This document shows, piece by piece, positions 1 to 64,000 of a DNA stretch of 64,000 nt. Position 1 is the stretch's first letter. Each line of letters begins with the position of its first letter. A model generated the notes under the pieces. The model was given only the letters and a program-made list of their open reading frames with translations. It searched no databases and had not been told where the DNA came from. Both the position numbers and the translations under genes were made by a program. The stretch is from Winogradskyella ursingii (lineage in GTDB: Bacteria > Bacteroidota > Bacteroidia > Flavobacteriales > Flavobacteriaceae), in NCBI RefSeq assembly GCF_013403975.1, contig NZ_JABFDH010000001.1, forward strand, positions 620,001-684,000. The letters run 5' to 3'.

Positions 1-66
1 CAATTTAAAGAAATACTTAATTAATATTATTAAGTTAATGTTAGATAATTTCAATTTCAAACTAAT

Positions 67-74
67 TATATTTG
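67..74 (+). promoter_or_regulatory. candidate -7 promoter box for tatA
   Basis: The octamer TATATTTG matches the Bacteroidota -7 consensus TAnnTTTG. It ends four bases before the GTG start of the tat gene, so the transcript would be leaderless or nearly so. No clear -33 TTTG is visible at the right distance. Confidence 0.35.
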
Positions 75-78
75 CATC

Positions 79-369
79 GTGATACAGTTAACAACATTTC
101 TATTCATCGGTGGCACTGAGCTCATCTTTATCCTATTTATAGTGGTAATGGTTTTTGGTGCAGATAAAATTCCGGAAATCGCAAGAGGCCTAGGAAAAGG
201 GATGCGTCAACTTAAAGATGCGACCAATGATATTAAACATGAAGTGACCAAAAGCGCCAAAGAAAATAATGTGATTGACACCGAAGTCACAAAAAGCGTG
301 AACGAAGAATTAAAGAAGGTTAAAGACGATCTTGAAGATTTTACAGGTTCCCTAAAGCGGGATATGTAA
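79..369 (+). CDS. tatA: Sec-independent protein translocase TatA/TatB family
   Basis: This is a small component of the twin-arginine translocase, which moves folded proteins across the inner membrane. The 96-residue protein has one membrane helix near residues 8-25, the conserved Phe-Gly hinge (VFGADKIPEI, F26-G27), an amphipathic helix (ARGLGKGMRQLKDA) and a charged, coiled C-terminal tail. That is the usual TatA architecture. The start is a GTG just after a promoter-like box. The gene converges on the O-methyltransferase gene with stop codons directly abutting. TatA and TatB cannot be separated from this sequence alone, because Bacteroidota often use a single TatA-like protein. No tatC is in the window. 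Confidence 0.88.
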   Translation: MIQLTTFLFIGGTELIFILFIVVMVFGADKIPEIARGLGKGMRQLKDATNDIKHEVTKSAKENNVIDTEVTKSVNEELKKVKDDLEDFTGSLKRDM

Positions 370-1011
370 TTATTTTTTCCGGCTTATGGTCAAGCCATCT
401 CTAATTGGTAACACGACTGTTTCAATCCTATCATCAGTTTTAAGTAAAGTATTATAATCTAAAACTGCTTTGGTAGATTGATCTTTACTGTTTAATTGTT
501 CAACCACTTTACCGTGCCACAATACATTATCTGATACTATGATACCGGCAGGTTCCAGTTTATCTATAATCAAATGGAAGTAGTTACTGTAATTGGGTTT
601 ATCTGCATCAATAAATACCAAATCAAAATTCATATCCAATAGCGGAATAATTTCTAAAGCATTACCAGTGTGTTGATTAATTTGGTGACCGTACTGAGAC
701 TTATTAAAATATTTTCTTTGAAAGTCTACCAGCTCTTCATTTATATCTATTGTGTGAATTATCCCATCTACGTGTAATCCTTCAGCTAAACACAGTGTGG
801 AATAACCTGTAAATGTACCTAATTCTAAAATTGTTTTTGGCTGGATTAATTTTGAAATCATGCTCAAAACACGCCCTTGATAAGGTCCGCTGAGCATAAT
901 AGGTTGTAGTACTTTTTGGTAGGTTTCTCGAGTAAGCTGTTGAAGCAGTTCTGGTTCTTTTTCAGAATGTTCAACAATGTAATTATCCAGTTTTTCGGGT
1001 AGAAAATGCAT
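370..1011 (-). CDS. O-methyltransferase, family 3 (COMT-like, SAM-dependent)
   Basis: A 213-residue class I SAM-dependent methyltransferase. The glycine-rich SAM motif is ELGTFTGYS (about residues 62-70), and the acidic metal-binding motif FIDADKPNY (about 132-140) is typical of cation-dependent catechol or caffeoyl-CoA type O-methyltransferases. Its start codon overlaps the stop of the upstream ACMS decarboxylase gene (TAATG), so it is very probably the last gene of the kynurenine operon and translationally coupled. That suggests a hydroxylated aromatic substrate from this pathway, which is inference. Family 3 members with this motif set are common, and substrate cannot be read from sequence. 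It converges on tatA. Confidence 0.85.
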   Translation of the reverse strand: MHFLPEKLDNYIVEHSEKEPELLQQLTRETYQKVLQPIMLSGPYQGRVLSMISKLIQPKTILELGTFTGYSTLCLAEGLHVDGIIHTIDINEELVDFQRKYFNKSQYGHQINQHTGNALEIIPLLDMNFDLVFIDADKPNYSNYFHLIIDKLEPAGIIVSDNVLWHGKVVEQLNSKDQSTKAVLDYNTLLKTDDRIETVVLPIRDGLTISRKK

Positions 1012-2093
1012 TATGACAAAATTCGTTTTAATAATTTGTCTTTTGCAGTTTGATCATCGCCACAAAGCCACTGAATCACATTATCTTCCCAAATGGCATC
1101 ACGTTCAGTCTCGCTAATAATATTTCTTTCTATGGCCAAATCGAGAATCTTTCCTGGATAAGATGATTGTTTTTCGCTTTCCATTTCTCCTAAAGGGTAA
1201 GGATCGTCTAAACCCATTAAAACTTGTTTAGAACCTTGATTCTTAATTAGTAGTTCTAATCCTCCGGTGTCATGAACTAAGGTGTCAAAAAATATATTTC
1301 TGTGGCCTACTGCTTTTCTTGGATGGCTTTTACCCTCAAATAAATCTGGACGGCCATCGAATCCTTGGATACGTCGACCAAGATTAATTTGTGCTAATTG
1401 TCCTCCATGTGCAAAGCAAGTTCTCATGTTAGGATATTTGTCTTGATAACCGTTTAAAGTCAAAAAATGATACGCATCTGCACATTGAGCCAACATCCAA
1501 ATGAGATGAAAACGCCAAGACGTATTTTCGAGCTTTATGAATTTTTCTCCATCATAAGGATGAATTTCAACAGCAAGATTGTATTTATTAGCCAGTTCAA
1601 AAATAGGCTCGTTTTCTTCATCAAAAATACAGCGCCATGTACCAATAGTATCCATGTAATGGGTTGGTAAACAAAGCAATTGCATACCTAATTCCTCGAC
1701 ACAACGCTCGATTTCCCAGCATGCTCCCCTCACAAATCCTGGATGAACTACAAAACCACATGTGAATTTGCTCGGATTTTCACGCTGAATTTTAGCATTA
1801 AAATCATTCTGAAATCTTAATGCTTGCTTCATTTCCTCTACACGAAGACCATTGCCATATAGTTGAGATAAATTCAACACAACAGCATGGTCAATTTTAA
1901 AGCGTTCCATCCAAGCGAGCTTTTCATTTAAGAAAAAGCTCGAATCGGTTATTGGTCGGTTCCAATCTTTTTGTAGCATATATTTACGGTCTTTATCGAC
2001 CCAAAAAATGCCTTTATCTTTCATAAACTGAGGTATATCCTCAGGATAGGGTAGTAAGTGAGAGTGACCGTTTATTCTTAATTTATTTTTCAT
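1011..2093 (-). CDS. 2-amino-3-carboxymuconate-6-semialdehyde decarboxylase (ACMSD), amidohydrolase family
   Basis: Predicted to decarboxylate 2-amino-3-carboxymuconate-6-semialdehyde to 2-aminomuconate-6-semialdehyde, diverting the 3-hydroxyanthranilate ring-cleavage product away from quinolinate/NAD synthesis. The 360-residue protein has the amidohydrolase TIM-barrel pattern: the N-terminal metal motif HSHLLP (residues 10-15), a mid-barrel His in VEIHPYDG, a third His in CFAHGG, and a C-terminal Asp in MGLDDPYPLGE. It lies directly downstream of 3-hydroxyanthranilate dioxygenase in the same orientation, which fits the order of reactions. It is somewhat longer than typical ACMSD (about 330-340 residues). 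A generic amidohydrolase is the alternative, but the context makes ACMSD likely. Confidence 0.88.
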   Translation of the reverse strand: MKNKLRINGHSHLLPYPEDIPQFMKDKGIFWVDKDRKYMLQKDWNRPITDSSFFLNEKLAWMERFKIDHAVVLNLSQLYGNGLRVEEMKQALRFQNDFNAKIQRENPSKFTCGFVVHPGFVRGACWEIERCVEELGMQLLCLPTHYMDTIGTWRCIFDEENEPIFELANKYNLAVEIHPYDGEKFIKLENTSWRFHLIWMLAQCADAYHFLTLNGYQDKYPNMRTCFAHGGQLAQINLGRRIQGFDGRPDLFEGKSHPRKAVGHRNIFFDTLVHDTGGLELLIKNQGSKQVLMGLDDPYPLGEMESEKQSSYPGKILDLAIERNIISETERDAIWEDNVIQWLCGDDQTAKDKLLKRILS

Positions 2094-2127
2094 ATGTTAT
2101 GCTGTATGCAGTCTAAGCATCTCTTTT

Positions 2128-2208
2128 TGTCATTCCTGCCAAGGCAGGAATCTATTCTCAATTGAATAATTGTAAGTTTTATGGATTCCTGTTTTTGCAG
2201 GAATGACA
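2128..2208. repeat. REP-like inverted pair of TGTCATTCCTGC palindromes
   Basis: Two palindromic units face each other in the gap between the dioxygenase and decarboxylase genes. Unit 1 (2128-2152) contains ATTCCTGCC-AA-GGCAGGAAT, a perfect nested hairpin. Unit 2 (2183-2208) contains ATTCCTG and CAGGAAT around a T-rich loop. The outer 12 bases TGTCATTCCTGC and GCAGGAATGACA are exact inverse copies. The structure resembles REP/BIME-type extragenic elements and could fold into a stem-loop in the operon mRNA. Degenerate relatives lie at 6319-6341, 7812-7836 and 45948-45969. Confidence 0.8.
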
Positions 2209-2211
2209 ATA

Positions 2212-2745
2212 CTAGTCAATTTTAACCTTTTTTGGAGGTTGCATCACCTCTCCACAATTTGGACATTTCCGTTTGTCTTTATCACCATAATATTTATCGA
2301 AAATCTTAGGCATGTCTGTTTCGATATTATCTAAGGTAAAATCTTCTTCATAAAGTTTAGTGGTACAATTTTCGCAAAACCACACTAATGCATCTTTAAC
2401 ACCTTCTTCTCTTGGGTACTCAATAACAAGTCCCACAGTATTGGCACCTCTCTGAGGAGAGTGAGGCACTTTTGGTGGCAGTAGAAAAATGTCACCTTCT
2501 TTGATATGGATGTCTTTTGGCTCACCATCTTCAATCACTTTTAAAACTATATCTCCTTCAACTTGATAGAAAAATTCAGGTGTCTCATTATAATGATAAT
2601 CTTTTCGGCTGTTAGGGCCTCCAACAACCATGACTATAAAATCGCCATTTTTCCATACCACTTTATTACCAACGGGTGGTTTTAATAAGTGACGGTTCTC
2701 TTCGATCCAGGCTTTGAAATTTATGGGTGGAAATAATTTACTCAT
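2212..2745 (-). CDS. nbaC: 3-hydroxyanthranilate 3,4-dioxygenase
   Basis: Opens the ring of 3-hydroxyanthranilate to give 2-amino-3-carboxymuconate-6-semialdehyde. This is a single cupin protein with the Fe ligands His51 and Glu57 (DYHYNETPEFFYQ) and His95 (KVPHSPQR). It has the C-terminal rubredoxin-like metal site formed by two CxxC pairs, Cys124/Cys127 and Cys161/Cys164, that marks bacterial members. I chose the ATG at 2745 (MSKLFPPINFKAW...), which gives 177 residues, over the upstream in-frame ATG at 2766, because the family normally begins this way. It belongs to the kynurenine operon, upstream of its metabolic successor ACMSD. The usual symbol is haaO or nbaC. Confidence 0.95.
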   Translation of the reverse strand: MSKLFPPINFKAWIEENRHLLKPPVGNKVVWKNGDFIVMVVGGPNSRKDYHYNETPEFFYQVEGDIVLKVIEDGEPKDIHIKEGDIFLLPPKVPHSPQRGANTVGLVIEYPREEGVKDALVWFCENCTTKLYEEDFTLDNIETDMPKIFDKYYGDKDKRKCPNCGEVMQPPKKVKID

Positions 2746-2877
2746 GACTTTGTCGTTTTTTGTCATTTTGAAACTTCAACATTGGCTATCTCAAGTATTG
2801 AGAGATTACTTCATCATTCTTTACTAGAAAACTTAATGTGACGCTTCCTTGTGACATTTTAAATGTTAGTTATAAAG

Positions 2878-3648
2878 TTACAAAGATTTTGTTCGTCCTC
2901 CATCAACAGGAAGATTAATTCCGTTGATATATGCCGCACACTCACTCGCTAAAAATGTAATAGTATTAGCTGTCTCTTCTGGTTGCGCAAAACGTTTGGC
3001 CGGTACATAATTTTTCATAATGCTTTCCATTTCTTTTTCTGATGTACCTTCACGCTCAGCTTTAACTTTAATAATTTGGTCCAAACGAGCTGTATTTGTA
3101 AATCCAGGCAATACATTATTTACGGTAATACCTAGTGATCCTACTTCTACAGATAATGTTTTTGCCCAGTTGGCAACTGCATTTCTTATAGTGTTGCTAA
3201 CTCCTAATCCAGGAATAGGCTCTTTTACAGAAGTCGAAATCACATTAATTATTCGTCCGTATTTTTCAGATTTCATAAAAGGCAAACATGCTTGTGCTAA
3301 AATTTGATTACAAACCACATGCATCTTGAAAGCATTTATAAAGTCGTCGGTTGAAGCAGATTCTATCATTCCGCTTTTTGGCCCACCAGTATTATTAACA
3401 AGAATATGAAACTCTCCTTTGCTTTTCATTTTGTCTTGTAAATCATCTGGATTGCTAAAATCTGCAACGATGTAATTGTGATTACGATGCTGAGGTAATT
3501 CTGATAATACCTGCTTTAATTTATCTTCGTTTCTAGATAGTAATGTTACGTTTACACCTTCTTCAGCCAATGCCAATGCTGTTGCTTTGCCAATACCTTG
3601 GGTGCTTCCGCATACTAATGCGTTTTTGTTGTTGAGTTTTAAATCCAT
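2878..3648 (-). CDS. SDR family oxidoreductase with degenerate catalytic motif
   Basis: A 256-residue short-chain dehydrogenase/reductase fold protein. The nucleotide-binding glycine motif GSTQGIG (residues 14-20), the NNTGG motif (85-89) and the C-terminal PVDGG are all intact. The catalytic YxxxK is not: where Tyr and Lys are expected, after Ser138-Thr-Ser140, the sequence reads SNTIR, giving Ser151 and Arg155. This matches a known atypical SDR clade with an SNxxR signature. The gene sits between the dehydrogenase and dioxygenase genes of the kynurenine operon, so it presumably acts on a muconate-type intermediate or supports the pathway. No specific reaction can be assigned. Confidence 0.85.
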   Translation of the reverse strand: MDLKLNNKNALVCGSTQGIGKATALALAEEGVNVTLLSRNEDKLKQVLSELPQHRNHNYIVADFSNPDDLQDKMKSKGEFHILVNNTGGPKSGMIESASTDDFINAFKMHVVCNQILAQACLPFMKSEKYGRIINVISTSVKEPIPGLGVSNTIRNAVANWAKTLSVEVGSLGITVNNVLPGFTNTARLDQIIKVKAEREGTSEKEMESIMKNYVPAKRFAQPEETANTITFLASECAAYINGINLPVDGGRTKSL

Positions 3649-3700
3649 AATGTTATCTGTGTAGGTAGAAATTTTTTTAAGGTTAATATTTTTTATGATA

Positions 3701-3742
3701 TGCTGAAGTTCTTAAATAAAATCAGCAAAAGCAACTTCAGCA
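3701..3742 (-). other. intra-operon hairpin after the dehydrogenase gene
   Basis: TGCTGAAGTT (3701-3710) and AACTTCAGCA (3733-3742) form a perfect 10-base inverted repeat beginning 14 bases downstream of the dehydrogenase stop. No T-run follows on the transcribed strand, so it is more likely an mRNA-processing or partial attenuator hairpin than a strong terminator. Confidence 0.5.
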
Positions 3743-3755
3743 GGGCGCATCTTCG

Positions 3756-5195
3756 TCAGTATTTTATACAAACATTCTTGGCCTCAGTGAAAAAGCGCAA
3801 AGCTTCAAACCCACCTTCGCGGCCAACGCCTGAAGCCTTTACTCCACCAAAAGGGGTGCGTAAGTCTCGCATCATCCAGGTATTGACCCAAACAATACCA
3901 GCTTGCAATTGGTTGCTCATTCTCATAGTACGTTTTAAATCGTTAGTCCAAAGTGTTGCTGAAAGCCCGTATTTTACTTTGTTGGCCATTTGAAGTGCTT
4001 CATCTTCAGAATTGAACGGCATTATAGTAACGACTGGTCCAAAAATTTCTTCTTGGTTAACTCTGCATTCGTCAGATCTTATTTCCATCACAGTTGGCTC
4101 TAAATAATAACCATTTTCGAATCCTTTGACCGTAACCTTGTTTCCTCCACATAAAATTTTCCCTCCTTCATTTTTACCGATCTCGATATAATCCATCACT
4201 TTTTCGAGATGTGATTTTGAAACTAAAGCTCCAATATTTGTGTTTTCGTCTGATGGATGCCCAACTTTTAGAGCTTGCACTTTTTGCACAAAGTCTTTTT
4301 TGAATTTTTCATACATCGAAGCTTCAACAAAAATACGACTTCCACAAAGGCAGATTTGACCTTGATTTGCAAAAGAAGAGCGAACCGTTGTATGCAACAT
4401 TTCATCATAACCACAATCTGCGAAAATGATATTTGGGTTCTTTCCTCCGAGTTCTAGCGATAACTTTTTGAACATCGGTGCAGCTACTTTAGCAATATGC
4501 GCTCCTGTTGCTGTTCCGCCAGTAAAACTGATTGCTTTAATTTCGGGATGTTCAACAATTGCTTGGCCCGTTGATTTTCCTAAGCCATGAACTATATTTA
4601 ACACACCTTTTGGTAAAGCCGCTTTATTGCAAATTTCACTCAATAGATATGCTGTCATTGGTGTAATTTCACTTGGTTTAGCAACTACACAGTTACCTGC
4701 AGCCAAAGCTGGAGCAATTTTCCAAGTAAATAGATAAAGAGGAAGGTTCCACGGGCTAATACAACCAACAACTCCTATAGGTTGTCTAAGAGTATAATTG
4801 ATGGCATTCTGGCCTACGCTTTCGTGGCTTTCACTGGCAAATTGGGTAATTGCATTTCCAAAAAATCTAAAATTACTCGCTGCTCTTGGAATATCTACTG
4901 TTTTAGCTAAGCTTACTGGTTTGCCATTGTCTTTACTTTCAGCTTCTGCAAAACTTTGCAAGTTATCTTCCAATAATTCTGAAATTTTTATTAGTATTCT
5001 GCTGCGCTCTTCTAATGTGGTTTTACTCCACTCCAAAAAAGCTGACTTTGCTGACTCGTATGCTTTTTCTACATCTTCCTTGGATGAGTTAGGGATTAGC
5101 CCATAAACTTCTCCGTTGGAAGGATTATAGTTGTCTAACCAATTATTTTCAATTGGATTTTCGAAGTTTCCGTTTATGTAATTTTGGATTTTCAC
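3756..5195 (-). CDS. 2-aminomuconate-6-semialdehyde dehydrogenase (ALDH superfamily)
   Basis: Predicted to oxidise 2-aminomuconate-6-semialdehyde to 2-aminomuconate with NAD+. The 479-residue protein is a full-length aldehyde dehydrogenase: PWNLP with catalytic Asn150, the nucleotide loop FTGGTATG (about 224-231), general base Glu248 in LELGGKNP, and nucleophile Cys282 in NQGQICLCGSR. It resembles the hydroxymuconic/aminomuconic semialdehyde dehydrogenase branch. Translation starts at a GTG that overlaps the TGA stop of the upstream DUF6090 gene by four bases, so the two are coupled. Position between the deaminase and the decarboxylase/dioxygenase genes supports the substrate assignment. Another semialdehyde of the same type cannot be excluded. 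Confidence 0.9.
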   Translation of the reverse strand: MKIQNYINGNFENPIENNWLDNYNPSNGEVYGLIPNSSKEDVEKAYESAKSAFLEWSKTTLEERSRILIKISELLEDNLQSFAEAESKDNGKPVSLAKTVDIPRAASNFRFFGNAITQFASESHESVGQNAINYTLRQPIGVVGCISPWNLPLYLFTWKIAPALAAGNCVVAKPSEITPMTAYLLSEICNKAALPKGVLNIVHGLGKSTGQAIVEHPEIKAISFTGGTATGAHIAKVAAPMFKKLSLELGGKNPNIIFADCGYDEMLHTTVRSSFANQGQICLCGSRIFVEASMYEKFKKDFVQKVQALKVGHPSDENTNIGALVSKSHLEKVMDYIEIGKNEGGKILCGGNKVTVKGFENGYYLEPTVMEIRSDECRVNQEEIFGPVVTIMPFNSEDEALQMANKVKYGLSATLWTNDLKRTMRMSNQLQAGIVWVNTWMMRDLRTPFGGVKASGVGREGGFEALRFFTEAKNVCIKY

Positions 5196-5827
5196 AAGGC
5201 TATTTTATATAGAGAATCTATTTGTTTTAAGCAAAAATCATAAGACTCAGTCAATTCTCTTTCATAATAAAATAAATCATTCATCATTATCTGAACTGAA
5301 GCCAAGATTTTACCAAAACTTTTAGGATCCGTTAAATCAGTATTAAAGAATATTTGAGTTGATTGTGACGTAAATTCGTTATAGCTTTCTTGGTATGTAT
5401 ATAAATTATTTAAAGAATTTAATAGAACAGGATTAAATTCTTTGCTTACACCAGACTGAATACTAGTTTGAAATGCTGCATCTCTCAATCGTGGTGTTCT
5501 CATACCGCTCCAAAATCCTAATGCTTTTTTGATATCTTTTTCATTTTTAGACATATCAATTTTTGGAAGAGTATCTTTAATCATTATATGGTAATCCTTT
5601 ACACTTAAAATGCTCTTTTTATTAGTTTTTATTTCGTCTTTCAATAAGTTTAGCGTAGTTGCGATGTTTTTTTTAATCTTTTTTTCTTCGTTCCAATTGT
5701 TAAATTGAAGCGCCATAAATATGCCAATAAAAACTAATATTATTTCTCCGATGGCATATAAGAGATACTTACCAAACCTACTTTCAGTAATTAATGAATG
5801 TCTTATTTGTCTAAAGAATTTAATCAT
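5192..5827 (-). CDS. DUF6090 family membrane protein
   Basis: A 211-residue protein of unknown function. The N-terminus MIKFFRQIR followed by KYLLYAIGEIILVFIGIFMALQFNNWNEE (about residues 20-48) is the family signature: a short basic segment, one membrane helix and the NNWNE box. The rest is a soluble, mostly helical domain without known catalytic motifs. The gene is wedged between the deaminase and dehydrogenase genes and overlaps both (TAATG at its start, four bases at its end). It therefore belongs to the kynurenine operon transcript. DUF6090 genes usually occur singly or in tandem groups, so its place in a catabolic operon is unusual. Confidence 0.85.
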   Translation of the reverse strand: MIKFFRQIRHSLITESRFGKYLLYAIGEIILVFIGIFMALQFNNWNEEKKIKKNIATTLNLLKDEIKTNKKSILSVKDYHIMIKDTLPKIDMSKNEKDIKKALGFWSGMRTPRLRDAAFQTSIQSGVSKEFNPVLLNSLNNLYTYQESYNEFTSQSTQIFFNTDLTDPKSFGKILASVQIMMNDLFYYERELTESYDFCLKQIDSLYKIAL

Positions 5828-6264
5828 TATTGGCTTTTTTTGTAAGCCATAACTTTAATTTCAACCACCAAATCAGGATGAGGTAATTGATGCACGGCAA
5901 CCGTTGTTCTCGTTGGCCCTGTTTCTTTGTCAAAAAACTCAGCGTAAGCTTTATTGTAATCTGCAAAATCATTCATATTAACCAAAAAAGAGGTGACGTC
6001 GACGACATCTTTTAAGCTTGCTCCAACGTTGTGAAGATTCTTGTCGATATTTTTTAAGACTTCTTGAGTTTGAGTATATGCGTTTAGTTTTTTAGTTCCC
6101 ATATTGTCAATAATATCAACACCAGCGATAGTGTTATCTGGTCTTCGCGAACTGGTGCCTGAAACAAAAATAAAATCGCCGACTTTTTTAACGTGTGGGT
6201 ATGCTCCTCTCGGTGTTACACTAGTTGCTTTAGAAGTGGTAATCTCGTTATTCTTATTACTCAT
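5827..6264 (-). CDS. RidA/YjgF family protein, probable 2-aminomuconate deaminase
   Basis: A 145-residue Rid-family protein. The conserved core is present, with Arg119 in GPTRTTV and Glu135 in [10 protein letters not shown], the residues that bind the substrate carboxylate and assist imine/enamine hydrolysis. The [12 protein letters not shown] region matches the subgroup that deaminates 2-aminomuconate to 4-oxalocrotonate. Its place next to the aminomuconate semialdehyde dehydrogenase supports that role over a general RidA. Its stop overlaps the start of the DUF6090 gene. 4-oxalocrotonate processing genes are not seen nearby, so the next steps must be encoded elsewhere. Confidence 0.85.
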
Positions 6265-6318
6265 ATTATTTATCTTTTATGTCGTGGCAGTAATTTATTT
6301 TAAAGATTATTGTATAAT

Positions 6319-6341
6319 TCATTTCTGTATTTGCAGAAATA
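6319..6341. repeat. degenerate palindromic repeat
   Basis: ATTTCTG and CAGAAAT flank a six-base loop in the gap between kmo and the deaminase gene. The layout matches unit 2 of the 2128-2208 element (ATTCCTG...CAGGAAT) with one change per arm, so it is probably a decayed family member. Confidence 0.4.
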
Positions 6342-6349
6342 AAAATTCA

Positions 6350-7765
6350 TCATAATCCAGCAACCCTATCATCTTCTAAGATTGCTTCAGTTTCTGTTTT
6401 TACTTTTTCTAATATATTTTTTAATTCTGAATTATCGTAAATATCTATTTTAGCTGAAATTGCTCTGTCTGAGAGCAAATTTAAAATAGCTTTATCCTGA
6501 GCACGACCCCTTAGCATTGCTTCTCTGTAACCAATATCTTCATTAAAAGTAACCAAACTATATTTTGAAGAATAGTCTTCCGGAAATTCTTTTTCCAATG
6601 CCATTTCAATTTTTCTTTTTTCTTGAAAAATTTGCCGCCCAACATGGTCTTTCATTTCATGAAAATTGTCAATCGCTAAATCCGCAATGGCATCTGTGTC
6701 TGGTTTTCTTTTCTTTTCGTAGGTTTTAAATATAGCCTCCCAGTTGTTTAAATTTTCATCTAAAACTTTGTCAAATTCAACTACATCTTCAAAGGAGGCA
6801 TTCATCCCTTGACCGTAAAAAGGTACAATCGCATGTGCCGAATCTCCCATAAGTAAAGTGTTACCCTTATAATGCCATGGTGAACATTTTACGGTGCCTA
6901 ATGGTGCTGTTGGATTATCAAAAAAATCTTTAACCAAGTTAGGCATCAATTCTAATGCATCTGGAAACTCTTTTTTAAAGAATTCCGTTACTTTTTCGGG
7001 TGTAGTTAAATTGTTAAAGTTGTACTCGCCTTCGGCATAACTTAAAAACAATGTTACGGTAAAACTGCCATCTAGATTTGGAAGCGCGATAATCATAAAA
7101 TCACCTCTTGGCCATATGTGCAAAGCATTCTTGTAAGTTTTGTAACCACCATTATCTGCTGGAAGAATACTTAATTCCTTATAACCATGAGTTAAATATA
7201 CCTGAGAAAAACTGAATAAAAATTTCTTTGCCAAATAATAGCTTTTTCTCAGCGCAGATCCGGCTCCGTCTGTAGCAATGATACAGTCTGCATCTTCAAT
7301 AAATTCTGCTTTTGTATGGTAATCCTCAAATAGCGCTGTCGTGTTTTCGAAATCTATAGATTTACATTTCTTGTTAAAATGAATGGAGACATTATCGTGT
7401 TTTTCGGCTTCTTTCAAAAGCAAAGCGTTGAGATCTTGGCGCGAAATAGAATTGATGAATTCATAATCACGTCCACTGTAATTGGATAAAAATGTATGAC
7501 CCTCTTTATCATGAATCATGCGGCCATTCATGGGAATGCAAAGTTCTTTTACTTTGTTTTCAATGCCGACCAACTTCATTGCTTTATTACCTCGGTCAGA
7601 AAATGCCAAATTGATTGAGCGACCTGCCGAAATATCCGTTTTCCTTAGGTCTGGTCTCATTTCGTAGACTGTAACATTGTAGCCTCTTTGTCCTAACCTA
7701 AGGGCTAGTAAGCTGCCACAGAGTCCGGCTCCGATAATAAGTATGTTTTGTTGCTGATTCTTCAT
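6350..7765 (-). CDS. kmo: kynurenine 3-monooxygenase
   Basis: A FAD- and NADPH-dependent hydroxylase converting L-kynurenine to 3-hydroxykynurenine. The 471-residue protein shows the FAD-binding GAGLCG (residues 12-17) followed by the acidic end of the fold (VTVYEMRPD), the middle DG motif in CIIATDGAGSALR (161-173), and the second FAD motif GDSAHAIVPFYGQGMN (307-322), where the family-specific PFYGQGMN is diagnostic. It lies downstream of kynU with 73 bases between, within the operon. The C-terminal region is soluble-looking, unlike the membrane-anchored eukaryotic enzymes. Confidence 0.95.
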   Translation of the reverse strand: MKNQQQNILIIGAGLCGSLLALRLGQRGYNVTVYEMRPDLRKTDISAGRSINLAFSDRGNKAMKLVGIENKVKELCIPMNGRMIHDKEGHTFLSNYSGRDYEFINSISRQDLNALLLKEAEKHDNVSIHFNKKCKSIDFENTTALFEDYHTKAEFIEDADCIIATDGAGSALRKSYYLAKKFLFSFSQVYLTHGYKELSILPADNGGYKTYKNALHIWPRGDFMIIALPNLDGSFTVTLFLSYAEGEYNFNNLTTPEKVTEFFKKEFPDALELMPNLVKDFFDNPTAPLGTVKCSPWHYKGNTLLMGDSAHAIVPFYGQGMNASFEDVVEFDKVLDENLNNWEAIFKTYEKKRKPDTDAIADLAIDNFHEMKDHVGRQIFQEKRKIEMALEKEFPEDYSSKYSLVTFNEDIGYREAMLRGRAQDKAILNLLSDRAISAKIDIYDNSELKNILEKVKTETEAILEDDRVAGL

Positions 7766-7811
7766 GTTTGTCTTTCCTAAGAAATAAGTGTTTTATTGTA
7801 TTAATTTTCTG

Positions 7812-7836
7812 AATTCCTGTCTTCGCATGAATAACA
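7812..7836. repeat. degenerate palindromic repeat
   Basis: ATTCCTGTCTTCGCATGAATAACA, in the gap between kynU and kmo, resembles unit 2 of the 2128-2208 repeat (ATTCCTGTTTTTGCAGGAATGACA) with several substitutions. This is a decayed copy and pairs poorly. Confidence 0.4.
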
Positions 7837-7838
7837 GA

Positions 7839-9107
7839 TTAATTTAAAATCTCTTTCAACCTTTGAACCATATAGTATACATCTTCAAACGAATTATATA
7901 GTGGAACAGGCGCGCAACGGATTACATCCGGTTCTCTCCAATCGCTTATAATCCCAGCTTTGGTTAATTTATCGTGTAAACTTCTGTCGGTATTTCTTAC
8001 CTGTATAGATAGTTGGCAACCACGCTCATTAGGATTTGATGGAGTGATTATTTTGATGCTGTCATTATCCATTTCATTGATTAGAAATTCAAAGTAACCT
8101 GTTAGTTTTTTTGATTTTTCAATTATTTTTTTCATTCCAGCTTCAGCAAACATATCTAATGATGCTTTAATTGCAGCCATAGACAAAATAGGTGGATTGC
8201 TGAGTTGCCAACCTTCGGCACCTGGCAACATATCAAAATCATCACGCATTTTAAAACGCGTTTCCTTATTATGGCTCCACCAACCAGTAAATCGATTAAG
8301 GCTTTTGTTGTATGCATGGCGTTCATGTACAAACACTCCGCTTAAACTTCCGGGTCCGGAATTAAGGTATTTATAACTGCACCAAATTGCAAAATCGGCT
8401 CCTGAATTGTGTAAATCTAAATCAACATTTCCTGCGCCGTGAGCACAGTCAAAACCAACGATGCAGCCATGTTTATGACCGAGTTCAGTAATCCGTTTTA
8501 AATCAAAAAACTGACCTGTATAATAGTTAACGCCACCAATCATTATAAGCGCAATTTCATCACCTTGATTTTCGAGAATAGCTTCTAAATCCTCATATTG
8601 TGCTAATTCTTTGTTTTCTTGAGAATTCCAAAGAAGCAAGCCTTCTTTTTCATCAAAACCATGATGCCGCAACTGAGATTCTACTGCATATTTATCTGAA
8701 GGAAAAGCATCACCTTCAATCAATATTTTATAACGTTTTTTCGTCGGTTTATAAAACGACACCATCATCAAATGAAGGTTGGTGGTCAAGGTGTTCATGA
8801 CAACAACCTCAATAGGTTTTGCGCCGACGATGTTCGCCATGTTTTCTGTAAGAAGTTCATGATAAGATAGCCAAGGATTTTTACCATGTACGTGGCCTTC
8901 CACACCTAATTCTGCCCAATCCTTCAATTCTTGGTGGATATAATCTTTGGTAATTTTTGGTTGTAGTCCTAAAGAATTTCCGCAGAGATAAATACTATCA
9001 CTTCCGTCAGAATGTTTGGGAATATGAAATTGGTTTCTGAAATGTGAAAGTGGGTCATTTGTATCTTGCTGTTTGGCAAAATCCAATCCTGATTTATATT
9101 CGGTCAA
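7839..9107 (-). CDS. kynU: kynureninase
   Basis: A PLP enzyme hydrolysing kynurenine or 3-hydroxykynurenine to (3-hydroxy)anthranilate and alanine. The frame is open to an ATG at 9170, but I choose the TTG at 9107 (then TEYKSGLDFAKQQD). The extra 21 residues are hydrophobic and unlike the family, and a -7 promoter-like box (9134-9141) lies inside them. From 9107 the protein is 422 residues, the normal length. Visible motifs are YLCGNSLGLQP, the Asp/His pair in GFDCAHGAGN, and the PLP lysine in WCSYKYLNSGPG (Lys246). It is the first gene of the operon. Divergent from the CDGSH gene. Confidence 0.95.
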   Translation of the reverse strand: MTEYKSGLDFAKQQDTNDPLSHFRNQFHIPKHSDGSDSIYLCGNSLGLQPKITKDYIHQELKDWAELGVEGHVHGKNPWLSYHELLTENMANIVGAKPIEVVVMNTLTTNLHLMMVSFYKPTKKRYKILIEGDAFPSDKYAVESQLRHHGFDEKEGLLLWNSQENKELAQYEDLEAILENQGDEIALIMIGGVNYYTGQFFDLKRITELGHKHGCIVGFDCAHGAGNVDLDLHNSGADFAIWCSYKYLNSGPGSLSGVFVHERHAYNKSLNRFTGWWSHNKETRFKMRDDFDMLPGAEGWQLSNPPILSMAAIKASLDMFAEAGMKKIIEKSKKLTGYFEFLINEMDNDSIKIITPSNPNERGCQLSIQVRNTDRSLHDKLTKAGIISDWREPDVIRCAPVPLYNSFEDVYYMVQRLKEILN

Positions 9108-9133
9108 TTTAAATTGGTTTTTTAGGTTGCTAA

Positions 9134-9141
9134 CAAAAATA
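9134..9141 (-). promoter_or_regulatory. candidate -7 box for the kynurenine operon
   Basis: On the minus strand this reads TATTTTTG, matching TAnnTTTG, 26 bases upstream of the proposed TTG start of kynU. A TTG lies farther upstream, but its spacing (about 26 bases) is longer than usual for the -33 element. Confidence 0.35.
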
Positions 9142-9215
9142 AGGATTATAAGTGAAGGTTTAAAGCTCAAGAGTCTGATTGAAAATGACTATCTTTAGTA
9201 AAAAGTATCTTAATT

Positions 9216-9635
9216 GTGGGAAAAATCAAAGAGTATAGTAATGGTGAAGTTACGGTAGTTTGGGAAGCTGAAAAATGTGTGCATTCCGGTATTTGCGTTA
9301 AGGGGCTGCCAAACGTATTTCAACCAGATAACCGACCTTGGATCAAAATCGAGGCAGCGACTAATGACCAATTGGTGAAACAGGTAAAAGCTTGTCCCAG
9401 TGGTGCATTAACATCTTATATGAATGGGGATAAGGATAAACCAAAAACTAATTTTGAAACTAGAATAGAGGTGATGGAAAATGGACCGTTGGTGTTTTAC
9501 GGTGATGTAAAAGTGAAACACAAAGATGGTAGTGAAGAGTCAAAACAAAAGACTACAGCTTTTTGCCGTTGTGGTGCGTCTAGCAATAAACCCTATTGCG
9601 ACGGAGCTCATACCAACTCTGGTTTTAAAGGATAA
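9216..9635 (+). CDS. (4Fe-4S) mono-cluster domain fused to CDGSH iron-sulfur domain
   Basis: A 139-residue two-domain Fe-S protein. The N-terminal half is a YjdI/Fer4_19-like domain with Cys21, Cys27 and Cys60 in CVHSGIC and ACPSGAL. The C-terminal half is a CDGSH (mitoNEET-type) domain with the complete 3Cys-1His set: Cys117, Cys119, Cys128 and His132 in CRCGASSNKPYCDGAH. This fusion is a recognised small redox or cluster-transfer protein of unknown partner. It starts at GTG, with TATCTTTA (9190-9197), one base off the -7 consensus, 18 bases upstream. It is divergent from the kynurenine operon and ends at a strong hairpin. Confidence 0.9.
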   Translation: MGKIKEYSNGEVTVVWEAEKCVHSGICVKGLPNVFQPDNRPWIKIEAATNDQLVKQVKACPSGALTSYMNGDKDKPKTNFETRIEVMENGPLVFYGDVKVKHKDGSEESKQKTTAFCRCGASSNKPYCDGAHTNSGFKG

Positions 9636-9662
9636 TAACTTAAAATTTGAAGAGTGAAAAAA

Positions 9663-9694
9663 AAAGCGCTTCAATTATTAAATTGAAGCGCTTT
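9663..9694 (+). terminator. hairpin terminator after the CDGSH gene
   Basis: AAAGCGCTTCAATT and AATTGAAGCGCTTT form a perfect 14-base stem with a four-base loop, 28 bases after the stop. The ends are A-rich and T-rich, so it can work in either direction. The T-run on the plus strand is short. Confidence 0.75.
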
Positions 9695-9812
9695 CTGAAT
9701 ATATATGGACGCCTAAGGCGGAATATTCTATTTATATTAAATACGTTGACAAATATAATTTGGATTTTTTTGGTTTAAACTTTAAGATTTTTTTAAGATT
9801 TGTAAGTTGCAC

Positions 9813-10493
9813 TTATTTCATTATAATATCGACATCAGTAAAATTCAAATTCCAATTACCATCTGCCATTTTATGATCGGTTGCAATTTTAATTCCGTTA
9901 TAATCTTTGTAATTTTCGAAGGTTGTTGCCATTGAAGGTTCAGGGGAATTACCTTTCCTGAACACCCATTCTTTAATCATATAATCATCATTGTAAAAAA
10001 TATCGTAAGCGTCTCCTGGTGTATAGCCGCCTTCACTTGGATAGGTTATTGTAATCATATCCATTTCAGTTTTACTAATTGGAGCTTCTGCTTTTTTAGG
10101 TTGTGAGATAGTTGCAGATGCATCCCAGACCATTTGAAATGGTACAAATGCCCAATACTTATCATTAATAAAAGCTCTGTCTGCACCTATGTGAGAGCTA
10201 TCCATTTCTTTTCTATTGTACGTTACTGTGTTTTCATCAGTCGTCATACTAATTTGATCCATTTTCGGATTCCAACTCCAAGAACGTCCTTTTCCTTTAA
10301 TGGTGTCTCTATCCACCTGAAATGTGAATTTTATTACTTCAACATTCTTCCAGTTTTCGTATCCATGAGCATTAGCAATTTTTTCCGCAACCGTTAGTTC
10401 CTTAGATTCTTCTTTAATTTCTGTTTCGGTTTTTTCCGATTTGCAAGCTGTGAGCATGAGTAAACACAGCAAACTTAGGTATAGTGGTTTCAT
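9813..10493 (-). CDS. lipoprotein of unknown function
   Basis: A 226-residue secreted lipoprotein. It has a signal peptide with lipobox LTAC (Cys17) and then a Glu/Lys-rich linker. The mature part begins with a short AHGYENWKNV helix and is otherwise predicted to be beta-rich, with many aromatic residues (WSWNP, YWAFVPFQMVWD). It resembles DUF6503-type Bacteroidota proteins with an AHG..nW opening, but I am not certain of that family. It is transcribed singly, divergent from the methyltransferase gene, with a perfect 18-base palindrome between them. No function can be assigned. Confidence 0.75.
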   Translation of the reverse strand: MKPLYLSLLCLLMLTACKSEKTETEIKEESKELTVAEKIANAHGYENWKNVEVIKFTFQVDRDTIKGKGRSWSWNPKMDQISMTTDENTVTYNRKEMDSSHIGADRAFINDKYWAFVPFQMVWDASATISQPKKAEAPISKTEMDMITITYPSEGGYTPGDAYDIFYNDDYMIKEWVFRKGNSPEPSMATTFENYKDYNGIKIATDHKMADGNWNLNFTDVDIIMK

Positions 10494-10509
10494 ATTTAAA
10501 AGTTATTTT

Positions 10510-10527
10510 AAATTTACACGTAAATTT
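10510..10527. promoter_or_regulatory. 18-base palindrome in a divergent intergenic region
   Basis: AAATTTAC-AC-GTAAATTT is a perfect inverted repeat in the 42-base gap between the divergent lipoprotein and methyltransferase genes. Its position would overlap both promoters, so it could be an operator. AT-rich composition makes chance palindromes more likely. Confidence 0.35.
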
Positions 10528-10535
10528 AATCAACC

Positions 10536-11336
10536 GTGCAGGAGAACACTAATTATTTTAAGGTAAATAAAGAAACATGGAATAAGAAAGTTTCCATTCA
10601 TGCTAAAAGCGATATGTACAATATGGCTGAGTTTAAAGCAGGTAAAACATCACTGATGCCTTATGAATTAAAAGCTCTTGACGAGGTAAATGGAAAATCT
10701 TTATTGCATTTACAGTGCCATTTTGGACAAGACACCTTGAGTTGGAGTAGGATGGGAGCCAACTGTGTTGGTGTGGACCTAAGTGATGAAGGTATAAAGC
10801 TGGCAAAACAACTTAATGAAGAATTGAAACTTAATGCCGAATTTATTTGCTGTAATGTTTTGGACACCTCTAAAAATGTTGATGCAACTTTTGATATCGT
10901 TTTTACAAGTTATGGAGTCATTGGATGGTTACCAGATTTAAAGCCTTGGGCCAAAATGATAGCTGAACGCCTGAAAATAGGAGGAACCTTTTATATGGTA
11001 GAATTTCATCCCATTCTATGGATGTTTGATTATACCGACGGTGAAGCAAAACTGAAATATCATTACAACCAAAAAGACGTGATCTACGAAGAATATAAAG
11101 GTACCTATGCAGATCAATCGTCTAATATGATGAGTAAAGAATATGGCTGGAACCACGGACTTGCTGATGTTATCAATGCTCTAATTGAAGCCGGATTGCA
11201 AATAGAATATCTAAATGAATATGACGAGAGTCCGTATGACGTATTTCCAAATTTGATTCAAACAAAATCAGGAATGTACAAAATGGAAGACCAGCTTTTC
11301 CCTATGATTTTTGAGGTGAAGGCTCTAAAGGTTTAG
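10536..11336 (+). CDS. class I SAM-dependent methyltransferase
   Basis: A 266-residue methyltransferase. SAM motif I is LHLQCHFGQDTLSWSRMGA (about residues 56-74), motif II is the acidic VDLSDEGIKLAK, and the post-motif FDIVFTSYGVIGWLPDL matches the generic Methyltransf_11/25 fold. The substrate cannot be inferred. The start is GTG at 10536 after an AT-rich leader. The next ATG in frame is too far downstream to keep the N-terminal family segment. It is transcribed alone, divergent from the lipoprotein and convergent with msrA. Confidence 0.8.
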   Translation: MQENTNYFKVNKETWNKKVSIHAKSDMYNMAEFKAGKTSLMPYELKALDEVNGKSLLHLQCHFGQDTLSWSRMGANCVGVDLSDEGIKLAKQLNEELKLNAEFICCNVLDTSKNVDATFDIVFTSYGVIGWLPDLKPWAKMIAERLKIGGTFYMVEFHPILWMFDYTDGEAKLKYHYNQKDVIYEEYKGTYADQSSNMMSKEYGWNHGLADVINALIEAGLQIEYLNEYDESPYDVFPNLIQTKSGMYKMEDQLFPMIFEVKALKV

Positions 11337-11360
11337 TGGGTCTTTTTTAGAATTATATTA

Positions 11361-11413
11361 AGCGTAGTCGAGATGCAGTTTAAATACTGAACTCTTTAGG
11401 GTTTCTCGACTAC
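11361..11413. repeat. inverted repeat between convergent genes, REP-like family B
   Basis: AGCGTAGTCGAGA (11361-11373) and TCTCGACTACACT (11404-11416) are inverted copies with one mismatch, and the inner ten bases pair perfectly. The element lies between two convergent genes and could serve as a bidirectional terminator. The core, read as GCATCTCGACTACGCT, recurs at 42912-42927 with two changes. Confidence 0.6.
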
Positions 11414-11437
11414 ACTTGAAATATTAGATGTAGAAAA

Positions 11438-12106
11438 TTAATGTCGTTTAGCTTCCTCTTTCAGTAACTCTGGAAATTTAGCCTTAAATCTATTTAGTCT
11501 TGGGACTGAAACATTTCTAATGTACCCTTGATTTGGATTACGCTTTTCATAATTTTGGTGATAAGCTTCTGCTTCCCAAAATTTTTGAAAAGGATAAACT
11601 TCTGCTGCAACTTCTTCACCTAGTTTGTTGGCTAAAGCAGCTTTCTTTTCTTCAATAATTTTCTTCTGCTCATCATTTTGATAAAAAATAATAGAACGGT
11701 ACTGGGACCCTCTATCGGGACCTTGGCCATTAACTTGGGTTGGGTCTTGAGAACCAAAGTATACATCCACTAAAGTTGCAAAACTCACTATATCCGGATT
11801 GTAAATCACTTCTACAGCCTCTGCGTGACCAGTTCTACCAGTATTACTTGATTCGTACGTCGGATTTTTTGTGTGGCCACCAGCATAACCGCTTATAGAC
11901 TCTTCGACGCCTTTAACACTTTCATAAATAGCTTCGACACACCAAAAGCAGCCACTCGCAAAATAAGCTTTTGCCATTCCGTTTTGCATTGATACTTCAA
12001 CCGGATCTGCATTCATGACGGCTTGTTGTTTTGGATTATTTGTTTGTGCTGAATTATGACAACTGAACAACAATGCGACACAGATTACTGTAAATAATTT
12101 TTTCAT
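11438..12106 (-). CDS. msrA: peptide-methionine (S)-S-oxide reductase MsrA, lipoprotein form
   Basis: Reduces methionine-S-sulfoxide in proteins. The 222-residue protein has the catalytic GCFWC motif with nucleophile Cys53 and the conserved GYAGG and GHAEAVEV segments, so it is full length. The N-terminus is a signal peptide ending in lipobox LLFSC (Cys16), followed by a flexible linker, so the enzyme should be anchored outside the cytoplasm and repair envelope proteins. No msrB is adjacent or fused. It is transcribed as a single gene. Confidence 0.95.
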   Translation of the reverse strand: MKKLFTVICVALLFSCHNSAQTNNPKQQAVMNADPVEVSMQNGMAKAYFASGCFWCVEAIYESVKGVEESISGYAGGHTKNPTYESSNTGRTGHAEAVEVIYNPDIVSFATLVDVYFGSQDPTQVNGQGPDRGSQYRSIIFYQNDEQKKIIEEKKAALANKLGEEVAAEVYPFQKFWEAEAYHQNYEKRNPNQGYIRNVSVPRLNRFKAKFPELLKEEAKRH

Positions 12107-12222
12107 TTTATCCTAAATTTAAGTCAGAATTTCATGTATTGAAATCCTGATGTTTATTTTTCTTTCTCTAGTAGACGAAATAAAATACAAAACCTTAAGT
12201 CGAATTTGTTTAAAATTTTATT

Positions 12223-12253
12223 AAAAAAAAAGCCTTCACAATTTGCGAAGGCT
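12223..12253 (-). terminator. rho-independent terminator of the nif3-like/COG1579 operon
   Basis: On the minus strand the sequence reads AGCCTTC - loop - GAAGGCT followed by a run of nine T. It lies 25 bases after the COG1579 stop codon. Confidence 0.85.
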
Positions 12254-12277
12254 CTAATATTTATAAAGTAGGAATAA

Positions 12278-13063
12278 TTATTTACTCAACTTAGCGAATA
12301 ACTTATCCATTTTTGTTTTTTCTTCTTCTGCCAATTCAGCATCTACTAAAATACGTCCACTGTGCTCATCTGTAATAACTTTTTTACGAGATGCAATCTC
12401 TACTTGCACTTGTGGAGGAATTGTAAAAAACGAACCACCTGAAGCACCACGTTCGATTGGCACAACGGCTAGACCGTTTTTTACGTTGTTTCTAATTCTA
12501 TTATAGGCGTTTACTAAACGATCATCAATTTTCTTTTGAAATTTTTCTGATTCGTTTTTAAGCGCTTCTTCTTCCTTTTCAGTTTCCTTTAAAATTTCGT
12601 TCAGTTCACCTTTTTTGTGTTTCAAGTGATCTTTGCGGTCTTTTAAACGCTCTTTAGTTTCAGAAATTACTTCTTTTTTCTGCTCAATCTGCGCCTTAAA
12701 TTCTTTAATATGCTTCTCAGCCAATTGAATTTCTAATTCTTGAAATTCAACTTCCTTGGTCAATGAGTTGTATTCTCTGTTATTTCTAACATTCTTTTGC
12801 TGCTCACTGTATTTTTTGATTAAAGCTTTTGCTTCTTCAATTAAGTTCTTTTTCCCTTTAATCTCATCATCAATAATAGCAAGGCTATCGTTTAGCTTAT
12901 CCATTCTTTTGTTGAGTCCCTCAACTTCATCTTCTAAGTCTCTTACCTCTAAAGGAAGTTCACCTCTGACATTTCTAATTTCATCGACTCTTGAGTCGAT
13001 TAATTGTAAATCATACAGTGCTCTTAAACGTTCTTCGACAGAAACTTCAGCTTTTTTTGCCAT
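12278..13063 (-). CDS. COG1579 coiled-coil protein with degenerate zinc ribbon
   Basis: A 261-residue protein, mostly a long coiled coil (residues about 10-185, heptad-rich in Glu/Lys/Leu), followed by the C4-type zinc-ribbon region. Here all four zinc ligands are replaced. The usual CxGC becomes SGGS (in RGASGGSFF) and the second CxxCGR becomes DEHSGR; there is no cysteine in the whole protein. The fold is recognisable from TIPPQ and SGRILVD. Some COG1579 homologues have been described as RNA/protein-binding adaptors, but function here is unknown. The start lies two bases after the stop of the NIF3 gene, so the pair is one operon ending at a strong terminator. Confidence 0.85.
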   Translation of the reverse strand: MAKKAEVSVEERLRALYDLQLIDSRVDEIRNVRGELPLEVRDLEDEVEGLNKRMDKLNDSLAIIDDEIKGKKNLIEEAKALIKKYSEQQKNVRNNREYNSLTKEVEFQELEIQLAEKHIKEFKAQIEQKKEVISETKERLKDRKDHLKHKKGELNEILKETEKEEEALKNESEKFQKKIDDRLVNAYNRIRNNVKNGLAVVPIERGASGGSFFTIPPQVQVEIASRKKVITDEHSGRILVDAELAEEEKTKMDKLFAKLSK

Positions 13064-13065
13064 AA

Positions 13066-14160
13066 TTATAAATACTTTACCGGATTTGTATTTGTCTTTG
13101 ATAAAATGATTGCAAAATTAGTAATTTTTTTCGAGAGATAGTCTACTAAAAACGTTTTTGTGAACTGCTCGCTTTCGTAATGTCCAATATCTGCTAAAAG
13201 GATGTTGTTTTCAGCTGTGAAAAAATCATGATATTTAAGATCTGCAGTTACAAAAAGCTCAGCGCCAGCAGATTTTGCAGCATTAATGGCAAAACTTCCC
13301 GAACCACCCAAAACAGCAATTTTCTTAATAGGCTTATTCAAAAATTTTGAATGTCTAATGGCTTCGGTATTCATTTTGTTTTTTATGTACTCTAAGCAAT
13401 CTTTTTCGTCCATAGCATTTTCAAGCTCGCCAATCATGCCAATACCTATGTGCTGATTGGTGTTTTCTAAAGTGGTTATTTCGTATGCCACTTCTTCATA
13501 TGGATGTGCTTTAAACAAGGTATTTAAGATTTGGGATTCCAAATGTTTTTTAAAAGTCACTGAAATTAGCGTTTCTTCTTCTGTCTGCAATTTACCTTTT
13601 TCGCCAACCACTGGATTGGAATTTTCGTTACCCAAGTATGTGCCTTTGCCTTCCAAATTAAAACTGCAGGATTCGTAATTGCCAATGGTGCCCGCACCAG
13701 AATTGAATAATGCTTCTCTTAAATTATCGGCATTTTCCTTTGGTACATAAGTTTGCAATTTTTTGATTGTACCCGATTGCGGAATTAATATAGACTTTTT
13801 CTTGAGGCCTAGTTGGTCACAAATTATAGAGTTAACACCATTAAGAGCGTTGTCCAAAGCAGTGTGAATGGAGAATATAGCAATGTTATTTTGAATTGCT
13901 TTGATCACCACACGTTCTACATAAGTTTTTCCGGTTAGTTTTTTAAGGCCTTTGAATATAATAGGATGAAAACTTACAATAAGATTGCAATTGCTTTTAA
14001 TGGCTTCATCTACTACCGCTTCGAGCGTATCTAATGTAACCAAAACCCCAGACACTGTTTGTTTTTTGTCTCCCACTAAAAGGCCAACGTTGTCAAAATC
14101 CTCTGCATAGGCTAATGGCGCTAAATCATGTAAATGGTCGATTACATCTTGTACTATCAT
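13066..14160 (-). CDS. NIF3/YbgI family dinuclear metal-binding hexameric protein
   Basis: A 364-residue protein of the NIF3 family (annotated GTP cyclohydrolase 1 type 2 in some databases). Metal-binding motifs are visible: NVGLLVG with an upstream Asp, VSFHPIIF, IHTALDNA, and a C-terminal ADIGHYESEQ. Between about residues 125 and 235 there is an inserted CutA/PII-like domain (VPKENADNLREAL ... HPYEEVAYEI), as in the longer bacterial members. The biochemical role of the family is unsettled. It is the first gene of a two-gene operon with the COG1579 gene, a pairing common in Bacteroidota. Confidence 0.88.
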   Translation of the reverse strand: MIVQDVIDHLHDLAPLAYAEDFDNVGLLVGDKKQTVSGVLVTLDTLEAVVDEAIKSNCNLIVSFHPIIFKGLKKLTGKTYVERVVIKAIQNNIAIFSIHTALDNALNGVNSIICDQLGLKKKSILIPQSGTIKKLQTYVPKENADNLREALFNSGAGTIGNYESCSFNLEGKGTYLGNENSNPVVGEKGKLQTEEETLISVTFKKHLESQILNTLFKAHPYEEVAYEITTLENTNQHIGIGMIGELENAMDEKDCLEYIKNKMNTEAIRHSKFLNKPIKKIAVLGGSGSFAINAAKSAGAELFVTADLKYHDFFTAENNILLADIGHYESEQFTKTFLVDYLSKKITNFAIILSKTNTNPVKYL

Positions 14161-14176
14161 AAGTGCTAATTTGTTT

Positions 14177-14184
14177 CAAAAATA
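14177..14184 (-). promoter_or_regulatory. candidate -7 box for the NIF3 operon
   Basis: The minus-strand octamer TATTTTTG matches TAnnTTTG and lies 16 bases before the ATG of the NIF3 gene, within the 40-base gap to the divergent lpxK. Confidence 0.4.
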
Positions 14185-14200
14185 ATATATTTTAGTGCTC

Positions 14201-15199
14201 ATGAAGTTGATCCGCATCATATTGTTTCCGGTTGTACCTATTTATTATGTAGTTACTCTGCTGCGTAATTGGTTGTATGACCAGGGTTTAAAATCCTCAA
14301 AATCATATGATTTCCCAGTTATCTGTGTTGGAAATCTTAGTACTGGTGGTACGGGAAAAACACCTATGATTGAATACTTAATCAGATTCTTGAAGGATGA
14401 AAAAAATATCGCAACATTAAGCAGAGGCTATAAAAGAAGCACAACTAGTTTTGTATTGGCAGATGAAACTGCTGATGCCACAACTATTGGTGATGAGCCC
14501 TTTCAGTTTTATCGAAAATTTGATAAGATAAAAGTAGCAGTGGATAGAGATAGGCAAAATGGGATTGAACAATTACTTAATTTAAGCTCCAAAACAGATG
14601 TTATTTTGTTAGATGATGCTTTTCAGCACAGAAAAGTAAAAGCAGGATTAAATATTTTGCTCACTTCTTATGATAATCTATTTTATAAAGATATAGTGTT
14701 GCCAACCGGGAATCTGCGCGAACCACGAAATGGTTATAAACGTGCTCAACTTATTGTTGTAACTAAATGTCCCGCAACTTTATCTGATTCTGAAAAGAAA
14801 CGAATTATTAATGGAGTAAAGCCAGTATCTGGTCAGCAGGTATTTTTTAGTAATATAATTTATAGCGAATATATATATTCCGAAGACAAAACAATAAATT
14901 TGAAGGATTTAGGTCAATTCACTTTAGTTACAGGGATTGCCAAAACATCACCTTTAATAGAACATTTAGAATCTTTAAATTTAAAATTCGATCACTTAGA
15001 ATATCCTGATCATCATAATTTTTCAAAAAAGGAAATTGATTTAATCAAGAAAAAAGAATTGATTCTCACTACGGAAAAAGATTATGTGCGTTTATCCAAT
15101 GAGACTGAACTAAAAGGAAAACTTTTCTACTTGCCAATTGAGTTAAATATTGAAGATGGAAAGCAATTTAACTCGCAGGTAAGAGCGTTTGTAAATTAA
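14201..15199 (+). CDS. lpxK: tetraacyldisaccharide 4'-kinase
   Basis: Phosphorylates the 4' position of the lipid A disaccharide at the inner membrane. The N-terminal membrane-associated helix (MKLIRIILFPVVPIYYVVTLLRNW) is followed by the P-loop VGNLSTGGTGKTP (residues 43-55) and downstream LSRGY, DEP and DDAFQHR motifs, all typical of LpxK. I use the ATG at 14201; an in-frame GTG lies two codons upstream. At 332 residues it is normal length. It converges with the histidine kinase gene, overlapping it by four bases at the stop codons. Confidence 0.95.
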   Translation: MKLIRIILFPVVPIYYVVTLLRNWLYDQGLKSSKSYDFPVICVGNLSTGGTGKTPMIEYLIRFLKDEKNIATLSRGYKRSTTSFVLADETADATTIGDEPFQFYRKFDKIKVAVDRDRQNGIEQLLNLSSKTDVILLDDAFQHRKVKAGLNILLTSYDNLFYKDIVLPTGNLREPRNGYKRAQLIVVTKCPATLSDSEKKRIINGVKPVSGQQVFFSNIIYSEYIYSEDKTINLKDLGQFTLVTGIAKTSPLIEHLESLNLKFDHLEYPDHHNFSKKEIDLIKKKELILTTEKDYVRLSNETELKGKLFYLPIELNIEDGKQFNSQVRAFVN

Positions 15200-17427
15200 G
15201 CAGTGACTTTATTTTGAGCCGTTATAGCAGCGAATAATTTTTTCTCAAAATCCTCCTGCTTAAACGGTTTGGAAATAATATCGTCAAAACCAGCTTCGTC
15301 AAACTCGTGCATTTTGTCTTCTAAAGTCACAGCAGTTAAGGCAAAAATAGTAAGTTCTTTGTCGAACGTTCTAATAATACGCGTGGCTTCCAACCCGCTA
15401 ATGCCAGGCATATGGATGTCCATGAGCACTACACCGTATTCAGTAGTTTTTACCCTTTCTACAGCGTCTTCTCCATTGTCTACAATGTCACAATAAAGAT
15501 TCATTTTGTTCAGAATCTTTTTAGTTATCATCTGATTGATTTTGTTGTCCTCAACGACCAAAATCTTAAAGTTGCTTAAATCTAAATTTTCCATCTTACT
15601 AGATTTTTTTGTTACTACAGTTTTTTGCTTTTTGTCTTCTTCTGCATATTCTAGAGGAATTTCAAAAAAGAATGTCGTGCCCTGTCCAAGCTCACTCTTT
15701 AAATAAATTTTTCCTTTTAGAATCTGAATAAGACCTTTAACAATAGATAGTCCAAGACCAGTGCCACCGTACTTTCTGTTAATTTGTACAGAGCCTTGAG
15801 AGAAACTCTCAAACATGTGGTCTTGCTTTTCTTTTGTAATACCAATGCCATTGTCTTCAATTTCAAAACGGAGCTTGTACTGTTTATCCTTTTGGTGGAT
15901 TTTGTTTACACGCACCCAGATATCTCCATCTTTAGTAAATTTAATGGCGTTTCCTAGTAGGTTAATTAAGATTTGGGAAATCTTTAACTGATCACCGTAA
16001 AACGATTCCGGTAAATCATCTTCGTAATTATAGTGTAACGTCGTACCATTATCGTTGGCGGAATTGCTAAGAGCGGATATAACGTTGTCTATTTTGTTTT
16101 TAAGGTTGAATTGTTCTGGATCTAATTCAACTTTATTTGCTTCAATTTTATTGATTTGAAGTATGTCGTTAATAAATGTGAGTAAATAATCTCCTGAGAA
16201 TTTAAGCGACTTTAGATGTGGGATTTGATGCTCCTTTGGGTCTTCATCCAAAAGCATATTGGTTAAGCCTGTGACGGCATAAAGTGGTGTACGTAGTTCA
16301 TGCGTAACCGTAGATAAAAAGTTGGCTTTAGTCTTAGATGCCAATTCTGCTTTTTCTTTTGCTACAATAAGCTCGTCATTTTTTTTGTGGAGCATATTGT
16401 TGGTTTTAAGTCTAATATTATTGTTCTTATATAATGAAAGTGTAAGAAGCGATAAAATTGTAATTAAAGCAATACTAAGAATGGTGGTGATCCTCGTGAA
16501 ATTACTATCTGCGCTAACTTCGTCTATTTGTTCTTGCAATTGACGGTTTTCGGCACTTTTGTAGGCACTTATATATTTTCCGTTGGATTCAGCAGATAAA
16601 TTGTCTCTTTTTATATTAAGCATTGAATCAGACAGATCCATGTGCTTTTTAAGATAGTCTACTGAACTTTGGTAATTACCGTTTTTTTCATGGATTCTAC
16701 TCAAAACAAGATAACCTTGATTGACATTGGATGTAAGGTCTTCGGACTGTGCCAAAACTAAACCTTCCTCTGCTTGATTTAAGGCTAGATCATTATTATT
16801 TAGTTCACTAAAAACTCTACCACTTTGTATTAATGCACTGCTCAATGTACGAGCTTGGTCATATTGTTTTGCTATAATAATGGCTCTTTCAAGTTGGTCC
16901 TTGGCTTCTTCATAACGTTCTAGTGCTATGAGCGCTTTTGCACGGTTAAGACAGACTTCCGAAATATATTCTTCTAAATCTTCTTGCTCAAACAGCCCAA
17001 TTGAAGATTTGTAATAGTCTAATGCGGTTGTATAATCCTCTTTATAGCTATAAAGTAATCCTTTGATATTGTAGGTAATTGCCTGATTTGGGTAATCACT
17101 GATTTCACGTTGTATTTGCAGTGCGCTATTAAGCGAAATATTGGCATTTTCAGGTTCATCTACAATATATTGAACCTTGGCTATTTTTGTATGGATTTTA
17201 CCTTGACTAGATTTGTCATCGATCTTTATGGCAATTTCAAGTGCTTTTTCGAGATTGTCCTTTGCTTCAAAATAATTGCCTCTACTACTATCTAGTTTTG
17301 CTTGTGCAATAAGATTTTGAAGGTCTAGAGATAGCCTATCAGGGTCTTCCTCTCCGTTCTGTTGAGAGAAAGCCAGACTACAGAAGAATACTAAGAAAAC
17401 AAATATGTAATATTTGAATTGGGACAT
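15196..17427 (-). CDS. TPR-containing hybrid sensor histidine kinase/response regulator
   Basis: A 743-residue hybrid kinase. The order is signal peptide (residues 1-21), periplasmic tetratricopeptide repeats (about 30-290), a short coiled linker, one membrane helix (about 312-333), HisKA with phospho-accepting His376 in VTHELRTP, HATPase_c with N-box NLLGNAIKF, DNGIGI and GGTGLGLSIVKG (553-565), and a C-terminal receiver with acceptor Asp670 in VVLMDIHMPG plus Lys720. No HTH output domain is present, so signal must pass to another protein. The upstream minus-strand TATATTTG (17449-17456) is a good -7 box. The signal is unknown; this architecture is frequent in Bacteroidota. Confidence 0.93.
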   Translation of the reverse strand: MSQFKYYIFVFLVFFCSLAFSQQNGEEDPDRLSLDLQNLIAQAKLDSSRGNYFEAKDNLEKALEIAIKIDDKSSQGKIHTKIAKVQYIVDEPENANISLNSALQIQREISDYPNQAITYNIKGLLYSYKEDYTTALDYYKSSIGLFEQEDLEEYISEVCLNRAKALIALERYEEAKDQLERAIIIAKQYDQARTLSSALIQSGRVFSELNNNDLALNQAEEGLVLAQSEDLTSNVNQGYLVLSRIHEKNGNYQSSVDYLKKHMDLSDSMLNIKRDNLSAESNGKYISAYKSAENRQLQEQIDEVSADSNFTRITTILSIALITILSLLTLSLYKNNNIRLKTNNMLHKKNDELIVAKEKAELASKTKANFLSTVTHELRTPLYAVTGLTNMLLDEDPKEHQIPHLKSLKFSGDYLLTFINDILQINKIEANKVELDPEQFNLKNKIDNVISALSNSANDNGTTLHYNYEDDLPESFYGDQLKISQILINLLGNAIKFTKDGDIWVRVNKIHQKDKQYKLRFEIEDNGIGITKEKQDHMFESFSQGSVQINRKYGGTGLGLSIVKGLIQILKGKIYLKSELGQGTTFFFEIPLEYAEEDKKQKTVVTKKSSKMENLDLSNFKILVVEDNKINQMITKKILNKMNLYCDIVDNGEDAVERVKTTEYGVVLMDIHMPGISGLEATRIIRTFDKELTIFALTAVTLEDKMHEFDEAGFDDIISKPFKQEDFEKKLFAAITAQNKVTA

Positions 17428-17448
17428 TCCAGCTCACATTAGTTAAAG

Positions 17449-17456
17449 CAAATATA
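17449..17456 (-). promoter_or_regulatory. candidate -7 box for the hybrid kinase
   Basis: Minus-strand TATATTTG fits TAnnTTTG and lies 21 bases upstream of the kinase ATG, just past the GAPDH stop codon. A -33 TTTG is not seen at the expected spacing. Confidence 0.4.
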
Positions 17457-17457
17457 A

Positions 17458-18474
17458 TTATTTATTCGACAAAAGTGCTTTTTTGTCCGATAAATTGCAG
17501 ATTAAATCTAATATTCTTGAACTATAACCGGTTTCGTTATCGTACCAACCTACGAGTTTTACCATATTACCAATTACCGATGTCATTTGTGCATCAAAAA
17601 TACATGAGTGCTCATTACCCACAATATCGACCGATACTATTGGGTCTTCGGTATATTGTAGTATTCCCTTTAGGCTGCTGCTCGCAGCATTTCTAAACAT
17701 CTTGTTAATCGCGTCGATCGAAGCAGCTTTTTTAACATTAATGGTCATATCCGTAAGAGAGCCATTGGCTACTGGTACTCTGATGCCACAACCTCCAATT
17801 ACATCAGATAAGTCTGGAAAAATTTTGGTTAGTGCTTTTGCTGCACCTGTTGTAGTTGGTACGATCGATTGTCCTGCAGCTCTGGCACGTCTTAAATCCC
17901 GATGAGGTTGGTCGTGCAAACTTTGGTCCGTTGTGTAAGAATGGACTGTTGTAATATAAGCCTGTTTGATCCCGAAGTGCTCTTTGATAAGCGCAATCAT
18001 CGGTGCTGCATTATTAGTGGTACACGAAGCGTTGGAAAGTATGGTTTCAGAACCATCCAATATATTATCGTTTACTCCTAAAACAATAGTTTTTATATCA
18101 TCTTCTAAAGCAGGAACTGATAATAAGACATGCTTTGCACCATTTTTTATATGATACTGAAGTTCTACTTTAGTTTTAAATTTTCCTGTGGATTCAATAA
18201 CAAAATCTGGTTTAACCGTACTCCAATCAATCGATTTTGGGTGTGATTGATTATATAGTGGTATAACCTTGCCATTAACTATTATAGCATTATCATTATG
18301 AGTAATAGTTTCATGTAATACACCGTGAATGCTGTCATATTTTAGTAAATGTGATAATGTCTTAGCATCTGCCAAATCATTAATAGCAACCACATTGATT
18401 TTTGGGTGATGGAGTGCCAATCTAAATACGCGACGACCAATTCTACCAAATCCGTTAATGGCAATATTAATCAT
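17458..18474 (-). CDS. gap: glyceraldehyde-3-phosphate dehydrogenase
   Basis: Oxidises and phosphorylates glyceraldehyde 3-phosphate in glycolysis, or runs the reverse in gluconeogenesis. The 338-residue protein has the nucleotide motif NGFGRIGR (residues 7-14), an Asp after the second strand (AINDLAD), which favours NAD+, the catalytic Cys151 in SNASCTTN, and His178 in TTVHSYT. The usual SCTTNC is SCTTNN here, a change seen in other members and not at the nucleophile. The start overlaps the last base of the lipA stop codon, so it is translationally coupled to lipA. Second gap copies are common in this group; whether one exists here cannot be seen. Confidence 0.95.
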   Translation of the reverse strand: MINIAINGFGRIGRRVFRLALHHPKINVVAINDLADAKTLSHLLKYDSIHGVLHETITHNDNAIIVNGKVIPLYNQSHPKSIDWSTVKPDFVIESTGKFKTKVELQYHIKNGAKHVLLSVPALEDDIKTIVLGVNDNILDGSETILSNASCTTNNAAPMIALIKEHFGIKQAYITTVHSYTTDQSLHDQPHRDLRRARAAGQSIVPTTTGAAKALTKIFPDLSDVIGGCGIRVPVANGSLTDMTINVKKAASIDAINKMFRNAASSSLKGILQYTEDPIVSVDIVGNEHSCIFDAQMTSVIGNMVKLVGWYDNETGYSSRILDLICNLSDKKALLSNK

Positions 18475-19346
18475 TAATTGATGTGTTTTTGCGCCTTGTA
18501 AGAAGACCTTACCAATGCGCTACTTTCTACATGTCTAAAACCAATATCCAATCCAATAGCTCTGTACTCGTCAAATTCATCTGGATTTATGAAACGTTTT
18601 ACGGGAAGGTGTTTTTTGCTAGGTTGAAGGTATTGACCAATTGTAACTACATCAACATCGTTATCTCTTAAATCGTGCAATGTTTCTATAACTTCCTCAC
18701 GTTTTTCTCCAAGTCCAAGCATAATCCCAGATTTGGTTCGTCGCTGTCCTTGTTCTTTTAAATATTTTAAAACACCCATACTACGGTCATATTTGGCCTG
18801 GATACGGACTTCGCGCGTTAGTCGTCTCACCGTTTCAATATTATGGGATACGACTTCTGGTGCTACTTCTAAAATCCGGTCAATGTGTTTTTCGACACCC
18901 TGAAAATCCGGAATAAGTGTTTCTAGAGTAGTTTCAGGATTCATCCGTCTTACCGCCTTTACAGTTTCCGCCCACATAATACTACCCATATCTTTTAGGT
19001 CGTCTCTGTCTACACTAGTTAAGACGGCATGTTTAATTTGCATGATTTTGATAGAACGAGCAACTTTTTCTGGTTCGTCCCAATCTACTGTCTCTGGTCT
19101 TCCTGTTTTAACACCGCAAAATCCGCAAGAACGCGTACAGACATTACCTAATATCATAAATGTCGCTGTACCTTCTCCCCAACATTCTCCCATGTTTGGG
19201 CAGCTTCCGGAGGTGCAGATTGTATTGAGCTTATATTTGTCAACAAGACTTCTGAGTTCAGTATATTTTTTGCCTGTAGGTAATTTTACTCTAAGCCATT
19301 TGGGCTTACGTTCAGGTAAAATATTTGAAGCTACTTTGGTTTCCAT
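18474..19346 (-). CDS. lipA: lipoyl synthase
   Basis: A radical SAM enzyme inserting two sulfurs into octanoyl-carrier domains to make lipoate. The auxiliary cluster cysteines are Cys44, Cys49 and Cys55 in [12 protein letters not shown], and the radical SAM cluster is Cys70, Cys74 and Cys77 in CTRSCGFC. The frame extends upstream to 19379, but that extension covers the promoter box at 19369-19376, so I place the start at the ATG at 19346 ([17 protein letters not shown]), giving 290 residues, the family norm. It is the promoter-proximal gene of a lipA-gap pair. Confidence 0.96.
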
Positions 19347-19368
19347 GCACTGTTCTTTTTTGGAAAAG

Positions 19369-19376
19369 CAAAGATA
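19369..19376 (-). promoter_or_regulatory. candidate -7 box for lipA-gap
   Basis: Minus-strand TATCTTTG is a full match to TAnnTTTG, 22 bases upstream of the chosen lipA ATG. It lies inside the longer open frame, which argues against the upstream start. Confidence 0.55.
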
Positions 19377-19398
19377 CAAAGTAATTAATTAAAACCGC

Positions 19399-20640
19399 TT
19401 AAAGTATAGTGAGATACCAAATTCCAAAACCTATTAAAAACAGAATGCCGAGCCAGCTTAAAATATGCATTTTTATACTTGGTCTCCATGATTCCGGAAC
19501 ATGCTTGGATGTCATTAATTTATAATTTAAAATGGCATAAAATGGTGCAGTTAAAAAAGAAAGAACTGTTGCAACTTTAACCAAACTACCTAACTCTGCA
19601 CTAAGGAAAAAGAAAATAATTATGGTTCCTAAGAACAAAATGCCCAACCATACCAAATAAGTGGTTTTGCCGACTGACTTAAATAATAGTAGTGTTGTGC
19701 GATCCATAACTCTTGGTGATCCATCAAATGTGGTAAGGGTTGTACTGAACATGGTTGTAAAAGCTGCTACTCCAATAATTAAGTAAGCCCAATCTCCAAG
19801 ACTTTTTGTGTACATATTTATGAGTTGTTGGGAAAATTCACTGGCATTTACGCTAATAACTTCTCCGGTATTAAAAATAACCAATGCACCGAGAGCCAAA
19901 AAGCAGATACCTAAAATGATGGTAGCTATGTAACCGATGTTAAAATCAAACAGAGCTGATTTTGTTTCAAAAGAGACTTCTTTTTTGTTTTTTTCAATCG
20001 CCCAAAGAGAGTGCCAAATGGATATGTCTAAAGGCGCTGGCATCCATCCCATAAACGCTATTAAAAATACCCAACTTGTTTCGTCAGGAAAAATTTGTGT
20101 AAATGAAATGGTTTCTGATGAGGATATAGCAGTTGAGCAAACGGCAATAATAGTGCTTATAGTCAAGGTAATTATAATTACTTTCATTAATACATCAAGT
20201 AATTTATAACGACCAACAACAAGGATAATAAAGCAAATAAGTAATATTAGAACTGTCCAAATTTGAATACTTGAGATAGTTAAATTGCCAATTGCAATAG
20301 GGTCAAAATTACCAATGAGTGTAGAAGCCAAACTTGCGGTTACGATAGTTACGGCAGTCTGTATGGTAAACATGGAAGCAAAAGTGAGTAAAAAATAAAA
20401 AGACAGGACACCTTTGCCAAACCTACGGTAGCCATCTACTAAACTTTCTCCTGTAGCTAAAGCATACCTCGGACCGTATTGAAAAAATGGATATTTAAAT
20501 AAATTGACCAATAATAATGCCCAGAGCAATCCAAAACCAAAATCTGCACCTGCACGAGTAGATTGGACTAAATGAGAAACTCCAATGGCCGCTCCTGCAA
20601 AAAGCAATCCAGGACCTAATTTTTTAAGCGTTGTAAGCAT
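19399..20640 (-). CDS. Nramp family transporter lacking the canonical metal-binding residues
   Basis: A 413-residue polytopic membrane protein with about eleven helices and the Nramp (APC superfamily) layout. The first helix opens GPGLLFAGAAIG as in Nramp proteins, but the metal-binding DPGN is replaced by GVSH (residues 20-23), although the following STRAGADFG still aligns with the family's AGA.FG. In helix 6 the conserved MPH is MPA (200-202). Without the helix-1 Asp and Asn, canonical Mn2+/Fe2+ binding is unlikely; substrate is unknown. The start overlaps the end of the sigma-factor gene by 17 bases, so it is the last gene of a glycosyltransferase-sigma-transporter operon. Confidence 0.85.
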   Translation of the reverse strand: MLTTLKKLGPGLLFAGAAIGVSHLVQSTRAGADFGFGLLWALLLVNLFKYPFFQYGPRYALATGESLVDGYRRFGKGVLSFYFLLTFASMFTIQTAVTIVTASLASTLIGNFDPIAIGNLTISSIQIWTVLILLICFIILVVGRYKLLDVLMKVIIITLTISTIIAVCSTAISSSETISFTQIFPDETSWVFLIAFMGWMPAPLDISIWHSLWAIEKNKKEVSFETKSALFDFNIGYIATIILGICFLALGALVIFNTGEVISVNASEFSQQLINMYTKSLGDWAYLIIGVAAFTTMFSTTLTTFDGSPRVMDRTTLLLFKSVGKTTYLVWLGILFLGTIIIFFFLSAELGSLVKVATVLSFLTAPFYAILNYKLMTSKHVPESWRPSIKMHILSWLGILFLIGFGIWYLTIL

Positions 20641-21184
20641 TACTCTTGGTGATTATTTCGGCAAGTAATTTTTTGGCTCTTAACAATTTTACTTTAACGT
20701 TGTTTATTGGATCCTTCAATTCTTCGGAGATTTCCTTGTAGCTCAACTCTTGAAAATATCTTAAATTGATAACCTCTTGATAATGGGGTTTTAATTTTTT
20801 TATATCTCTTAAAAGGTTTGCCAGATTTTGTTCTGTTATAATTTTATCTTCAGGTGAAGGCGAATCGTCTGCAATATTATGGTAGTCATCATTATTACTT
20901 TTTAATGTGTGTTTGAACGAAGATTGTTGCTTTCTTATTAAATCAATATGAAGGTTTTTTGAAATAGCTATTAACCATGTTTTAAACACATATTCGTCTT
21001 TATAGGTGTCAATTTTATCAAAAGCTTTTGAAAAAGTCTGAATGGTAATATCCTCAGCATCATTTTCATTTTCTGTACGTTTTAGTTGAAATAGATAAAC
21101 GTCGTTCCAAAATTCATTCAACAGAAAATTAAACGCAGATTGGTCGTTCTCCTTCGCCTTTGTGATGGCTTCTTTTATTTCCAA
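20624..21184 (-). CDS. RNA polymerase sigma factor, ECF/sigma-70 family
   Basis: A 186-residue ECF-type sigma factor. Region 2 is visible as DAEDITIQTFSKAFDKIDTY ... FKTWLIAISKNLHIDLIRK (about residues 42-85), and region 4 as LPHYQEVINLRYFQELSYKEISEEL with its helix-turn-helix (about 132-175). The start is TTG, overlapping the upstream glycosyltransferase gene by ten bases, and the 3' end overlaps the Nramp-like gene by 17 bases. No anti-sigma gene is adjacent, unlike the ECF pair at 22.6-24 kb, so control must come from elsewhere or through transcription. Confidence 0.9.
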   Translation of the reverse strand: MEIKEAITKAKENDQSAFNFLLNEFWNDVYLFQLKRTENENDAEDITIQTFSKAFDKIDTYKDEYVFKTWLIAISKNLHIDLIRKQQSSFKHTLKSNNDDYHNIADDSPSPEDKIITEQNLANLLRDIKKLKPHYQEVINLRYFQELSYKEISEELKDPINNVKVKLLRAKKLLAEIITKSNAYNA

Positions 21185-22287
21185 TGTTTGGGTTGAGCTA
21201 TTAGATTAGCACTAAAGATACTTAATTGTGTTATAACTAGAAAGAACTCTAGTATGGGTACAAAAAAAGTTAAATCGGATTCGTCTAATTTTTTGGTGGT
21301 ATACGCCAATGTTGTCCATTGAATTACAAAACGTAAAACTATTAAGCTAATTACCCATTCCCAATGATAATTTGTAATGAGCAATCCAATGCCAACAGCC
21401 CAAAATAAAAATTGTGTGATATAAAACAATCCTAACAAAAATTTGTGCAATGGTCGATAGAATTTTGCAGTGCTTATATGTCTACGCTTTTGTAAAATCC
21501 AAGCCTTAAAATTTAACTTAGGTTGGGATACTGTGAAGCTTTCTTTATTATAGCAAATGGATGTGTTGGTTTTGGTTGATACTTCGTTTATAAATAAATC
21601 GTCATCACCAGATTTTAACTTAACATGGTTTTTAAAGCCCGAATTGTTAAAAAATAATGACTTTCTGTAAGCCATATTTCTACCAACTCCCATATAAGGT
21701 ATTCCCATATTTGCATAAGAAAAATATTGAAGCGCTGTCATAACAGTTTCAAAACGAATCAATTGATTTAAAAATGAGAATTTCTTTTTAGCATAGGCAC
21801 CATAGCCTAGAACTACAGACTTTTGGTTTGAAAAATGACTGCTCACATGCATGAGCCAATCTAAAGAATTTGGTTTGCAATCCGCATCGGTAAAAATGAG
21901 AAAATCATGGGTTGATGCTTTTATACCGAGCGTTAGAGCATATTTTTTATTGCCCCAAAATGTTTCGTTAGACACCACATTGACCACTTTTACATTTGGA
22001 TTTCGGGCGTCAAACGATTTCATAATATCTAGCGTATCATCAGAAGAACTATCATTTACCAAGACAATCTCAAAGTTGGGATGATTTTGTCCTAAGATAA
22101 GCGGAATGTTGCGTTTAAGATTTTCAGCTTCATTTTTGGCACAAACTATTACTGAAAGCGGAATGTTCTTTTGTTTATTAATCTGAGGTTTTACGACTGA
22201 AAACGAAAACAAAAAACTAAAATAGTATGCTATTTGAAGGGTGACAACTGCAATAAAAGTGTAAAATAGCAGTGAGGTAAGCACCAT
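21175..22287 (-). CDS. glycosyltransferase family 2, membrane-anchored
   Basis: A 370-residue processive-type GT2. An N-terminal membrane helix (residues 5-31) precedes the GT-A domain with Asp in VNDSSSDDT (77-85), the DxD-type TDADCKPN (133-140), an acceptor motif GDDDLF (227-232) and QKRRH (266-270), a QxxRW-like variant. Three or four C-terminal helices follow. The acceptor and sugar cannot be read from sequence; such proteins make polysaccharides or glycolipids. It is the first gene of an operon with a sigma factor and the Nramp-like transporter, and lies six bases after the small membrane protein gene. Confidence 0.88.
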   Translation of the reverse strand: MVLTSLLFYTFIAVVTLQIAYYFSFLFSFSVVKPQINKQKNIPLSVIVCAKNEAENLKRNIPLILGQNHPNFEIVLVNDSSSDDTLDIMKSFDARNPNVKVVNVVSNETFWGNKKYALTLGIKASTHDFLIFTDADCKPNSLDWLMHVSSHFSNQKSVVLGYGAYAKKKFSFLNQLIRFETVMTALQYFSYANMGIPYMGVGRNMAYRKSLFFNNSGFKNHVKLKSGDDDLFINEVSTKTNTSICYNKESFTVSQPKLNFKAWILQKRRHISTAKFYRPLHKFLLGLFYITQFLFWAVGIGLLITNYHWEWVISLIVLRFVIQWTTLAYTTKKLDESDLTFFVPILEFFLVITQLSIFSANLIAQPKHWK

Positions 22288-22293
22288 TAATGA

Positions 22294-22497
22294 TTAAGAA
22301 TGTTGAGGTTCGTTGCAATTTTCAAATTGGTCTGGTGTTTTACCACAAAATCCACAGGCCTCACCTTCTTTATTGAGAAAGGGGTTTTGGCTTGCGCAGG
22401 TACCAGCAAATTCTCCATCTTTTTTTGCCCAGAGTTTTATCGCAATTCCTGCCACTCCCAAGCCTAATAAGACTAATGTTATAATTAATAATTTCAT
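22294..22497 (-). CDS. small membrane or secreted cysteine-rich protein
   Basis: A 67-residue protein conserved in Flavobacteriia as a membrane or secreted protein of unknown function. One N-terminal hydrophobic helix (residues 3-23) is followed by a short segment with four cysteines (GTCASQ, ACGFCGK, ENCNE), a spacing that could bind metal or form disulfides. The GEFAGTCASQNPFLNKEG segment is the conserved core. The -7 box TATCTTTG (22517-22524) lies about 20 bases upstream of the ATG. It probably leads the glycosyltransferase-sigma-transporter operon. Confidence 0.75.
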   Translation of the reverse strand: MKLLIITLVLLGLGVAGIAIKLWAKKDGEFAGTCASQNPFLNKEGEACGFCGKTPDQFENCNEPQHS

Positions 22498-22516
22498 TAT
22501 TTAAACTTATATGTTG

Positions 22517-22524
22517 CAAAGATA
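22517..22524 (-). promoter_or_regulatory. candidate -7 box for the small protein/glycosyltransferase operon
   Basis: Minus-strand TATCTTTG is a full TAnnTTTG match 19 bases before the ATG at 22497. A matching -33 element is not clear. Confidence 0.5.
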
Positions 22525-22571
22525 AGGTATTTGCATCGTTTTTAAAACTTGATATTATTTGAGTTTTAGAC

Positions 22572-22604
22572 AAAAAAAGGTGCTAATTGCTTAGCACCTT
22601 TTTT
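22572..22604 (-). terminator. rho-independent terminator after the anti-sigma gene
   Basis: AAAAAAGGTGCTAA and TTAGCACCTTTTTT form a 14-base stem around loop TTGC. On the minus strand the T-run lies after the hairpin, 20 bases downstream of the anti-sigma stop. Confidence 0.85.
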
Positions 22605-22623
22605 AAAAATTTATGAAAGTTGA

Positions 22624-23418
22624 TTATTTTTCATCTTTTAGAGAAACCTCCGCAACTTCGGTGTTATTGTTTTTCTCCTTCATGCCTTTAGTTTCAATAG
22701 TGATACTTAAAGCAGAGGCGTCTTCCATATAAGGAATTGGTCTTAATTTTCTATCAGCTTCGTCCAAAATACCTAGATTTACCATCTTTCCCTGAATATC
22801 TGCCCACATTTGATAGTATTGTTCTTCGGGAAGTTGTGGCAATGTAATTACATCTACCATAGACGTTTTATCTACTGGGTTAATGTATGCTACTGTCTTT
22901 AAATCTTTAGCCCGATCATTACCTCTAATCACATATTTTTTGGCATCAGGATTGTTCAACTTCGTTAATTCCATAGAAAGCTCGTCCAGTTTGGAATTAT
23001 TATTTTCAATATCGTTTCTTAAGTCAAATATCTCTTCAACAACCACATTGTTTTCGTCGTTCAATTGTTGATTTTTCTCATATAGCATATAAGAAGAAGC
23101 TGCAAACAAAATTGCGGCTGCACTTGCAGCTATGCTAAACCAAGGCGATCTTCGTTTTTGAGTCATGTGTATCACTTTTGGCTCATTTGAGGTTTCCAAC
23201 GAGTTTAGAACATTGTCCAAAACGTGAGAAGGTGCATCTACAGCATCGACTGATGCCATAATTTCTAAATTATCCTGTAATTGCATGTAAGCTGCTTCAA
23301 CCTCAGGGTAATTTGAAATAAAGAATTCTACCTCAGCCGTTTCTACAACCGAAGTGTCACCTACTAAATACTTATTCAGTAAGTTAGAATTTAAAAAGTT
23401 ATGTATATCTTTTTCCAT
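22624..23418 (-). CDS. anti-sigma factor, RskA C-terminal domain type
   Basis: Predicted to hold the upstream ECF sigma factor at the membrane. The 264-residue protein has a cytoplasmic N-terminal helix bundle (residues 1-90) without the HxxxCxxC zinc motif, one membrane helix (about 94-112, FSIAASAAAILFAASSYML), a coiled segment and a periplasmic RskA-like beta domain (TLPQLPEEQYYQMWADIQGKMVNLG). I use the ATG at 23418; an upstream TTG is in frame. It lies 12 bases after the sigma gene, forming a typical sigma/anti-sigma operon ended by a hairpin terminator. Confidence 0.9.
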   Translation of the reverse strand: MEKDIHNFLNSNLLNKYLVGDTSVVETAEVEFFISNYPEVEAAYMQLQDNLEIMASVDAVDAPSHVLDNVLNSLETSNEPKVIHMTQKRRSPWFSIAASAAAILFAASSYMLYEKNQQLNDENNVVVEEIFDLRNDIENNNSKLDELSMELTKLNNPDAKKYVIRGNDRAKDLKTVAYINPVDKTSMVDVITLPQLPEEQYYQMWADIQGKMVNLGILDEADRKLRPIPYMEDASALSITIETKGMKEKNNNTEVAEVSLKDEK

Positions 23419-23430
23419 TTTCAAAATATT

Positions 23431-23964
23431 TTACGGATTGTAAACTTTTTTCAGTTCCCTTAATCCTATTTTTAATCTGGACTTTATAGTACCTAGTGGA
23501 ATATCTAATTCGTCACTCGCTTCTTGTTGCGTCATGCCCTGAAAAAACAAGGCGTCTAAAACGATTTGATACTTTTTGTCCAATCTACCAACATGCTCTT
23601 TAATGTCCATGACATCTTGATTAAAGTTTGCTGTTGGTAATATATATACGTTAGAAGTATCGATTTGGACTTCTTTCTTATATCTGTTATTAAAACTTCG
23701 CAATTTGTCAATGGCTGTATTTCGTGCAATTCTAAAGAGCCAAGTAAAGAGTTTGGCTTTTGTAGGATCATATTTAGAACTGTTTTTCCAAACCTTAATA
23801 AACGTTTCCTGAAGTGCATCTTCTGCAATTTCTTCGTTTATCGTTATTTTCAAAATAACACCATAAAGGCTGTGCGAATAATTTTCGTAAAGTAAATTCA
23901 ACGCGCGTTTATCTCCTTTTTGAAGTAAATCAATTATTTTTTGCTCTGTAGCTGTGATGCTCAA
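23431..23964 (-). CDS. ECF RNA polymerase sigma factor (SigK-like)
   Basis: A 177-residue ECF sigma factor. Region 2 is EEIAEDALQETFIKVWKNSSKYDPTKAKLFTWLFRIARNTAIDKLR and region 4 is LDALFFQGMTQQEASDELDIPLGTIKSRLKIGLREL, with the helix-turn-helix near residues 140-165. It is read from a TTG start, since no ATG precedes the conserved region. The downstream RskA-type anti-sigma identifies the SigK/RskA-like group, often tied to envelope or redox stress. A nine-base-stem hairpin lies 69 bases upstream and may be regulatory. Confidence 0.93.
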   Translation of the reverse strand: MSITATEQKIIDLLQKGDKRALNLLYENYSHSLYGVILKITINEEIAEDALQETFIKVWKNSSKYDPTKAKLFTWLFRIARNTAIDKLRSFNNRYKKEVQIDTSNVYILPTANFNQDVMDIKEHVGRLDKKYQIVLDALFFQGMTQQEASDELDIPLGTIKSRLKIGLRELKKVYNP

Positions 23965-24032
23965 AATGTTAAAGTCTTATTTATTTTGATGGTTGAAACG
24001 TCCAAATTTGATTCTGAGACGTAAATATAGTA

Positions 24033-24054
24033 AATACACCTTTAGAGGTGTATT
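24033..24054. promoter_or_regulatory. palindrome upstream of the ECF sigma gene
   Basis: AATACACCT and AGGTGTATT form a perfect nine-base inverted repeat with a four-base loop. It lies between murB and the sigma gene, 69 bases before the sigma start, separate from the murB hairpin. It could be an operator or a leader hairpin. Confidence 0.35.
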
Positions 24055-24128
24055 AAAAGGAACTTTTTAGAATGATTTTTATCTTCATAAGAGGTTGATT
24101 AATAGCATTTTCAGAAATTATTCTAAAT

Positions 24129-24160
24129 ACAGAAGTCACAATATAGATTGTGGCTTCTGT
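24129..24160 (-). terminator. hairpin after murB
   Basis: ACAGAAGTCACAAT and ATTGTGGCTTCTGT pair over 14 bases with one G-T wobble and an ATAG loop, four bases after the murB stop. No strong T-run follows, so termination may be partial. Confidence 0.6.
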
Positions 24161-24164
24161 GCGT

Positions 24165-25178
24165 TTATATAATATTGACTTCGGTTTCGATATCAATTTC
24201 GAATATTCTTTTGACTGTTTTTTGAATAAGTTGTGACAATTTATAAATATCATTTCCGTCTGCATTGCCATAATTAACCAAAACTAAAGCTTGTTTATTG
24301 TGTACACCGTAATTATTGAAACGTTTTCCTTTAAAACCGGCTTTCTCAATGAGCCATCCAGCTGGTACTTTTACTTCCTTATCTGAAATAATATAAGAGG
24401 GTATATCTGGAAAATTGTCTTTTAATTGGTTAATATGTTCTGTTGAAATAACTGGATTTTTAAAAAAACTACCACTGTTTCCTATCTCTTTGGGGTCTGG
24501 TAACTTACTCTGCCTTATGTCTATAACGGCTTTAGATATATCCTGTATTGTTGGATTTGTAATCTTTGAAGCTTGAAGCTGGGTTTTAATGGCGCCGTAA
24601 TCCATAAATAAATGATGCTTGTTTTTTGTCAGCTTTAAATTCACACTTACAATAATGTATTTTCCTTTTAGATTTTGTTTGAAAATGGATTCACGATAAC
24701 CAAATTCACATTCGTCCTTAGTAAATGTTTTTATAGTTTGGTCCTTTACATTCATGGCTTCACAGCTCACAAATACGTCTTTGAGTTCAACTCCATAGGC
24801 ACCAATATTCTGAATAGGTGCAGTACCAATATTTCCTGGAATTAACGATAAATTTTCAACACCTCCATAATTGTGGTTTAAACAATATTGTACAAAGTTG
24901 TGCCAGTTTTCGCCGGCATAGATTTTTAATTGAACATAGTCATCATCTTCTTCAACAATTTCAATCCCTTTTATATTAATGTGCAGTACCAAAGCTTCAA
25001 TATTTTTGGTCAATAACATATTGCTGCCGCCACCAAGAATAAAAATCGGCTCGTTGCCTTTATTTTTTAAAACTTCCTCAAGTTGCGGTACTGTTGTGAC
25101 GTTACAATATGAAGTAGCTTGGGCATCTATGCCAAAGGAATTATGTGCTTTTAAGGAAACGTGTTGACTTACGGACAT
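24165..25178 (-). CDS. murB: UDP-N-acetylenolpyruvoylglucosamine reductase
   Basis: The FAD/NADPH enzyme that completes UDP-N-acetylmuramate for peptidoglycan. The 337-residue protein has the FAD motif ILGGGSNML (residues 47-55), the SLIPGNIGTAPIQNIGAYG segment (about 111-129), Arg162 in GYRES, Ser237 in GNSGSFFKNP and a C-terminal Glu in IDIETEV, which marks the long type I MurB. Its ATG overlaps the stop codon of the upstream aminotransferase gene (TAATG), so the two are coupled. Confidence 0.96.
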   Translation of the reverse strand: MSVSQHVSLKAHNSFGIDAQATSYCNVTTVPQLEEVLKNKGNEPIFILGGGSNMLLTKNIEALVLHINIKGIEIVEEDDDYVQLKIYAGENWHNFVQYCLNHNYGGVENLSLIPGNIGTAPIQNIGAYGVELKDVFVSCEAMNVKDQTIKTFTKDECEFGYRESIFKQNLKGKYIIVSVNLKLTKNKHHLFMDYGAIKTQLQASKITNPTIQDISKAVIDIRQSKLPDPKEIGNSGSFFKNPVISTEHINQLKDNFPDIPSYIISDKEVKVPAGWLIEKAGFKGKRFNNYGVHNKQALVLVNYGNADGNDIYKLSQLIQKTVKRIFEIDIETEVNII

Positions 25179-26368
25179 TAGTCTCTATATACTTTTAAAG
25201 CTTCTTCTAGAATTTTTATGCATAGTTTTAAACTTTCTTCGTTTAAGACATAAGCTATTCTAATTTGGTTGAGTCCAACGCCTGGTGTAGAATAAAATCC
25301 TGCAGCCGGAGCTACCATAACTGTATTGTTATTATAATGGAAAGATTCTAGCAACCATCTAGCAAAATCATCTGAGTTTTTTACTGGCAATTCTGCTATG
25401 CAATAAAATGCCCCATTTGGTTTGGCCACCTTTACACCTTCAATTTTTTCAAGACCCTCGATGAGTATATTTCTTCTTTTTACATATTCCTCCTTAACGT
25501 CATCAAAATAACTTTGAGGTGTTTGTAGAGCTGCTTCACTAGCAATTTGTGCTAATGTTGGCGGACTTAACCGAGCTTGTGCGAATTTTAATGCCGTTTT
25601 AATAACCTCAGGATTTTTAGAGACCAAATAACCGATTCTTGCTCCGCACATGCTGTAGCGTTTAGAAACTGAATCGATAACAATGGCGTGATCTTCTAAA
25701 CCTGCCTCTTGAAGAATAGAAAAATGAGAAATACCGTCATAAACAAACTCACGGTAAACTTCATCGGCAATTAGAAATAGGTCGTGTTTTTTAACGACTG
25801 CAGCTAGTTGCCTAATTTCTTCTTTAGAATACAAATACCCTGTTGGGTTACCAGGATTACATATTAAAATTGCCTTAGTTTTTGGTGTTATCAATTTTTC
25901 GAATTCTTCAATTGGTGGAAGCGCAAAATTATTTTCAATCTTAGAAATAACAGGTACTACATTCACGCCCGAAGCTGTAGAAAACCCATTATAGTTGGCA
26001 TAAAAAGGTTCCGGTATTATAATTTCGTCGTCTTCATCCATAATGCTGCCAAATGCAAAAAGCAAAGCTTCGCTACCGCCTGTAGTAACAATAATATCAT
26101 TATGGGTAACTTCAATGTCGTTACGTTTGTAATATTCAGCAATCTTTATTCTATAATTTTCTGAGCCTTCCGATCTGGTGTAAGCCAAAATATCCAACAT
26201 ATGGAATTTTACAGCATCCAAAGCTACCTCAGGTGTTTTTATATCTGGCTGTCCAATATTGAGATAGTAGACGGTTTTACCCTGTTTATGGGCTTCTTCG
26301 GCAAATGGGACCAATTTTCTTATTGGTGATTCTGGCATATTTAGCCCTTTGGCTGAAATCTTTGGCAT
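25178..26368 (-). CDS. pyridoxal-phosphate aminotransferase, class I (AspAT-like)
   Basis: A 396-residue fold-type I aminotransferase. Motifs in order are NIGQPDIKTP (residues 37-46), TTGGSEALLFAF (95-106), NPGNPTGYLY (171-180), ADEVYREF (201-208), PLP-binding Lys236 in SVSKRYSMCGAR, and phosphate-binding Arg in RIAYVLN near the end. This is the AspC/aromatic subgroup typical of Bacteroidota; the exact amino acid substrate is not determined. It is co-transcribed and translationally coupled with murB. The context gives no pathway clue, as this pairing is conserved but functionally mixed. Confidence 0.9.
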   Translation of the reverse strand: MPKISAKGLNMPESPIRKLVPFAEEAHKQGKTVYYLNIGQPDIKTPEVALDAVKFHMLDILAYTRSEGSENYRIKIAEYYKRNDIEVTHNDIIVTTGGSEALLFAFGSIMDEDDEIIIPEPFYANYNGFSTASGVNVVPVISKIENNFALPPIEEFEKLITPKTKAILICNPGNPTGYLYSKEEIRQLAAVVKKHDLFLIADEVYREFVYDGISHFSILQEAGLEDHAIVIDSVSKRYSMCGARIGYLVSKNPEVIKTALKFAQARLSPPTLAQIASEAALQTPQSYFDDVKEEYVKRRNILIEGLEKIEGVKVAKPNGAFYCIAELPVKNSDDFARWLLESFHYNNNTVMVAPAAGFYSTPGVGLNQIRIAYVLNEESLKLCIKILEEALKVYRD

Positions 26369-26477
26369 ACGAACGATTTTAAGGCGCTAAGTTCTGAAAA
26401 TTCCTAAAGTTTATTTAAAAATAAATGCTAAAATCTTCCAATAAATTAAGAATTCGTAAATTAAATAAATTATACCG

Positions 26478-27836
26478 ATGTTGAAAGCCCTAATTAAATA
26501 CTCTATTTTATGTTTTACGGTTTTCTTTGTTTCTTATGGTAATGCTCAGGGAACGGCTTTTCTAAAGGATAAAGTCAGTGAGAAAATAGATTTTGAACTT
26601 ATTGGAAACCTTGTGCTTATCCCTATTGAGGTCAATGGTGTAAAACTCTCTTTTTTACTGGATACAGGTGTTAGCAGACCCATATTATTTAACCTTTCTG
26701 ATAGAGACTCTCTAAGTCTCAAAAATGTACAGACTTTTTATTTACATGGCTTAGGTGCTGAGGGTAAAATCGAAGCTCTGAAATCCCAGAACAATAGATT
26801 TAAACTTGGCAATGTTAATTTTAACAATAAAGATTTATATGTGCTATATGATGAATCAATAAATTTTACTCCTCGACTAGGTGTACTAGTCCACGGGATT
26901 ATTGGCTTTGATATTTTTGAACATTTTGTAGTTGAGGTCAATTATAGTTCAAAGTATTTACGCTTGCATAAGCCTCAATATTTTAATGCTAAATCTTCTA
27001 AAAAATGGAAGACCGTACCCATAGAAATTCATAAGAAAAAGCCATATGTAGATGCTAAAGTTAATTTAGAAGGTTCGGTAAAAGATGTAAAACTACTTAT
27101 TGATACGGGAAGTAGTGATGCTTTATGGTTATTTGAGGACGAAAACAAGAACATACTTCCCAATGAAAATTATATGTTTCATGATTTTTTAGGAAAAGGG
27201 CTAAGCGGTTCTGTTTACGGGAAAAGATCTAAAGTAAATAATTTTAATATTGTCGATTTTAGCATCCCTAAAGTGAATGTTGCGTTCCCCGATTCAGTTT
27301 CTGTAAATACGGCTAGAGTTTATGAGGATAGAAATGGTAGTGTCGGTGGTGATGTTCTAAAACGGTTCAATTATTATTTTGATTATGGTAATAAAAAGTT
27401 GCATCTCAAGAAAAATGGACTTTTCAAAAAACCGTTCACTTATAATAATAGTGGTATCGTTTTGGAATATAACGGATTTATGTTTGTAAAAGAACGTATT
27501 CGGGCATCAAGTTTAGATAGTTATGGCAATAAAACCGAAGGAACTACTGTGCAAATTAATGAATCATTAAATTATATGATGTCTGTAAAACCTGCATACA
27601 AAATTGTAGAGATAAGATCGTCATCAAATGCATACAAATCTGGTTTAATGGTTGGAGACGTTTTAATAAATGTCAATGGAAAGCCAGCGTATAATTTTAA
27701 ATTACCTGAGCTAAATAAAGTTTTTCATGATAAGACAGGGAAAACTATAAAATTGAAAATAAATAGAAATGGAGTAGATATGCTTTTCAAATTTAAACTG
27801 GATAATGCCCTAAAAAGAAGTGAGCCTTTAAATTAA
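26478..27836 (+). CDS. retropepsin-like aspartyl protease with PDZ domain
   Basis: A 452-residue secreted protein. A signal peptide (residues 1-23) is followed by two retropepsin-like lobes, each with the catalytic DTG: Asp62 in LLDTGVSRP and Asp209 in LIDTGSSDA. A C-terminal PDZ-like domain (about 365-440) contains IVEIRSSSNAYKSGLMVGDVLINVNGK. Two complete DTG motifs in one chain suggest it works as a monomer, as pepsins do, whereas many retropepsin-like proteins are single-lobed dimers. It should act in the periplasm or outer membrane. It is a single gene, convergent with the DUF1573 gene. Confidence 0.88.
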   Translation: MLKALIKYSILCFTVFFVSYGNAQGTAFLKDKVSEKIDFELIGNLVLIPIEVNGVKLSFLLDTGVSRPILFNLSDRDSLSLKNVQTFYLHGLGAEGKIEALKSQNNRFKLGNVNFNNKDLYVLYDESINFTPRLGVLVHGIIGFDIFEHFVVEVNYSSKYLRLHKPQYFNAKSSKKWKTVPIEIHKKKPYVDAKVNLEGSVKDVKLLIDTGSSDALWLFEDENKNILPNENYMFHDFLGKGLSGSVYGKRSKVNNFNIVDFSIPKVNVAFPDSVSVNTARVYEDRNGSVGGDVLKRFNYYFDYGNKKLHLKKNGLFKKPFTYNNSGIVLEYNGFMFVKERIRASSLDSYGNKTEGTTVQINESLNYMMSVKPAYKIVEIRSSSNAYKSGLMVGDVLINVNGKPAYNFKLPELNKVFHDKTGKTIKLKINRNGVDMLFKFKLDNALKRSEPLN

Positions 27837-27874
27837 AGGCCCACTTTGATATTTTAATTAAAAACAAGAGACTA

Positions 27875-28303
27875 TTACTGCTCAATTACACTCTTGCTTC
27901 TTTGCTCTAAAACACTGGTCTTATTTGGATCAACCACCAAACCTTTAATTTTAAGTGCAATCGTCGGAGTCTCGGCATTAGAAATAACCGTAATCGTTTT
28001 TCTAATTGGATTAACCCTGTTGGTATCGTACTTTACCTCAATCTCGCCCTTTTCGCCAGGCATAATCGGACCTTTTGGCTTCTTAGGTACTGTACAGCCG
28101 CAGGTAGATTTTACACTCGATATAATTAAAGGAGCATTACCAGTATTGGTAAACTCAAAAGTTCTTACACCATCTGCACCTTTTTCAATAGTGCCGTAGT
28201 CAATAACATCAGTCTTAAATTCGATTTTTGCTACTTTTTCTTGAGCAAAAGATCCTAAACTGATCATTCCTACAAATAAAATTGCTATTAAATTTTTCAT
28301 CAT
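27875..28303 (-). CDS. DUF1573 domain-containing secreted protein
   Basis: A 142-residue protein with a signal peptide (residues 1-20) and a single Ig-like DUF1573 domain. The family core is complete: FEFTNTGNAPLIISSVKSTCGCTVP, GEIEVKYDT and TISNAET-like TVISNAETP. The CGC cysteines may bind metal. Function of the family is unknown; it is abundant in Bacteroidota. It has the best-matching promoter in the window, TTTG-N19-TAGCTTTG, just upstream. Confidence 0.88.
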   Translation of the reverse strand: MMKNLIAILFVGMISLGSFAQEKVAKIEFKTDVIDYGTIEKGADGVRTFEFTNTGNAPLIISSVKSTCGCTVPKKPKGPIMPGEKGEIEVKYDTNRVNPIRKTITVISNAETPTIALKIKGLVVDPNKTSVLEQRSKSVIEQ

Positions 28304-28323
28304 TTAAAGTTTAAATTGATATT

Positions 28324-28354
28324 CAAAGCTACTTACTTTTTCAATTTGAACAAA
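28324..28354 (-). promoter_or_regulatory. Bacteroidota-type promoter of the DUF1573 gene
   Basis: On the minus strand TTTG (28351-28354) and TAGCTTTG (28324-28331) are separated by 19 bases, fitting the -33/-7 consensus. The start codon follows 20 bases later. Confidence 0.65.
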
Positions 28355-28447
28355 ATTTATTAGACGTAATACATTCTATTTAACAGAATTTATGGTTTGT
28401 CTTACCATATTAACGTCTTAATAATTTTTCAAAAAAAGAAATATAAG

Positions 28448-28455
28448 TACTTTTG
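28448..28455 (+). promoter_or_regulatory. candidate -7 box for valS
   Basis: TACTTTTG matches TAnnTTTG, 30 bases before the valS ATG. Only a TTTT-like -33 lies at the expected distance. Confidence 0.4.
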
Positions 28456-28485
28456 TGAGTTACTTAGCAAAAACGATACCAAAAC

Positions 28486-31119
28486 ATGGAAATCCCATCA
28501 AAATATAGTGCATCAACAGTAGAAAGCAAGTGGTACAACTACTGGATGGAACATAATTATTTTCATTCTGAGCCAGATGAGCGTGAGCCTTATACCATTG
28601 TAATTCCGCCACCTAACGTAACTGGTGTTTTGCATATGGGACACATGTTAAATAACACAATACAAGATGTTTTAATCCGTCGTGCCAGATTACAAGGTAA
28701 AAATGCGTGTTGGGTGCCGGGTACAGACCATGCGTCAATTGCAACGGAAGCTAAAGTTGTGGCAAAATTAAGAGCTGAGGGTATCGATAAAAATGATTTA
28801 TCACGTGAAGAGTTTCTGAAACACGCTTGGGATTGGACCCACGAGTATGGTGGAGTGATTTTAGAACAGTTGAAAAAACTGGGCTGCTCATGTGATTGGG
28901 AAAGGACTAAATTCACCATGGACGAGGATATGAGTGAAGCTGTGATCAAGGTTTTTGTTGATTTGTACAATAAGGGCTTGATTTACAGAGGCTACCGAAT
29001 GGTCAATTGGGACCCAGAGGCCAAAACCACCTTGTCGGATGAAGAAGTAATTCATGTTGAAAAACAAGGTCAATTATATTATTTAGAATATAAAATCGAG
29101 GGTTCTGATGATAAACTTACCATTGCAACCACAAGACCCGAAACTATTTTTGGTGATACAGCCATTTGCATCAATCCAGCTGATGAGCGTTTTACGCATT
29201 TAAAAGGAAAAAAAGCTATCGTGCCCATCTGTGGAAGGGTAATTCCAATTATTGAAGACGATTATGTAGATGTAGAATTTGGTACAGGTTGCCTAAAAGT
29301 AACACCAGCACATGACGAAAATGACAAGGTTTTAGGTGATAAGCACAATCTTGAAGTCGTTGACATTTTTAATGACGATGCCAGTTTAAACAGTTTTGGT
29401 TTGCATTATGAGGGTCAAGACCGCTTTGTTGCAAGAAAAGCAATTATAAAAGAATTGGAATCCGAAGGTATTTTGGTAAAAACCGAAAACTACATTAACA
29501 AAGTAGGTACCTCAGAACGTACAAAGGCAGTAATTGAGCCACGTTTGAGCGACCAATGGTTTTTAAAAATGGAAGACTTGGCGCAACCTGCCATTGATGC
29601 AGTTTTAAAAACAGACGATATTAAATTATTTCCAAAAAAGTTCGAGAATACCTACCGCCATTGGATGGAGAACATTCGTGATTGGAACATTTCGAGACAA
29701 CTACTTTGGGGACAACAAATCCCAGCATATTATTATGGAGATGGAAAAGAAGATTTTGTAGTCGCTGAAACATTGGAAAACGCAATTGAATTGGCGAGAG
29801 AAAGAACATCCAATTTGGAGCTTCAAGCTTCCGACTTAACACAAGAAACCGATGCGCTAGACACATGGTTCAGCTCATGGTTATGGCCTATGAGCGTTTT
29901 TGATGGGATTCGTAATCCAGAAAACGAAGACATTAAATATTATTACCCTACCAACGATTTGGTCACAGGGCCAGATATTTTATTCTTTTGGGTGGCACGT
30001 ATGATTGTCGCTGGTTACGAATACAAAAACGAAAAACCTTTTGAGAATGTTTATCTCACAGGATTGGTACGCGATAAGCAAAGACGTAAAATGTCTAAAT
30101 CGTTGGGTAATTCACCAGATGCTTTAAAGCTTATTGATGATTATGGTGCAGATGGAGTGCGAGTTGGTTTATTGTTAAGCTCGGCTGCTGGAAATGATCT
30201 CATGTTCGATGAAGATTTGTGTCAGCAAGGCAAACAATTCGCCAACAAAATATGGAATGCATTTAGGTTAGTACAAGGTTGGGAAGTTGATGCTCATATC
30301 AATCAACCAGAATCATCTAGAATTGCTCTAGAATGGTTTGAGTCTAAATTTCAACAGACACTTTTAGAAATCGAAGACCATTTTGGTAAATACCGCTTGA
30401 GTGATGCTCTAATGGCGACTTATAAGCTGATTTGGGATGATTTTGCTTCATGGTTACTGGAAATTATTAAGCCAGCATATCAACAACCTATTGATGCAAA
30501 GACTTTAAAAAGTGTCAACCAAATTTTTGAAAACCTGTTAAAAATTCTTCATCCGTTTATGCCTTTTCTTACAGAAGAAATTTGGCATTATATCGATGAG
30601 CGTTCACCAGAGGAAGCACTAATCATTGCTAAGTGGCCAGAGAAAAAACAAATTAATAAAACATTGATTTCACAATTTGATATTGCCGCAGAAGTTGTTT
30701 CAGGTATCAGAAATATTAGAAAACAAAAGAATATTGCGTTTAAGGATGCCGTTGGTTTTTCGGTGATCAACAACGAAAATGTCGCGAATACTTTTGATGA
30801 GGTCATTTCAAAATTGGGGAATTTAGATCATTTTAATTATGTGTCCCAACCATTGGACGGAGCATTGACCTTTAGAGTAAAATCCAACGAATATTTTATT
30901 CCGATGGAAGGCAGTATAGATGTAGAGGCAGAAATCGTAAAACTTACCGAAGAACTTAATTATACTCAAGGGTTTTTAAAATCGGTACAAAAGAAACTTT
31001 CCAATGAGCGCTTTGTAAACAATGCACCTGAGCAGGTAGTAGCTTCAGAAAAGAAAAAAGAAGCTGATGCTTTGGCTAAAATTGAGACGATTAAAGCGAG
31101 TTTACAGAGCCTCAATTAA
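28486..31119 (+). CDS. valS: valyl-tRNA synthetase
   Basis: A class I synthetase charging tRNA-Val. The 877-residue protein has the HIGH-type motif LHMGHML (His50, His53), the connective editing domain with [12 protein letters not shown] (about 214-225), the KMSKS motif at residues 535-539, an anticodon-binding domain, and the C-terminal coiled-coil arm characteristic of ValRS (about 810-877). Length is normal. It has its own promoter-like box and a hairpin terminator right after the stop, so it is monocistronic. Confidence 0.97.
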
Positions 31120-31135
31120 GATTTAAATCAAACTC

Positions 31136-31172
31136 AAATCCTCAATCTGTTTAGCCATATTGAGGATTTTTT
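31136..31172 (+). terminator. rho-independent terminator after valS
   Basis: AAATCCTCAAT and ATTGAGGATTT form an 11-base stem with a 12-base loop, followed by TTT, 17 bases after the stop codon. Confidence 0.85.
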
Positions 31173-31333
31173 AGTCCTAAAAATTCTTAATTTAACTTAA
31201 CATTCACATAAATTGTTAAAGGCGTAAACCATTTTGTTAATTACCTACAAATATTTAAGACGACTTTAGTTTTATAGATTTTATAAGGTGTGTTATTTCT
31301 TTTAATTTAGAATTAATAATAAATTCAAAACTT

Positions 31334-32047
31334 ATGAAAACTACAAGATTTATAACCAGTATATTGTTGGTTGGCGCCATATTTACGGCATGTGATGAAA
31401 ATAAGAAAAGCAATTTAGATGCAACGTCCCAAACTAACGAGAGGGAAATGACAGAAATGACAGAAGTAACCTCCGTGGAAGATAGAGATCGTATGAATAC
31501 CTCTAATAGCATGGAAAAATCACAAACTACAAAACGAGATTATACCATGAAAGATGGTAGTGAAATATCATACGAATATGATGATAGAGGTGTAAAAACC
31601 GTATCTGCTTGGGATGATTATAATACGTTGAGCTATGAAATGGATGAAATCGAAAAGGTTGATATCAATACAAAAAATATCCGTATGGTTAGTCTAGACG
31701 GTATTATTTCTAATCTCGGAAACAGTGTGCCTCAATGGTTAAAAACTGAGGAGGTCATGGAAGACGTTGCTGATATTCAAAAAGAATATGAAGAATATAA
31801 AGCTGAAAAGAATGCATCTTTAGATGAAAGAAATGAAAATCTCGAAGAGATATCGGAACAGTTTGCTGATTTCCGAGAGGAATTAAGAGAGACAATTGAA
31901 AAGTATTTTGAAATCCATAGAGACGCCGTCGAAGAATTTAATGAGGAAATGAAAGACGGTGATTTAGAAGATGCTGTTGAAGAATATAACGAAGAGATAA
32001 AAGAGCAGGATGAGATAGCAGACTATAATGAAAAGATGAATAAATAG
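31334..32047 (+). CDS. acidic coiled-coil lipoprotein of unknown function
   Basis: A 237-residue lipoprotein with lipobox IFTAC (Cys20). The mature chain is very rich in Glu and Asp. Residues about 30-60 are a Ser/Thr/Met-rich linker with the tandem EMTEMTEV. A short beta-like part (YTMKDGSEISYEYDDRGVKTV) follows, and the C-terminal 100 residues are a highly acidic helical region (EEFNEEMKDGDLEDAVEEYNEEIKE broken by short gaps). I recognise no family. The gene stands alone between two hairpin terminators. Confidence 0.8.
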   Translation: MKTTRFITSILLVGAIFTACDENKKSNLDATSQTNEREMTEMTEVTSVEDRDRMNTSNSMEKSQTTKRDYTMKDGSEISYEYDDRGVKTVSAWDDYNTLSYEMDEIEKVDINTKNIRMVSLDGIISNLGNSVPQWLKTEEVMEDVADIQKEYEEYKAEKNASLDERNENLEEISEQFADFREELRETIEKYFEIHRDAVEEFNEEMKDGDLEDAVEEYNEEIKEQDEIADYNEKMNK

Positions 32048-32072
32048 TCCCTGTTTTCTACAAAATACTCTC

Positions 32073-32103
32073 AAGGTCAAGTTGAAAAACTTGACCTTTT
32101 TTT
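32073..32103 (+). terminator. rho-independent terminator after the acidic lipoprotein
   Basis: AAGGTCAAGTT and AACTTGACCTT form a perfect 11-base stem with a GAAA loop, then a run of T. Confidence 0.88.
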
Positions 32104-32166
32104 AGTGCACTATAAAATCAGTTTTGAATTTCCTTTATCTAAAAATTAAGCGCTCTAAATACTAAA

Positions 32167-33447
32167 TTACCACTCATTAATCTTATTACTATCCAGCTTT
32201 ATAAAGATAAAAAGTAGAATTGTAAAACCCCAAAGACCGGAACCGCCATAACTAAAAAAGGGTAGTGGGATTCCAACTGTCGGAATCAGGCCCATCACCA
32301 TTCCGATATTAATGGTAAAATGAACAAATAGAATTGAAGCCACTCCATAGCCATAAACACGACTGAACTGCGATTTCTGGGATTCTGCCAAAAATAAAAC
32401 GCGTATAATTAGCAGCACAAAAACAATGATTACAAAACTACTACCCAAAAAACCCCATTCCTCACCAACTGTACTGAATATGTAATCGGTTTCCTGTTCT
32501 GGTACAAATTTTCCGGTTGTGCGAGTCCCTTCTAAAAACCCTTTACCACTAAATCCACCTGAGCTAATGGCTTGCTCGGATTGGATGAGATTATATGCTT
32601 CGGCCTTTTTCATTCGTTCTAGCTTAGCTGGGTCTTTTTCCAAACGAAGCCAAAGGCTAATTCTGTTTTGTTGGTGCTCTTTCAAGCCGTGTTCATAAAA
32701 TAATTTAACCCCATAGGAAAACCCGACACATACAATAAACACAAGTAAATATTGGAAGATGGATGTGCGTTTGGTCTTCCGCAAAAAATAGCTTGAAGTA
32801 ATGACTATTGCTGTAATTACTGCAGTAATCAACACGCCAAATTTCAAACCTAAAACAGCTAATAGAATTGTAATTATTGCAATAGCCAAATAAACTTGTT
32901 GAAGTCCCTCCCTGTAAAACACAAAGAAAAAAGAGGCATAAACAATGGTGCTTCCTGCATCGTTCTGGAGCAAAATTAAAATAGCTGGTATCATGATTAT
33001 AGCCACAGCTCGTAATTGGTCTTTAATGGTTTGCATATTGGTTTGCAAATCACTAATATATTTGGACACGGCTAAGGCTGTCGCAAACTTCGCAAACTCA
33101 CTGGGTTGTAGAGTCATACTGCCTATTGCATACCATGAACGTGCACCATTGATTTCTTTTCCAAAGAGAAATAATCCCACTAAGGCTAATAGTGCAATTA
33201 GATAAATAACACTGGCAAATCGTTCGTAAAATTTAGCTTCAACGGATAGAATAAGAATTATAAGTACAAAGGTAAGTCCTACAAAAACAAGCTGTTTTCC
33301 ATATAATTCGCTAGTGTCAAAATAATTGGTAATCTCGCCAGTATGCGAAGCAGATAAAATATTAAGATACCCAAATGCTACTAAAAGAAGAAAGAGTATA
33401 ATAGTAAGCCAATCGAACTTTAAGCGTCTTTGGTTTTCTCTTAGCAT
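32167..33447 (-). CDS. rodA: rod shape-determining protein RodA (SEDS glycosyltransferase)
   Basis: A SEDS-family peptidoglycan polymerase of the elongasome, working with PBP2. The 426-residue protein has about ten membrane helices and the family signatures GARSWYAIG, QPSEFAKFA, and the C-terminal GMVMGLIPTVGIPLPFFSYGGSG. It is the last gene of the mreBCD-mrdA-rodA operon, four bases after mrdA. Confidence 0.96.
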   Translation of the reverse strand: MLRENQRRLKFDWLTIILFLLLVAFGYLNILSASHTGEITNYFDTSELYGKQLVFVGLTFVLIILILSVEAKFYERFASVIYLIALLALVGLFLFGKEINGARSWYAIGSMTLQPSEFAKFATALAVSKYISDLQTNMQTIKDQLRAVAIIMIPAILILLQNDAGSTIVYASFFFVFYREGLQQVYLAIAIITILLAVLGLKFGVLITAVITAIVITSSYFLRKTKRTSIFQYLLVFIVCVGFSYGVKLFYEHGLKEHQQNRISLWLRLEKDPAKLERMKKAEAYNLIQSEQAISSGGFSGKGFLEGTRTTGKFVPEQETDYIFSTVGEEWGFLGSSFVIIVFVLLIIRVLFLAESQKSQFSRVYGYGVASILFVHFTINIGMVMGLIPTVGIPLPFFSYGGSGLWGFTILLFIFIKLDSNKINEW

Positions 33448-33451
33448 ATAA

Positions 33452-35386
33452 TTATTGTTTTACCGTGCTTTGGTTCTGATTTTCGATTGCGTAATTATCT
33501 ATGACCTGTAGTGTGGTTTCTCCATTGATTTTAAAAGGTTCTCCAGAATAAGGTTTTGCATATTCATTCTCTAGACTGTGTGTTAAAATCCAGTTTTCCA
33601 TGTGTTTAAGTGTAACCTCACCTTTAATGTACTTTTCAATCATTAAACTGGCCATTCGCCCAGCAAATCGGCTTCCCCAATAACCGTTTTCTACAAATAC
33701 AGCAATAGCTATTTTTGGGTTGTCTTTGGGAGCAAATGCGACGAAAATTGAATGGTCTGTTAGTTGAGTTTTAACGCTGTCTATTTTCACAAAGTTTTCT
33801 GCAGTACCTGTCTTTCCACAAATATCGATGCCTGGGACTTTGAGTGTTGCAGCAGTACCTTTATTATAAACATCAAACATACCCTGTATCACAGGCTCAA
33901 AATGCTCTTTGTCTATCGTGGTGTATTTTGGTGTTGTATATTGACTCGGAATTGTTTCTCCCTCAATAGATTTTATGATGTGTGGGGTAAAATAATATCC
34001 ACGATTACCAATCGCTGCTGCCATATTCGCTAATTGAATTGGTGTCGCTTCGACTTCACCTTGACCGATAGCATTTGATACAATGTAGGTTGAACCCCAT
34101 CGATTGTCCCCATAAGCTCTGTCATAATAATCTCCATCGGGAATTCTTCCTGGTTGACCAACCGATAAATCGTTGTTCAGAAAATTACCTAATCCAAAAC
34201 TACGAGCGTGTTTGGCCCAGGTGTTCATTCCTTTACCTGCATCATCATATTTATCCACAATTCTACGGTAAACATTCACAAAATATGCATTGCAGGATTG
34301 AGCGATTCCGCTATTCATGTCTACGGGACTTTTATGATGGTGACATCCTGTAAGTCTTCTACTGCCATAATAATAACCCATGCGACAAGTAAATCTGTCG
34401 TTGGTATCGACCACATCTTCTTGTAAGGCAATCAATGCATTTATAACTTTAAATGGTGAACCTGGAGGATACTGTGCCTGCAAGCCTCTATCAAAAGTTG
34501 GGTTCGCAATACTATCTCTATATAATTTTGAAAAGTTCTTTGAACGGTCTCGACCCACCAGTAAATTAGGGTCGTAACTTGGTCCAGTAACCATGGCTAA
34601 GATTTCGCCAGAACTTGGATCTAATGCAACAATACCTCCTCGTTTGTGTTTCATTAACAATTCACCATATGCTTGAAGCTCGGAATCAATAGTAATGGTA
34701 ATGTCTTTTCCAGGTTTTGGTAAAGTATCATAAATACCATCTTTATAAGGACCAATGTTTTTATTGAATCTATCTTTTTGTATAAATTTGATGCCTTTTG
34801 TACCACGCAGAGTCGTTTCATACGATAACTCGATACCCTGTTTACCAATAAGGTCACCCATTTTGTAATACGGTTGTTTGGAAATAATGGAACGATTTAC
34901 TTCTCCGATATCGCCAAGCACATTTGCACCTATAGTTGTTTGATAGCTTCTTAAAGAGCGTTTCTGAATGTAAAACCCTTCATACTTACGCATCTTTTCT
35001 TGTAAAACCGCATAGTCTGATTTAGAAAGTTGAGGTACAAATGGCGAGGGTAGGCGAGGAGAATAATTCGTTGCCCTATCCATTTTTCTGTTATAATCTT
35101 CTTTGGTAATTTTTAAAAGATTACAGAATTCATTCAGATTAGCGGAATCCAATGGGACGACTTCCCTAGGAATAACCATGACATCATAAGAGGGTTGGTT
35201 GGCAACTAAAAGTTTACCATTTCTGTCATAAACATAACCGCGTTTGGGATAGTTAAACTCCTTCTTAATAGCACTATCCTCATAAAGATTGTAAGCAGAA
35301 GTATTATAAACTTGAAGATAAAATAATCGGGCAATAAAAATGATACCAACAAGGACCACGGTCATTAATAGTAACAATTTTCTCAT
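33452..35386 (-). CDS. mrdA: penicillin-binding protein 2 (elongation transpeptidase)
   Basis: The peptidoglycan transpeptidase of lateral wall growth, anchored in the inner membrane. The 644-residue protein has one N-terminal helix (residues 4-24), the PBP dimerisation domain with YPKRGYVYDRNGK, and a transpeptidase domain with Ser310-Pro-Phe-Lys313, Ser364-Cys-Asn366 and Lys525-Thr-Gly527. The SCN middle motif is a usual variant of SxN. Its start overlaps the mreD stop by four bases. It is partnered with RodA immediately downstream. Confidence 0.96.
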   Translation of the reverse strand: MRKLLLLMTVVLVGIIFIARLFYLQVYNTSAYNLYEDSAIKKEFNYPKRGYVYDRNGKLLVANQPSYDVMVIPREVVPLDSANLNEFCNLLKITKEDYNRKMDRATNYSPRLPSPFVPQLSKSDYAVLQEKMRKYEGFYIQKRSLRSYQTTIGANVLGDIGEVNRSIISKQPYYKMGDLIGKQGIELSYETTLRGTKGIKFIQKDRFNKNIGPYKDGIYDTLPKPGKDITITIDSELQAYGELLMKHKRGGIVALDPSSGEILAMVTGPSYDPNLLVGRDRSKNFSKLYRDSIANPTFDRGLQAQYPPGSPFKVINALIALQEDVVDTNDRFTCRMGYYYGSRRLTGCHHHKSPVDMNSGIAQSCNAYFVNVYRRIVDKYDDAGKGMNTWAKHARSFGLGNFLNNDLSVGQPGRIPDGDYYDRAYGDNRWGSTYIVSNAIGQGEVEATPIQLANMAAAIGNRGYYFTPHIIKSIEGETIPSQYTTPKYTTIDKEHFEPVIQGMFDVYNKGTAATLKVPGIDICGKTGTAENFVKIDSVKTQLTDHSIFVAFAPKDNPKIAIAVFVENGYWGSRFAGRMASLMIEKYIKGEVTLKHMENWILTHSLENEYAKPYSGEPFKINGETTLQVIDNYAIENQNQSTVKQ

Positions 35387-35901
35387 TTTCTTTTTCGGCT
35401 AAATAGAATTATAATTAATACACTAAGTATTATAGTGAAAATACTAGAAAATAACGTTTTTTTAAATATTAAAAGTATGCCTGAAATGTTAAAAATCTCA
35501 AGCGAAAATAGCACCAAATGATGTAGTACAGTCCCAAGGGTGACGTATGTGATTAAATTTCCAGTATCAATATTGCTGAATTTTAAACTTTGATGTTCGT
35601 ACAACATACCAAACGAGGCTTTAAGCATCACTGGTCTAGCATAAGCCAGACATACTGAGGCTGCAGCATGCACTCCTCCTGAGTCTGAAAACATATCCAC
35701 GAGAATTCCCAACAAGAAACTTAGCAGTAAAATAAAAAGGCGGTTATTATTGTTGTTGTCGTTAATTGGAAATAATAAAATGAAAATGATATAGATATAC
35801 GGATTGATATAACCGAAAAAATTGATATTGTTACAAATAGCAATTTGAACCACTAAAAGTAGAATAAACCTAATGATATTTGGGGCTGTGGCATTAGTCA
35901 T
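35383..35901 (-). CDS. mreD: rod shape-determining protein MreD
   Basis: A 172-residue inner-membrane protein with about five helices, assigned as MreD from its size, hydrophobic profile and place between mreC and mrdA. The SFLLGILVDMFSDSGGVHAAASVCLAY segment contains the family's conserved LGLxxD(...)G pattern. It overlaps mreC by eight bases and mrdA by four. Confidence 0.88.
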   Translation of the reverse strand: MTNATAPNIIRFILLLVVQIAICNNINFFGYINPYIYIIFILLFPINDNNNNNRLFILLLSFLLGILVDMFSDSGGVHAAASVCLAYARPVMLKASFGMLYEHQSLKFSNIDTGNLITYVTLGTVLHHLVLFSLEIFNISGILLIFKKTLFSSIFTIILSVLIIILFSRKRK

Positions 35902-36715
35902 CCGTTGTGTTCTCTAAAAATTTTATTTCGGTACGGTCTAAGTTTTCAAGAATATAAACTGTACCTATATTGGTCATATCATTAAACAGCTTAACTTGAA
36001 TCTTATAAGTGTCACCACCAATATCAGTTTCAAAACTATCAATAGTACCTATGTTGATGCCTCTGGGAAATATAGCCGATTGACCACCTGTGACAATAGT
36101 ATCTCCAACTTTAACTGGGGCAAAAGTCGAGACATCATCTAGCTGAACAAACACTGGAGACTTGCCATCCCATTTTAAGGAACCTGAATGGTTGGTTTTT
36201 TTTATTCTTGCATTAATCCTGCTATTCTTATTCAAAATAGAGAGTACTCTTGCATAATTTTTAGAGACCTTATCAATAATACCCACAATTCCATTTGAAG
36301 TAAAAACACCAAAATCTTGCTTTAAACTATCGTTTTTTCCTTTATTGATGGTGAGATAATTGTTAGTAAGCGAATAACTGTTTTTAAAAACTTCTGCTTT
36401 TATAACTCTATATGCCTCTCTGGAATAAGTCGTATCGACATAAGAAGAATCACTGTCAGAGCTTAAGTTAAACAAACGCTCTCGAAGCCGTTTGTTTTCT
36501 TCTGCAAGAATTTGATTTTTATCTTTAAGGTCAAAATACTGTCCAACAGAGTTTAACGTTCCATAAACACCTCCAGTAATTCCATTTGCAGAATGGATAA
36601 ATTGGCTACGATGATAAGAATGTGATTGTATGGTAAGCGCCATTGAAATCCCAAAAAGCAATAAAAACAACAGAAAGGTTTTGTTTCGTATAACAAAATT
36701 GAAAATTTGTTGCAT
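35894..36715 (-). CDS. mreC: rod shape-determining protein MreC
   Basis: A bitopic elongasome scaffold linking MreB to PBP2 and RodA. The 273-residue protein has one membrane helix (residues 10-27), a coiled coil (about 60-85, with LKDKNQILAEENKRLRERL) and the two-barrel periplasmic domain with NGIVGIIDKVSKNYARVLSILNK and VGDTIVTGGQSAIFPRGI. Length is normal. It lies nine bases after mreB and overlaps mreD. Confidence 0.95.
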   Translation of the reverse strand: MQQIFNFVIRNKTFLLFLLLFGISMALTIQSHSYHRSQFIHSANGITGGVYGTLNSVGQYFDLKDKNQILAEENKRLRERLFNLSSDSDSSYVDTTYSREAYRVIKAEVFKNSYSLTNNYLTINKGKNDSLKQDFGVFTSNGIVGIIDKVSKNYARVLSILNKNSRINARIKKTNHSGSLKWDGKSPVFVQLDDVSTFAPVKVGDTIVTGGQSAIFPRGINIGTIDSFETDIGGDTYKIQVKLFNDMTNIGTVYILENLDRTEIKFLENTTDD

Positions 36716-36724
36716 TATCTACTT

Positions 36725-37753
36725 CTATTTAATCAATACGCTTTTGTATTTAGATAAGTTTTTAAGCACAATCCCTGTTCCTCTTACTACAGCTCTTAAT
36801 GGATCCTCGGCAATATAAACAGGTAAGTCGGTTTTTTGCGATAAACGTTTATCAAGACCTCTAAGCATTGAGCCTCCACCTGCAAGGTAAATCCCTGTGT
36901 TATAAATATCTGCTGCTAATTCTGGTGGTGTTTGCGATAGGGTTTCCATTACAGAGTCCTCGATTCGTAATATGGATTTATCCAATGCTTTCGCAATTTC
37001 CCTAAACGAAATCTGTACCTGTTTAGGTTTTCCCGTTAACAAATCTCGTCCTTGAACGCTCATGTCTTCTGGTGGCAATTCTAATTCTTCCGTAGCTGCA
37101 CCAATTTGGATTTTGATTTTTTCAGCCGTTCTATCACCAACATACAAGTTGTGTTGGGTGCGCATGTAGTAAATGATGTCGTTGGTAAATACATCACCCG
37201 CCACTTTTACAGACTTGTCACAAACAATACCACCGAGAGCAATCACTGCAATTTCAGTAGTACCACCTCCAATATCAACAATCATATTTCCTTTAGGTTG
37301 CATAATATCTACACCTATACCAATGGCAGCTGCCATTGGTTCGTGAATCAAGTAAACTTCTTTTCCATTCACGCGTTCACACGATTCTTTTACTGCTCGC
37401 ATTTCCACTTCTGTAATCCCAGATGGAATACAAACCACCATACGTAAGGCAGGGTTGAAAAATTTCTTTTTTAGAGCTGGTATGTTTTTAATAAACATGC
37501 TGATCATCTGCTCAGAAGCATCAAAATCTGCAATTACACCATCTTTAAGTGGACGAATGGTTTTAATATTTTCATGCGTCTTACCTTGCATCATATTGGC
37601 TTCTTTACCAACGGCGATGATTTTTCCGCTAATGCGGTCTCTGGCAACTATAGAAGGGTTATCAACTACTACTTTATCGTTGTGGATGATCAATGTGTTT
37701 GCGGTTCCTAAATCAATGGCTATTTCTTCCGTTAGGAAATCAAAAAATCCCAT
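36725..37753 (-). CDS. mreB: rod shape-determining protein MreB
   Basis: An actin-like ATPase that forms membrane-bound filaments and guides rod-shaped wall growth. The 342-residue protein has the actin nucleotide motifs IDLGTANT (phosphate 1), DIGGGTTEIAVI (phosphate 2) and GIYLAGGGSMLRGLD (adenosine), with the connect motifs EPMAAAIGIG. Length and motifs are standard. It is the first gene of the five-gene morphogenesis operon. Confidence 0.97.
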   Translation of the reverse strand: MGFFDFLTEEIAIDLGTANTLIIHNDKVVVDNPSIVARDRISGKIIAVGKEANMMQGKTHENIKTIRPLKDGVIADFDASEQMISMFIKNIPALKKKFFNPALRMVVCIPSGITEVEMRAVKESCERVNGKEVYLIHEPMAAAIGIGVDIMQPKGNMIVDIGGGTTEIAVIALGGIVCDKSVKVAGDVFTNDIIYYMRTQHNLYVGDRTAEKIKIQIGAATEELELPPEDMSVQGRDLLTGKPKQVQISFREIAKALDKSILRIEDSVMETLSQTPPELAADIYNTGIYLAGGGSMLRGLDKRLSQKTDLPVYIAEDPLRAVVRGTGIVLKNLSKYKSVLIK

Positions 37754-37946
37754 GTGCTATTTTTGAATTATTGGGTTATTTTAGTCAATATTTACGACTA
37801 TCTGTAAATGTAATAAATAATACGTTATTTCTTAGGGTATGGACGTTTATTGCATGTAATTTTTCTTGGTTAATCTTTGTCTCTTTTTAAACGCAGAATA
37901 GTTTCTTTTGTTATATGGACATTTAATTAGCAAAAACAAATACCTT

Positions 37947-39476
37947 TTAATGCTTAAAGTGACGTGTACCTGTAAATACCATTGATACTTTATTGTCATT
38001 ACAATAATTGATGCTTAACTCGTCTTTTATTGAACCTCCTGGCTGAATAACAGCTTTAATTCCTGCGTTATCTGCTATCTCCACGCAATCCGGAAAAGGG
38101 AAAAATGCATCACTCGCCATAACCGCTCCATTCAAATCAAAATTAAAGGACTTAGCTTTGTGTATGGCCTGGTTTAAAGCATCAACACGGCTCGTTTGTC
38201 CTGTGCCACTGGCACAAAGTTGTTTGTTCTTTGCTATTACAATAGTATTGGATTTGGTATGCTTGCACAATTTTGAAGCGAAAATTAAATCTTCAAGTTC
38301 ACTAGAGCTTGGTGCTGTTTCAGTAACCGTATTTAAATCATCTAAACTATCGGTTTTGTTGTCTTTATCTTGAACCAAAACCCCATTCAAACAAGTTCTA
38401 ACAGTAGTTTTTGGTAGGTCGACATCATTCAAGATTAATAAGATACGATTCTTTTTTCCTTTCAAAATCTCTAATGCTTCATCGCTGAATGAAGGTGCAA
38501 TAACTACCTCGCAAAACAATTTATGAATTTCCTCAGCAGCAGCCTTGTCAATTTCGGTATTGGTGATTAAAATACCACCAAAAGCAGAAACTGGATCTCC
38601 TGCTAATGCATCTAAATAAGCTTGGTGTACTGATTTACGCTGTGCAAAACCGCAAGCGTTGTTGTGTTTAAGAATAGCGAATGTTGGGTCTTCACCTTTA
38701 AATTCCATGATTAAATTCACTGCAGCATCTACATCAAGTAAATTATTATAGCTCAATTCTTTGCCATGAAGCTTGGTGAATATCCCATCAAAATCTCCGA
38801 AAAAGAATCCTTTTTGGTGAGGGTTTTCACCATAACGCAACACTTTTCCATTATTTTCAGAAATCTTTAGAGATGGAATTTTATGGTCTTTGTTGAAATA
38901 ATTAAAAATAGCAGAATCATAATGAGAAGAAACATTAAATGCCTTTGCAGCAAAATTCTTACGATCTTCTTCTGACGTTTTGCCGTTTTTAGTATTCAGC
39001 AATTCTAGAAATTCCGAGTAATCATCAACCGATGAAACACAGGTCACATCAGCATAATTTTTTGCTGCCGCTCTTATTAAAGATATACCACCGATATCAA
39101 TTTTTTCAATAATATCTTGATTAGTAGCGCCTGAAGCAACGGTTTTTTCAAATGGATATAGATCTACAATGACCACATCAATTTGTGGGATTTCAAACTC
39201 GGCTAATTCTTTTACATCGGATTCATTGTTCTGACGGTTCAGAATACCGCCAAAAACCTTTGGATGTAATGTTTTTACTCGACCACCCAAAATAGAAGGG
39301 TAGGACGTTACATCTTCCACTGGCACAACAGTAATGCCTAAATCTTTGATGAATTTTTCGGTGCCACCAGTTGAATAAATAGTGACGTTAAGTTCGTCCA
39401 ATCGTTTTACAATTGGTGCCAACCCATCTTTGTTGAATACAGAAATTAAGGCTGAAGAAATAGTTTTTTCGCTCAT
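37947..39476 (-). CDS. purH: bifunctional AICAR formyltransferase/IMP cyclohydrolase
   Basis: Catalyses the last two steps of de novo IMP synthesis. The 509-residue protein has the N-terminal MGS-like cyclohydrolase domain (SALISVFNKDGLAPIV, YSTGGTEKFI, TLHPKVFGGIL, VDLYPFEKTV) and the C-terminal formyltransferase domain, including LRYGENPHQKG and the FAILKHNNACGFA catalytic Lys-His segment. Length is standard. It lies upstream of mreB in the same orientation, with a 193-base gap, a common arrangement in Flavobacteriia. Confidence 0.97.
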   Translation of the reverse strand: MSEKTISSALISVFNKDGLAPIVKRLDELNVTIYSTGGTEKFIKDLGITVVPVEDVTSYPSILGGRVKTLHPKVFGGILNRQNNESDVKELAEFEIPQIDVVIVDLYPFEKTVASGATNQDIIEKIDIGGISLIRAAAKNYADVTCVSSVDDYSEFLELLNTKNGKTSEEDRKNFAAKAFNVSSHYDSAIFNYFNKDHKIPSLKISENNGKVLRYGENPHQKGFFFGDFDGIFTKLHGKELSYNNLLDVDAAVNLIMEFKGEDPTFAILKHNNACGFAQRKSVHQAYLDALAGDPVSAFGGILITNTEIDKAAAEEIHKLFCEVVIAPSFSDEALEILKGKKNRILLILNDVDLPKTTVRTCLNGVLVQDKDNKTDSLDDLNTVTETAPSSSELEDLIFASKLCKHTKSNTIVIAKNKQLCASGTGQTSRVDALNQAIHKAKSFNFDLNGAVMASDAFFPFPDCVEIADNAGIKAVIQPGGSIKDELSINYCNDNKVSMVFTGTRHFKH

Positions 39477-39501
39477 AGTGATGCATTGTGATTTAAAACT
39501 G

Positions 39502-39509
39502 CAAAAATA
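39502..39509 (-). promoter_or_regulatory. candidate -7 box for purH
   Basis: Minus-strand TATTTTTG fits TAnnTTTG, 25 bases before the purH ATG. Confidence 0.4.
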
Positions 39510-39588
39510 CGGATATTCAAAACGATAAGCGAAGTGTTAAATGCAGTTTGTTCCATTTTTTTGTAACAATAAATTGTTGAAAACGTCC

Positions 39589-39596
39589 TATCTTTA
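39589..39596 (+). promoter_or_regulatory. candidate -7 box for the ABC permease gene
   Basis: TATCTTTA is one base off TAnnTTTG and lies 23 bases before the ATG. The nearest upstream TTTG (39560-39563) is 25 bases away, a long spacer. Confidence 0.3.
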
Positions 39597-39619
39597 AATC
39601 GCGATAAAAATATAAGTCC

Positions 39620-40873
39620 ATGCTTGTTTATTTAAGAGTATTTAAAGAGAGTTTGTCATTTGCAATCAATGCACTTAGAAACAACAAACTCCGTACGTTT
39701 TTGTCACTTTTGGGAGTAACCGTTGGTATTTTTTCGATTATTGCGGTATTAGCAGCAGTCGACTCTTTGGACAAGAATATTAAAGATAGCCTATCTGGTC
39801 TAGATAAAAATACAATCTATCTAACCAAGTTTTCATTTGGTCCAACTGAAGTGCCACGATGGAAACGAGATAACTTTCCTCAAACCGATTACGGAGATTA
39901 TGAATTTGTAAAACGAAATGTCCCTAATATAGCCGCTTCGGCCTACGTTATCTTTGGTGGAGGTGAAACAGTGAGGTATCAGGCAGAAACGTTGACGAAT
40001 ATTAACATCACACCTGTTTCGCACGGTATATATGAAATTGACGATTTAAAAATTGGAGAAGGTAGATTTTATTCTGAAATGGAATCCGAAACAGGTGCCC
40101 CAGTCATTGTGCTTGGATCAGAATTGGCAGAAAACCTGTTCGATAACCTCAATCCAATAGGAAAGCAAGTAAGAGTTTACGGTAGAAAATTAACTGTTAT
40201 CGGCGTTCTTAAAAAATATGGTACAGGATTAGGTGATTCGCCAGATGGAAAAGGTTTTGTTCCTGCAAATTTTGTGCGACGATTTAGAAATGGAGGTGTC
40301 AATGGTCTTCCTGGAGCTGTAGTTATTAAGCCAGAATCAGGAGTTGATATTGCTGCGTTTGAACAAGTCTTGGTTCAAAAATTTAGAGCACATAGAGGTT
40401 TAAAAGCAGATGAGGATGATAATTTCTTTATCAATAAATTAGCTGGTTTAGTCTCTTTCGTAGACGGAATTATTGCTTCATTAAATTTAATTGGCTGGGT
40501 CATAAGTGGTTTCTCACTCTTGGTTGGTGGTTTTGGTATTGCCAATATTATGTTTGTGAGTGTTAAGGAGCGTACCAACCTAATCGGAATCCAAAAATCA
40601 TTGGGCGCCAAAAACAGATTTATTTTGTTTCAGTTTTTGTTTGAAGCTATTATTCTTGCCGTTGTTGGTGGTTTGGTCGGATTGGCATTTGTCTGGATTA
40701 TTGCTCAAATTATGAATGGAGTAGTGGGCGAAGAATTTGAATTCGTGCTCTCATTCGGGAACATGTTCTTAGGATTTGCACTTTCTACTTTAATCGGCTT
40801 AATTTCGGGTGTAATTCCTGCGATTTCGGCATCACGATTGGATCCCGTTGAAGCAATTAGAACTGGAATGTAA
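39620..40873 (+). CDS. ABC transporter permease, MacB/FtsX type
   Basis: A 417-residue inner-membrane protein with the MacB layout. A cytoplasmic start leads into helix 1 (about residues 25-50, LRTFLSLLGVTVGIFSIIAVLAAV), then a large periplasmic MacB-like domain (about 50-285), then three C-terminal helices with the FtsX signature (VGGFGIANIMFVSVKERTNLIGIQKSLGAK). No ATPase gene adjoins it, so its ATP-binding partner is encoded elsewhere. Substrate unknown. It is a single plus-strand gene. Confidence 0.9.
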   Translation: MLVYLRVFKESLSFAINALRNNKLRTFLSLLGVTVGIFSIIAVLAAVDSLDKNIKDSLSGLDKNTIYLTKFSFGPTEVPRWKRDNFPQTDYGDYEFVKRNVPNIAASAYVIFGGGETVRYQAETLTNINITPVSHGIYEIDDLKIGEGRFYSEMESETGAPVIVLGSELAENLFDNLNPIGKQVRVYGRKLTVIGVLKKYGTGLGDSPDGKGFVPANFVRRFRNGGVNGLPGAVVIKPESGVDIAAFEQVLVQKFRAHRGLKADEDDNFFINKLAGLVSFVDGIIASLNLIGWVISGFSLLVGGFGIANIMFVSVKERTNLIGIQKSLGAKNRFILFQFLFEAIILAVVGGLVGLAFVWIIAQIMNGVVGEEFEFVLSFGNMFLGFALSTLIGLISGVIPAISASRLDPVEAIRTGM

Positions 40874-40913
40874 GATCTCTGTAGAAAAACAGAAATACTC
40901 ATGTTTTTTTATA

Positions 40914-41369
40914 TTAGAGAATTGAAGCCACTTGAGTACAAACAAATTCTAAAAATCGTTCGTCAGCTTCAGTAAAAGGGTCAGGTGTGTTAGAGTCAAT
41001 ATCTATCTGCCCAATATTTTCACCATTCACAAAAATCGGGATAACAATTTCTGCTTTTACCGTAATGCTACAGGCGATGTAATTGTCTTGGGCGGCAACA
41101 TCTGGTACCACAAAATTTTTATTACTAACTGCTACTTGTCCGCAAATCCCTTTGCCAAAAGGTATTATGGTATGGTCAGTTGGCTCACCAACATAAGGCC
41201 CAAGCTTCAGTTCGTTTTTATCACCGTTTTTAAAATAAAAACCAACCCAGTTGTAATAGGGAACAGTATTTTCTAAAAGTTCGCAAATTTTTAGCAAGCG
41301 CTCGTCTGTGCTAAGATGCTCTTTATTGATAATGGATTTTACTTCTGGTTTTAATTCTTGTAAGGTCAT
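40914..41369 (-). CDS. GAF domain protein, free methionine-(R)-sulfoxide reductase-like
   Basis: A 151-residue GAF-fold protein of the fRMsr type. Family segments YNWVGFYF, LGPYVGEP, GKGICGQVA, VVPDVAAQDNYIACS and IGQIDIDSNTPDPFTEAD are all present. Two of three family cysteines are seen, in GICG and IACS (the latter being the catalytic position). The first, expected upstream of GICG, appears to be His (TDHTIIPFG). The frame extends to a TTG at 41390, but a -7 box covers that codon, so I start at the ATG at 41369 (MTLQELKPE). Confidence 0.85.
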   Translation of the reverse strand: MTLQELKPEVKSIINKEHLSTDERLLKICELLENTVPYYNWVGFYFKNGDKNELKLGPYVGEPTDHTIIPFGKGICGQVAVSNKNFVVPDVAAQDNYIACSITVKAEIVIPIFVNGENIGQIDIDSNTPDPFTEADERFLEFVCTQVASIL

Positions 41370-41387
41370 TGGGTTGAAAACTTTTGG

Positions 41388-41395
41388 CAAAAGTA
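41388..41395 (-). promoter_or_regulatory. -7 box of the GAF/fRMsr gene
   Basis: Minus-strand TACTTTTG matches TAnnTTTG 18 bases before the ATG at 41369. It overlaps the alternative upstream TTG start, which decides the start. Confidence 0.5.
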
Positions 41396-41464
41396 TCTAA
41401 ATTTCGACTATATTGAATTATTGTTTATTGTAATTTTAACATCAACCTGAAATAAGTTTTTGCA

Positions 41465-42016
41465 TTGAAAGCATTGCTGATAAAATACAAATTAGTCATT
41501 AGATTTATTTTACTCTTTTTATTAGTCTACGGAGTGCTTACTTTTGGCTATAACCTCTATTTAAATCTCTCCACGGGAACCAAGTTCTACCCAGATTACG
41601 CCACCCATTTAGTAGCCAAACAAACAGAACATCTGCTCAATAGTTTTGGTTATGATGCCCAGATACTGCCGCATCCTAATGAGCCATCCATGAAGTTGAT
41701 TCTAAATAACAAATATTTGGCACGGATTATTGAGGGTTGCAACGCTATTAGTATTATTAACCTCTTCGTCTCTTTTATCATTGCGTTTTCTGGACGGTTA
41801 AAAACTACTTTGTTATACTGTTTTGTTGGTAGTGTCATTATCTATATTTTTAATTTAATTCGAATTGTTGTATTGTCTATCGGGCTGTATCATTATCCTG
41901 AGCACGAAGAAATCTTACACACTGTTATTTTTCCAATGCTCATTTATGGAATCGTATTTTTGTTGTGGATGTTTTGGGTAAATCGTTTTTCAAAATCCAT
42001 AAAACAGAATGTCTAA
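41465..42016 (+). CDS. xrtF: exosortase family protein XrtF
   Basis: A polytopic membrane cysteine transpeptidase-like enzyme that is thought to cleave and sort proteins with C-terminal signals. The 183-residue protein has about five helices and the exosortase triad: Cys92 in IIEGCNAISI, Arg133 in FNLIRIVVL and His152 in ILHTVIFP. It starts at TTG. Its 3' end overlaps the next gene by eight bases, and that neighbour is the known exosortase F-associated protein, which fixes the subfamily as XrtF. No protein in the window shows a matching C-terminal sorting tag. Confidence 0.93.
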   Translation: MKALLIKYKLVIRFILLFLLVYGVLTFGYNLYLNLSTGTKFYPDYATHLVAKQTEHLLNSFGYDAQILPHPNEPSMKLILNNKYLARIIEGCNAISIINLFVSFIIAFSGRLKTTLLYCFVGSVIIYIFNLIRIVVLSIGLYHYPEHEEILHTVIFPMLIYGIVFLLWMFWVNRFSKSIKQNV

Positions 42017-42437
42017 AACCGTCCGCTACATACTAATTGGTCTACTTTTTTTTGTGCTAGTTGCTATCCGAGGATTTCAAGATGAACTTTTTTATGACCC
42101 ATACCTCTCATTTTTTGAGAATGATTATTTGTACATAGATAATCCAAGACGCGAAGTTGCCAAGTTAACAATCTTTACAAGTCTTCGATTTTTGATGAAT
42201 ACATTGGCTTCATTAGGTATATTGTATTTGTTCTTTCGAGATAGAAGTATTATAAAATTTTCATTGATTATATATATGATTTCTTTCGTGGTACTTATAA
42301 TTCCATTTATGTATTTTGTCATCAACCCGAAGCAGGAAGATTATTACTTATTCTTTAACCTGAGAAGATTTTTAATCCAGCCAATTCTGTTAATTATTTT
42401 ATTACCAGCGTTTTATTACCATAAATTGAAACGTTAA
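42009..42437 (+). CDS. exosortase F system-associated membrane protein
   Basis: A 142-residue membrane protein with four predicted helices. The segment RGFQDELFYDPYLSFFENDY after the first helix is the family signature. Its gene overlaps xrtF by eight bases, as in other Flavobacteriia, so it is a dedicated partner of XrtF. The role is unknown; it has no visible catalytic motif. Confidence 0.92.
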   Translation: MSKTVRYILIGLLFFVLVAIRGFQDELFYDPYLSFFENDYLYIDNPRREVAKLTIFTSLRFLMNTLASLGILYLFFRDRSIIKFSLIIYMISFVVLIIPFMYFVINPKQEDYYLFFNLRRFLIQPILLIILLPAFYYHKLKR

Positions 42438-42487
42438 TAGTTTTCTAAATCAAATTTAGATATTTTAAAATTTATTAATTTCGCATT

Positions 42488-42892
42488 ATGCAAGTGACGA
42501 TTTTAAATAGAATTACTTCTTTGATTTTGTCTGTAATGGTAGTGTTTTCAACATTCTCCTTTACGGTTGAAAAACATTATTGTGGTGATAGTCTGGTTGA
42601 TATGTCTGTTTTTTCTGAAGTTCAGAAATGCGGAATGGACTTGTCTGAAGCTGTAGCTTTGGATAAATCATGTTGCAAAGATGAGGTCGATGTAGTTAAA
42701 GGTCAGGACGATTTAAAAATCACTACTGAGAAAGAGCTGTCGTCGTCACAAGTTGTATTTTTTAAGTCTTTCGTTTTTAGTTTTGAAGCGCTTTTTGAGA
42801 GTCTGTCTAAACAAATAATTCCACATAAAGATTATTCCGCTCCAAATCTCGTTGCCGAAATACATGTTTTGCACGAGACTTTTCTGATTTGA
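42488..42892 (+). CDS. HYC_CC_PP family protein
   Basis: A 134-residue exported protein. An N-terminal hydrophobic signal or anchor (residues 8-26) precedes the family motifs HYC (30-32), KCGM (Cys48) and CC (62-63). The C-terminal PP motif is degenerate here (YSAPN). The cysteine/histidine set suggests a metal-binding protein. It is the first of four co-oriented genes with an HMA-MauE fusion, a TonB receptor and a secreted HMA protein, the usual company of this family. Function is inferred from context only. Confidence 0.85.
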   Translation: MQVTILNRITSLILSVMVVFSTFSFTVEKHYCGDSLVDMSVFSEVQKCGMDLSEAVALDKSCCKDEVDVVKGQDDLKITTEKELSSSQVVFFKSFVFSFEALFESLSKQIIPHKDYSAPNLVAEIHVLHETFLI

Positions 42893-42911
42893 TTTTAAAT
42901 TAGCTTTTTAA

Positions 42912-42927
42912 GCATTTCGACTATGCT
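42912..42927. repeat. degenerate REP-like family B core
   Basis: GCATTTCGACTATGCT matches the core of the 11361-11413 element (GCATCTCGACTACGCT on its other strand) with two substitutions. It is a solitary half-element in the gap before the HMA-MauE gene. Confidence 0.45.
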
Positions 42928-42982
42928 CTATTTGAAAGTTGAGGTAACTTAATTTATTACTACATTTTAAAAAATCAAAAAA

Positions 42983-43714
42983 ATGACACATACATATAAT
43001 GTTTCAGGCATGACCTGCAATAACTGTAAAGCTTCGGTTGAAAAATCGCTTTCAGCATTATCAAATGTTGAAGATGTTTCTGTAAATCTAGAAGAAAAAA
43101 CAGCAAAAATTAAAATGACATCGCATATTGAAGTTGATGCACTTCAGGATGCACTTTCTGATAAATATCAAATTTCAAGAAAAGAAGAGAAAAACGTATT
43201 CAGTTCGTCAGCTAAAACGGAACAAAAACAAAGCGATTTGAAGCAATTGTTCCCTTTGTTCCTAATTTTTGGGTACATCACAATTGCTTCAATTTTATTG
43301 AATATCAATCCGTGGGATGGTAGTAGTTTTATGCTCGATTTTATGGGACTGTTTTATATCGTTTTCAGCTTTTTTAAGTTGTTGGATTTAAAAGGCTTTC
43401 CAGAAAGTTTTAAAATGTACGATCCTCTGGCAAAAGCGGTTCCTGCTTACGGATGGATTTATCCTTTTATTGAAGTAGCCTTAGGGTTAATGTTCCTTAT
43501 GCGTTTTCAAACTGATATAGCATTAATATTTACAATTGTGATTTTAGGTATTACTACTTTTGGAGTCACAAAAACTTTGTTAAGCAAAAAGAGTATTCAA
43601 TGCGCTTGTTTGGGCACAGCACTTAATTTGCCAATGACCAAAGCGACATTTATTGAAAATACCATTATGATTATTATGGCAATTATCATGCTTACTAAAA
43701 CATTTTCTATATGA
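42983..43714 (+). CDS. heavy-metal-associated domain fused to MauE-like membrane domain
   Basis: A 243-residue fusion. Residues 1-65 are an HMA domain with GMTCNNC (Cys12, Cys15), the Cu(I)-binding motif of copper chaperones. After a linker come four membrane helices (about 90-240) of the MauE/DoxX-like type, with a second cysteine pair Cys207 and Cys209 in QCACLGT at a helix end. The arrangement suggests metal or disulfide transfer across the inner membrane; copper is the best guess from the HMA motif. Its stop overlaps the TonB receptor start by four bases (ATGA). Confidence 0.88.
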   Translation: MTHTYNVSGMTCNNCKASVEKSLSALSNVEDVSVNLEEKTAKIKMTSHIEVDALQDALSDKYQISRKEEKNVFSSSAKTEQKQSDLKQLFPLFLIFGYITIASILLNINPWDGSSFMLDFMGLFYIVFSFFKLLDLKGFPESFKMYDPLAKAVPAYGWIYPFIEVALGLMFLMRFQTDIALIFTIVILGITTFGVTKTLLSKKSIQCACLGTALNLPMTKATFIENTIMIIMAIIMLTKTFSI

Positions 43715-45945
43715 AAAAGTTAGTTATTCTACTAACATTTTTGCCATTGGTTGTTTTTTCGCAAGAGCAATTAAAAGGGATTGTTTTGGAGTCGAGTTCA
43801 GACAAAGAACGTCCATTACCAGGTGCCAATGTGTATTGGTCGGGTTCATCGGTTGGGACCATTACCAATGACGATGGTACGTTTGCATTACCATATAAAT
43901 TTTCGTTTGAGAAGTTGGTGATTAGCTATGTGGGCTTTAAAACCGATACAATAAAAGTAAGCGAAAATAAATACATTAAACATGTATTGCAGGCATCATC
44001 GGAGTTAGATGCAGTGGTTGTGAAATCCAGAAACCAAGCTACGGCCAGATCCTACCTAAAAGCAGAAAATACGCTTTTTGTAAGTAGTGACGAATTGCTC
44101 AAAGCAGCTTGTTGTAACCTCTCGGAAAGCTTCGAGACCAACCCATCAATCGACGTTAATTTTGCTGATGCGGTTTCAGGAACGCGGCAAATTAAAATGT
44201 TAGGCTTGGATTCGCCATATATTTTAATCACAACAGAAAATGTACCCGCTATCAGAGGTGCTTCACAAGCCTATGGACTCAGTTTTATACCTGGTACTTG
44301 GGTAGAGAGTATTCAGATTACCAAAGGTGCGGGAAGTGTGGTCAATGGTTTTGAGAGTATCGCAGGGCAAATTAATGCAGAACTGGTAAAACCTACAACA
44401 GACGATAAATTATTTGTGAATGCCTATGGCAGTGTCAATGGTCGTTTAGAGCTTAATACGCACATCAATCAACAGGTTTCAGATAAGTGGAGTACTGGCT
44501 TGTATTTGCATGGCAACTTACGTAATCAAAAGTTTGATAAGAATGACGATAGCTTTTTAGATGTGCCACTTAAAGAGCAGATTAATATCATGAATCGTTG
44601 GCAATATACCAATGGCAAAAAAGGGATTGTGAGTTTTATTAATCTGCGTTACCTTAATGACAATACTCAGTCTGGTCAAATAGGCTTTGATCCCGAAACC
44701 GATAGAGGTACCACAAATTTCTGGGGAAGTGAAATTGATACGGAACGTTTTGAAGTCACTACAAAATTAGGTTACGTAAATCCTGAAATTCCTTACCAGA
44801 GTTTGGGCTTTCAAGCCGCGTTTAGCCGCCACGTACAGGATTCTTATTTTGGGTTGAATTTGTATGATATAGAACATAACAGTTTTTACTCCAACTTGGT
44901 GTACAACAGTATTATCACAGATTCTCGCCATAAGATAAAAACCGGTTTGAGTTTTACGTATGACCATTATGACGAGTTGGTAAATACCGATACGTTTGAG
45001 CGTACCGAAAATTCGGTCGGAGCGTTTTTTGAATATGCTTATGACAATTTGGATAAGTTGACCTTAACAGCAGGTTTACGAGCAGATCAACATAATAGAT
45101 TGGGCTTTTTTGTGACGCCAAGGCTGCATATGCGTTATACACCTTGGGAAAAATCAGCATTGCGTTTTTCAGTCGGACGAGGAAAACGAAGTGCCAACAT
45201 TTTTGCTGAAAATCAGAACCTATTTTCTAGTTCAAGACAAATTAATATTTTAAATTCTGGTGGAAGTATTTACGGTCTAGACCCGGAAATCGCTTGGAAT
45301 TACGGCTTTAGCTATCTGCAAGGTTTTAATTTGTTTGAACGAAAAGCAGATATCACGTTGGACTTTTATAGAACCGATTTTAAAAATCAAGTGGTCGTGG
45401 ATTGGGAAAACCCTTTTGAAATTAACTTTTATAATTTGGAAGGCGATAGCTATGCCAATAGTTTTCAATTTGAGTTCAACTATAATTTGTTTAAAGGTTT
45501 TGATTTGCGGACTGCGTACAAGTATTACGATGTACAAACGGATTATAATTCAGGTAAACTTGAAAAACCATTGACACCAAAAAACCGATTGTTTGCAAAT
45601 ACTTCGTATGAAACCAATGAAAAAGAGAACGGGAGTCAATGGAAGTTTGATGCCACATACAATTGGTTAAGTTCGCAGCGTTATCCAAATACGGATTTAA
45701 GTCCTTCCGAGTTTCAATTATCAGAACGCACACCAACTGTAGGGACGTTAAATCTACAGGTCACGAAAGTATTTTCACCTGAATTTGAAATATATATAGG
45801 AGGCGAAAACGTAACCAATGTAAAGCAACCTAACCCAATTGTTAGTGCAGACAATCCGTTTGGTTCAAATTTTGATAGTAATTTTGTATATGGCCCAATT
45901 TTTGGGAGTATGTATTACGCAGGACTGCGGTATCGGATAAAATAA
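43711..45945 (+). CDS. TonB-dependent receptor, probable copper/heavy-metal type
   Basis: A 744-residue outer-membrane transporter. Signal peptide (1-17), a CarboxypepD_reg-like domain (about 21-105), a plug (about 115-225) and a 22-strand barrel ending in YAGLRYRIK with a C-terminal aromatic-type signal. The plug carries a cysteine pair in KAACCNLSESFETNPS, a feature of receptors found next to HMA-domain genes. It is translationally coupled to the HMA-MauE fusion. Metal import is inferred from neighbours; no TonB box sequence was confirmed. Confidence 0.92.
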   Translation: MKKLVILLTFLPLVVFSQEQLKGIVLESSSDKERPLPGANVYWSGSSVGTITNDDGTFALPYKFSFEKLVISYVGFKTDTIKVSENKYIKHVLQASSELDAVVVKSRNQATARSYLKAENTLFVSSDELLKAACCNLSESFETNPSIDVNFADAVSGTRQIKMLGLDSPYILITTENVPAIRGASQAYGLSFIPGTWVESIQITKGAGSVVNGFESIAGQINAELVKPTTDDKLFVNAYGSVNGRLELNTHINQQVSDKWSTGLYLHGNLRNQKFDKNDDSFLDVPLKEQINIMNRWQYTNGKKGIVSFINLRYLNDNTQSGQIGFDPETDRGTTNFWGSEIDTERFEVTTKLGYVNPEIPYQSLGFQAAFSRHVQDSYFGLNLYDIEHNSFYSNLVYNSIITDSRHKIKTGLSFTYDHYDELVNTDTFERTENSVGAFFEYAYDNLDKLTLTAGLRADQHNRLGFFVTPRLHMRYTPWEKSALRFSVGRGKRSANIFAENQNLFSSSRQINILNSGGSIYGLDPEIAWNYGFSYLQGFNLFERKADITLDFYRTDFKNQVVVDWENPFEINFYNLEGDSYANSFQFEFNYNLFKGFDLRTAYKYYDVQTDYNSGKLEKPLTPKNRLFANTSYETNEKENGSQWKFDATYNWLSSQRYPNTDLSPSEFQLSERTPTVGTLNLQVTKVFSPEFEIYIGGENVTNVKQPNPIVSADNPFGSNFDSNFVYGPIFGSMYYAGLRYRIK

Positions 45946-45947
45946 AA

Positions 45948-45969
45948 CGTCATCCCTGCACAGGAATAA
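45948..45969. repeat. degenerate palindromic repeat
   Basis: CGTCATCCCTGCACAGGAATAA resembles the TGTCATTCCTGC...CAGGAAT units at 2128-2208. It lies just after the TonB receptor stop and is decayed and shortened. Confidence 0.35.
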
Positions 45970-46029
45970 ATAGAGATATTAACAAAGTAAAACAGATGTC
46001 CATTTTAATGGAATCAAAAACATAAAATA

Positions 46030-46401
46030 ATGAAAAAAATAACACTAATATTCACGTTGTTAATCACAACAATCACCTTCGCCCAAAACAAAAATGCAAA
46101 AGCATCCATGGAAGTCGATGGCGTGTGCATGATGTGCAAAGAACGCATTGAAAAAGCAGCCATAAGGACCAAAGGCGTAAAATCTGCCGTTTGGAATGTA
46201 GATACTCACGAATTAAAACTCATTTTTGATGAGCGTAAAACAAATGTAAAAGCCATATCAAAAAATATTGCTGCCGTTGGCCATGATACTAAAGAAATCA
46301 AAGCAACTGAAAAAGCTTATAATTCTGTACACCCATGTTGTAAATACAGAGATGATGAAGTCAAAAAAGACCATAAGAAGGAAAAGGGAGATGGGAATTA
46401 G
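46030..46401 (+). CDS. secreted heavy-metal-associated domain protein
   Basis: A 123-residue exported HMA-domain protein. Signal peptide (1-19), then an HMA domain with the motif GVCMMC (Cys33, Cys36) instead of GMTCxxC, and a C-terminal His/Cys cluster HPCC (His101, Cys103, Cys104) followed by a Lys-rich tail. It would act in the periplasm as a metal carrier, probably for copper, with the upstream TonB receptor and HMA-MauE fusion. It is the last gene of this cluster and is followed by a hairpin terminator. Confidence 0.88.
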   Translation: MKKITLIFTLLITTITFAQNKNAKASMEVDGVCMMCKERIEKAAIRTKGVKSAVWNVDTHELKLIFDERKTNVKAISKNIAAVGHDTKEIKATEKAYNSVHPCCKYRDDEVKKDHKKEKGDGN

Positions 46402-46420
46402 AAATTTGAACTAAATACTC

Positions 46421-46448
46421 AAGCCTGAATGAAAATTCGGGCTTTTTT
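46421..46448 (+). terminator. rho-independent terminator after the HMA protein
   Basis: AAGCCTGAAT and ATTCGGGCTT form a ten-base stem with one G-T pair and a GAAA loop, followed by a T-run. Confidence 0.82.
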
Positions 46449-46451
46449 GTT

Positions 46452-46603
46452 TTACTCTAATACTTTCAAAATACCCTCGGAAATATTTATACCTAGTTCA
46501 GTGGCTTCCTTTTTAATTACAAAAGAACGTCTTATGGCTTGCATCATGTTTTTCAAAAGTTTTTCAACTTTAAAGGCGTATTTTCATTCTTAAATTTTTT
46601 CAT
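46452..46603 (-). pseudogene. frame-broken small ORF relic
   Basis: Two minus-strand open segments in different frames join at a short T-run near 46556. One (from ATG 46603) reads MKKFKNENTPLKLKNF then stops; the other runs on from the same point as LKNMMQAIRRSF... to a stop at 46452. One inserted T would make a protein of about 50 residues with helical character. I recognise no family, so this may be a decayed small gene or chance. Confidence 0.3.
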
Positions 46604-46917
46604 TTTAGTGATTTACATATTAAGTTTAAGAAATAAAATTTAATTGATTTTTAATTGAATTTTTACCAACCACAATATCAATTGAAATATATGATTGATT
46701 AACATTAAAATTTTCTGATAAAACTAAAAAAGCAACAGACAGATTCGATTAGAAAATTCTTATTGCGATAAAAGTTAGATTGTTTTATTTTAGAATGATA
46801 TAACTAAAGCAAGGTATTTAATGTTGGAGCGATTAAAAATACTAAGATGAAAATTGTTATTAGCGGTATGATTGTTGTGACATTTGACAGGTCTAACTAA
46901 TTTTAATACTTACTATT
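46604..46917. other. intergenic region without a recognisable gene
   Basis: This AT-rich stretch separates the HMA cluster and the following lipoprotein gene. I see no open frame above noise, no RNA gene and no strong hairpin. TTGTGACATTTGAC near 46872-46885 has a GACATTTG that is one base off the -7 consensus and may be the promoter of the downstream lipoprotein. Confidence 0.4.
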
Positions 46918-47811
46918 ATGAAAATCACTCTCAATTTTTTTGCTTTAGTCCTTCTAACAGTTTTAGTTTCATCTTGTGATAATGAATCCATTGACAATTT
47001 TACAACTGATAATGAACAACTGGTTTCAATTAATGAAGTTGTTAAAATAAATAATGATCCAGTTGGAGTAAATTATAGGTATACATTGAATAATAATTTG
47101 AACACCGAAATTGAATCTGATATTGGTTCCAGCCAAGTTCAAACATTTGAAGACGGGAAAATCGTTTTAATAGAATATTATAACGATGGTACACTTAGAG
47201 GATTAGAAACCTACGATTATGATCCGGATGATCGCATTATTAATATTGCTGGTGATTTTTCAAACAACATTCAAGATTTTAATCGCTCCTATGAATATAT
47301 TGATAATGAAATATTTCATACAAGAACTACGTATAATGAGGATGGAAGTATTGCAAATGAAAATGATTTGGTTTTTAACCTAAACGGGGATAACCAAATA
47401 ATCAGATGCATGAGTTTAGATAACGAAACTTCTTGGGAAGCATCTTACGAAAATGGGAATTTAGTAAATTTTATTGCTTATAACGGATCAGAAATTAAAG
47501 GAACTGCCTCATTTGTTTATACAAGTGAATTAGCTTCAGAACCTTACCAAAAAGAGCGTTATCGTTTTGGACCAGAGTGGCGAAACAATATTATGCTTAG
47601 TCAAATTGGTGAATACGCGTTTAAGCAATTAGCGGAATTAGGAACCAACTATTTATCTGGTTATACCTATACATTAATGTCAGATAATACTACGATAACG
47701 CTGACCGCATCCTATGAGTTTGATGAACAAGAAAGGTTGATAAAACAAAACAAAAACAAAATGTTTTTTATGACTCCTATTGATAGAGTGCTGACTTACC
47801 AATACCAGTAA
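46918..47811 (+). CDS. lipoprotein with YD-repeat-like beta segments, unknown function
   Basis: A 297-residue lipoprotein with lipobox VSSC (Cys20). The mature chain contains several short repeats of the form x-Y-x-x-D-G-x-(I/L) followed by Y-x-Y-D (for example IEYYNDGTLRGLETYDYD, TTYNEDGSIANEND, YEFDEQERL). These resemble the beta-hairpin repeats of RHS/YD-like surface proteins. It is likely outer-membrane attached. No enzyme motif is seen. It ends at a strong bidirectional hairpin shared with groEL. Confidence 0.78.
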   Translation: MKITLNFFALVLLTVLVSSCDNESIDNFTTDNEQLVSINEVVKINNDPVGVNYRYTLNNNLNTEIESDIGSSQVQTFEDGKIVLIEYYNDGTLRGLETYDYDPDDRIINIAGDFSNNIQDFNRSYEYIDNEIFHTRTTYNEDGSIANENDLVFNLNGDNQIIRCMSLDNETSWEASYENGNLVNFIAYNGSEIKGTASFVYTSELASEPYQKERYRFGPEWRNNIMLSQIGEYAFKQLAELGTNYLSGYTYTLMSDNTTITLTASYEFDEQERLIKQNKNKMFFMTPIDRVLTYQYQ

Positions 47812-47824
47812 ATAATTATCAATA

Positions 47825-47856
47825 TAAAAGCTCTTGATTTTCATCAAGAGCTTTTA
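47825..47856. terminator. bidirectional hairpin between the lipoprotein gene and groEL
   Basis: TAAAAGCTCTTGAT and ATCAAGAGCTTTTA form a perfect 14-base stem with a TTTC loop. A- and T-rich flanks on both sides would allow termination in both directions for these convergent genes. Confidence 0.85.
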
Positions 47857-47901
47857 AAATTTTATTGACCTTAGCCAATAATTATCTATAGCGATTTGCC
47901 A

Positions 47902-49572
<1,671 letters not shown>

Positions 49573-49645
49573 CTAAAATAATTAGTTAATATTATTATGA
49601 AATTTTTATACCGCTAAAGGCGAACTGCCAAAAGCTAATAGCAAT

Positions 49646-49921
49646 TTAAATAATCGCCAAAATATCGCTCTCGCGCATCATTAAATAGTCTTTACCTTCA
49701 AGTTTTAATTCGGTTCCACCATATTTTCCGTAAAGAACAGTGTCTCCGACTTTTACTGTGATAGGTTCATCTTTCTTACCATTGCCAATTGCTACAACAG
49801 TCCCTTTTTGCGGTTTTTCTTTTGCGTTATCGGGAATGATAATTCCAGAAGCTGTTTTAGTTTCAGCCTCCATAGGTTCTACAAGAACGCGGTCTGCTAA
49901 AGGTTTAATGTTTAAACTCAT
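49646..49921 (-). CDS. groS: co-chaperonin GroES
   Basis: The lid of the GroEL chamber. The 91-residue protein has the mobile-loop region [14 protein letters not shown], the [10 protein letters not shown] strand and the conserved [13 protein letters not shown]. It is upstream of groEL. The 180-base leader up to secG contains the secG terminator and no inverted repeat typical of HrcA control. Confidence 0.97.
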
Positions 49922-50046
49922 TTTAAATCTATTTTTAGTTGTTTAATTAAATTACTTTCCTATCTATTGACAGGCTGTTGTGTGGGTTTCGAAAATTGTG
50001 CCAAGTCGCAATGACTGACAAACTTTCAGACATAAATAGAAGACAT

Positions 50047-50073
50047 AAAAAAAGCCAACTATAATAGTTGGCT
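50047..50073 (-). terminator. rho-independent terminator of the miaB-secG operon
   Basis: On the minus strand AGCCAACTA and TAGTTGGCT form a short-loop hairpin followed by a run of seven T, 31 bases after the secG stop. Confidence 0.85.
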
Positions 50074-50103
50074 CTTCGTTATATATTTAAATCTAATTAC
50101 AGA

Positions 50104-50445
50104 TTATAAAGAATCATTTAAGGTTCCTGAATCATTGGCAGAAGGTGTTGGAAGAACAGGTAAGTCCGTTGTCTCTTCAGTGTCCAACGCTTTTGATTCT
50201 GCAGTTGTCCCACTGTCAATAGCTAAATTAGATGCTAATATGAGTACAATAAGCGCTGTTGCCAATGCCCAAGTACTTTTGTCTAAAAAGTCTCCAGTTT
50301 TCTTTACGCCACCTAATTGTTGTGTGCCTCCTCCACCAAAAGATGAAGATAAACCACCACCTTTAGGGTTTTGTACCATAATGACAACGACTAATAAAAA
50401 AGCCACTATCACAATTAATATCAAAAAGATTACAAATGTACTCAT
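50104..50445 (-). CDS. secG: preprotein translocase subunit SecG
   Basis: The small SecYEG subunit that aids SecA-driven export. The 113-residue protein has two membrane helices (about 4-22 and 57-76) linked by a VQNPKGGGLSSSFGGGG loop, the SecG signature. The C-terminal acidic Ser/Thr tail is longer than in Proteobacteria, as usual in Bacteroidota. It follows the TPR gene by one base in the miaB operon. Confidence 0.93.
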   Translation of the reverse strand: MSTFVIFLILIVIVAFLLVVVIMVQNPKGGGLSSSFGGGGTQQLGGVKKTGDFLDKSTWALATALIVLILASNLAIDSGTTAESKALDTEETTDLPVLPTPSANDSGTLNDSL

Positions 50446-50446
50446 G

Positions 50447-51373
50447 TTATGTATTGTTATTTTCTTTTAGTTCTTCTACCGCTTTAATTTGGTGTGCAAA
50501 GAAACTACTTTTTTCTGGATATTTCAAACTTAAAATTTTATAAGATTGAATGGCTTTATCATAGTTTTTTTGTTCGAGATAAATTCGTGCCAAAGTTTCA
50601 GTCATGAGACTGTCGGAAACGGCGTCATCGTTATTAACCAGCTTAGGTTTTGGACTGTTGGACGTGACTGGTTTTATCTTTGGGTTTTCACTGATAAAGC
50701 GATTAATGATCTCCAATTTATCCTGAATCGGCGGGGAAATTGATTCTGATTTTTCTTGTTGAATGTCTTCTGAATCTCTTTTAATAGGCTTGAAACTTGT
50801 AATTTTTAACCACTCCGAGAAAGAATGATTCTCGGATTTATCAAACTCTAATGGTTTGCCGATTTTAAGCTGTTCCTCGGGCTTTATATTTTTTACATCG
50901 ACAGAAATAATTGAATCCTCAAGCTTTAAAGGTTGTGTTTCAATTTTTTGGTTCGGGATATATTTTTCTTCAAATAAATTAGGATCCAAAACACCCTCTG
51001 TTGCTTTAATGTGTTCTTTTAATTTTTCGTCAATTGTAACACTTTTATTTACCGAAATATCGTCAATTCCATTGACTTCTAAATTTCTAATGGTGTCCGA
51101 ATTCTGCTGAATTTGTTGAGATATTTCGTTTTGGTTAAAAACTTCAGACGTGATATAATCGAACAAAACACTTCTGTCCGTAGTATGTGCTGCCGTAATT
51201 TTTAGTGCATTATTATATCTAAAACTCTCTTTCTGTTTTAATCCTTTGAGGTGTAGCGCATGTGCCGCCTGGAAATAAGGATATTTTTGTAATTGAGCCG
51301 ACAAAGCTTCCGTCTGATTTGCCGTAATGGCTTCGGGATGCTGTAACAGATATGTGAGTTCATTTATATGCAT
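50447..51373 (-). CDS. tetratricopeptide-repeat protein of unknown function
   Basis: A 308-residue cytoplasmic-looking protein conserved at this locus in Flavobacteriia. The N-terminal helical part (residues 1-75) begins MHINELTYLLQHPE. The middle is a low-complexity, charged linker. A C-terminal TPR (about 255-300) reads ETLARIYLEQKNYDKAIQSYKILSLKYP. It lies between lptE and secG, so a link with export or envelope assembly is possible but unproven. Confidence 0.8.
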   Translation of the reverse strand: MHINELTYLLQHPEAITANQTEALSAQLQKYPYFQAAHALHLKGLKQKESFRYNNALKITAAHTTDRSVLFDYITSEVFNQNEISQQIQQNSDTIRNLEVNGIDDISVNKSVTIDEKLKEHIKATEGVLDPNLFEEKYIPNQKIETQPLKLEDSIISVDVKNIKPEEQLKIGKPLEFDKSENHSFSEWLKITSFKPIKRDSEDIQQEKSESISPPIQDKLEIINRFISENPKIKPVTSNSPKPKLVNNDDAVSDSLMTETLARIYLEQKNYDKAIQSYKILSLKYPEKSSFFAHQIKAVEELKENNNT

Positions 51374-51376
51374 AAG

Positions 51377-51877
51377 CTACCAATCGCCTAAAGATGCATT
51401 TAGGATATCTTGTGTAATACGTTCAAAAATAATCTCAAAAGCTTCGTCTTTTGTCCCACCAACTAATTGAGCGTTGGCAGGATAATCATAAAAGAATGAA
51501 AAGTTTCTTTCAAAATCTTTTTCTTCATTGAGTGTGTTGTAATATCTTACGTTAACTCCAATGGTCAACCTATTTTGTGCAGCTGTGTTTTGTGCAGTTG
51601 CCGTCATTGGTGCAATTCTATATTCGGTAATTTCGCCTTCGTAAATGATTTCTCCACCAGAGTTGACCAAATTTAAACTGGTCTGGTTCACAATTAAATC
51701 TTGAAGAGTATTTCTAAAAAGCAGGTCCAATCCAGGCTCGACCAATTGTGCATTATTCTGAAAGTAATTGACCTGAAACGAATCTGCATTGGTGCTGATT
51801 CCCGTAAAGGAATAAATCCCACAACCTGTAAGAGTTAGCGTTGCAAAAAGAATGAGAATGAATTTTGGTAACTTCAT
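51377..51877 (-). CDS. lptE: LPS assembly lipoprotein LptE
   Basis: Predicted outer-membrane lipoprotein that plugs the LptD barrel for LPS export. The 166-residue protein has lipobox LTGCG (Cys19), then GIYSFTGISTNADSFQVNYFQN, the family's typical opening, and RNTLQDLI followed by a beta-rich body. The length suits Bacteroidota LptE. It stands three bases before the TPR gene in the miaB operon. LptD is not in the window. Confidence 0.88.
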   Translation of the reverse strand: MKLPKFILILFATLTLTGCGIYSFTGISTNADSFQVNYFQNNAQLVEPGLDLLFRNTLQDLIVNQTSLNLVNSGGEIIYEGEITEYRIAPMTATAQNTAAQNRLTIGVNVRYYNTLNEEKDFERNFSFFYDYPANAQLVGGTKDEAFEIIFERITQDILNASLGDW

Positions 51878-51910
51878 ATATAGTATAAACTTTAATGCTT
51901 AACGCTAAAT

Positions 51911-53179
51911 TTACAAATCGTATTGTTTTATCTTTCTGTAAAGGGTGCGCTCGCTGATGCCAAGTTCTGCGGCCGCCAATTTTCGTTTACCGTCATGACG
52001 CTCTAAGGATTTTTTAATTAGTTCTAATTCTTTATCCTGTAAAGATAGGGTTTCTTCTTCTTCAATTTCTTCTGCAAAATAATACTTGTCTTCTGGTTCG
52101 TGCGAGGTAGGTGTCACATTTTCAGATTTCTCAGGAATTGAGAGCACTTCTAAATCCTCTACAGCATTCTCAAAGTCTTCATCTTTATCGTCATCTCCAT
52201 AGATTTTCTGAATCAACTTTTCGTTGTCTTTTTCTACATTACCATCAACACCATTTTTCATAAGTTCCATAGTGAGTTTCTTGAGGTCGTTGAGGTCACT
52301 TTTCATATCAAAAAGGACTTTGTATAAAATCTCACGCTCACTACTAAAATCACTTTCGGACTTAGATTTATTAATTACGGCAGGCAAATTACTTCCAGCA
52401 TCCGGTAAATAGTTTTTTAGTGTGTTGCCATTAATAGTACGGTTCTGTTCTAGGACAGAAACTTGTTCGGCAACATTTCTTAACTGCCTGATATTGCCAT
52501 TCCAGCGGTATTTTAACAGTAGGTGAACAGCTTCATCTGTCAATTTTACAGTAGGCATTTTATATTTGCTCGCAAAGTCGCTTGCAAATTTTCTAAATAA
52601 TAAGTGTATATCTTCTTTTCGGTCACGTAAAGGAGGAATGTTAATCTCTATTGTGCTCAAACGATAGTATAGATCTTCTCTGAACTTTTCCTTTTTAATC
52701 GCCTCGAACATATTAACATTTGTTGCAGCTACAATGCGCACATTGGTCTGTTGTACCTTGCTTGAGCCAACTTTTATAAATTCACCATTTTCCAAAACAC
52801 GAAGCAATCGTACTTGTGTAGTAAGTGGCAGTTCTCCAACTTCGTCCAAGAAAATAGTGCCACCATCTGCAACTTCAAAATAACCTGAACGGGTTTGTGT
52901 AGCACCAGTAAATGCACCTTTTTCGTGACCAAAAAGTTCACTGTCAATGGTGCCTTCGGGAATTGCACCACAGTTCACGGCAATGTACTTTCCATGTTTT
53001 CGGTGCGAGAGTTGATGTATAATTTTAGGAATACTTTCTTTACCTACACCACTTTCTCCAGTGACTAATACCGAAATATCAGTCGGTGATACTTGGATGG
53101 CTTTTTCTATGGCACGGTTGAGCTTAGGATCATTTCCTATAATACCAAAGCGTTGTTTTATGGCTTGAATTGATTCCAT
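51911..53179 (-). CDS. sigma-54 interaction domain transcriptional activator
   Basis: A 422-residue AAA+ activator of sigma-54 RNA polymerase. Walker A GESGVGKE (residues 41-48), the sigma-54-contacting loop GAFTGA (88-93), Walker B GGTIFLDEVGEL and arginine-finger region are all intact. The C-terminus is a Fis-type helix-turn-helix (about 397-422, KLAAAELGISERTLYRKI). There is no N-terminal receiver or sensor domain. An acidic linker (residues about 320-385) joins the AAA and DNA-binding parts. It is in the miaB-lptE-secG operon. Confidence 0.93.
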   Translation of the reverse strand: MESIQAIKQRFGIIGNDPKLNRAIEKAIQVSPTDISVLVTGESGVGKESIPKIIHQLSHRKHGKYIAVNCGAIPEGTIDSELFGHEKGAFTGATQTRSGYFEVADGGTIFLDEVGELPLTTQVRLLRVLENGEFIKVGSSKVQQTNVRIVAATNVNMFEAIKKEKFREDLYYRLSTIEINIPPLRDRKEDIHLLFRKFASDFASKYKMPTVKLTDEAVHLLLKYRWNGNIRQLRNVAEQVSVLEQNRTINGNTLKNYLPDAGSNLPAVINKSKSESDFSSEREILYKVLFDMKSDLNDLKKLTMELMKNGVDGNVEKDNEKLIQKIYGDDDKDEDFENAVEDLEVLSIPEKSENVTPTSHEPEDKYYFAEEIEEEETLSLQDKELELIKKSLERHDGKRKLAAAELGISERTLYRKIKQYDL

Positions 53180-53187
53180 TGGATTTT

Positions 53188-54633
53188 TTAATTATTGAAT
53201 GAAAGGCCAGTTGCCATTCCTATTAAAGTCGCACTCGTACAATCCGATATATGAACATTTACCAAATCCCCAATCTTATAATTTTCTTTTGGAAATACTG
53301 CAACCACATTTTGTGATGTTCTTCCGGACCATTCGGCATCAGATTTTTTTGATTCTCTTTCAATTAAAACTTCAACAGTTGTGTTGAGGAACTCTTTAGT
53401 TTTTAGTTCGCAATGTTCTCTTTGTAAACTAACGATTTCCGCCAAACGTCTTTTCTTGGTAGCTTCAGGTATATCGTCTTCCATATTACGACCAGCCATA
53501 GTGCCAGGGCGTTCAGAATACATGTACATATATCCAAAATTGTATTTAACACGTTCCATTAGACTCAAAGTGTCTCTGTGGTCTTGCTCAGTTTCGGTAG
53601 GAAACCCAGCAATTAAATCTTGACTGATAGAGCAATCTGGGATGATTCTTCTAATATTATCAATGAGTTCAAAATATTCCTCTCTAGTGTGCAGTCTGTT
53701 CATTGCTTTTAAAATACGGTCACTTCCGCTCTGTACAGGTAAATGAATGTGCTTACATATATTATCGTATTTCGCCATCGTTTCAATTACATCCAGCGTT
53801 AAGTCTTGTGGATTGGAGGTTGAAAATCGAATTCTCATTTTGGGTTGAGCTTTTGCGCAAAGCTCCAAAAGGTTGGCAAAATTTACAGCAGTCGCTTTTT
53901 GAAAATCAGACGCTTTATTAAAGTCCTTTTTCAATCCGCCTCCATACCATAAATAACTGTCCACGTTCTGTCCTAAAAGTGTAATTTCTTTGTAACCCTT
54001 GGACCAAAGATCATTAACTTCTTCGATAATACTTTGTGGGTCTCTACTGCGCTCTCTACCTCTTGTAAATGGAACGACACAAAATGTACACATATTATCG
54101 CAACCACGGGTTATGGAAACAAAAGCAGTAACGCCATTGGTGTTAAGTCTCACGGGAGAAATATCTCCGTAAGTCTCTTCTTTAGAGAGAATCACGTTTA
54201 TAGCATCTCTACCTTTATCAACTTCGGCCAAGAGATTTGGCAAGTCTTTATAAGCATCTGGCCCTACGACCAAATCCACAATTTTTTCTTCCTCTAAAAA
54301 TTTGGTTTTTAAGCGTTCTGCCATACAGCCCAAAACACCCACTTTCATTTTTGGGTTGATTCGTTTTACAGCATTGTATTTTTCTAAGCGTTTTCTTACC
54401 GTCTGTTCTGCCTTATCTCTAATTGAGCAAGTATTCACCAGAACCAAATCGGCATCTTCTAGGTTTTGAGTGGTATTGAAACCTTCGTTAGACAGAATGG
54501 AAGCTACAATTTCGCTGTCACTAAAGTTCATAGCACAGCCATAGCTTTCTATAAAGAGTTTTTTGTTATTCTCTTTTCTAGGATTTATAATTAAGGTTTG
54601 TCCTTGTTTTGTTTCGTCTATTGTTTTTTCCAT
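53188..54633 (-). CDS. miaB: tRNA-2-methylthio-N6-dimethylallyladenosine synthase
   Basis: A radical SAM methylthiotransferase acting on i6A37 of tRNA. The 481-residue protein has the UPF0004 cluster cysteines Cys33, Cys69 and Cys103, the radical SAM motif CDNMCTFC (Cys178, Cys182, Cys185), and a C-terminal TRAM domain (ending [13 protein letters not shown]). The ATG at 54633 is chosen; one codon upstream lies a TTG. It leads the operon miaB - sigma-54 activator - lptE - TPR - secG. Confidence 0.97.
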
Positions 54634-54669
54634 CAATAAAGTTGAAATCTTTGAGATTCAATAAGCATG

Positions 54670-54701
54670 CAAAGATACGTTTATTTATACGTTGTGACAA
54701 A
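54670..54701 (-). promoter_or_regulatory. Bacteroidota-type promoter of the miaB operon
   Basis: On the minus strand TTTG (54698-54701) and TATCTTTG (54670-54677) are 20 bases apart, fitting the -33/-7 consensus. The ATG follows 36 bases later. Confidence 0.6.
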
Positions 54702-54720
54702 GTGGCAGACACAATATTTA

Positions 54721-54752
54721 TTTGAATATTTCATGAAAATGCCGTTCTTTTG
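54721..54752 (+). promoter_or_regulatory. candidate promoter of the membrane protein gene
   Basis: TTTG (54721-54724) and TTCTTTTG (54745-54752) are 20 bases apart. The -7 box is one base off TAnnTTTG. The ATG is 24 bases downstream. Confidence 0.4.
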
Positions 54753-54776
54753 ATATACCAACCAATAGTATAAAAT

Positions 54777-55580
54777 ATGAAATTAGAGCAAATTCAAAGC
54801 CGAATTCAGAATGCCAAAGATTTAGACTTTGGGGATATTTTTAATTCTTCTATCGAGCTTTTTAAGAAAGTTTGGGTTCAAGGTTTAGTTACCATTCTAT
54901 TGAACATGGTTTTAGCTATACCTGTAATGATGATTATTTATATCCCTCTTTTGTTATCTGGTGTTATGACATCGTTTAATTCTTACGACTCTTATAACAC
55001 ATACAATTCTTATGATCAGTATACGCAATCAGAAATGAGTCCAATATTAATAGGTGTTATGGTAATACTTTATATTTTTTTTGCTGTAGCAATGGGAGCC
55101 ATTAGTTTTGGGTTAAAGGCTGCTTTTTATAGAATTTGTAAATTTAAGGATCTGGAACAAATGGGTAGGGAAGATTATTTCTATTTCTTTAAAAAGCCAT
55201 ATCTTAAAAAAACGATTCTCATTTCTCTAGCACTTACTGGTATTGCATTACTTGCAGTCTTATTGTGCTTTTTGCCATTGCTTTACGCAATTGTACCGTT
55301 GAGCTTTATGGTAGTGATTTTTGCATTTAATCCAAATATGCCAATTTCGGATATAATAAAGCTAAGTTTTGAACTTGGTAATAAAAAATGGCTCATCACT
55401 TTTGGATTATTATTTGTTAGTGGTTTATTAGCTGGTATCGTAGGTATGTTAATGTGTTTTGTTGGTATATATGTAACTTCTTCTTTTAGCTATTTACCAA
55501 CTTATGTAATCTATAGAGAAATTATAGGTTTTGAAGATGAAAATCAATCGCTTCAAATTGAAGAAAACACTACAATTTGA
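54777..55580 (+). CDS. polytopic membrane protein of unknown function
   Basis: A 267-residue inner-membrane protein with about six helices. After a soluble start (LEQIQSRIQNAKDLDFGDIFNSSIELFKKVW), helices appear at about 38-62, 92-115, 145-165, 168-186, 205-222 and 225-245. Between helices 1 and 2 is a Tyr/Ser/Asn/Asp-rich loop with the repeating pattern YDSYNTYNSYDQY. It resembles the glycerophosphodiesterase-membrane-domain-like group of uncharacterised Bacteroidota proteins. No function can be assigned. Confidence 0.78.
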   Translation: MKLEQIQSRIQNAKDLDFGDIFNSSIELFKKVWVQGLVTILLNMVLAIPVMMIIYIPLLLSGVMTSFNSYDSYNTYNSYDQYTQSEMSPILIGVMVILYIFFAVAMGAISFGLKAAFYRICKFKDLEQMGREDYFYFFKKPYLKKTILISLALTGIALLAVLLCFLPLLYAIVPLSFMVVIFAFNPNMPISDIIKLSFELGNKKWLITFGLLFVSGLLAGIVGMLMCFVGIYVTSSFSYLPTYVIYREIIGFEDENQSLQIEENTTI

Positions 55581-55655
55581 CGCAACCTTTTGATGGTTAT
55601 TGTATCTTATTAATAAAGTATACTACAAACTAACAACCAAAAAATATCTTCAATC

Positions 55656-56897
55656 ATGAAAAACTTGATTCTTGTATTAGCCTTATCGCTTATTTGGTCA
55701 TGCGATACTTATGAAACTCAGACAGAAACGTTTATTGCTACTGTGGCAATTCCTGAAACAATTTCAAAAGCAGAATGGAGAGCCAAAGTAGAAGTGAAAT
55801 CTCCTAAGCCAATAGAAGCTGTTGGTAAAATTTATGCCTATCAAAACTATATATTTATCAATGAAAAGCTCAAAGGCGTCCATGTGATAGATAATACAAA
55901 TCCTTTATCACCTCAATTTATAAGTTTTATCAATATACCAGGTAATGAGGATATTGCTATAAAGAATAATTATTTATTTGCTGATAATGCCATCGACTTG
56001 GTGGTCTTCAACATTTCTGATATTAATAATATAAAAGAGGTTGAACGCTTGGGAGATGTTTTTGACTATTATTTTGAGTACACCATACCAGCCGCTAATA
56101 ATGCTTTTATCGACTTTGAAAATTACGATAGAAACACTGAGGTAATTGTCGGTTGGACTTATGAAGAAAGAGAGTTTGCGGTAAACTATAATGAAGATTA
56201 TTATAGTCTTTCTAATAATGATGCTTCTCAAGGAGGTAATGCGGTAGGAACAGGTGGCTCCTTAGCACGTTTTCAAATTGTTGAAGATTATTTATATACC
56301 GTTGGAGAATACGAATTAAATGCCTTCAACATTTCCAATTTAGCTCTACCCACATTTGTTAATAGCTACCACGCTGGTTGGAATATAGAAACCATGTTTC
56401 ATTCTGATGGATACCTGTATCTAGGAGGTGATAATGGTATGTATATTCATAGTATTCAAGATCCTGCAAATCCACAGTTTATATCAGAATTTAATCATTG
56501 GCAAGGTTGTGACCCTGTTGTTGTCGATGGTGATTATGCCTATTTGACTTTAAGAGGTGGTAATGAGTGCGGACAAGAATTAAGTGTTTTGGAGGTCATT
56601 GATGTTAGCGATAAGTCCAATCCAGTCTTGGCGGCACGTCATAACTTAGATAGCCCTTATGGGTTAGGATATAACTCCGATAGATTGTTTGTTTGCGATG
56701 GGGCATCTGGATTAAAGGTGTACGACAAATCCAATCCTTTAGACCTTCAGCTTGTGGCAGATTTTAGTGATGTCCAAGCTACCGATGTAATTCCGCTGCA
56801 AGATAGATTGCTTATGATTTCTGAAAATGCACTCTATCAATATGAATATAATAACGAAAACTCAATTGAATTGATAAGCACATTTATGCTGAATTAA
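55656..56897 (+). CDS. LVIVD-repeat lipoprotein
   Basis: A 413-residue secreted lipoprotein (lipobox IWSC, Cys16). The mature chain is a beta-propeller-like repeat protein with LVIVD-type units: GVHVIDNTNPLSPQFIS, DLVVFNISDINNIKEV, LNAFNISNLALPTFVN, GMYIHSIQDPANPQFIS, SVLEVIDVSDKSNPVLA and LKVYDKSNPLDLQLV. Six such units are spread over residues 75-400. Predicted surface or periplasmic binding role; no catalytic site is visible. A strong terminator follows. Confidence 0.88.
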   Translation: MKNLILVLALSLIWSCDTYETQTETFIATVAIPETISKAEWRAKVEVKSPKPIEAVGKIYAYQNYIFINEKLKGVHVIDNTNPLSPQFISFINIPGNEDIAIKNNYLFADNAIDLVVFNISDINNIKEVERLGDVFDYYFEYTIPAANNAFIDFENYDRNTEVIVGWTYEEREFAVNYNEDYYSLSNNDASQGGNAVGTGGSLARFQIVEDYLYTVGEYELNAFNISNLALPTFVNSYHAGWNIETMFHSDGYLYLGGDNGMYIHSIQDPANPQFISEFNHWQGCDPVVVDGDYAYLTLRGGNECGQELSVLEVIDVSDKSNPVLAARHNLDSPYGLGYNSDRLFVCDGASGLKVYDKSNPLDLQLVADFSDVQATDVIPLQDRLLMISENALYQYEYNNENSIELISTFMLN

Positions 56898-56917
56898 AAT
56901 ATCGTGAATTTTATTTT

Positions 56918-56946
56918 AAAAGCCTTTCAATTGAAAGGCTTTTTTT
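56918..56946 (+). terminator. rho-independent terminator after the LVIVD gene
   Basis: AAAAGCCTTTCAA and TTGAAAGGCTTTT are perfect inverted copies meeting at the centre, followed by a T-run, 20 bases after the stop. Confidence 0.88.
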
Positions 56947-57002
56947 GATACTATTAAATGTAAAATCACGATAAAATGTACTGTATTTAAGACCAAATTA
57001 GG

Positions 57003-57030
57003 TTTGTAAATTTATTTTCATATACATTTG
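57003..57030 (+). promoter_or_regulatory. candidate promoter of topA
   Basis: TTTG (57003-57006) and TACATTTG (57023-57030) are separated by 16 bases, slightly shorter than typical. The ATG is 20 bases further on. Confidence 0.45.
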
Positions 57031-57050
57031 TAACCTCAAAAAAATAAAGA

Positions 57051-59558
57051 ATGCCAAAAAACCTAGTCATAGTTGAGTCACCTGCAAAGGCAAAAACCAT
57101 AGAAAAATTTTTAGGAAAAGATTATAAGGTAGAGTCCAGTTTTGGGCATATCGCAGATCTTCCGTCAAAAGAATTAGGAGTTGATGTAGAAGGTGATTTT
57201 ATGCCCAAATATCAAGTTTCAAAAGACAAGAAAGATGTCGTTAAGAAATTAAAGGACTTGGCAAAAAAAGCCGATATGGTCTGGTTGGCCAGTGATGAGG
57301 ACCGGGAGGGAGAAGCAATTGCATGGCATTTGGCAGAAACTTTAGATTTAGACAAGGAGAAAACAAAACGAATTGTGTTTCACGAGATTACTAAAAGTGC
57401 AATCAACAAAGCCATAGAAAATCCGAGAAACATTGACTATAATCTAGTGGATGCTCAGCAAGCAAGACGTGTGTTGGACCGTATTGTTGGTTACGAATTG
57501 TCACCTGTATTATGGAGAAAAGTAAAAGGTGGTCTTTCTGCTGGAAGAGTTCAGTCAGTTTCTGTGAGACTCATAGTTGAGCGTGAAAGAGATATTCAAG
57601 CTTTTGAAGCACAAGCATCATTCAGGATTGATGCTGAATTCAAAGCTGAAAATGGTAGCTCATTTAAAGCCAAGTTGCCAAAGAATTTTGATTCGGAAAA
57701 GGAAGCTCTTGGTTTTTTAAACGCTAACATTAAAGCCTCATACGAAGTAGCGGATTTACAGAAGAAACCAGCTAAAAAATCACCAGCTCCACCGTTTACA
57801 ACATCTACTTTACAGCAAGAAGCGTCGAGAAAATTAGGATTTTCGGTAAGCAGAACTATGAGTAATGCTCAACGTCTTTACGAGTCTGGTCTTATTACTT
57901 ATATGAGAACGGATAGTGTAAATCTTTCTGATGAAGCAAAAAAAGGAGCACAGAACGAAATCGAATCCGCTTACGGTGAAAAATACAGTAAGCCAAGAAA
58001 CTACAAAGGTAAATCAAAAGGAGCTCAAGAAGCTCACGAAGCTATAAGGCCAACCAATTTCGAAAATCATACCGTAAAAGCTGAGCGTGACCAGGCCAAG
58101 TTGTACGATTTGATATGGAAACGTGCCATTGCATCCCAGATGAGTGATGCTAATTTAGAGCGTACTAATCTTAAGATTCAAATTAATTCAGATAAAAAAG
58201 TTAGCGAGCAATTTACGGCTAATGGAGAAATTATAACTTTTGATGGATTTCTAAAAGTTTATCTTGAAGGCACCGATGATGAGGATACAGAGCAGGAAGG
58301 CATTTTGCCAGATTTGAAAGTAGGTGAGGCTCTACAAAATAAATATATCACTGCAACCGAACGATTTACAAGACCACCAGCACGTTTTACAGAGGCTTCA
58401 TTGGTTAAGCAATTAGAAGAATTGGGGATTGGACGTCCTTCTACATATGCACCGACCATTTCTACAATCCAGAATAGAAATTATGTAGAAAAAGGTACGC
58501 ATGAAGGTGATGAACGAACATACAAGCAGCTCGTACTGGAAGGAAATAGTGTTGAAGATAAAACTTTAACCGAAACGACAGGTTCTGCTAAGGGCAAGTT
58601 GGTGCCAACTGATATTGGCATGATTGTAACCGACTTTTTAGTTAATCATTTTGAAAGTATTCTCGATTATAATTTCACTGCAAAGGTAGAAGAAAGTTTT
58701 GATGACATAGCTGAAGGGAAGGAAGACTGGAGAGCTATGATGAAAGATTTCTATAAAGGCTTTCATCCACAAGTCGAAGATGTACAGGAAAATGCCGAAC
58801 GTGAATCTGGCGAACGCATTTTAGGTACAGATCCTAAAACAGGAAGACAGGTCAGTGTAAGGCTCGGTAAATTTGGGCCTATGGTACAATTGGGAACTCA
58901 AGACGAAGAGGAAAAACCTCAATTTGCAAGTTTGGCACCAGACCAGCAGTTAAATTCCATTACGTACGATGAAGCAATGGATCTATTTAAGCTTCCAAAA
59001 GCATTAGGTCATTATAAAGAAGAAGAAGTAGAGGTGAACATTGGGCGTTTTGGACCATACGTTCGCTTTGGTAAAAAATTCGTCTCCCTGCCAAAAGGTG
59101 TAGATCCATTAAGTGTTGAAATGGATGAGGCGATGATATATATAAAGGAGAAAGAAAAAGCAGATGCACCTATTTATGTGTATGATGGTTTAGAGGTGAC
59201 TAAAGGAAAAGGACGCTTTGGACCATTCATTAAATGGAACAATATGTTTATCAATGTCAATAAAAAGTACGATTGGGATAATTTATCTGAGGAAGACATT
59301 GTAACTTTGATTGAAGAAAAAATTCAAAAGGAGAAAGATAAGATTATACATAATTGGGAGGATGAAGGCATTCGTGTAGAAAAAGCGAGATGGGGAAGAC
59401 ACAATGTAATTAAGGGTAAGACTAAGGTTGAATTGGCAAAAACGGTAGACGTTAGCGAAATGACATTAGATGAAGCCAAGGAACTCATAGAAAAAAAGGC
59501 GCCAAAGAAGAAATCTAGAAAAAAACCTACAAAAAAGAAAACAACAAAAAAGAAATAG
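57051..59558 (+). CDS. topA: DNA topoisomerase I
   Basis: Type IA topoisomerase relaxing negative supercoils. The 835-residue protein has the TOPRIM domain (VIVESPAKAKTIEKFLG and DEDREGEAIAWHL), the catalytic Tyr284 in LITYMRTDS, and the PPxFTTSTLQQEASRKLGFS segment. The C-terminal part contains topoisomerase-associated repeats (GRQVSVRLGKFGPMVQLG, VNIGRFGPYVRFGKK, KGKGRFGPFIKW) and no zinc-finger cysteines, then a Lys-rich tail that should help DNA binding. It lies six bases before the arginase-fold gene, so the two are probably co-transcribed. Confidence 0.96.
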   Translation: MPKNLVIVESPAKAKTIEKFLGKDYKVESSFGHIADLPSKELGVDVEGDFMPKYQVSKDKKDVVKKLKDLAKKADMVWLASDEDREGEAIAWHLAETLDLDKEKTKRIVFHEITKSAINKAIENPRNIDYNLVDAQQARRVLDRIVGYELSPVLWRKVKGGLSAGRVQSVSVRLIVERERDIQAFEAQASFRIDAEFKAENGSSFKAKLPKNFDSEKEALGFLNANIKASYEVADLQKKPAKKSPAPPFTTSTLQQEASRKLGFSVSRTMSNAQRLYESGLITYMRTDSVNLSDEAKKGAQNEIESAYGEKYSKPRNYKGKSKGAQEAHEAIRPTNFENHTVKAERDQAKLYDLIWKRAIASQMSDANLERTNLKIQINSDKKVSEQFTANGEIITFDGFLKVYLEGTDDEDTEQEGILPDLKVGEALQNKYITATERFTRPPARFTEASLVKQLEELGIGRPSTYAPTISTIQNRNYVEKGTHEGDERTYKQLVLEGNSVEDKTLTETTGSAKGKLVPTDIGMIVTDFLVNHFESILDYNFTAKVEESFDDIAEGKEDWRAMMKDFYKGFHPQVEDVQENAERESGERILGTDPKTGRQVSVRLGKFGPMVQLGTQDEEEKPQFASLAPDQQLNSITYDEAMDLFKLPKALGHYKEEEVEVNIGRFGPYVRFGKKFVSLPKGVDPLSVEMDEAMIYIKEKEKADAPIYVYDGLEVTKGKGRFGPFIKWNNMFINVNKKYDWDNLSEEDIVTLIEEKIQKEKDKIIHNWEDEGIRVEKARWGRHNVIKGKTKVELAKTVDVSEMTLDEAKELIEKKAPKKKSRKKPTKKKTTKKK

Positions 59559-59564
59559 ACACTT

Positions 59565-60731
59565 ATGAATTTTAATTTTCTTTCGCCAGTTTCAGATTCA
59601 GTTTTGGCACACAGCGAACTTTTAGCACCGCAAGCCTTAGGTAAGAGAATAAAAATTCATTCAAAAAAAAATGGCATTCCGGATTTAGACGGAGTACAAT
59701 TAGCCATCATCGGTGTCCAAGAAAATAGAAACGATGTCAATTACATGGGTGCAAAGCTTAACTTTGACGCCATACGTAAAACATTATATACACTTTTTCC
59801 GGGTAATTGGCACACAACTTTAGCCGATCTTGGTGATATTGAACCAGGAGAAACCGTTGAAGATACTTACTTCGCTATTAGAACGGCAATCAATGTATTA
59901 GTAGAAAAAGAAGTTATACCTATAATTTTAGGAGGGAGTCAAGACCTGACTTATGCCAATTATCGTGCCTATGATAATTTACTTCCTATGGTAAATATTG
60001 TAAATGTAGATACTAATTTCGATTTGGGAGACGCCAATCTTCCTGTTAAGAATAACAGTTATGTTGGTAAGGTCATTGTAGAGCAACCGTATAATTTATT
60101 TAATTATACCACCATTGGTTATCAAACCTATTTCAATTCGCAAGAAGAAATTGACCTTATTGAAAAGTTATATTTCGAAGCTTATCGATTGGGTGAGGTT
60201 TCTGCAAATATAAATATGGTAGAACCATTATTGCGGGACGCACATATTGTAAGTGTTGATCTAAAATCGGTAAGAGCTGCAGAAGTGAGTGATAATCAAA
60301 AATATTCGCCTAACGGGTTTTCAGGAAAAGAAATTTGTTCTATAAGTAGATATGCTGGTATAAGTAATAAGGTATCCTCTTTTGGTATTTACGAATATCA
60401 AAATTCACAAAACGATAGTGCAACTTCTATGTTATTATCACAAATGATTTGGTATTTTATTGAAGGTGTTAATTGCAGGGTAAAGGATGATGATTTCTTG
60501 AATAAAAATAACTATCAAAAATACAATGTGCTTGTAGAAGATGATGAGCTTATATTCTATAAAAGTCTGAAAACTGGACGTTGGTGGATCGAGATTCCTT
60601 TTTTGCCAGACGTTAATAATAAATTAAAAAAGCATACGTTATTACCATGCATGCACATCGATTATCTGCAAGCAACCAAGGGTGAAATACCTGAAAGATG
60701 GTATAAGGCTTTTAGGAAGAACAGCTATTAA
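59565..60731 (+). CDS. arginase/formimidoylglutamase-fold protein, metal ligands lost
   Basis: A 388-residue protein of the ureohydrolase (arginase) superfamily, recognisable from its spacing of conserved loops but without a complete metal site. Where the family has GGDH, the sequence is GGSQ (residues 123-126); DAHxD is DTNFD (149-153); the DxDxxD loop is DLKSVR (232-237). Both metal histidines and two acidic positions are thus replaced (Gln126, Asn151, Lys234, Arg237). It is probably not an active hydrolase. It lies directly after topA and before gldK; a terminator separates it from gldK. A structural or regulatory role near the gliding/T9SS operon is inference. Confidence 0.82.
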   Translation: MNFNFLSPVSDSVLAHSELLAPQALGKRIKIHSKKNGIPDLDGVQLAIIGVQENRNDVNYMGAKLNFDAIRKTLYTLFPGNWHTTLADLGDIEPGETVEDTYFAIRTAINVLVEKEVIPIILGGSQDLTYANYRAYDNLLPMVNIVNVDTNFDLGDANLPVKNNSYVGKVIVEQPYNLFNYTTIGYQTYFNSQEEIDLIEKLYFEAYRLGEVSANINMVEPLLRDAHIVSVDLKSVRAAEVSDNQKYSPNGFSGKEICSISRYAGISNKVSSFGIYEYQNSQNDSATSMLLSQMIWYFIEGVNCRVKDDDFLNKNNYQKYNVLVEDDELIFYKSLKTGRWWIEIPFLPDVNNKLKKHTLLPCMHIDYLQATKGEIPERWYKAFRKNSY

Positions 60732-60735
60732 ATCG

Positions 60736-60786
60736 AGCACTTTGTCGATTATTCATACAAAATTAATCGACGAAATGCTTTTTTTT
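60736..60786 (+). terminator. rho-independent terminator before gldK
   Basis: AGCACTTTGTCGATTA and TAATCGACGAAATGCT pair over 16 bases with two weak positions and a 12-base loop, then a run of eight T. It isolates topA and the arginase-fold gene from gldKLM. Confidence 0.85.
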
Positions 60787-60817
60787 AAGATGAAATGCAA
60801 AAAATATTTAAAAAAAG

Positions 60818-60848
60818 TTGTTTTTTAGAAAATATATAAATATGTTTA
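60818..60848 (+). promoter_or_regulatory. candidate promoter of gldKLM
   Basis: TTG (60818-60820) and TATGTTTA (60841-60848) are 20 bases apart; the -7 box is one base off consensus. It lies after the terminator, 42 bases before the gldK ATG. Confidence 0.45.
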
Positions 60849-60890
60849 CCACCTCGAAAATAACAACGACTAATTTAACCTCGTGTTACT

Positions 60891-62243
60891 ATGAATATTA
60901 AGAAGCTAATTTTATTAACCACTGTGCTTGTGATGGTTGCCAGTTGTAACTCTGGAGACCGTGGACAGTTAGTAGGTACCAAAGGAAAAAAATGGCACCC
61001 GGAAAAACCATATGGTATGACCCTTGTTCCAGGTGGTGCTTTTATAATGGGTAAGTCTGATGATGATTTGGCTGGTGTTCAGAATGCTCCGACAAAAACA
61101 GCAACAGTACGTGCCTTCTATATGGACGAAACTGAAATTACTAATAGTGAGTACCGTTCTTTTGTAGAATGGGTAAGAGATTCTATTTTAAGATTAAAGT
61201 TGGCAGAAATGGCAGACTTAGAAGGAAAGACTCCAGGTAACGGCGATATTGGTGAATTTGCTTATTTGGATTCAGACCCAGATAATTTGAATGCTTACGA
61301 AAGCTATATGCTCAATACTTATGGTAATGAGCAGAGAAAGATAAACCGTGACGTGGACTTGATTTATGACACCAACGATTACCCAGATGAATTGTATGCT
61401 GAGGTAATGGATGGTATGTATCTTCCATTAGAGGAATCTTATAATGGCCAACGAACTTGGGATGTAAAGCAATTTAAGTTCCAGTATTCCCATATGGATA
61501 TTGCTAAGGCCGCAAAGGATAGAAGTTTGAGTAGAGCTGAGGTTATTACAAAAGAAGAAGTAGAAATATATCCAGATACAACCGCATGGATTCGAGATTT
61601 CGCTTACTCATATAATGAACCTATGCATAACGATTATTTTTCGCATTCAGCTTATGACGATTATCCAGTAGTTGGAGTTTCGTGGAAACAAGCCCAGGCT
61701 TTTTGTCAATGGAGAACTTTAAAGCATAATGCATTCCAAAAAAGTAAAGGTCAGCAACCAGTAAATGTGTATAGATTACCTTCTGAAGCAGAATGGGAAT
61801 ACGCAGCAAGAGGAGGATTACAAGGAGCAACCTACCCTTGGGGAGGACCTTATACTAAAAACGATAGAGGTTGCTTTATGGCAAACTTTAAACCATTGCG
61901 TGGTGACTATGCGGCCGATCAAGCTCTTTACACAGTAGAGGCAGATGCCTACGATCCTAATGATTTTAACTTGTACAATATGGCAGGGAATGTATCGGAA
62001 TGGGTAAATGGCTCATACGATCCTGCGTCCTATGAGTTCTCTTCAACTATTAATCCTAATGTCAATGATGCTGATAACGCACGTAAAGTTGTTAGAGGAG
62101 GATCTTGGAAAGATGTCGCTTACTTCTTACAAGTTAGTACAAGGGATTATGAATACGCAGATTCTGCAAGAAGTTATATCGGATTTAGAACTGTTCAGGA
62201 CTATATGGGTACCGAGGTAACTAAGAATGCAGCAACAAATTAA
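60891..62243 (+). CDS. gldK: gliding motility lipoprotein GldK (type IX secretion)
   Basis: An outer-membrane lipoprotein that with GldN forms the periplasmic ring of the type IX secretion system. The 450-residue protein has lipobox VASC (Cys19) and a sulfatase-modifying-factor (FGE-like) domain from about residue 40 to 440. Family segments include MTLVPGGAFIMG, DETEITNSEYR, YPVVGVSWKQAQAFCQWR, YRLPSEAEWEYAARGG, NMAGNVSEWV and RGGSWKD. It is an FGE fold used structurally. It is the first gene of gldK-gldL-gldM. Confidence 0.96.
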   Translation: MNIKKLILLTTVLVMVASCNSGDRGQLVGTKGKKWHPEKPYGMTLVPGGAFIMGKSDDDLAGVQNAPTKTATVRAFYMDETEITNSEYRSFVEWVRDSILRLKLAEMADLEGKTPGNGDIGEFAYLDSDPDNLNAYESYMLNTYGNEQRKINRDVDLIYDTNDYPDELYAEVMDGMYLPLEESYNGQRTWDVKQFKFQYSHMDIAKAAKDRSLSRAEVITKEEVEIYPDTTAWIRDFAYSYNEPMHNDYFSHSAYDDYPVVGVSWKQAQAFCQWRTLKHNAFQKSKGQQPVNVYRLPSEAEWEYAARGGLQGATYPWGGPYTKNDRGCFMANFKPLRGDYAADQALYTVEADAYDPNDFNLYNMAGNVSEWVNGSYDPASYEFSSTINPNVNDADNARKVVRGGSWKDVAYFLQVSTRDYEYADSARSYIGFRTVQDYMGTEVTKNAATN

Positions 62244-62328
62244 TTTTAACCTTAACAAATAACCAAATTAACTATTAACCTACTTAAGTTACATCCATAA
62301 CCGACTTAAGCTTAAACTAAAACAAATT

Positions 62329-62961
62329 ATGGCACAAAAGAAATTATCATCGATGAATATGGTCTACGGACTTGGAGCGGCAATTGTAATTATTGGCGCG
62401 TTATTTAAAATTCAACACTGGCCTTATGGATCATTAATCTTAACGATTGGTATGATTGTAGAAGCAATTGTATTTACAATATCAGCTTTTGAAAAACAAG
62501 GAGATGACCTGGACTGGTCTTTAGTATATCCAGAATTGGCTGGAGGGGCAGTAACAAAGAAAAAAGGTATTAAAGAAGAGCCAAAAGATGCTGAAGGATT
62601 ATTATCTAAAAAATTAGATAACTTACTTAAGGAAGCTAAAATAGACGGCGAACTTATGGCAAGTTTAGGAACTAGCATCAAAAACTTTGAAGGTGCAGCA
62701 AAAGGAATTTCACCTACTGTAGATGCTATGACAGCACAGAAAAAATATAGTGAGGAATTATCTTTAGCGGCAGCACAAATGGAGTCATTGAACAGTCTTT
62801 ATAAAGTACAGATGGAATCTGCGAACCGTCAAGCAACTGTTAATGAAGAGGCTGTAGAAAATGCCACTAAATTAAAAGAACAGATGCAGTCATTAGCATC
62901 AAACTTATCATCTTTAAACGGTGTATACGGTGGAATGCTTTCTGCAATGAACAAAAACTAA
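62329..62961 (+). CDS. gldL: gliding motility protein GldL (type IX secretion motor)
   Basis: An inner-membrane proton-driven motor subunit that works with GldM. The 210-residue protein has two membrane helices (about 10-28 and 33-52) with a short connecting loop (KIQHWPYGS) and a conserved Glu in the second helix (MIVEAIVFTISAFE), followed by a cytoplasmic coiled region. Length is standard. The 85-base gap after gldK contains two ACTTAAG copies (62283-62289 and 62303-62309) whose role is unclear. Confidence 0.96.
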   Translation: MAQKKLSSMNMVYGLGAAIVIIGALFKIQHWPYGSLILTIGMIVEAIVFTISAFEKQGDDLDWSLVYPELAGGAVTKKKGIKEEPKDAEGLLSKKLDNLLKEAKIDGELMASLGTSIKNFEGAAKGISPTVDAMTAQKKYSEELSLAAAQMESLNSLYKVQMESANRQATVNEEAVENATKLKEQMQSLASNLSSLNGVYGGMLSAMNKN

Positions 62962-63009
62962 TTGGTTTTTATAATCTAATTTATTAATTAACACTAAAAA
63001 CTAATTACA

Positions 63010-64000
63010 ATGGCAGGAGGAAAATTATCTGCAAGGCAGAAAATGATAAACTTGATGTACCTTGTCTTTATTGCAATGATTGCAATGACAATGACTAAAG
63101 AGGTATTATCGGCATTCGGTTCAATGGATGCAAAGTTTGAAGCAACAAACGAGTTAACAACAGCTTCAAATGAGAACTTACTTAAGGGTCTAGCTTTAAA
63201 AGCTGAAGAAAAACCAAAAGAGTTTAGAGTAGCGGCTAATAAAGCAGCTCAGATTAAACAAATCTCTGATAAATTTGCCAACTACATAGGTACCTTAAAA
63301 AAGGATATCGTAGTAGGTGGCGGTTACGAGTTAGAAGATAATGGTGAGCTTCCTTTTGAAGAAATGGACAAAGGCGATTATCTTGATGAAGCTTGGTTTA
63401 CTGGAGACAGATTGACCAAGAAGGGTCAAGAAGTTATGGAAACTTTTAGAAAATATAAAGAGGACATCAAAGCTGTTTTAGGTGATGAGGTATCTTATAA
63501 TAATGCAATACAAAATTTTGAAAAGCGTTTTGATTTAAGTGACGTAAAACCAGAAGAAGCTTCTGCAGTGAATTACTTAGATTACAATTTTAAAGGTTTT
63601 CCTGCAATCGCATCACATGCTAAATTAACAGCGATTCAAAATGATGTAAGAACTACTGAAGCTAACTTATACAACTTATTTTTAGGAAATTCGCTTGAAG
63701 AAGCTGTAACCCTAAAGAATTATCAAGCAATTGTAATCCCGGACAAAAATGCGTTTTTTGCAGGAGAAAAATTCCAAGGAAAAGTAGTATTGGGTAAATA
63801 TGCTAGTGTAACACCAAACAAATTGATGGTAAATGGTAACGAAGTGTCTTTGACAGAAGAAGGTGCCATTGATTCCTTAGGAAATGCCAGACTTAATTTC
63901 ACAACAGGTAGTGTTGGTGAGAACGAAGTCAAAGGAACATTTACATTCATGGAAAAAGGTGAACCATTGGAAATTCCTTATGTTGGTAATTACGTTGTGG
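63010..64000 (+). CDS. gldM: gliding motility protein GldM, partial (cut by window end)
   Basis: The motor shaft of the type IX secretion system, anchored in the inner membrane and spanning the periplasm to GldK/GldN. The visible 330 codons begin MAGGKLSARQKMINLMYLV, with a membrane helix at about residues 13-34 that pairs with GldL, followed by the helical N-terminal periplasmic domain and the start of the beta domains. The reading frame stays open to the last base, so the 3' end lies beyond the window; complete GldM proteins are about 510-520 residues. It follows gldL by 48 bases. gldN would be expected next. Confidence 0.95.
   Translation, partial: MAGGKLSARQKMINLMYLVFIAMIAMTMTKEVLSAFGSMDAKFEATNELTTASNENLLKGLALKAEEKPKEFRVAANKAAQIKQISDKFANYIGTLKKDIVVGGGYELEDNGELPFEEMDKGDYLDEAWFTGDRLTKKGQEVMETFRKYKEDIKAVLGDEVSYNNAIQNFEKRFDLSDVKPEEASAVNYLDYNFKGFPAIASHAKLTAIQNDVRTTEANLYNLFLGNSLEEAVTLKNYQAIVIPDKNAFFAGEKFQGKVVLGKYASVTPNKLMVNGNEVSLTEEGAIDSLGNARLNFTTGSVGENEVKGTFTFMEKGEPLEIPYVGNYVV

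Follow-up and report, generated by a model that had tools for sequence, protein, structure and literature searches.

The DNA analysed here, a stretch of 64,000 nucleotides from Winogradskyella ursingii that we call the window, carries near its end five genes on the forward strand, in the order topA, HOM, gldK, gldL and gldM. The topA gene (57051..59558, +; TIGR01051, 730 bits) lies directly upstream of HOM (59565..60731, +), the gene under study, and 6 bases separate the topA stop from the HOM start. Downstream, HOM is followed after 159 bases by gldK (60891..62243, +; TIGR03525, 592.9 bits), then by gldL (62329..62961, +; TIGR03513, 231 bits) and gldM (63010..63999, +; TIGR03517, 272 bits), the latter extending beyond the window end. 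The HOM frame is uninterrupted from ATG to stop, with no internal stop codon, and encodes 388 amino acids. The protein matches the Pfam Arginase family (PF00491) at 54.2 bits, above the cut-off of 22, and the same model matches 35 of the 39 members of our alignment A2 at E <= 0.001. The exact frame and this score bear out the original prediction that an arginase-fold gene precedes gldKLM and stands beside topA.

The closest named relatives of HOM are found in Winogradskyella species, with an identity of up to 88%. Just upstream of HOM, topA is present in all 80 named close relatives, while gldK lies at most 2.5 kb downstream in 78 of them; the two relatives without gldK in this interval (L038 and L051) are both on short contigs. 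Given the 6-bp gap, co-expression of topA and HOM is plausible. Promoter and terminator scans, as well as a search for TTTG/TAnnTTTG, gave counts within chance, with no site between HOM and gldK, so that our statements on transcription units rest on gap lengths. Moreover, no hydrophobic stretch is seen in the N-terminal sequence, which leads us to expect a cytoplasmic location, and HOM is considered below as a putative cytoplasmic protein. The median dN/dS among HOM orthologues is ~0.05 (43 of the 76 indel-free orthologues with a finite dS; dS is saturated), indicating by this measure that the gene is under purifying selection. A tblastn search of phages and plasmids at 1e-5 gave no HOM match.

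To place HOM within the arginase family, a maximum-likelihood tree was built from 61 rows, comprising 37 HOM members and 24 canonical sequences. The canonical rows comprise two sequences of the window's own genome, 16 of other Bacteroidia and six (L136–L141) that lie outside the class; genomes that also carry HOM supplied 13 of the 24. A branch supported at 100/98 sets all 37 HOM members apart from the other rows, some inner forks being poorly supported and L121 and L002 forming long branches. At the sequence level, the HOM family is thus a single clade nearest HutG. As for genomic surroundings, an amidohydrolase neighbour is expected of hut operons, and a member of the amidohydrolase cluster (one of which was scanned with Pfam) occurs in four of the six outside-class loci, directly upstream in three. 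Unlike these, the HOM loci have no amidohydrolase (HutI-like) cluster member.

We then compared the arginase motifs GGDHS, DAHxD and SxDxDxxDP with their counterparts in HOM, namely GGSQ (residues 123–126; 59931..59942, +), DTNFD (residues 149–153; 60009..60023, +) and DLKSVR (residues 232–237; 60258..60275, +). From the rat arginase structure, we take the ligands of metal A to be H101, D124, D128 and D232, and those of metal B to be H126, D124, D232 and D234. In the window's protein, both ligand histidines are changed, Q126 standing at the H101-equivalent position and N151 at the H126-equivalent one, as had been predicted. Two acidic ligands had also been described as replaced, but only one of the four ligand aspartates is (K234, at the D234-equivalent position), D149, D153 and D232 being retained. 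The list of Mn-complexing residues excludes the D of GGDH and the end of DLKSVR (PMC6213053). The binuclear ligand set of HutG (His or Asn, four Asp, His) is consequently broken at N151 and K234. The same changes are found among the 80 named close relatives, where Q126, D149, D153 and D232 occur in 80/80, position 151 is Asn in 78 and His in two, and position 234 is Lys in 78 and Arg in two; being common to these relatives, they are due neither to chance nor to assembly error.

Across the 37 family members, the H101-equivalent residue is Gln in 21, His in 10, Asn in five and Asp in one. Position 151 is His in a single member (L115) and Arg in 13, and the D234-equivalent residue is Asp in two members, both from family f4, whereas His and Asp occupy these two positions in 24/24 canonical rows. 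Both ligands that serve site B only (the H126 and D234 equivalents) are present in none of the 37 members and one of them in three, compared with both in all 24 canonical rows; Lys or Arg is found at a site-B position in 21/37 members. No member retains at least five of the six ligands, whereas all 24 canonical rows, aligned likewise, retain five or six of them (Asn being allowed at H101), so the predicted ligand changes withstand alignment. Apart from three rows in which Cys replaces the D232-equivalent, the motifs of the 16 canonical rows from other Bacteroidia are intact, so that the ligand losses are specific to HOM. From these alignments, loss of the binuclear ligand set in the HOM family is well supported.

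Site A has fared differently from site B. A site-A-like set (H/N/Q, D, D/N, D) is kept in 34/37 members and the strict set (H/N, D, D, D) in 12/37, so that the term metal-free, as applied to HOM in the original prediction, is unsupported as stated and amounts to a guess. These residues, together with the E277-equivalent (19/37) and with the polar residues E53 (31 members), R55 (34 members) and Q187 (37 of 37), could belong to an enzyme of altered chemistry, working on another substrate with one site-A metal or none. Asn also occupies the H101 position in proteins named formimidoylglutamase (it is seen in the 3m1r alignment, and the title of 4myn names an N114H variant), hence a change at H101 alone is no sign of inactivity; a Zymomonas arginase has Cys at this position (PMC6988801). 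We nevertheless regard such an enzyme as distinctly unlikely, given that the site-B pair is absent throughout, that the E277-equivalent is Gly in 12/37 members, and that in the f4 rows and L121 site A is partly or wholly gone, with EPxxR and the C-terminal residues described below still in place. The two f4 rows lack D149, D153 and D232, yet EPxxR, W296, W340 and C362 are present, and this is our strongest indication that the conserved function may be independent of the metal site.

The best NCBIfam model for the window's protein is hutG (TIGR01227), with 61.8 bits (E 5.9e-17) against a cut-off of 229.15 bits, and three other HOM members scanned with this model gave 95.8 bits, 35.6 bits and no match. 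It should be noted that this cut-off is strict, as it also misses two canonical sequences (L136, 210.5 bits; L138, 211.3 bits). Among solved structures, the formimidoylglutamase 3m1r ranks first in a profile search (9.4e-19), and the best fold match to our structural model is 4mxr (Z 12.8, rmsd 4.4, 227 aligned residues, covering residues 22–306), with 2a0m tying. The ureohydrolase fold is therefore recovered, on a whole-protein model of modest to moderate confidence (mean pLDDT 62.6, pTM 0.65, residues 150–226 under 50) in which the invariant residues could not be placed in space. Overall, HutG/formimidoylglutamase (TIGR01227; 3m1r, 1xfk, 4mxr) is the nearest known system by both sequence and fold, with which HOM shares the ureohydrolase core (residues ~22–306). 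Unlike HutG, HOM has no site-B-only pair, scores far below the family cut-off, and adds the EPxxR motif and a C-terminal domain. The warning that the name formimidoylglutamase would mislead was well founded, considering both the score and the absence of the full binuclear ligand set. That HOM acts in histidine degradation as a functional formimidoylglutamase, which its best curated model might suggest, is hardly credible when its scores are so low, its site-B ligands are lost and a carrier genome (G080) also possesses a hutG paralogue above the cut-off (L184, 293.9 bits).

The EPxxR motif (EPLLR in the window's protein; residues 220–224; 60222..60236, +) is invariant in the family, and a C-terminal extension (residues 303–388; 60471..60728, +) contains RWW, C362 and DY. 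All 37 members are identical at Q187, E220, P221, R224, W296, F331, W340 and C362; in the 24 canonical rows, E220 is found in two, P221 in two, R224 in one and Q187 in 13. The C-terminal domain is 80–90 residues long, gives one match per genome in 114 of 119 class genomes, and is absent from the six outside-class canonical rows (L136–L141). Frames with a match to it measure 359–433 amino acids, except for three short ones (236, 252 and 61 amino acids). In three members of family f18 (L122, L123 and L125), we observed that the arginase core is very diverged or the N-terminus shortened, the C-terminal region being kept.

When modelled alone, the C-terminal extension is predicted to have four strands together with two helices, at a mean pLDDT of 73.5; the VIA-align comparison of the whole model covered residues 14–340 only. 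Pfam gave no credible match to the C-terminal region of 31 members, the best being SH3b_P2 (0.0033, in two members). A profile search of the PDB with the domain returned nothing better than an E-value of 0.41, spectrin SH3 appearing at 0.66–0.81, and Foldseek with the separate model reached a best E-value of 0.97, with no SH3 among the best 50 matches listed. There is thus a faint hint of an SH3-like barrel. The domain is without a clear known relative, and failure to find one does not prove its fold to be new. In our judgement, HOM is an old HutG-derived pseudoenzyme to which a new tail domain has been added.

Non-catalytic arginase-fold proteins are already known as a kind, from the two cases compared here. 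The arginase-like protein of Trypanosoma brucei (4rhi, 4rhm), reportedly described by Hai et al. 2015, is said to be a precedent for a non-catalytic arginase fold. The title of 4rhm (S149D/R151H/S153D/S226D) implies Arg at the His position in this protein, as in 13/37 HOM members. It is eukaryotic, unlike HOM, and our comparison with it draws on PDB titles and citations only. MetCb, the pseudo-subunit of metformin hydrolase, is, like HOM, a bacterial arginase-fold protein with changed ligands: five of the six ligands are changed, no metal is seen, and the protein works by binding (PMC11271267).

Were HOM to complement a catalytically active member of the arginase family, the way MetCb complements MetCa (PMC11271267), the two further arginase-family genes in the window's genome would be the candidates, but neither adjoins HOM, both of these PF00491 genes lying elsewhere. 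In the 40 loci compared by BLAST cluster, no second gene of the HOM cluster was found either, unlike the adjacent metCaCb pair, and we hold a role as non-catalytic subunit to be very unlikely. Moreover, MetCb serves one catabolic pathway from a gene that adjoins its active partner (PMC11271267), whereas HOM has no adjacent partner that we could see and is spread class-wide. The window's genome also contains an agmatinase gene (228 bits), which is located just downstream of a long frame (L001, 3–2382). This frame presumably encodes an arginine decarboxylase.

The distribution of HOM was assessed in three samples, namely 296 genomes from the phylum, 73 of which are labelled as the window's class (phylum sample), 296 genomes of the class (class sample) and 79 order-level genomes. 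In the phylum sample, HOM was found in 69 and GldK in 71 of the 73 class genomes, while HOM matches listed from other classes reach no further than profile position 321 of 385. In the class sample, HOM is present in 278–280 of the 296 genomes (E <= 1e-17) and GldK in 285 (E <= 1e-60). Counting 280 carriers, 275 genomes have both, five HOM only, ten GldK only and six neither, the genomes being related by descent and such counts not independent events. Two of the carriers are doubtful (G406, 2.4e-20; G434, 2.0e-19): a canonical G012 protein reaches 1.1e-18, hence the count of 280 may include two canonical matches. In the order-level sample, HOM occurs in 59/79 genomes (60 at the search cut-off, before G012 was dropped because its match is canonical) and GldK exceeds its cut-off in 66/79. 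Here, seven genomes have GldK only, none has HOM only, and 13 have neither, 11 of the latter being reduced f15 genomes of 0.3–0.6 Mb. A search for diverged HOM in 17 genomes with GldK and without HOM, using a 39-row profile at E <= 1, gave matches in five of them (L157–L161), all of which fall among the canonical paralogues in the tree. Judged from this distribution alone, HOM probably has a class-wide housekeeping role, and it must be dispensable somewhere, given its absence from several families.

Given that HOM lies before gldK, we considered whether it could be a cytoplasmic accessory of the T9SS or of gliding, which might for instance influence the GldL/GldM motor or how the gldK operon is expressed. 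The co-occurrence figures speak for this possibility, HOM and GldK being found together in 275/296 class genomes and in 69/73 class members of the phylum sample, although they are confounded by shared ancestry. Four of the five carriers without GldK show a T9SS elsewhere: G546, G477 and G581 have SprA, while no fewer than 150 T9SS sorting domains were counted in G404, where the contig ends 470 bases past HOM, so these four were treated as assembly gaps. Among the six class genomes devoid of both HOM and GldK, five are also without GldL and SprA. On the other side, the sixth (G459) has SprA, and all ten GldK-only genomes of the class sample also possess GldL and SprA; if G406 and G434 are taken as non-carriers, the count judged by GldK rises to twelve. 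The fifth carrier (G547), which is 99% complete, contains HOM; searches for GldK (E <= 1e-60) and for GldL and SprA (E <= 1e-3) found none of the three in it, and one for sorting domains gave a single match (8.8e-9). Thus, HOM is not present wherever the T9SS is and absent elsewhere, as 10–12 GldK genomes of the 296 are without it and G547 shows the reverse. The predicted absence from T9SS-negative relatives holds for the reduced f15 genomes and a few others, and fails for G547. A congener of this strain, G080 (family f16, genus g45), has a low-scoring GldK, and the T9SS may be decaying in genus g45.

The linkage data are similarly divided. HOM is linked to gldK, on the same strand, in 47/59 order-level carriers and, among the class genomes with both coordinates listed, in 97/127 genomes and 29/43 families; it stands apart from gldK in 30/127 genomes, and 14/43 families show no linkage, bearing in mind that draft contigs can hide it. 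Families f4, f21 and f22 are also unlinked. The synteny with gldK is genuine, though incomplete. The commonest linked layout among the loci read is topA - HOM - PorP/SprF - gldK - gldL - gldM - gldN. The PorP/SprF gene is missing between HOM and gldK in the window's family f1. Judging by gaps of 0.1–0.3 kb, families f3 and f5 also seem to be without it, and most linked families (L127, L145–L151, L153) have such an intervening gene where the window has only positions 60732–60890.

In three f4 loci and in G063, from which gldK has moved away, topA adjoins HOM or is one or two genes off. Neither topA nor a T9SS gldK was seen at the loci of f16, f17, f18, f21 and f22, nor was any partner common to all of them. 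Conversely, HOM has been cleanly lost beside a kept gldK locus in two of the seven order-level genomes with GldK only, leaving topA-gldK in G009 and topA-porP-gldK in G011. The closeness of HOM and gldK looks ancestral and is not proof of shared function. With GldK genomes devoid of HOM, G547 keeping HOM, topA rather than gldK near HOM in f4 and G063, and an N-terminus without a hydrophobic stretch, a T9SS accessory, for all the frequent synteny with gldK and PorP/SprF, appears unlikely to us. The link to T9SS or gliding put forward in the original prediction is hence weak, with partial gldK synteny in its favour. An exclusive T9SS role was set aside as the main reading in view of co-occurrence, linkage and the clean losses in G009 and G011.

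Taken together, these observations lead us to favour, as probable, a HutG-derived cytoplasmic protein that is non-hydrolytic and acts by binding or as a scaffold in a class-wide housekeeping role. HOM would descend from a HutG-like ureohydrolase that had lost the hydrolysis of guanidino or formimidoyl compounds. The ligands of metal B only (H126 and D234 equivalents) would have disappeared, often to the benefit of Lys or Arg, the site-A Asp being kept in most lineages, and the EPxxR motif and the new C-terminal domain of 80–90 residues would have been gained. The protein would then most likely do its job through its new conserved surfaces, serving as a sensor or scaffold that binds a small ligand or a protein or nucleic-acid partner. 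Some housekeeping process would account for the retention of HOM by almost every member of the Bacteroidia sampled, a few families excepted. A more specific version, which we find rather improbable, makes HOM a metabolite- or metal-responsive, class-wide housekeeping regulator produced together with topoisomerase I and often with the downstream T9SS core operon. In that version, site B would be replaced, often by basic residues, site A would serve as a single-metal site or an acidic ligand pocket, and the new C-terminal domain would be fused to it.

Genes found almost throughout a major class of bacteria without an assigned role are well worth studying, and HOM is easily overlooked among them, a catabolic enzyme being its best curated match. 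Its loss of site B, its added domain and the lack of a strict tie to the T9SS turn a likely misannotation into a testable target. Moreover, HOM adds an old and widespread case to the few arginase-fold pseudoenzymes that have a described role. We searched the literature for the HOM lineage, its extra domain or its distribution and found nothing, in a search that covered mainly papers free of subscription.

Two further observations concern the surroundings of HOM in individual genomes. In family f18, a GldK-like gene with an FGE-sulfatase domain (scanned in L122) lies two genes from HOM, and in L122 and L123 it is then followed by a gene of the PorP/SprF cluster. In G005, an assembly of 1.4 Mb with 5% contamination, contigs C13 and C48 carry two copies of HOM and two of gldK, and this genome is probably a mixed bin.
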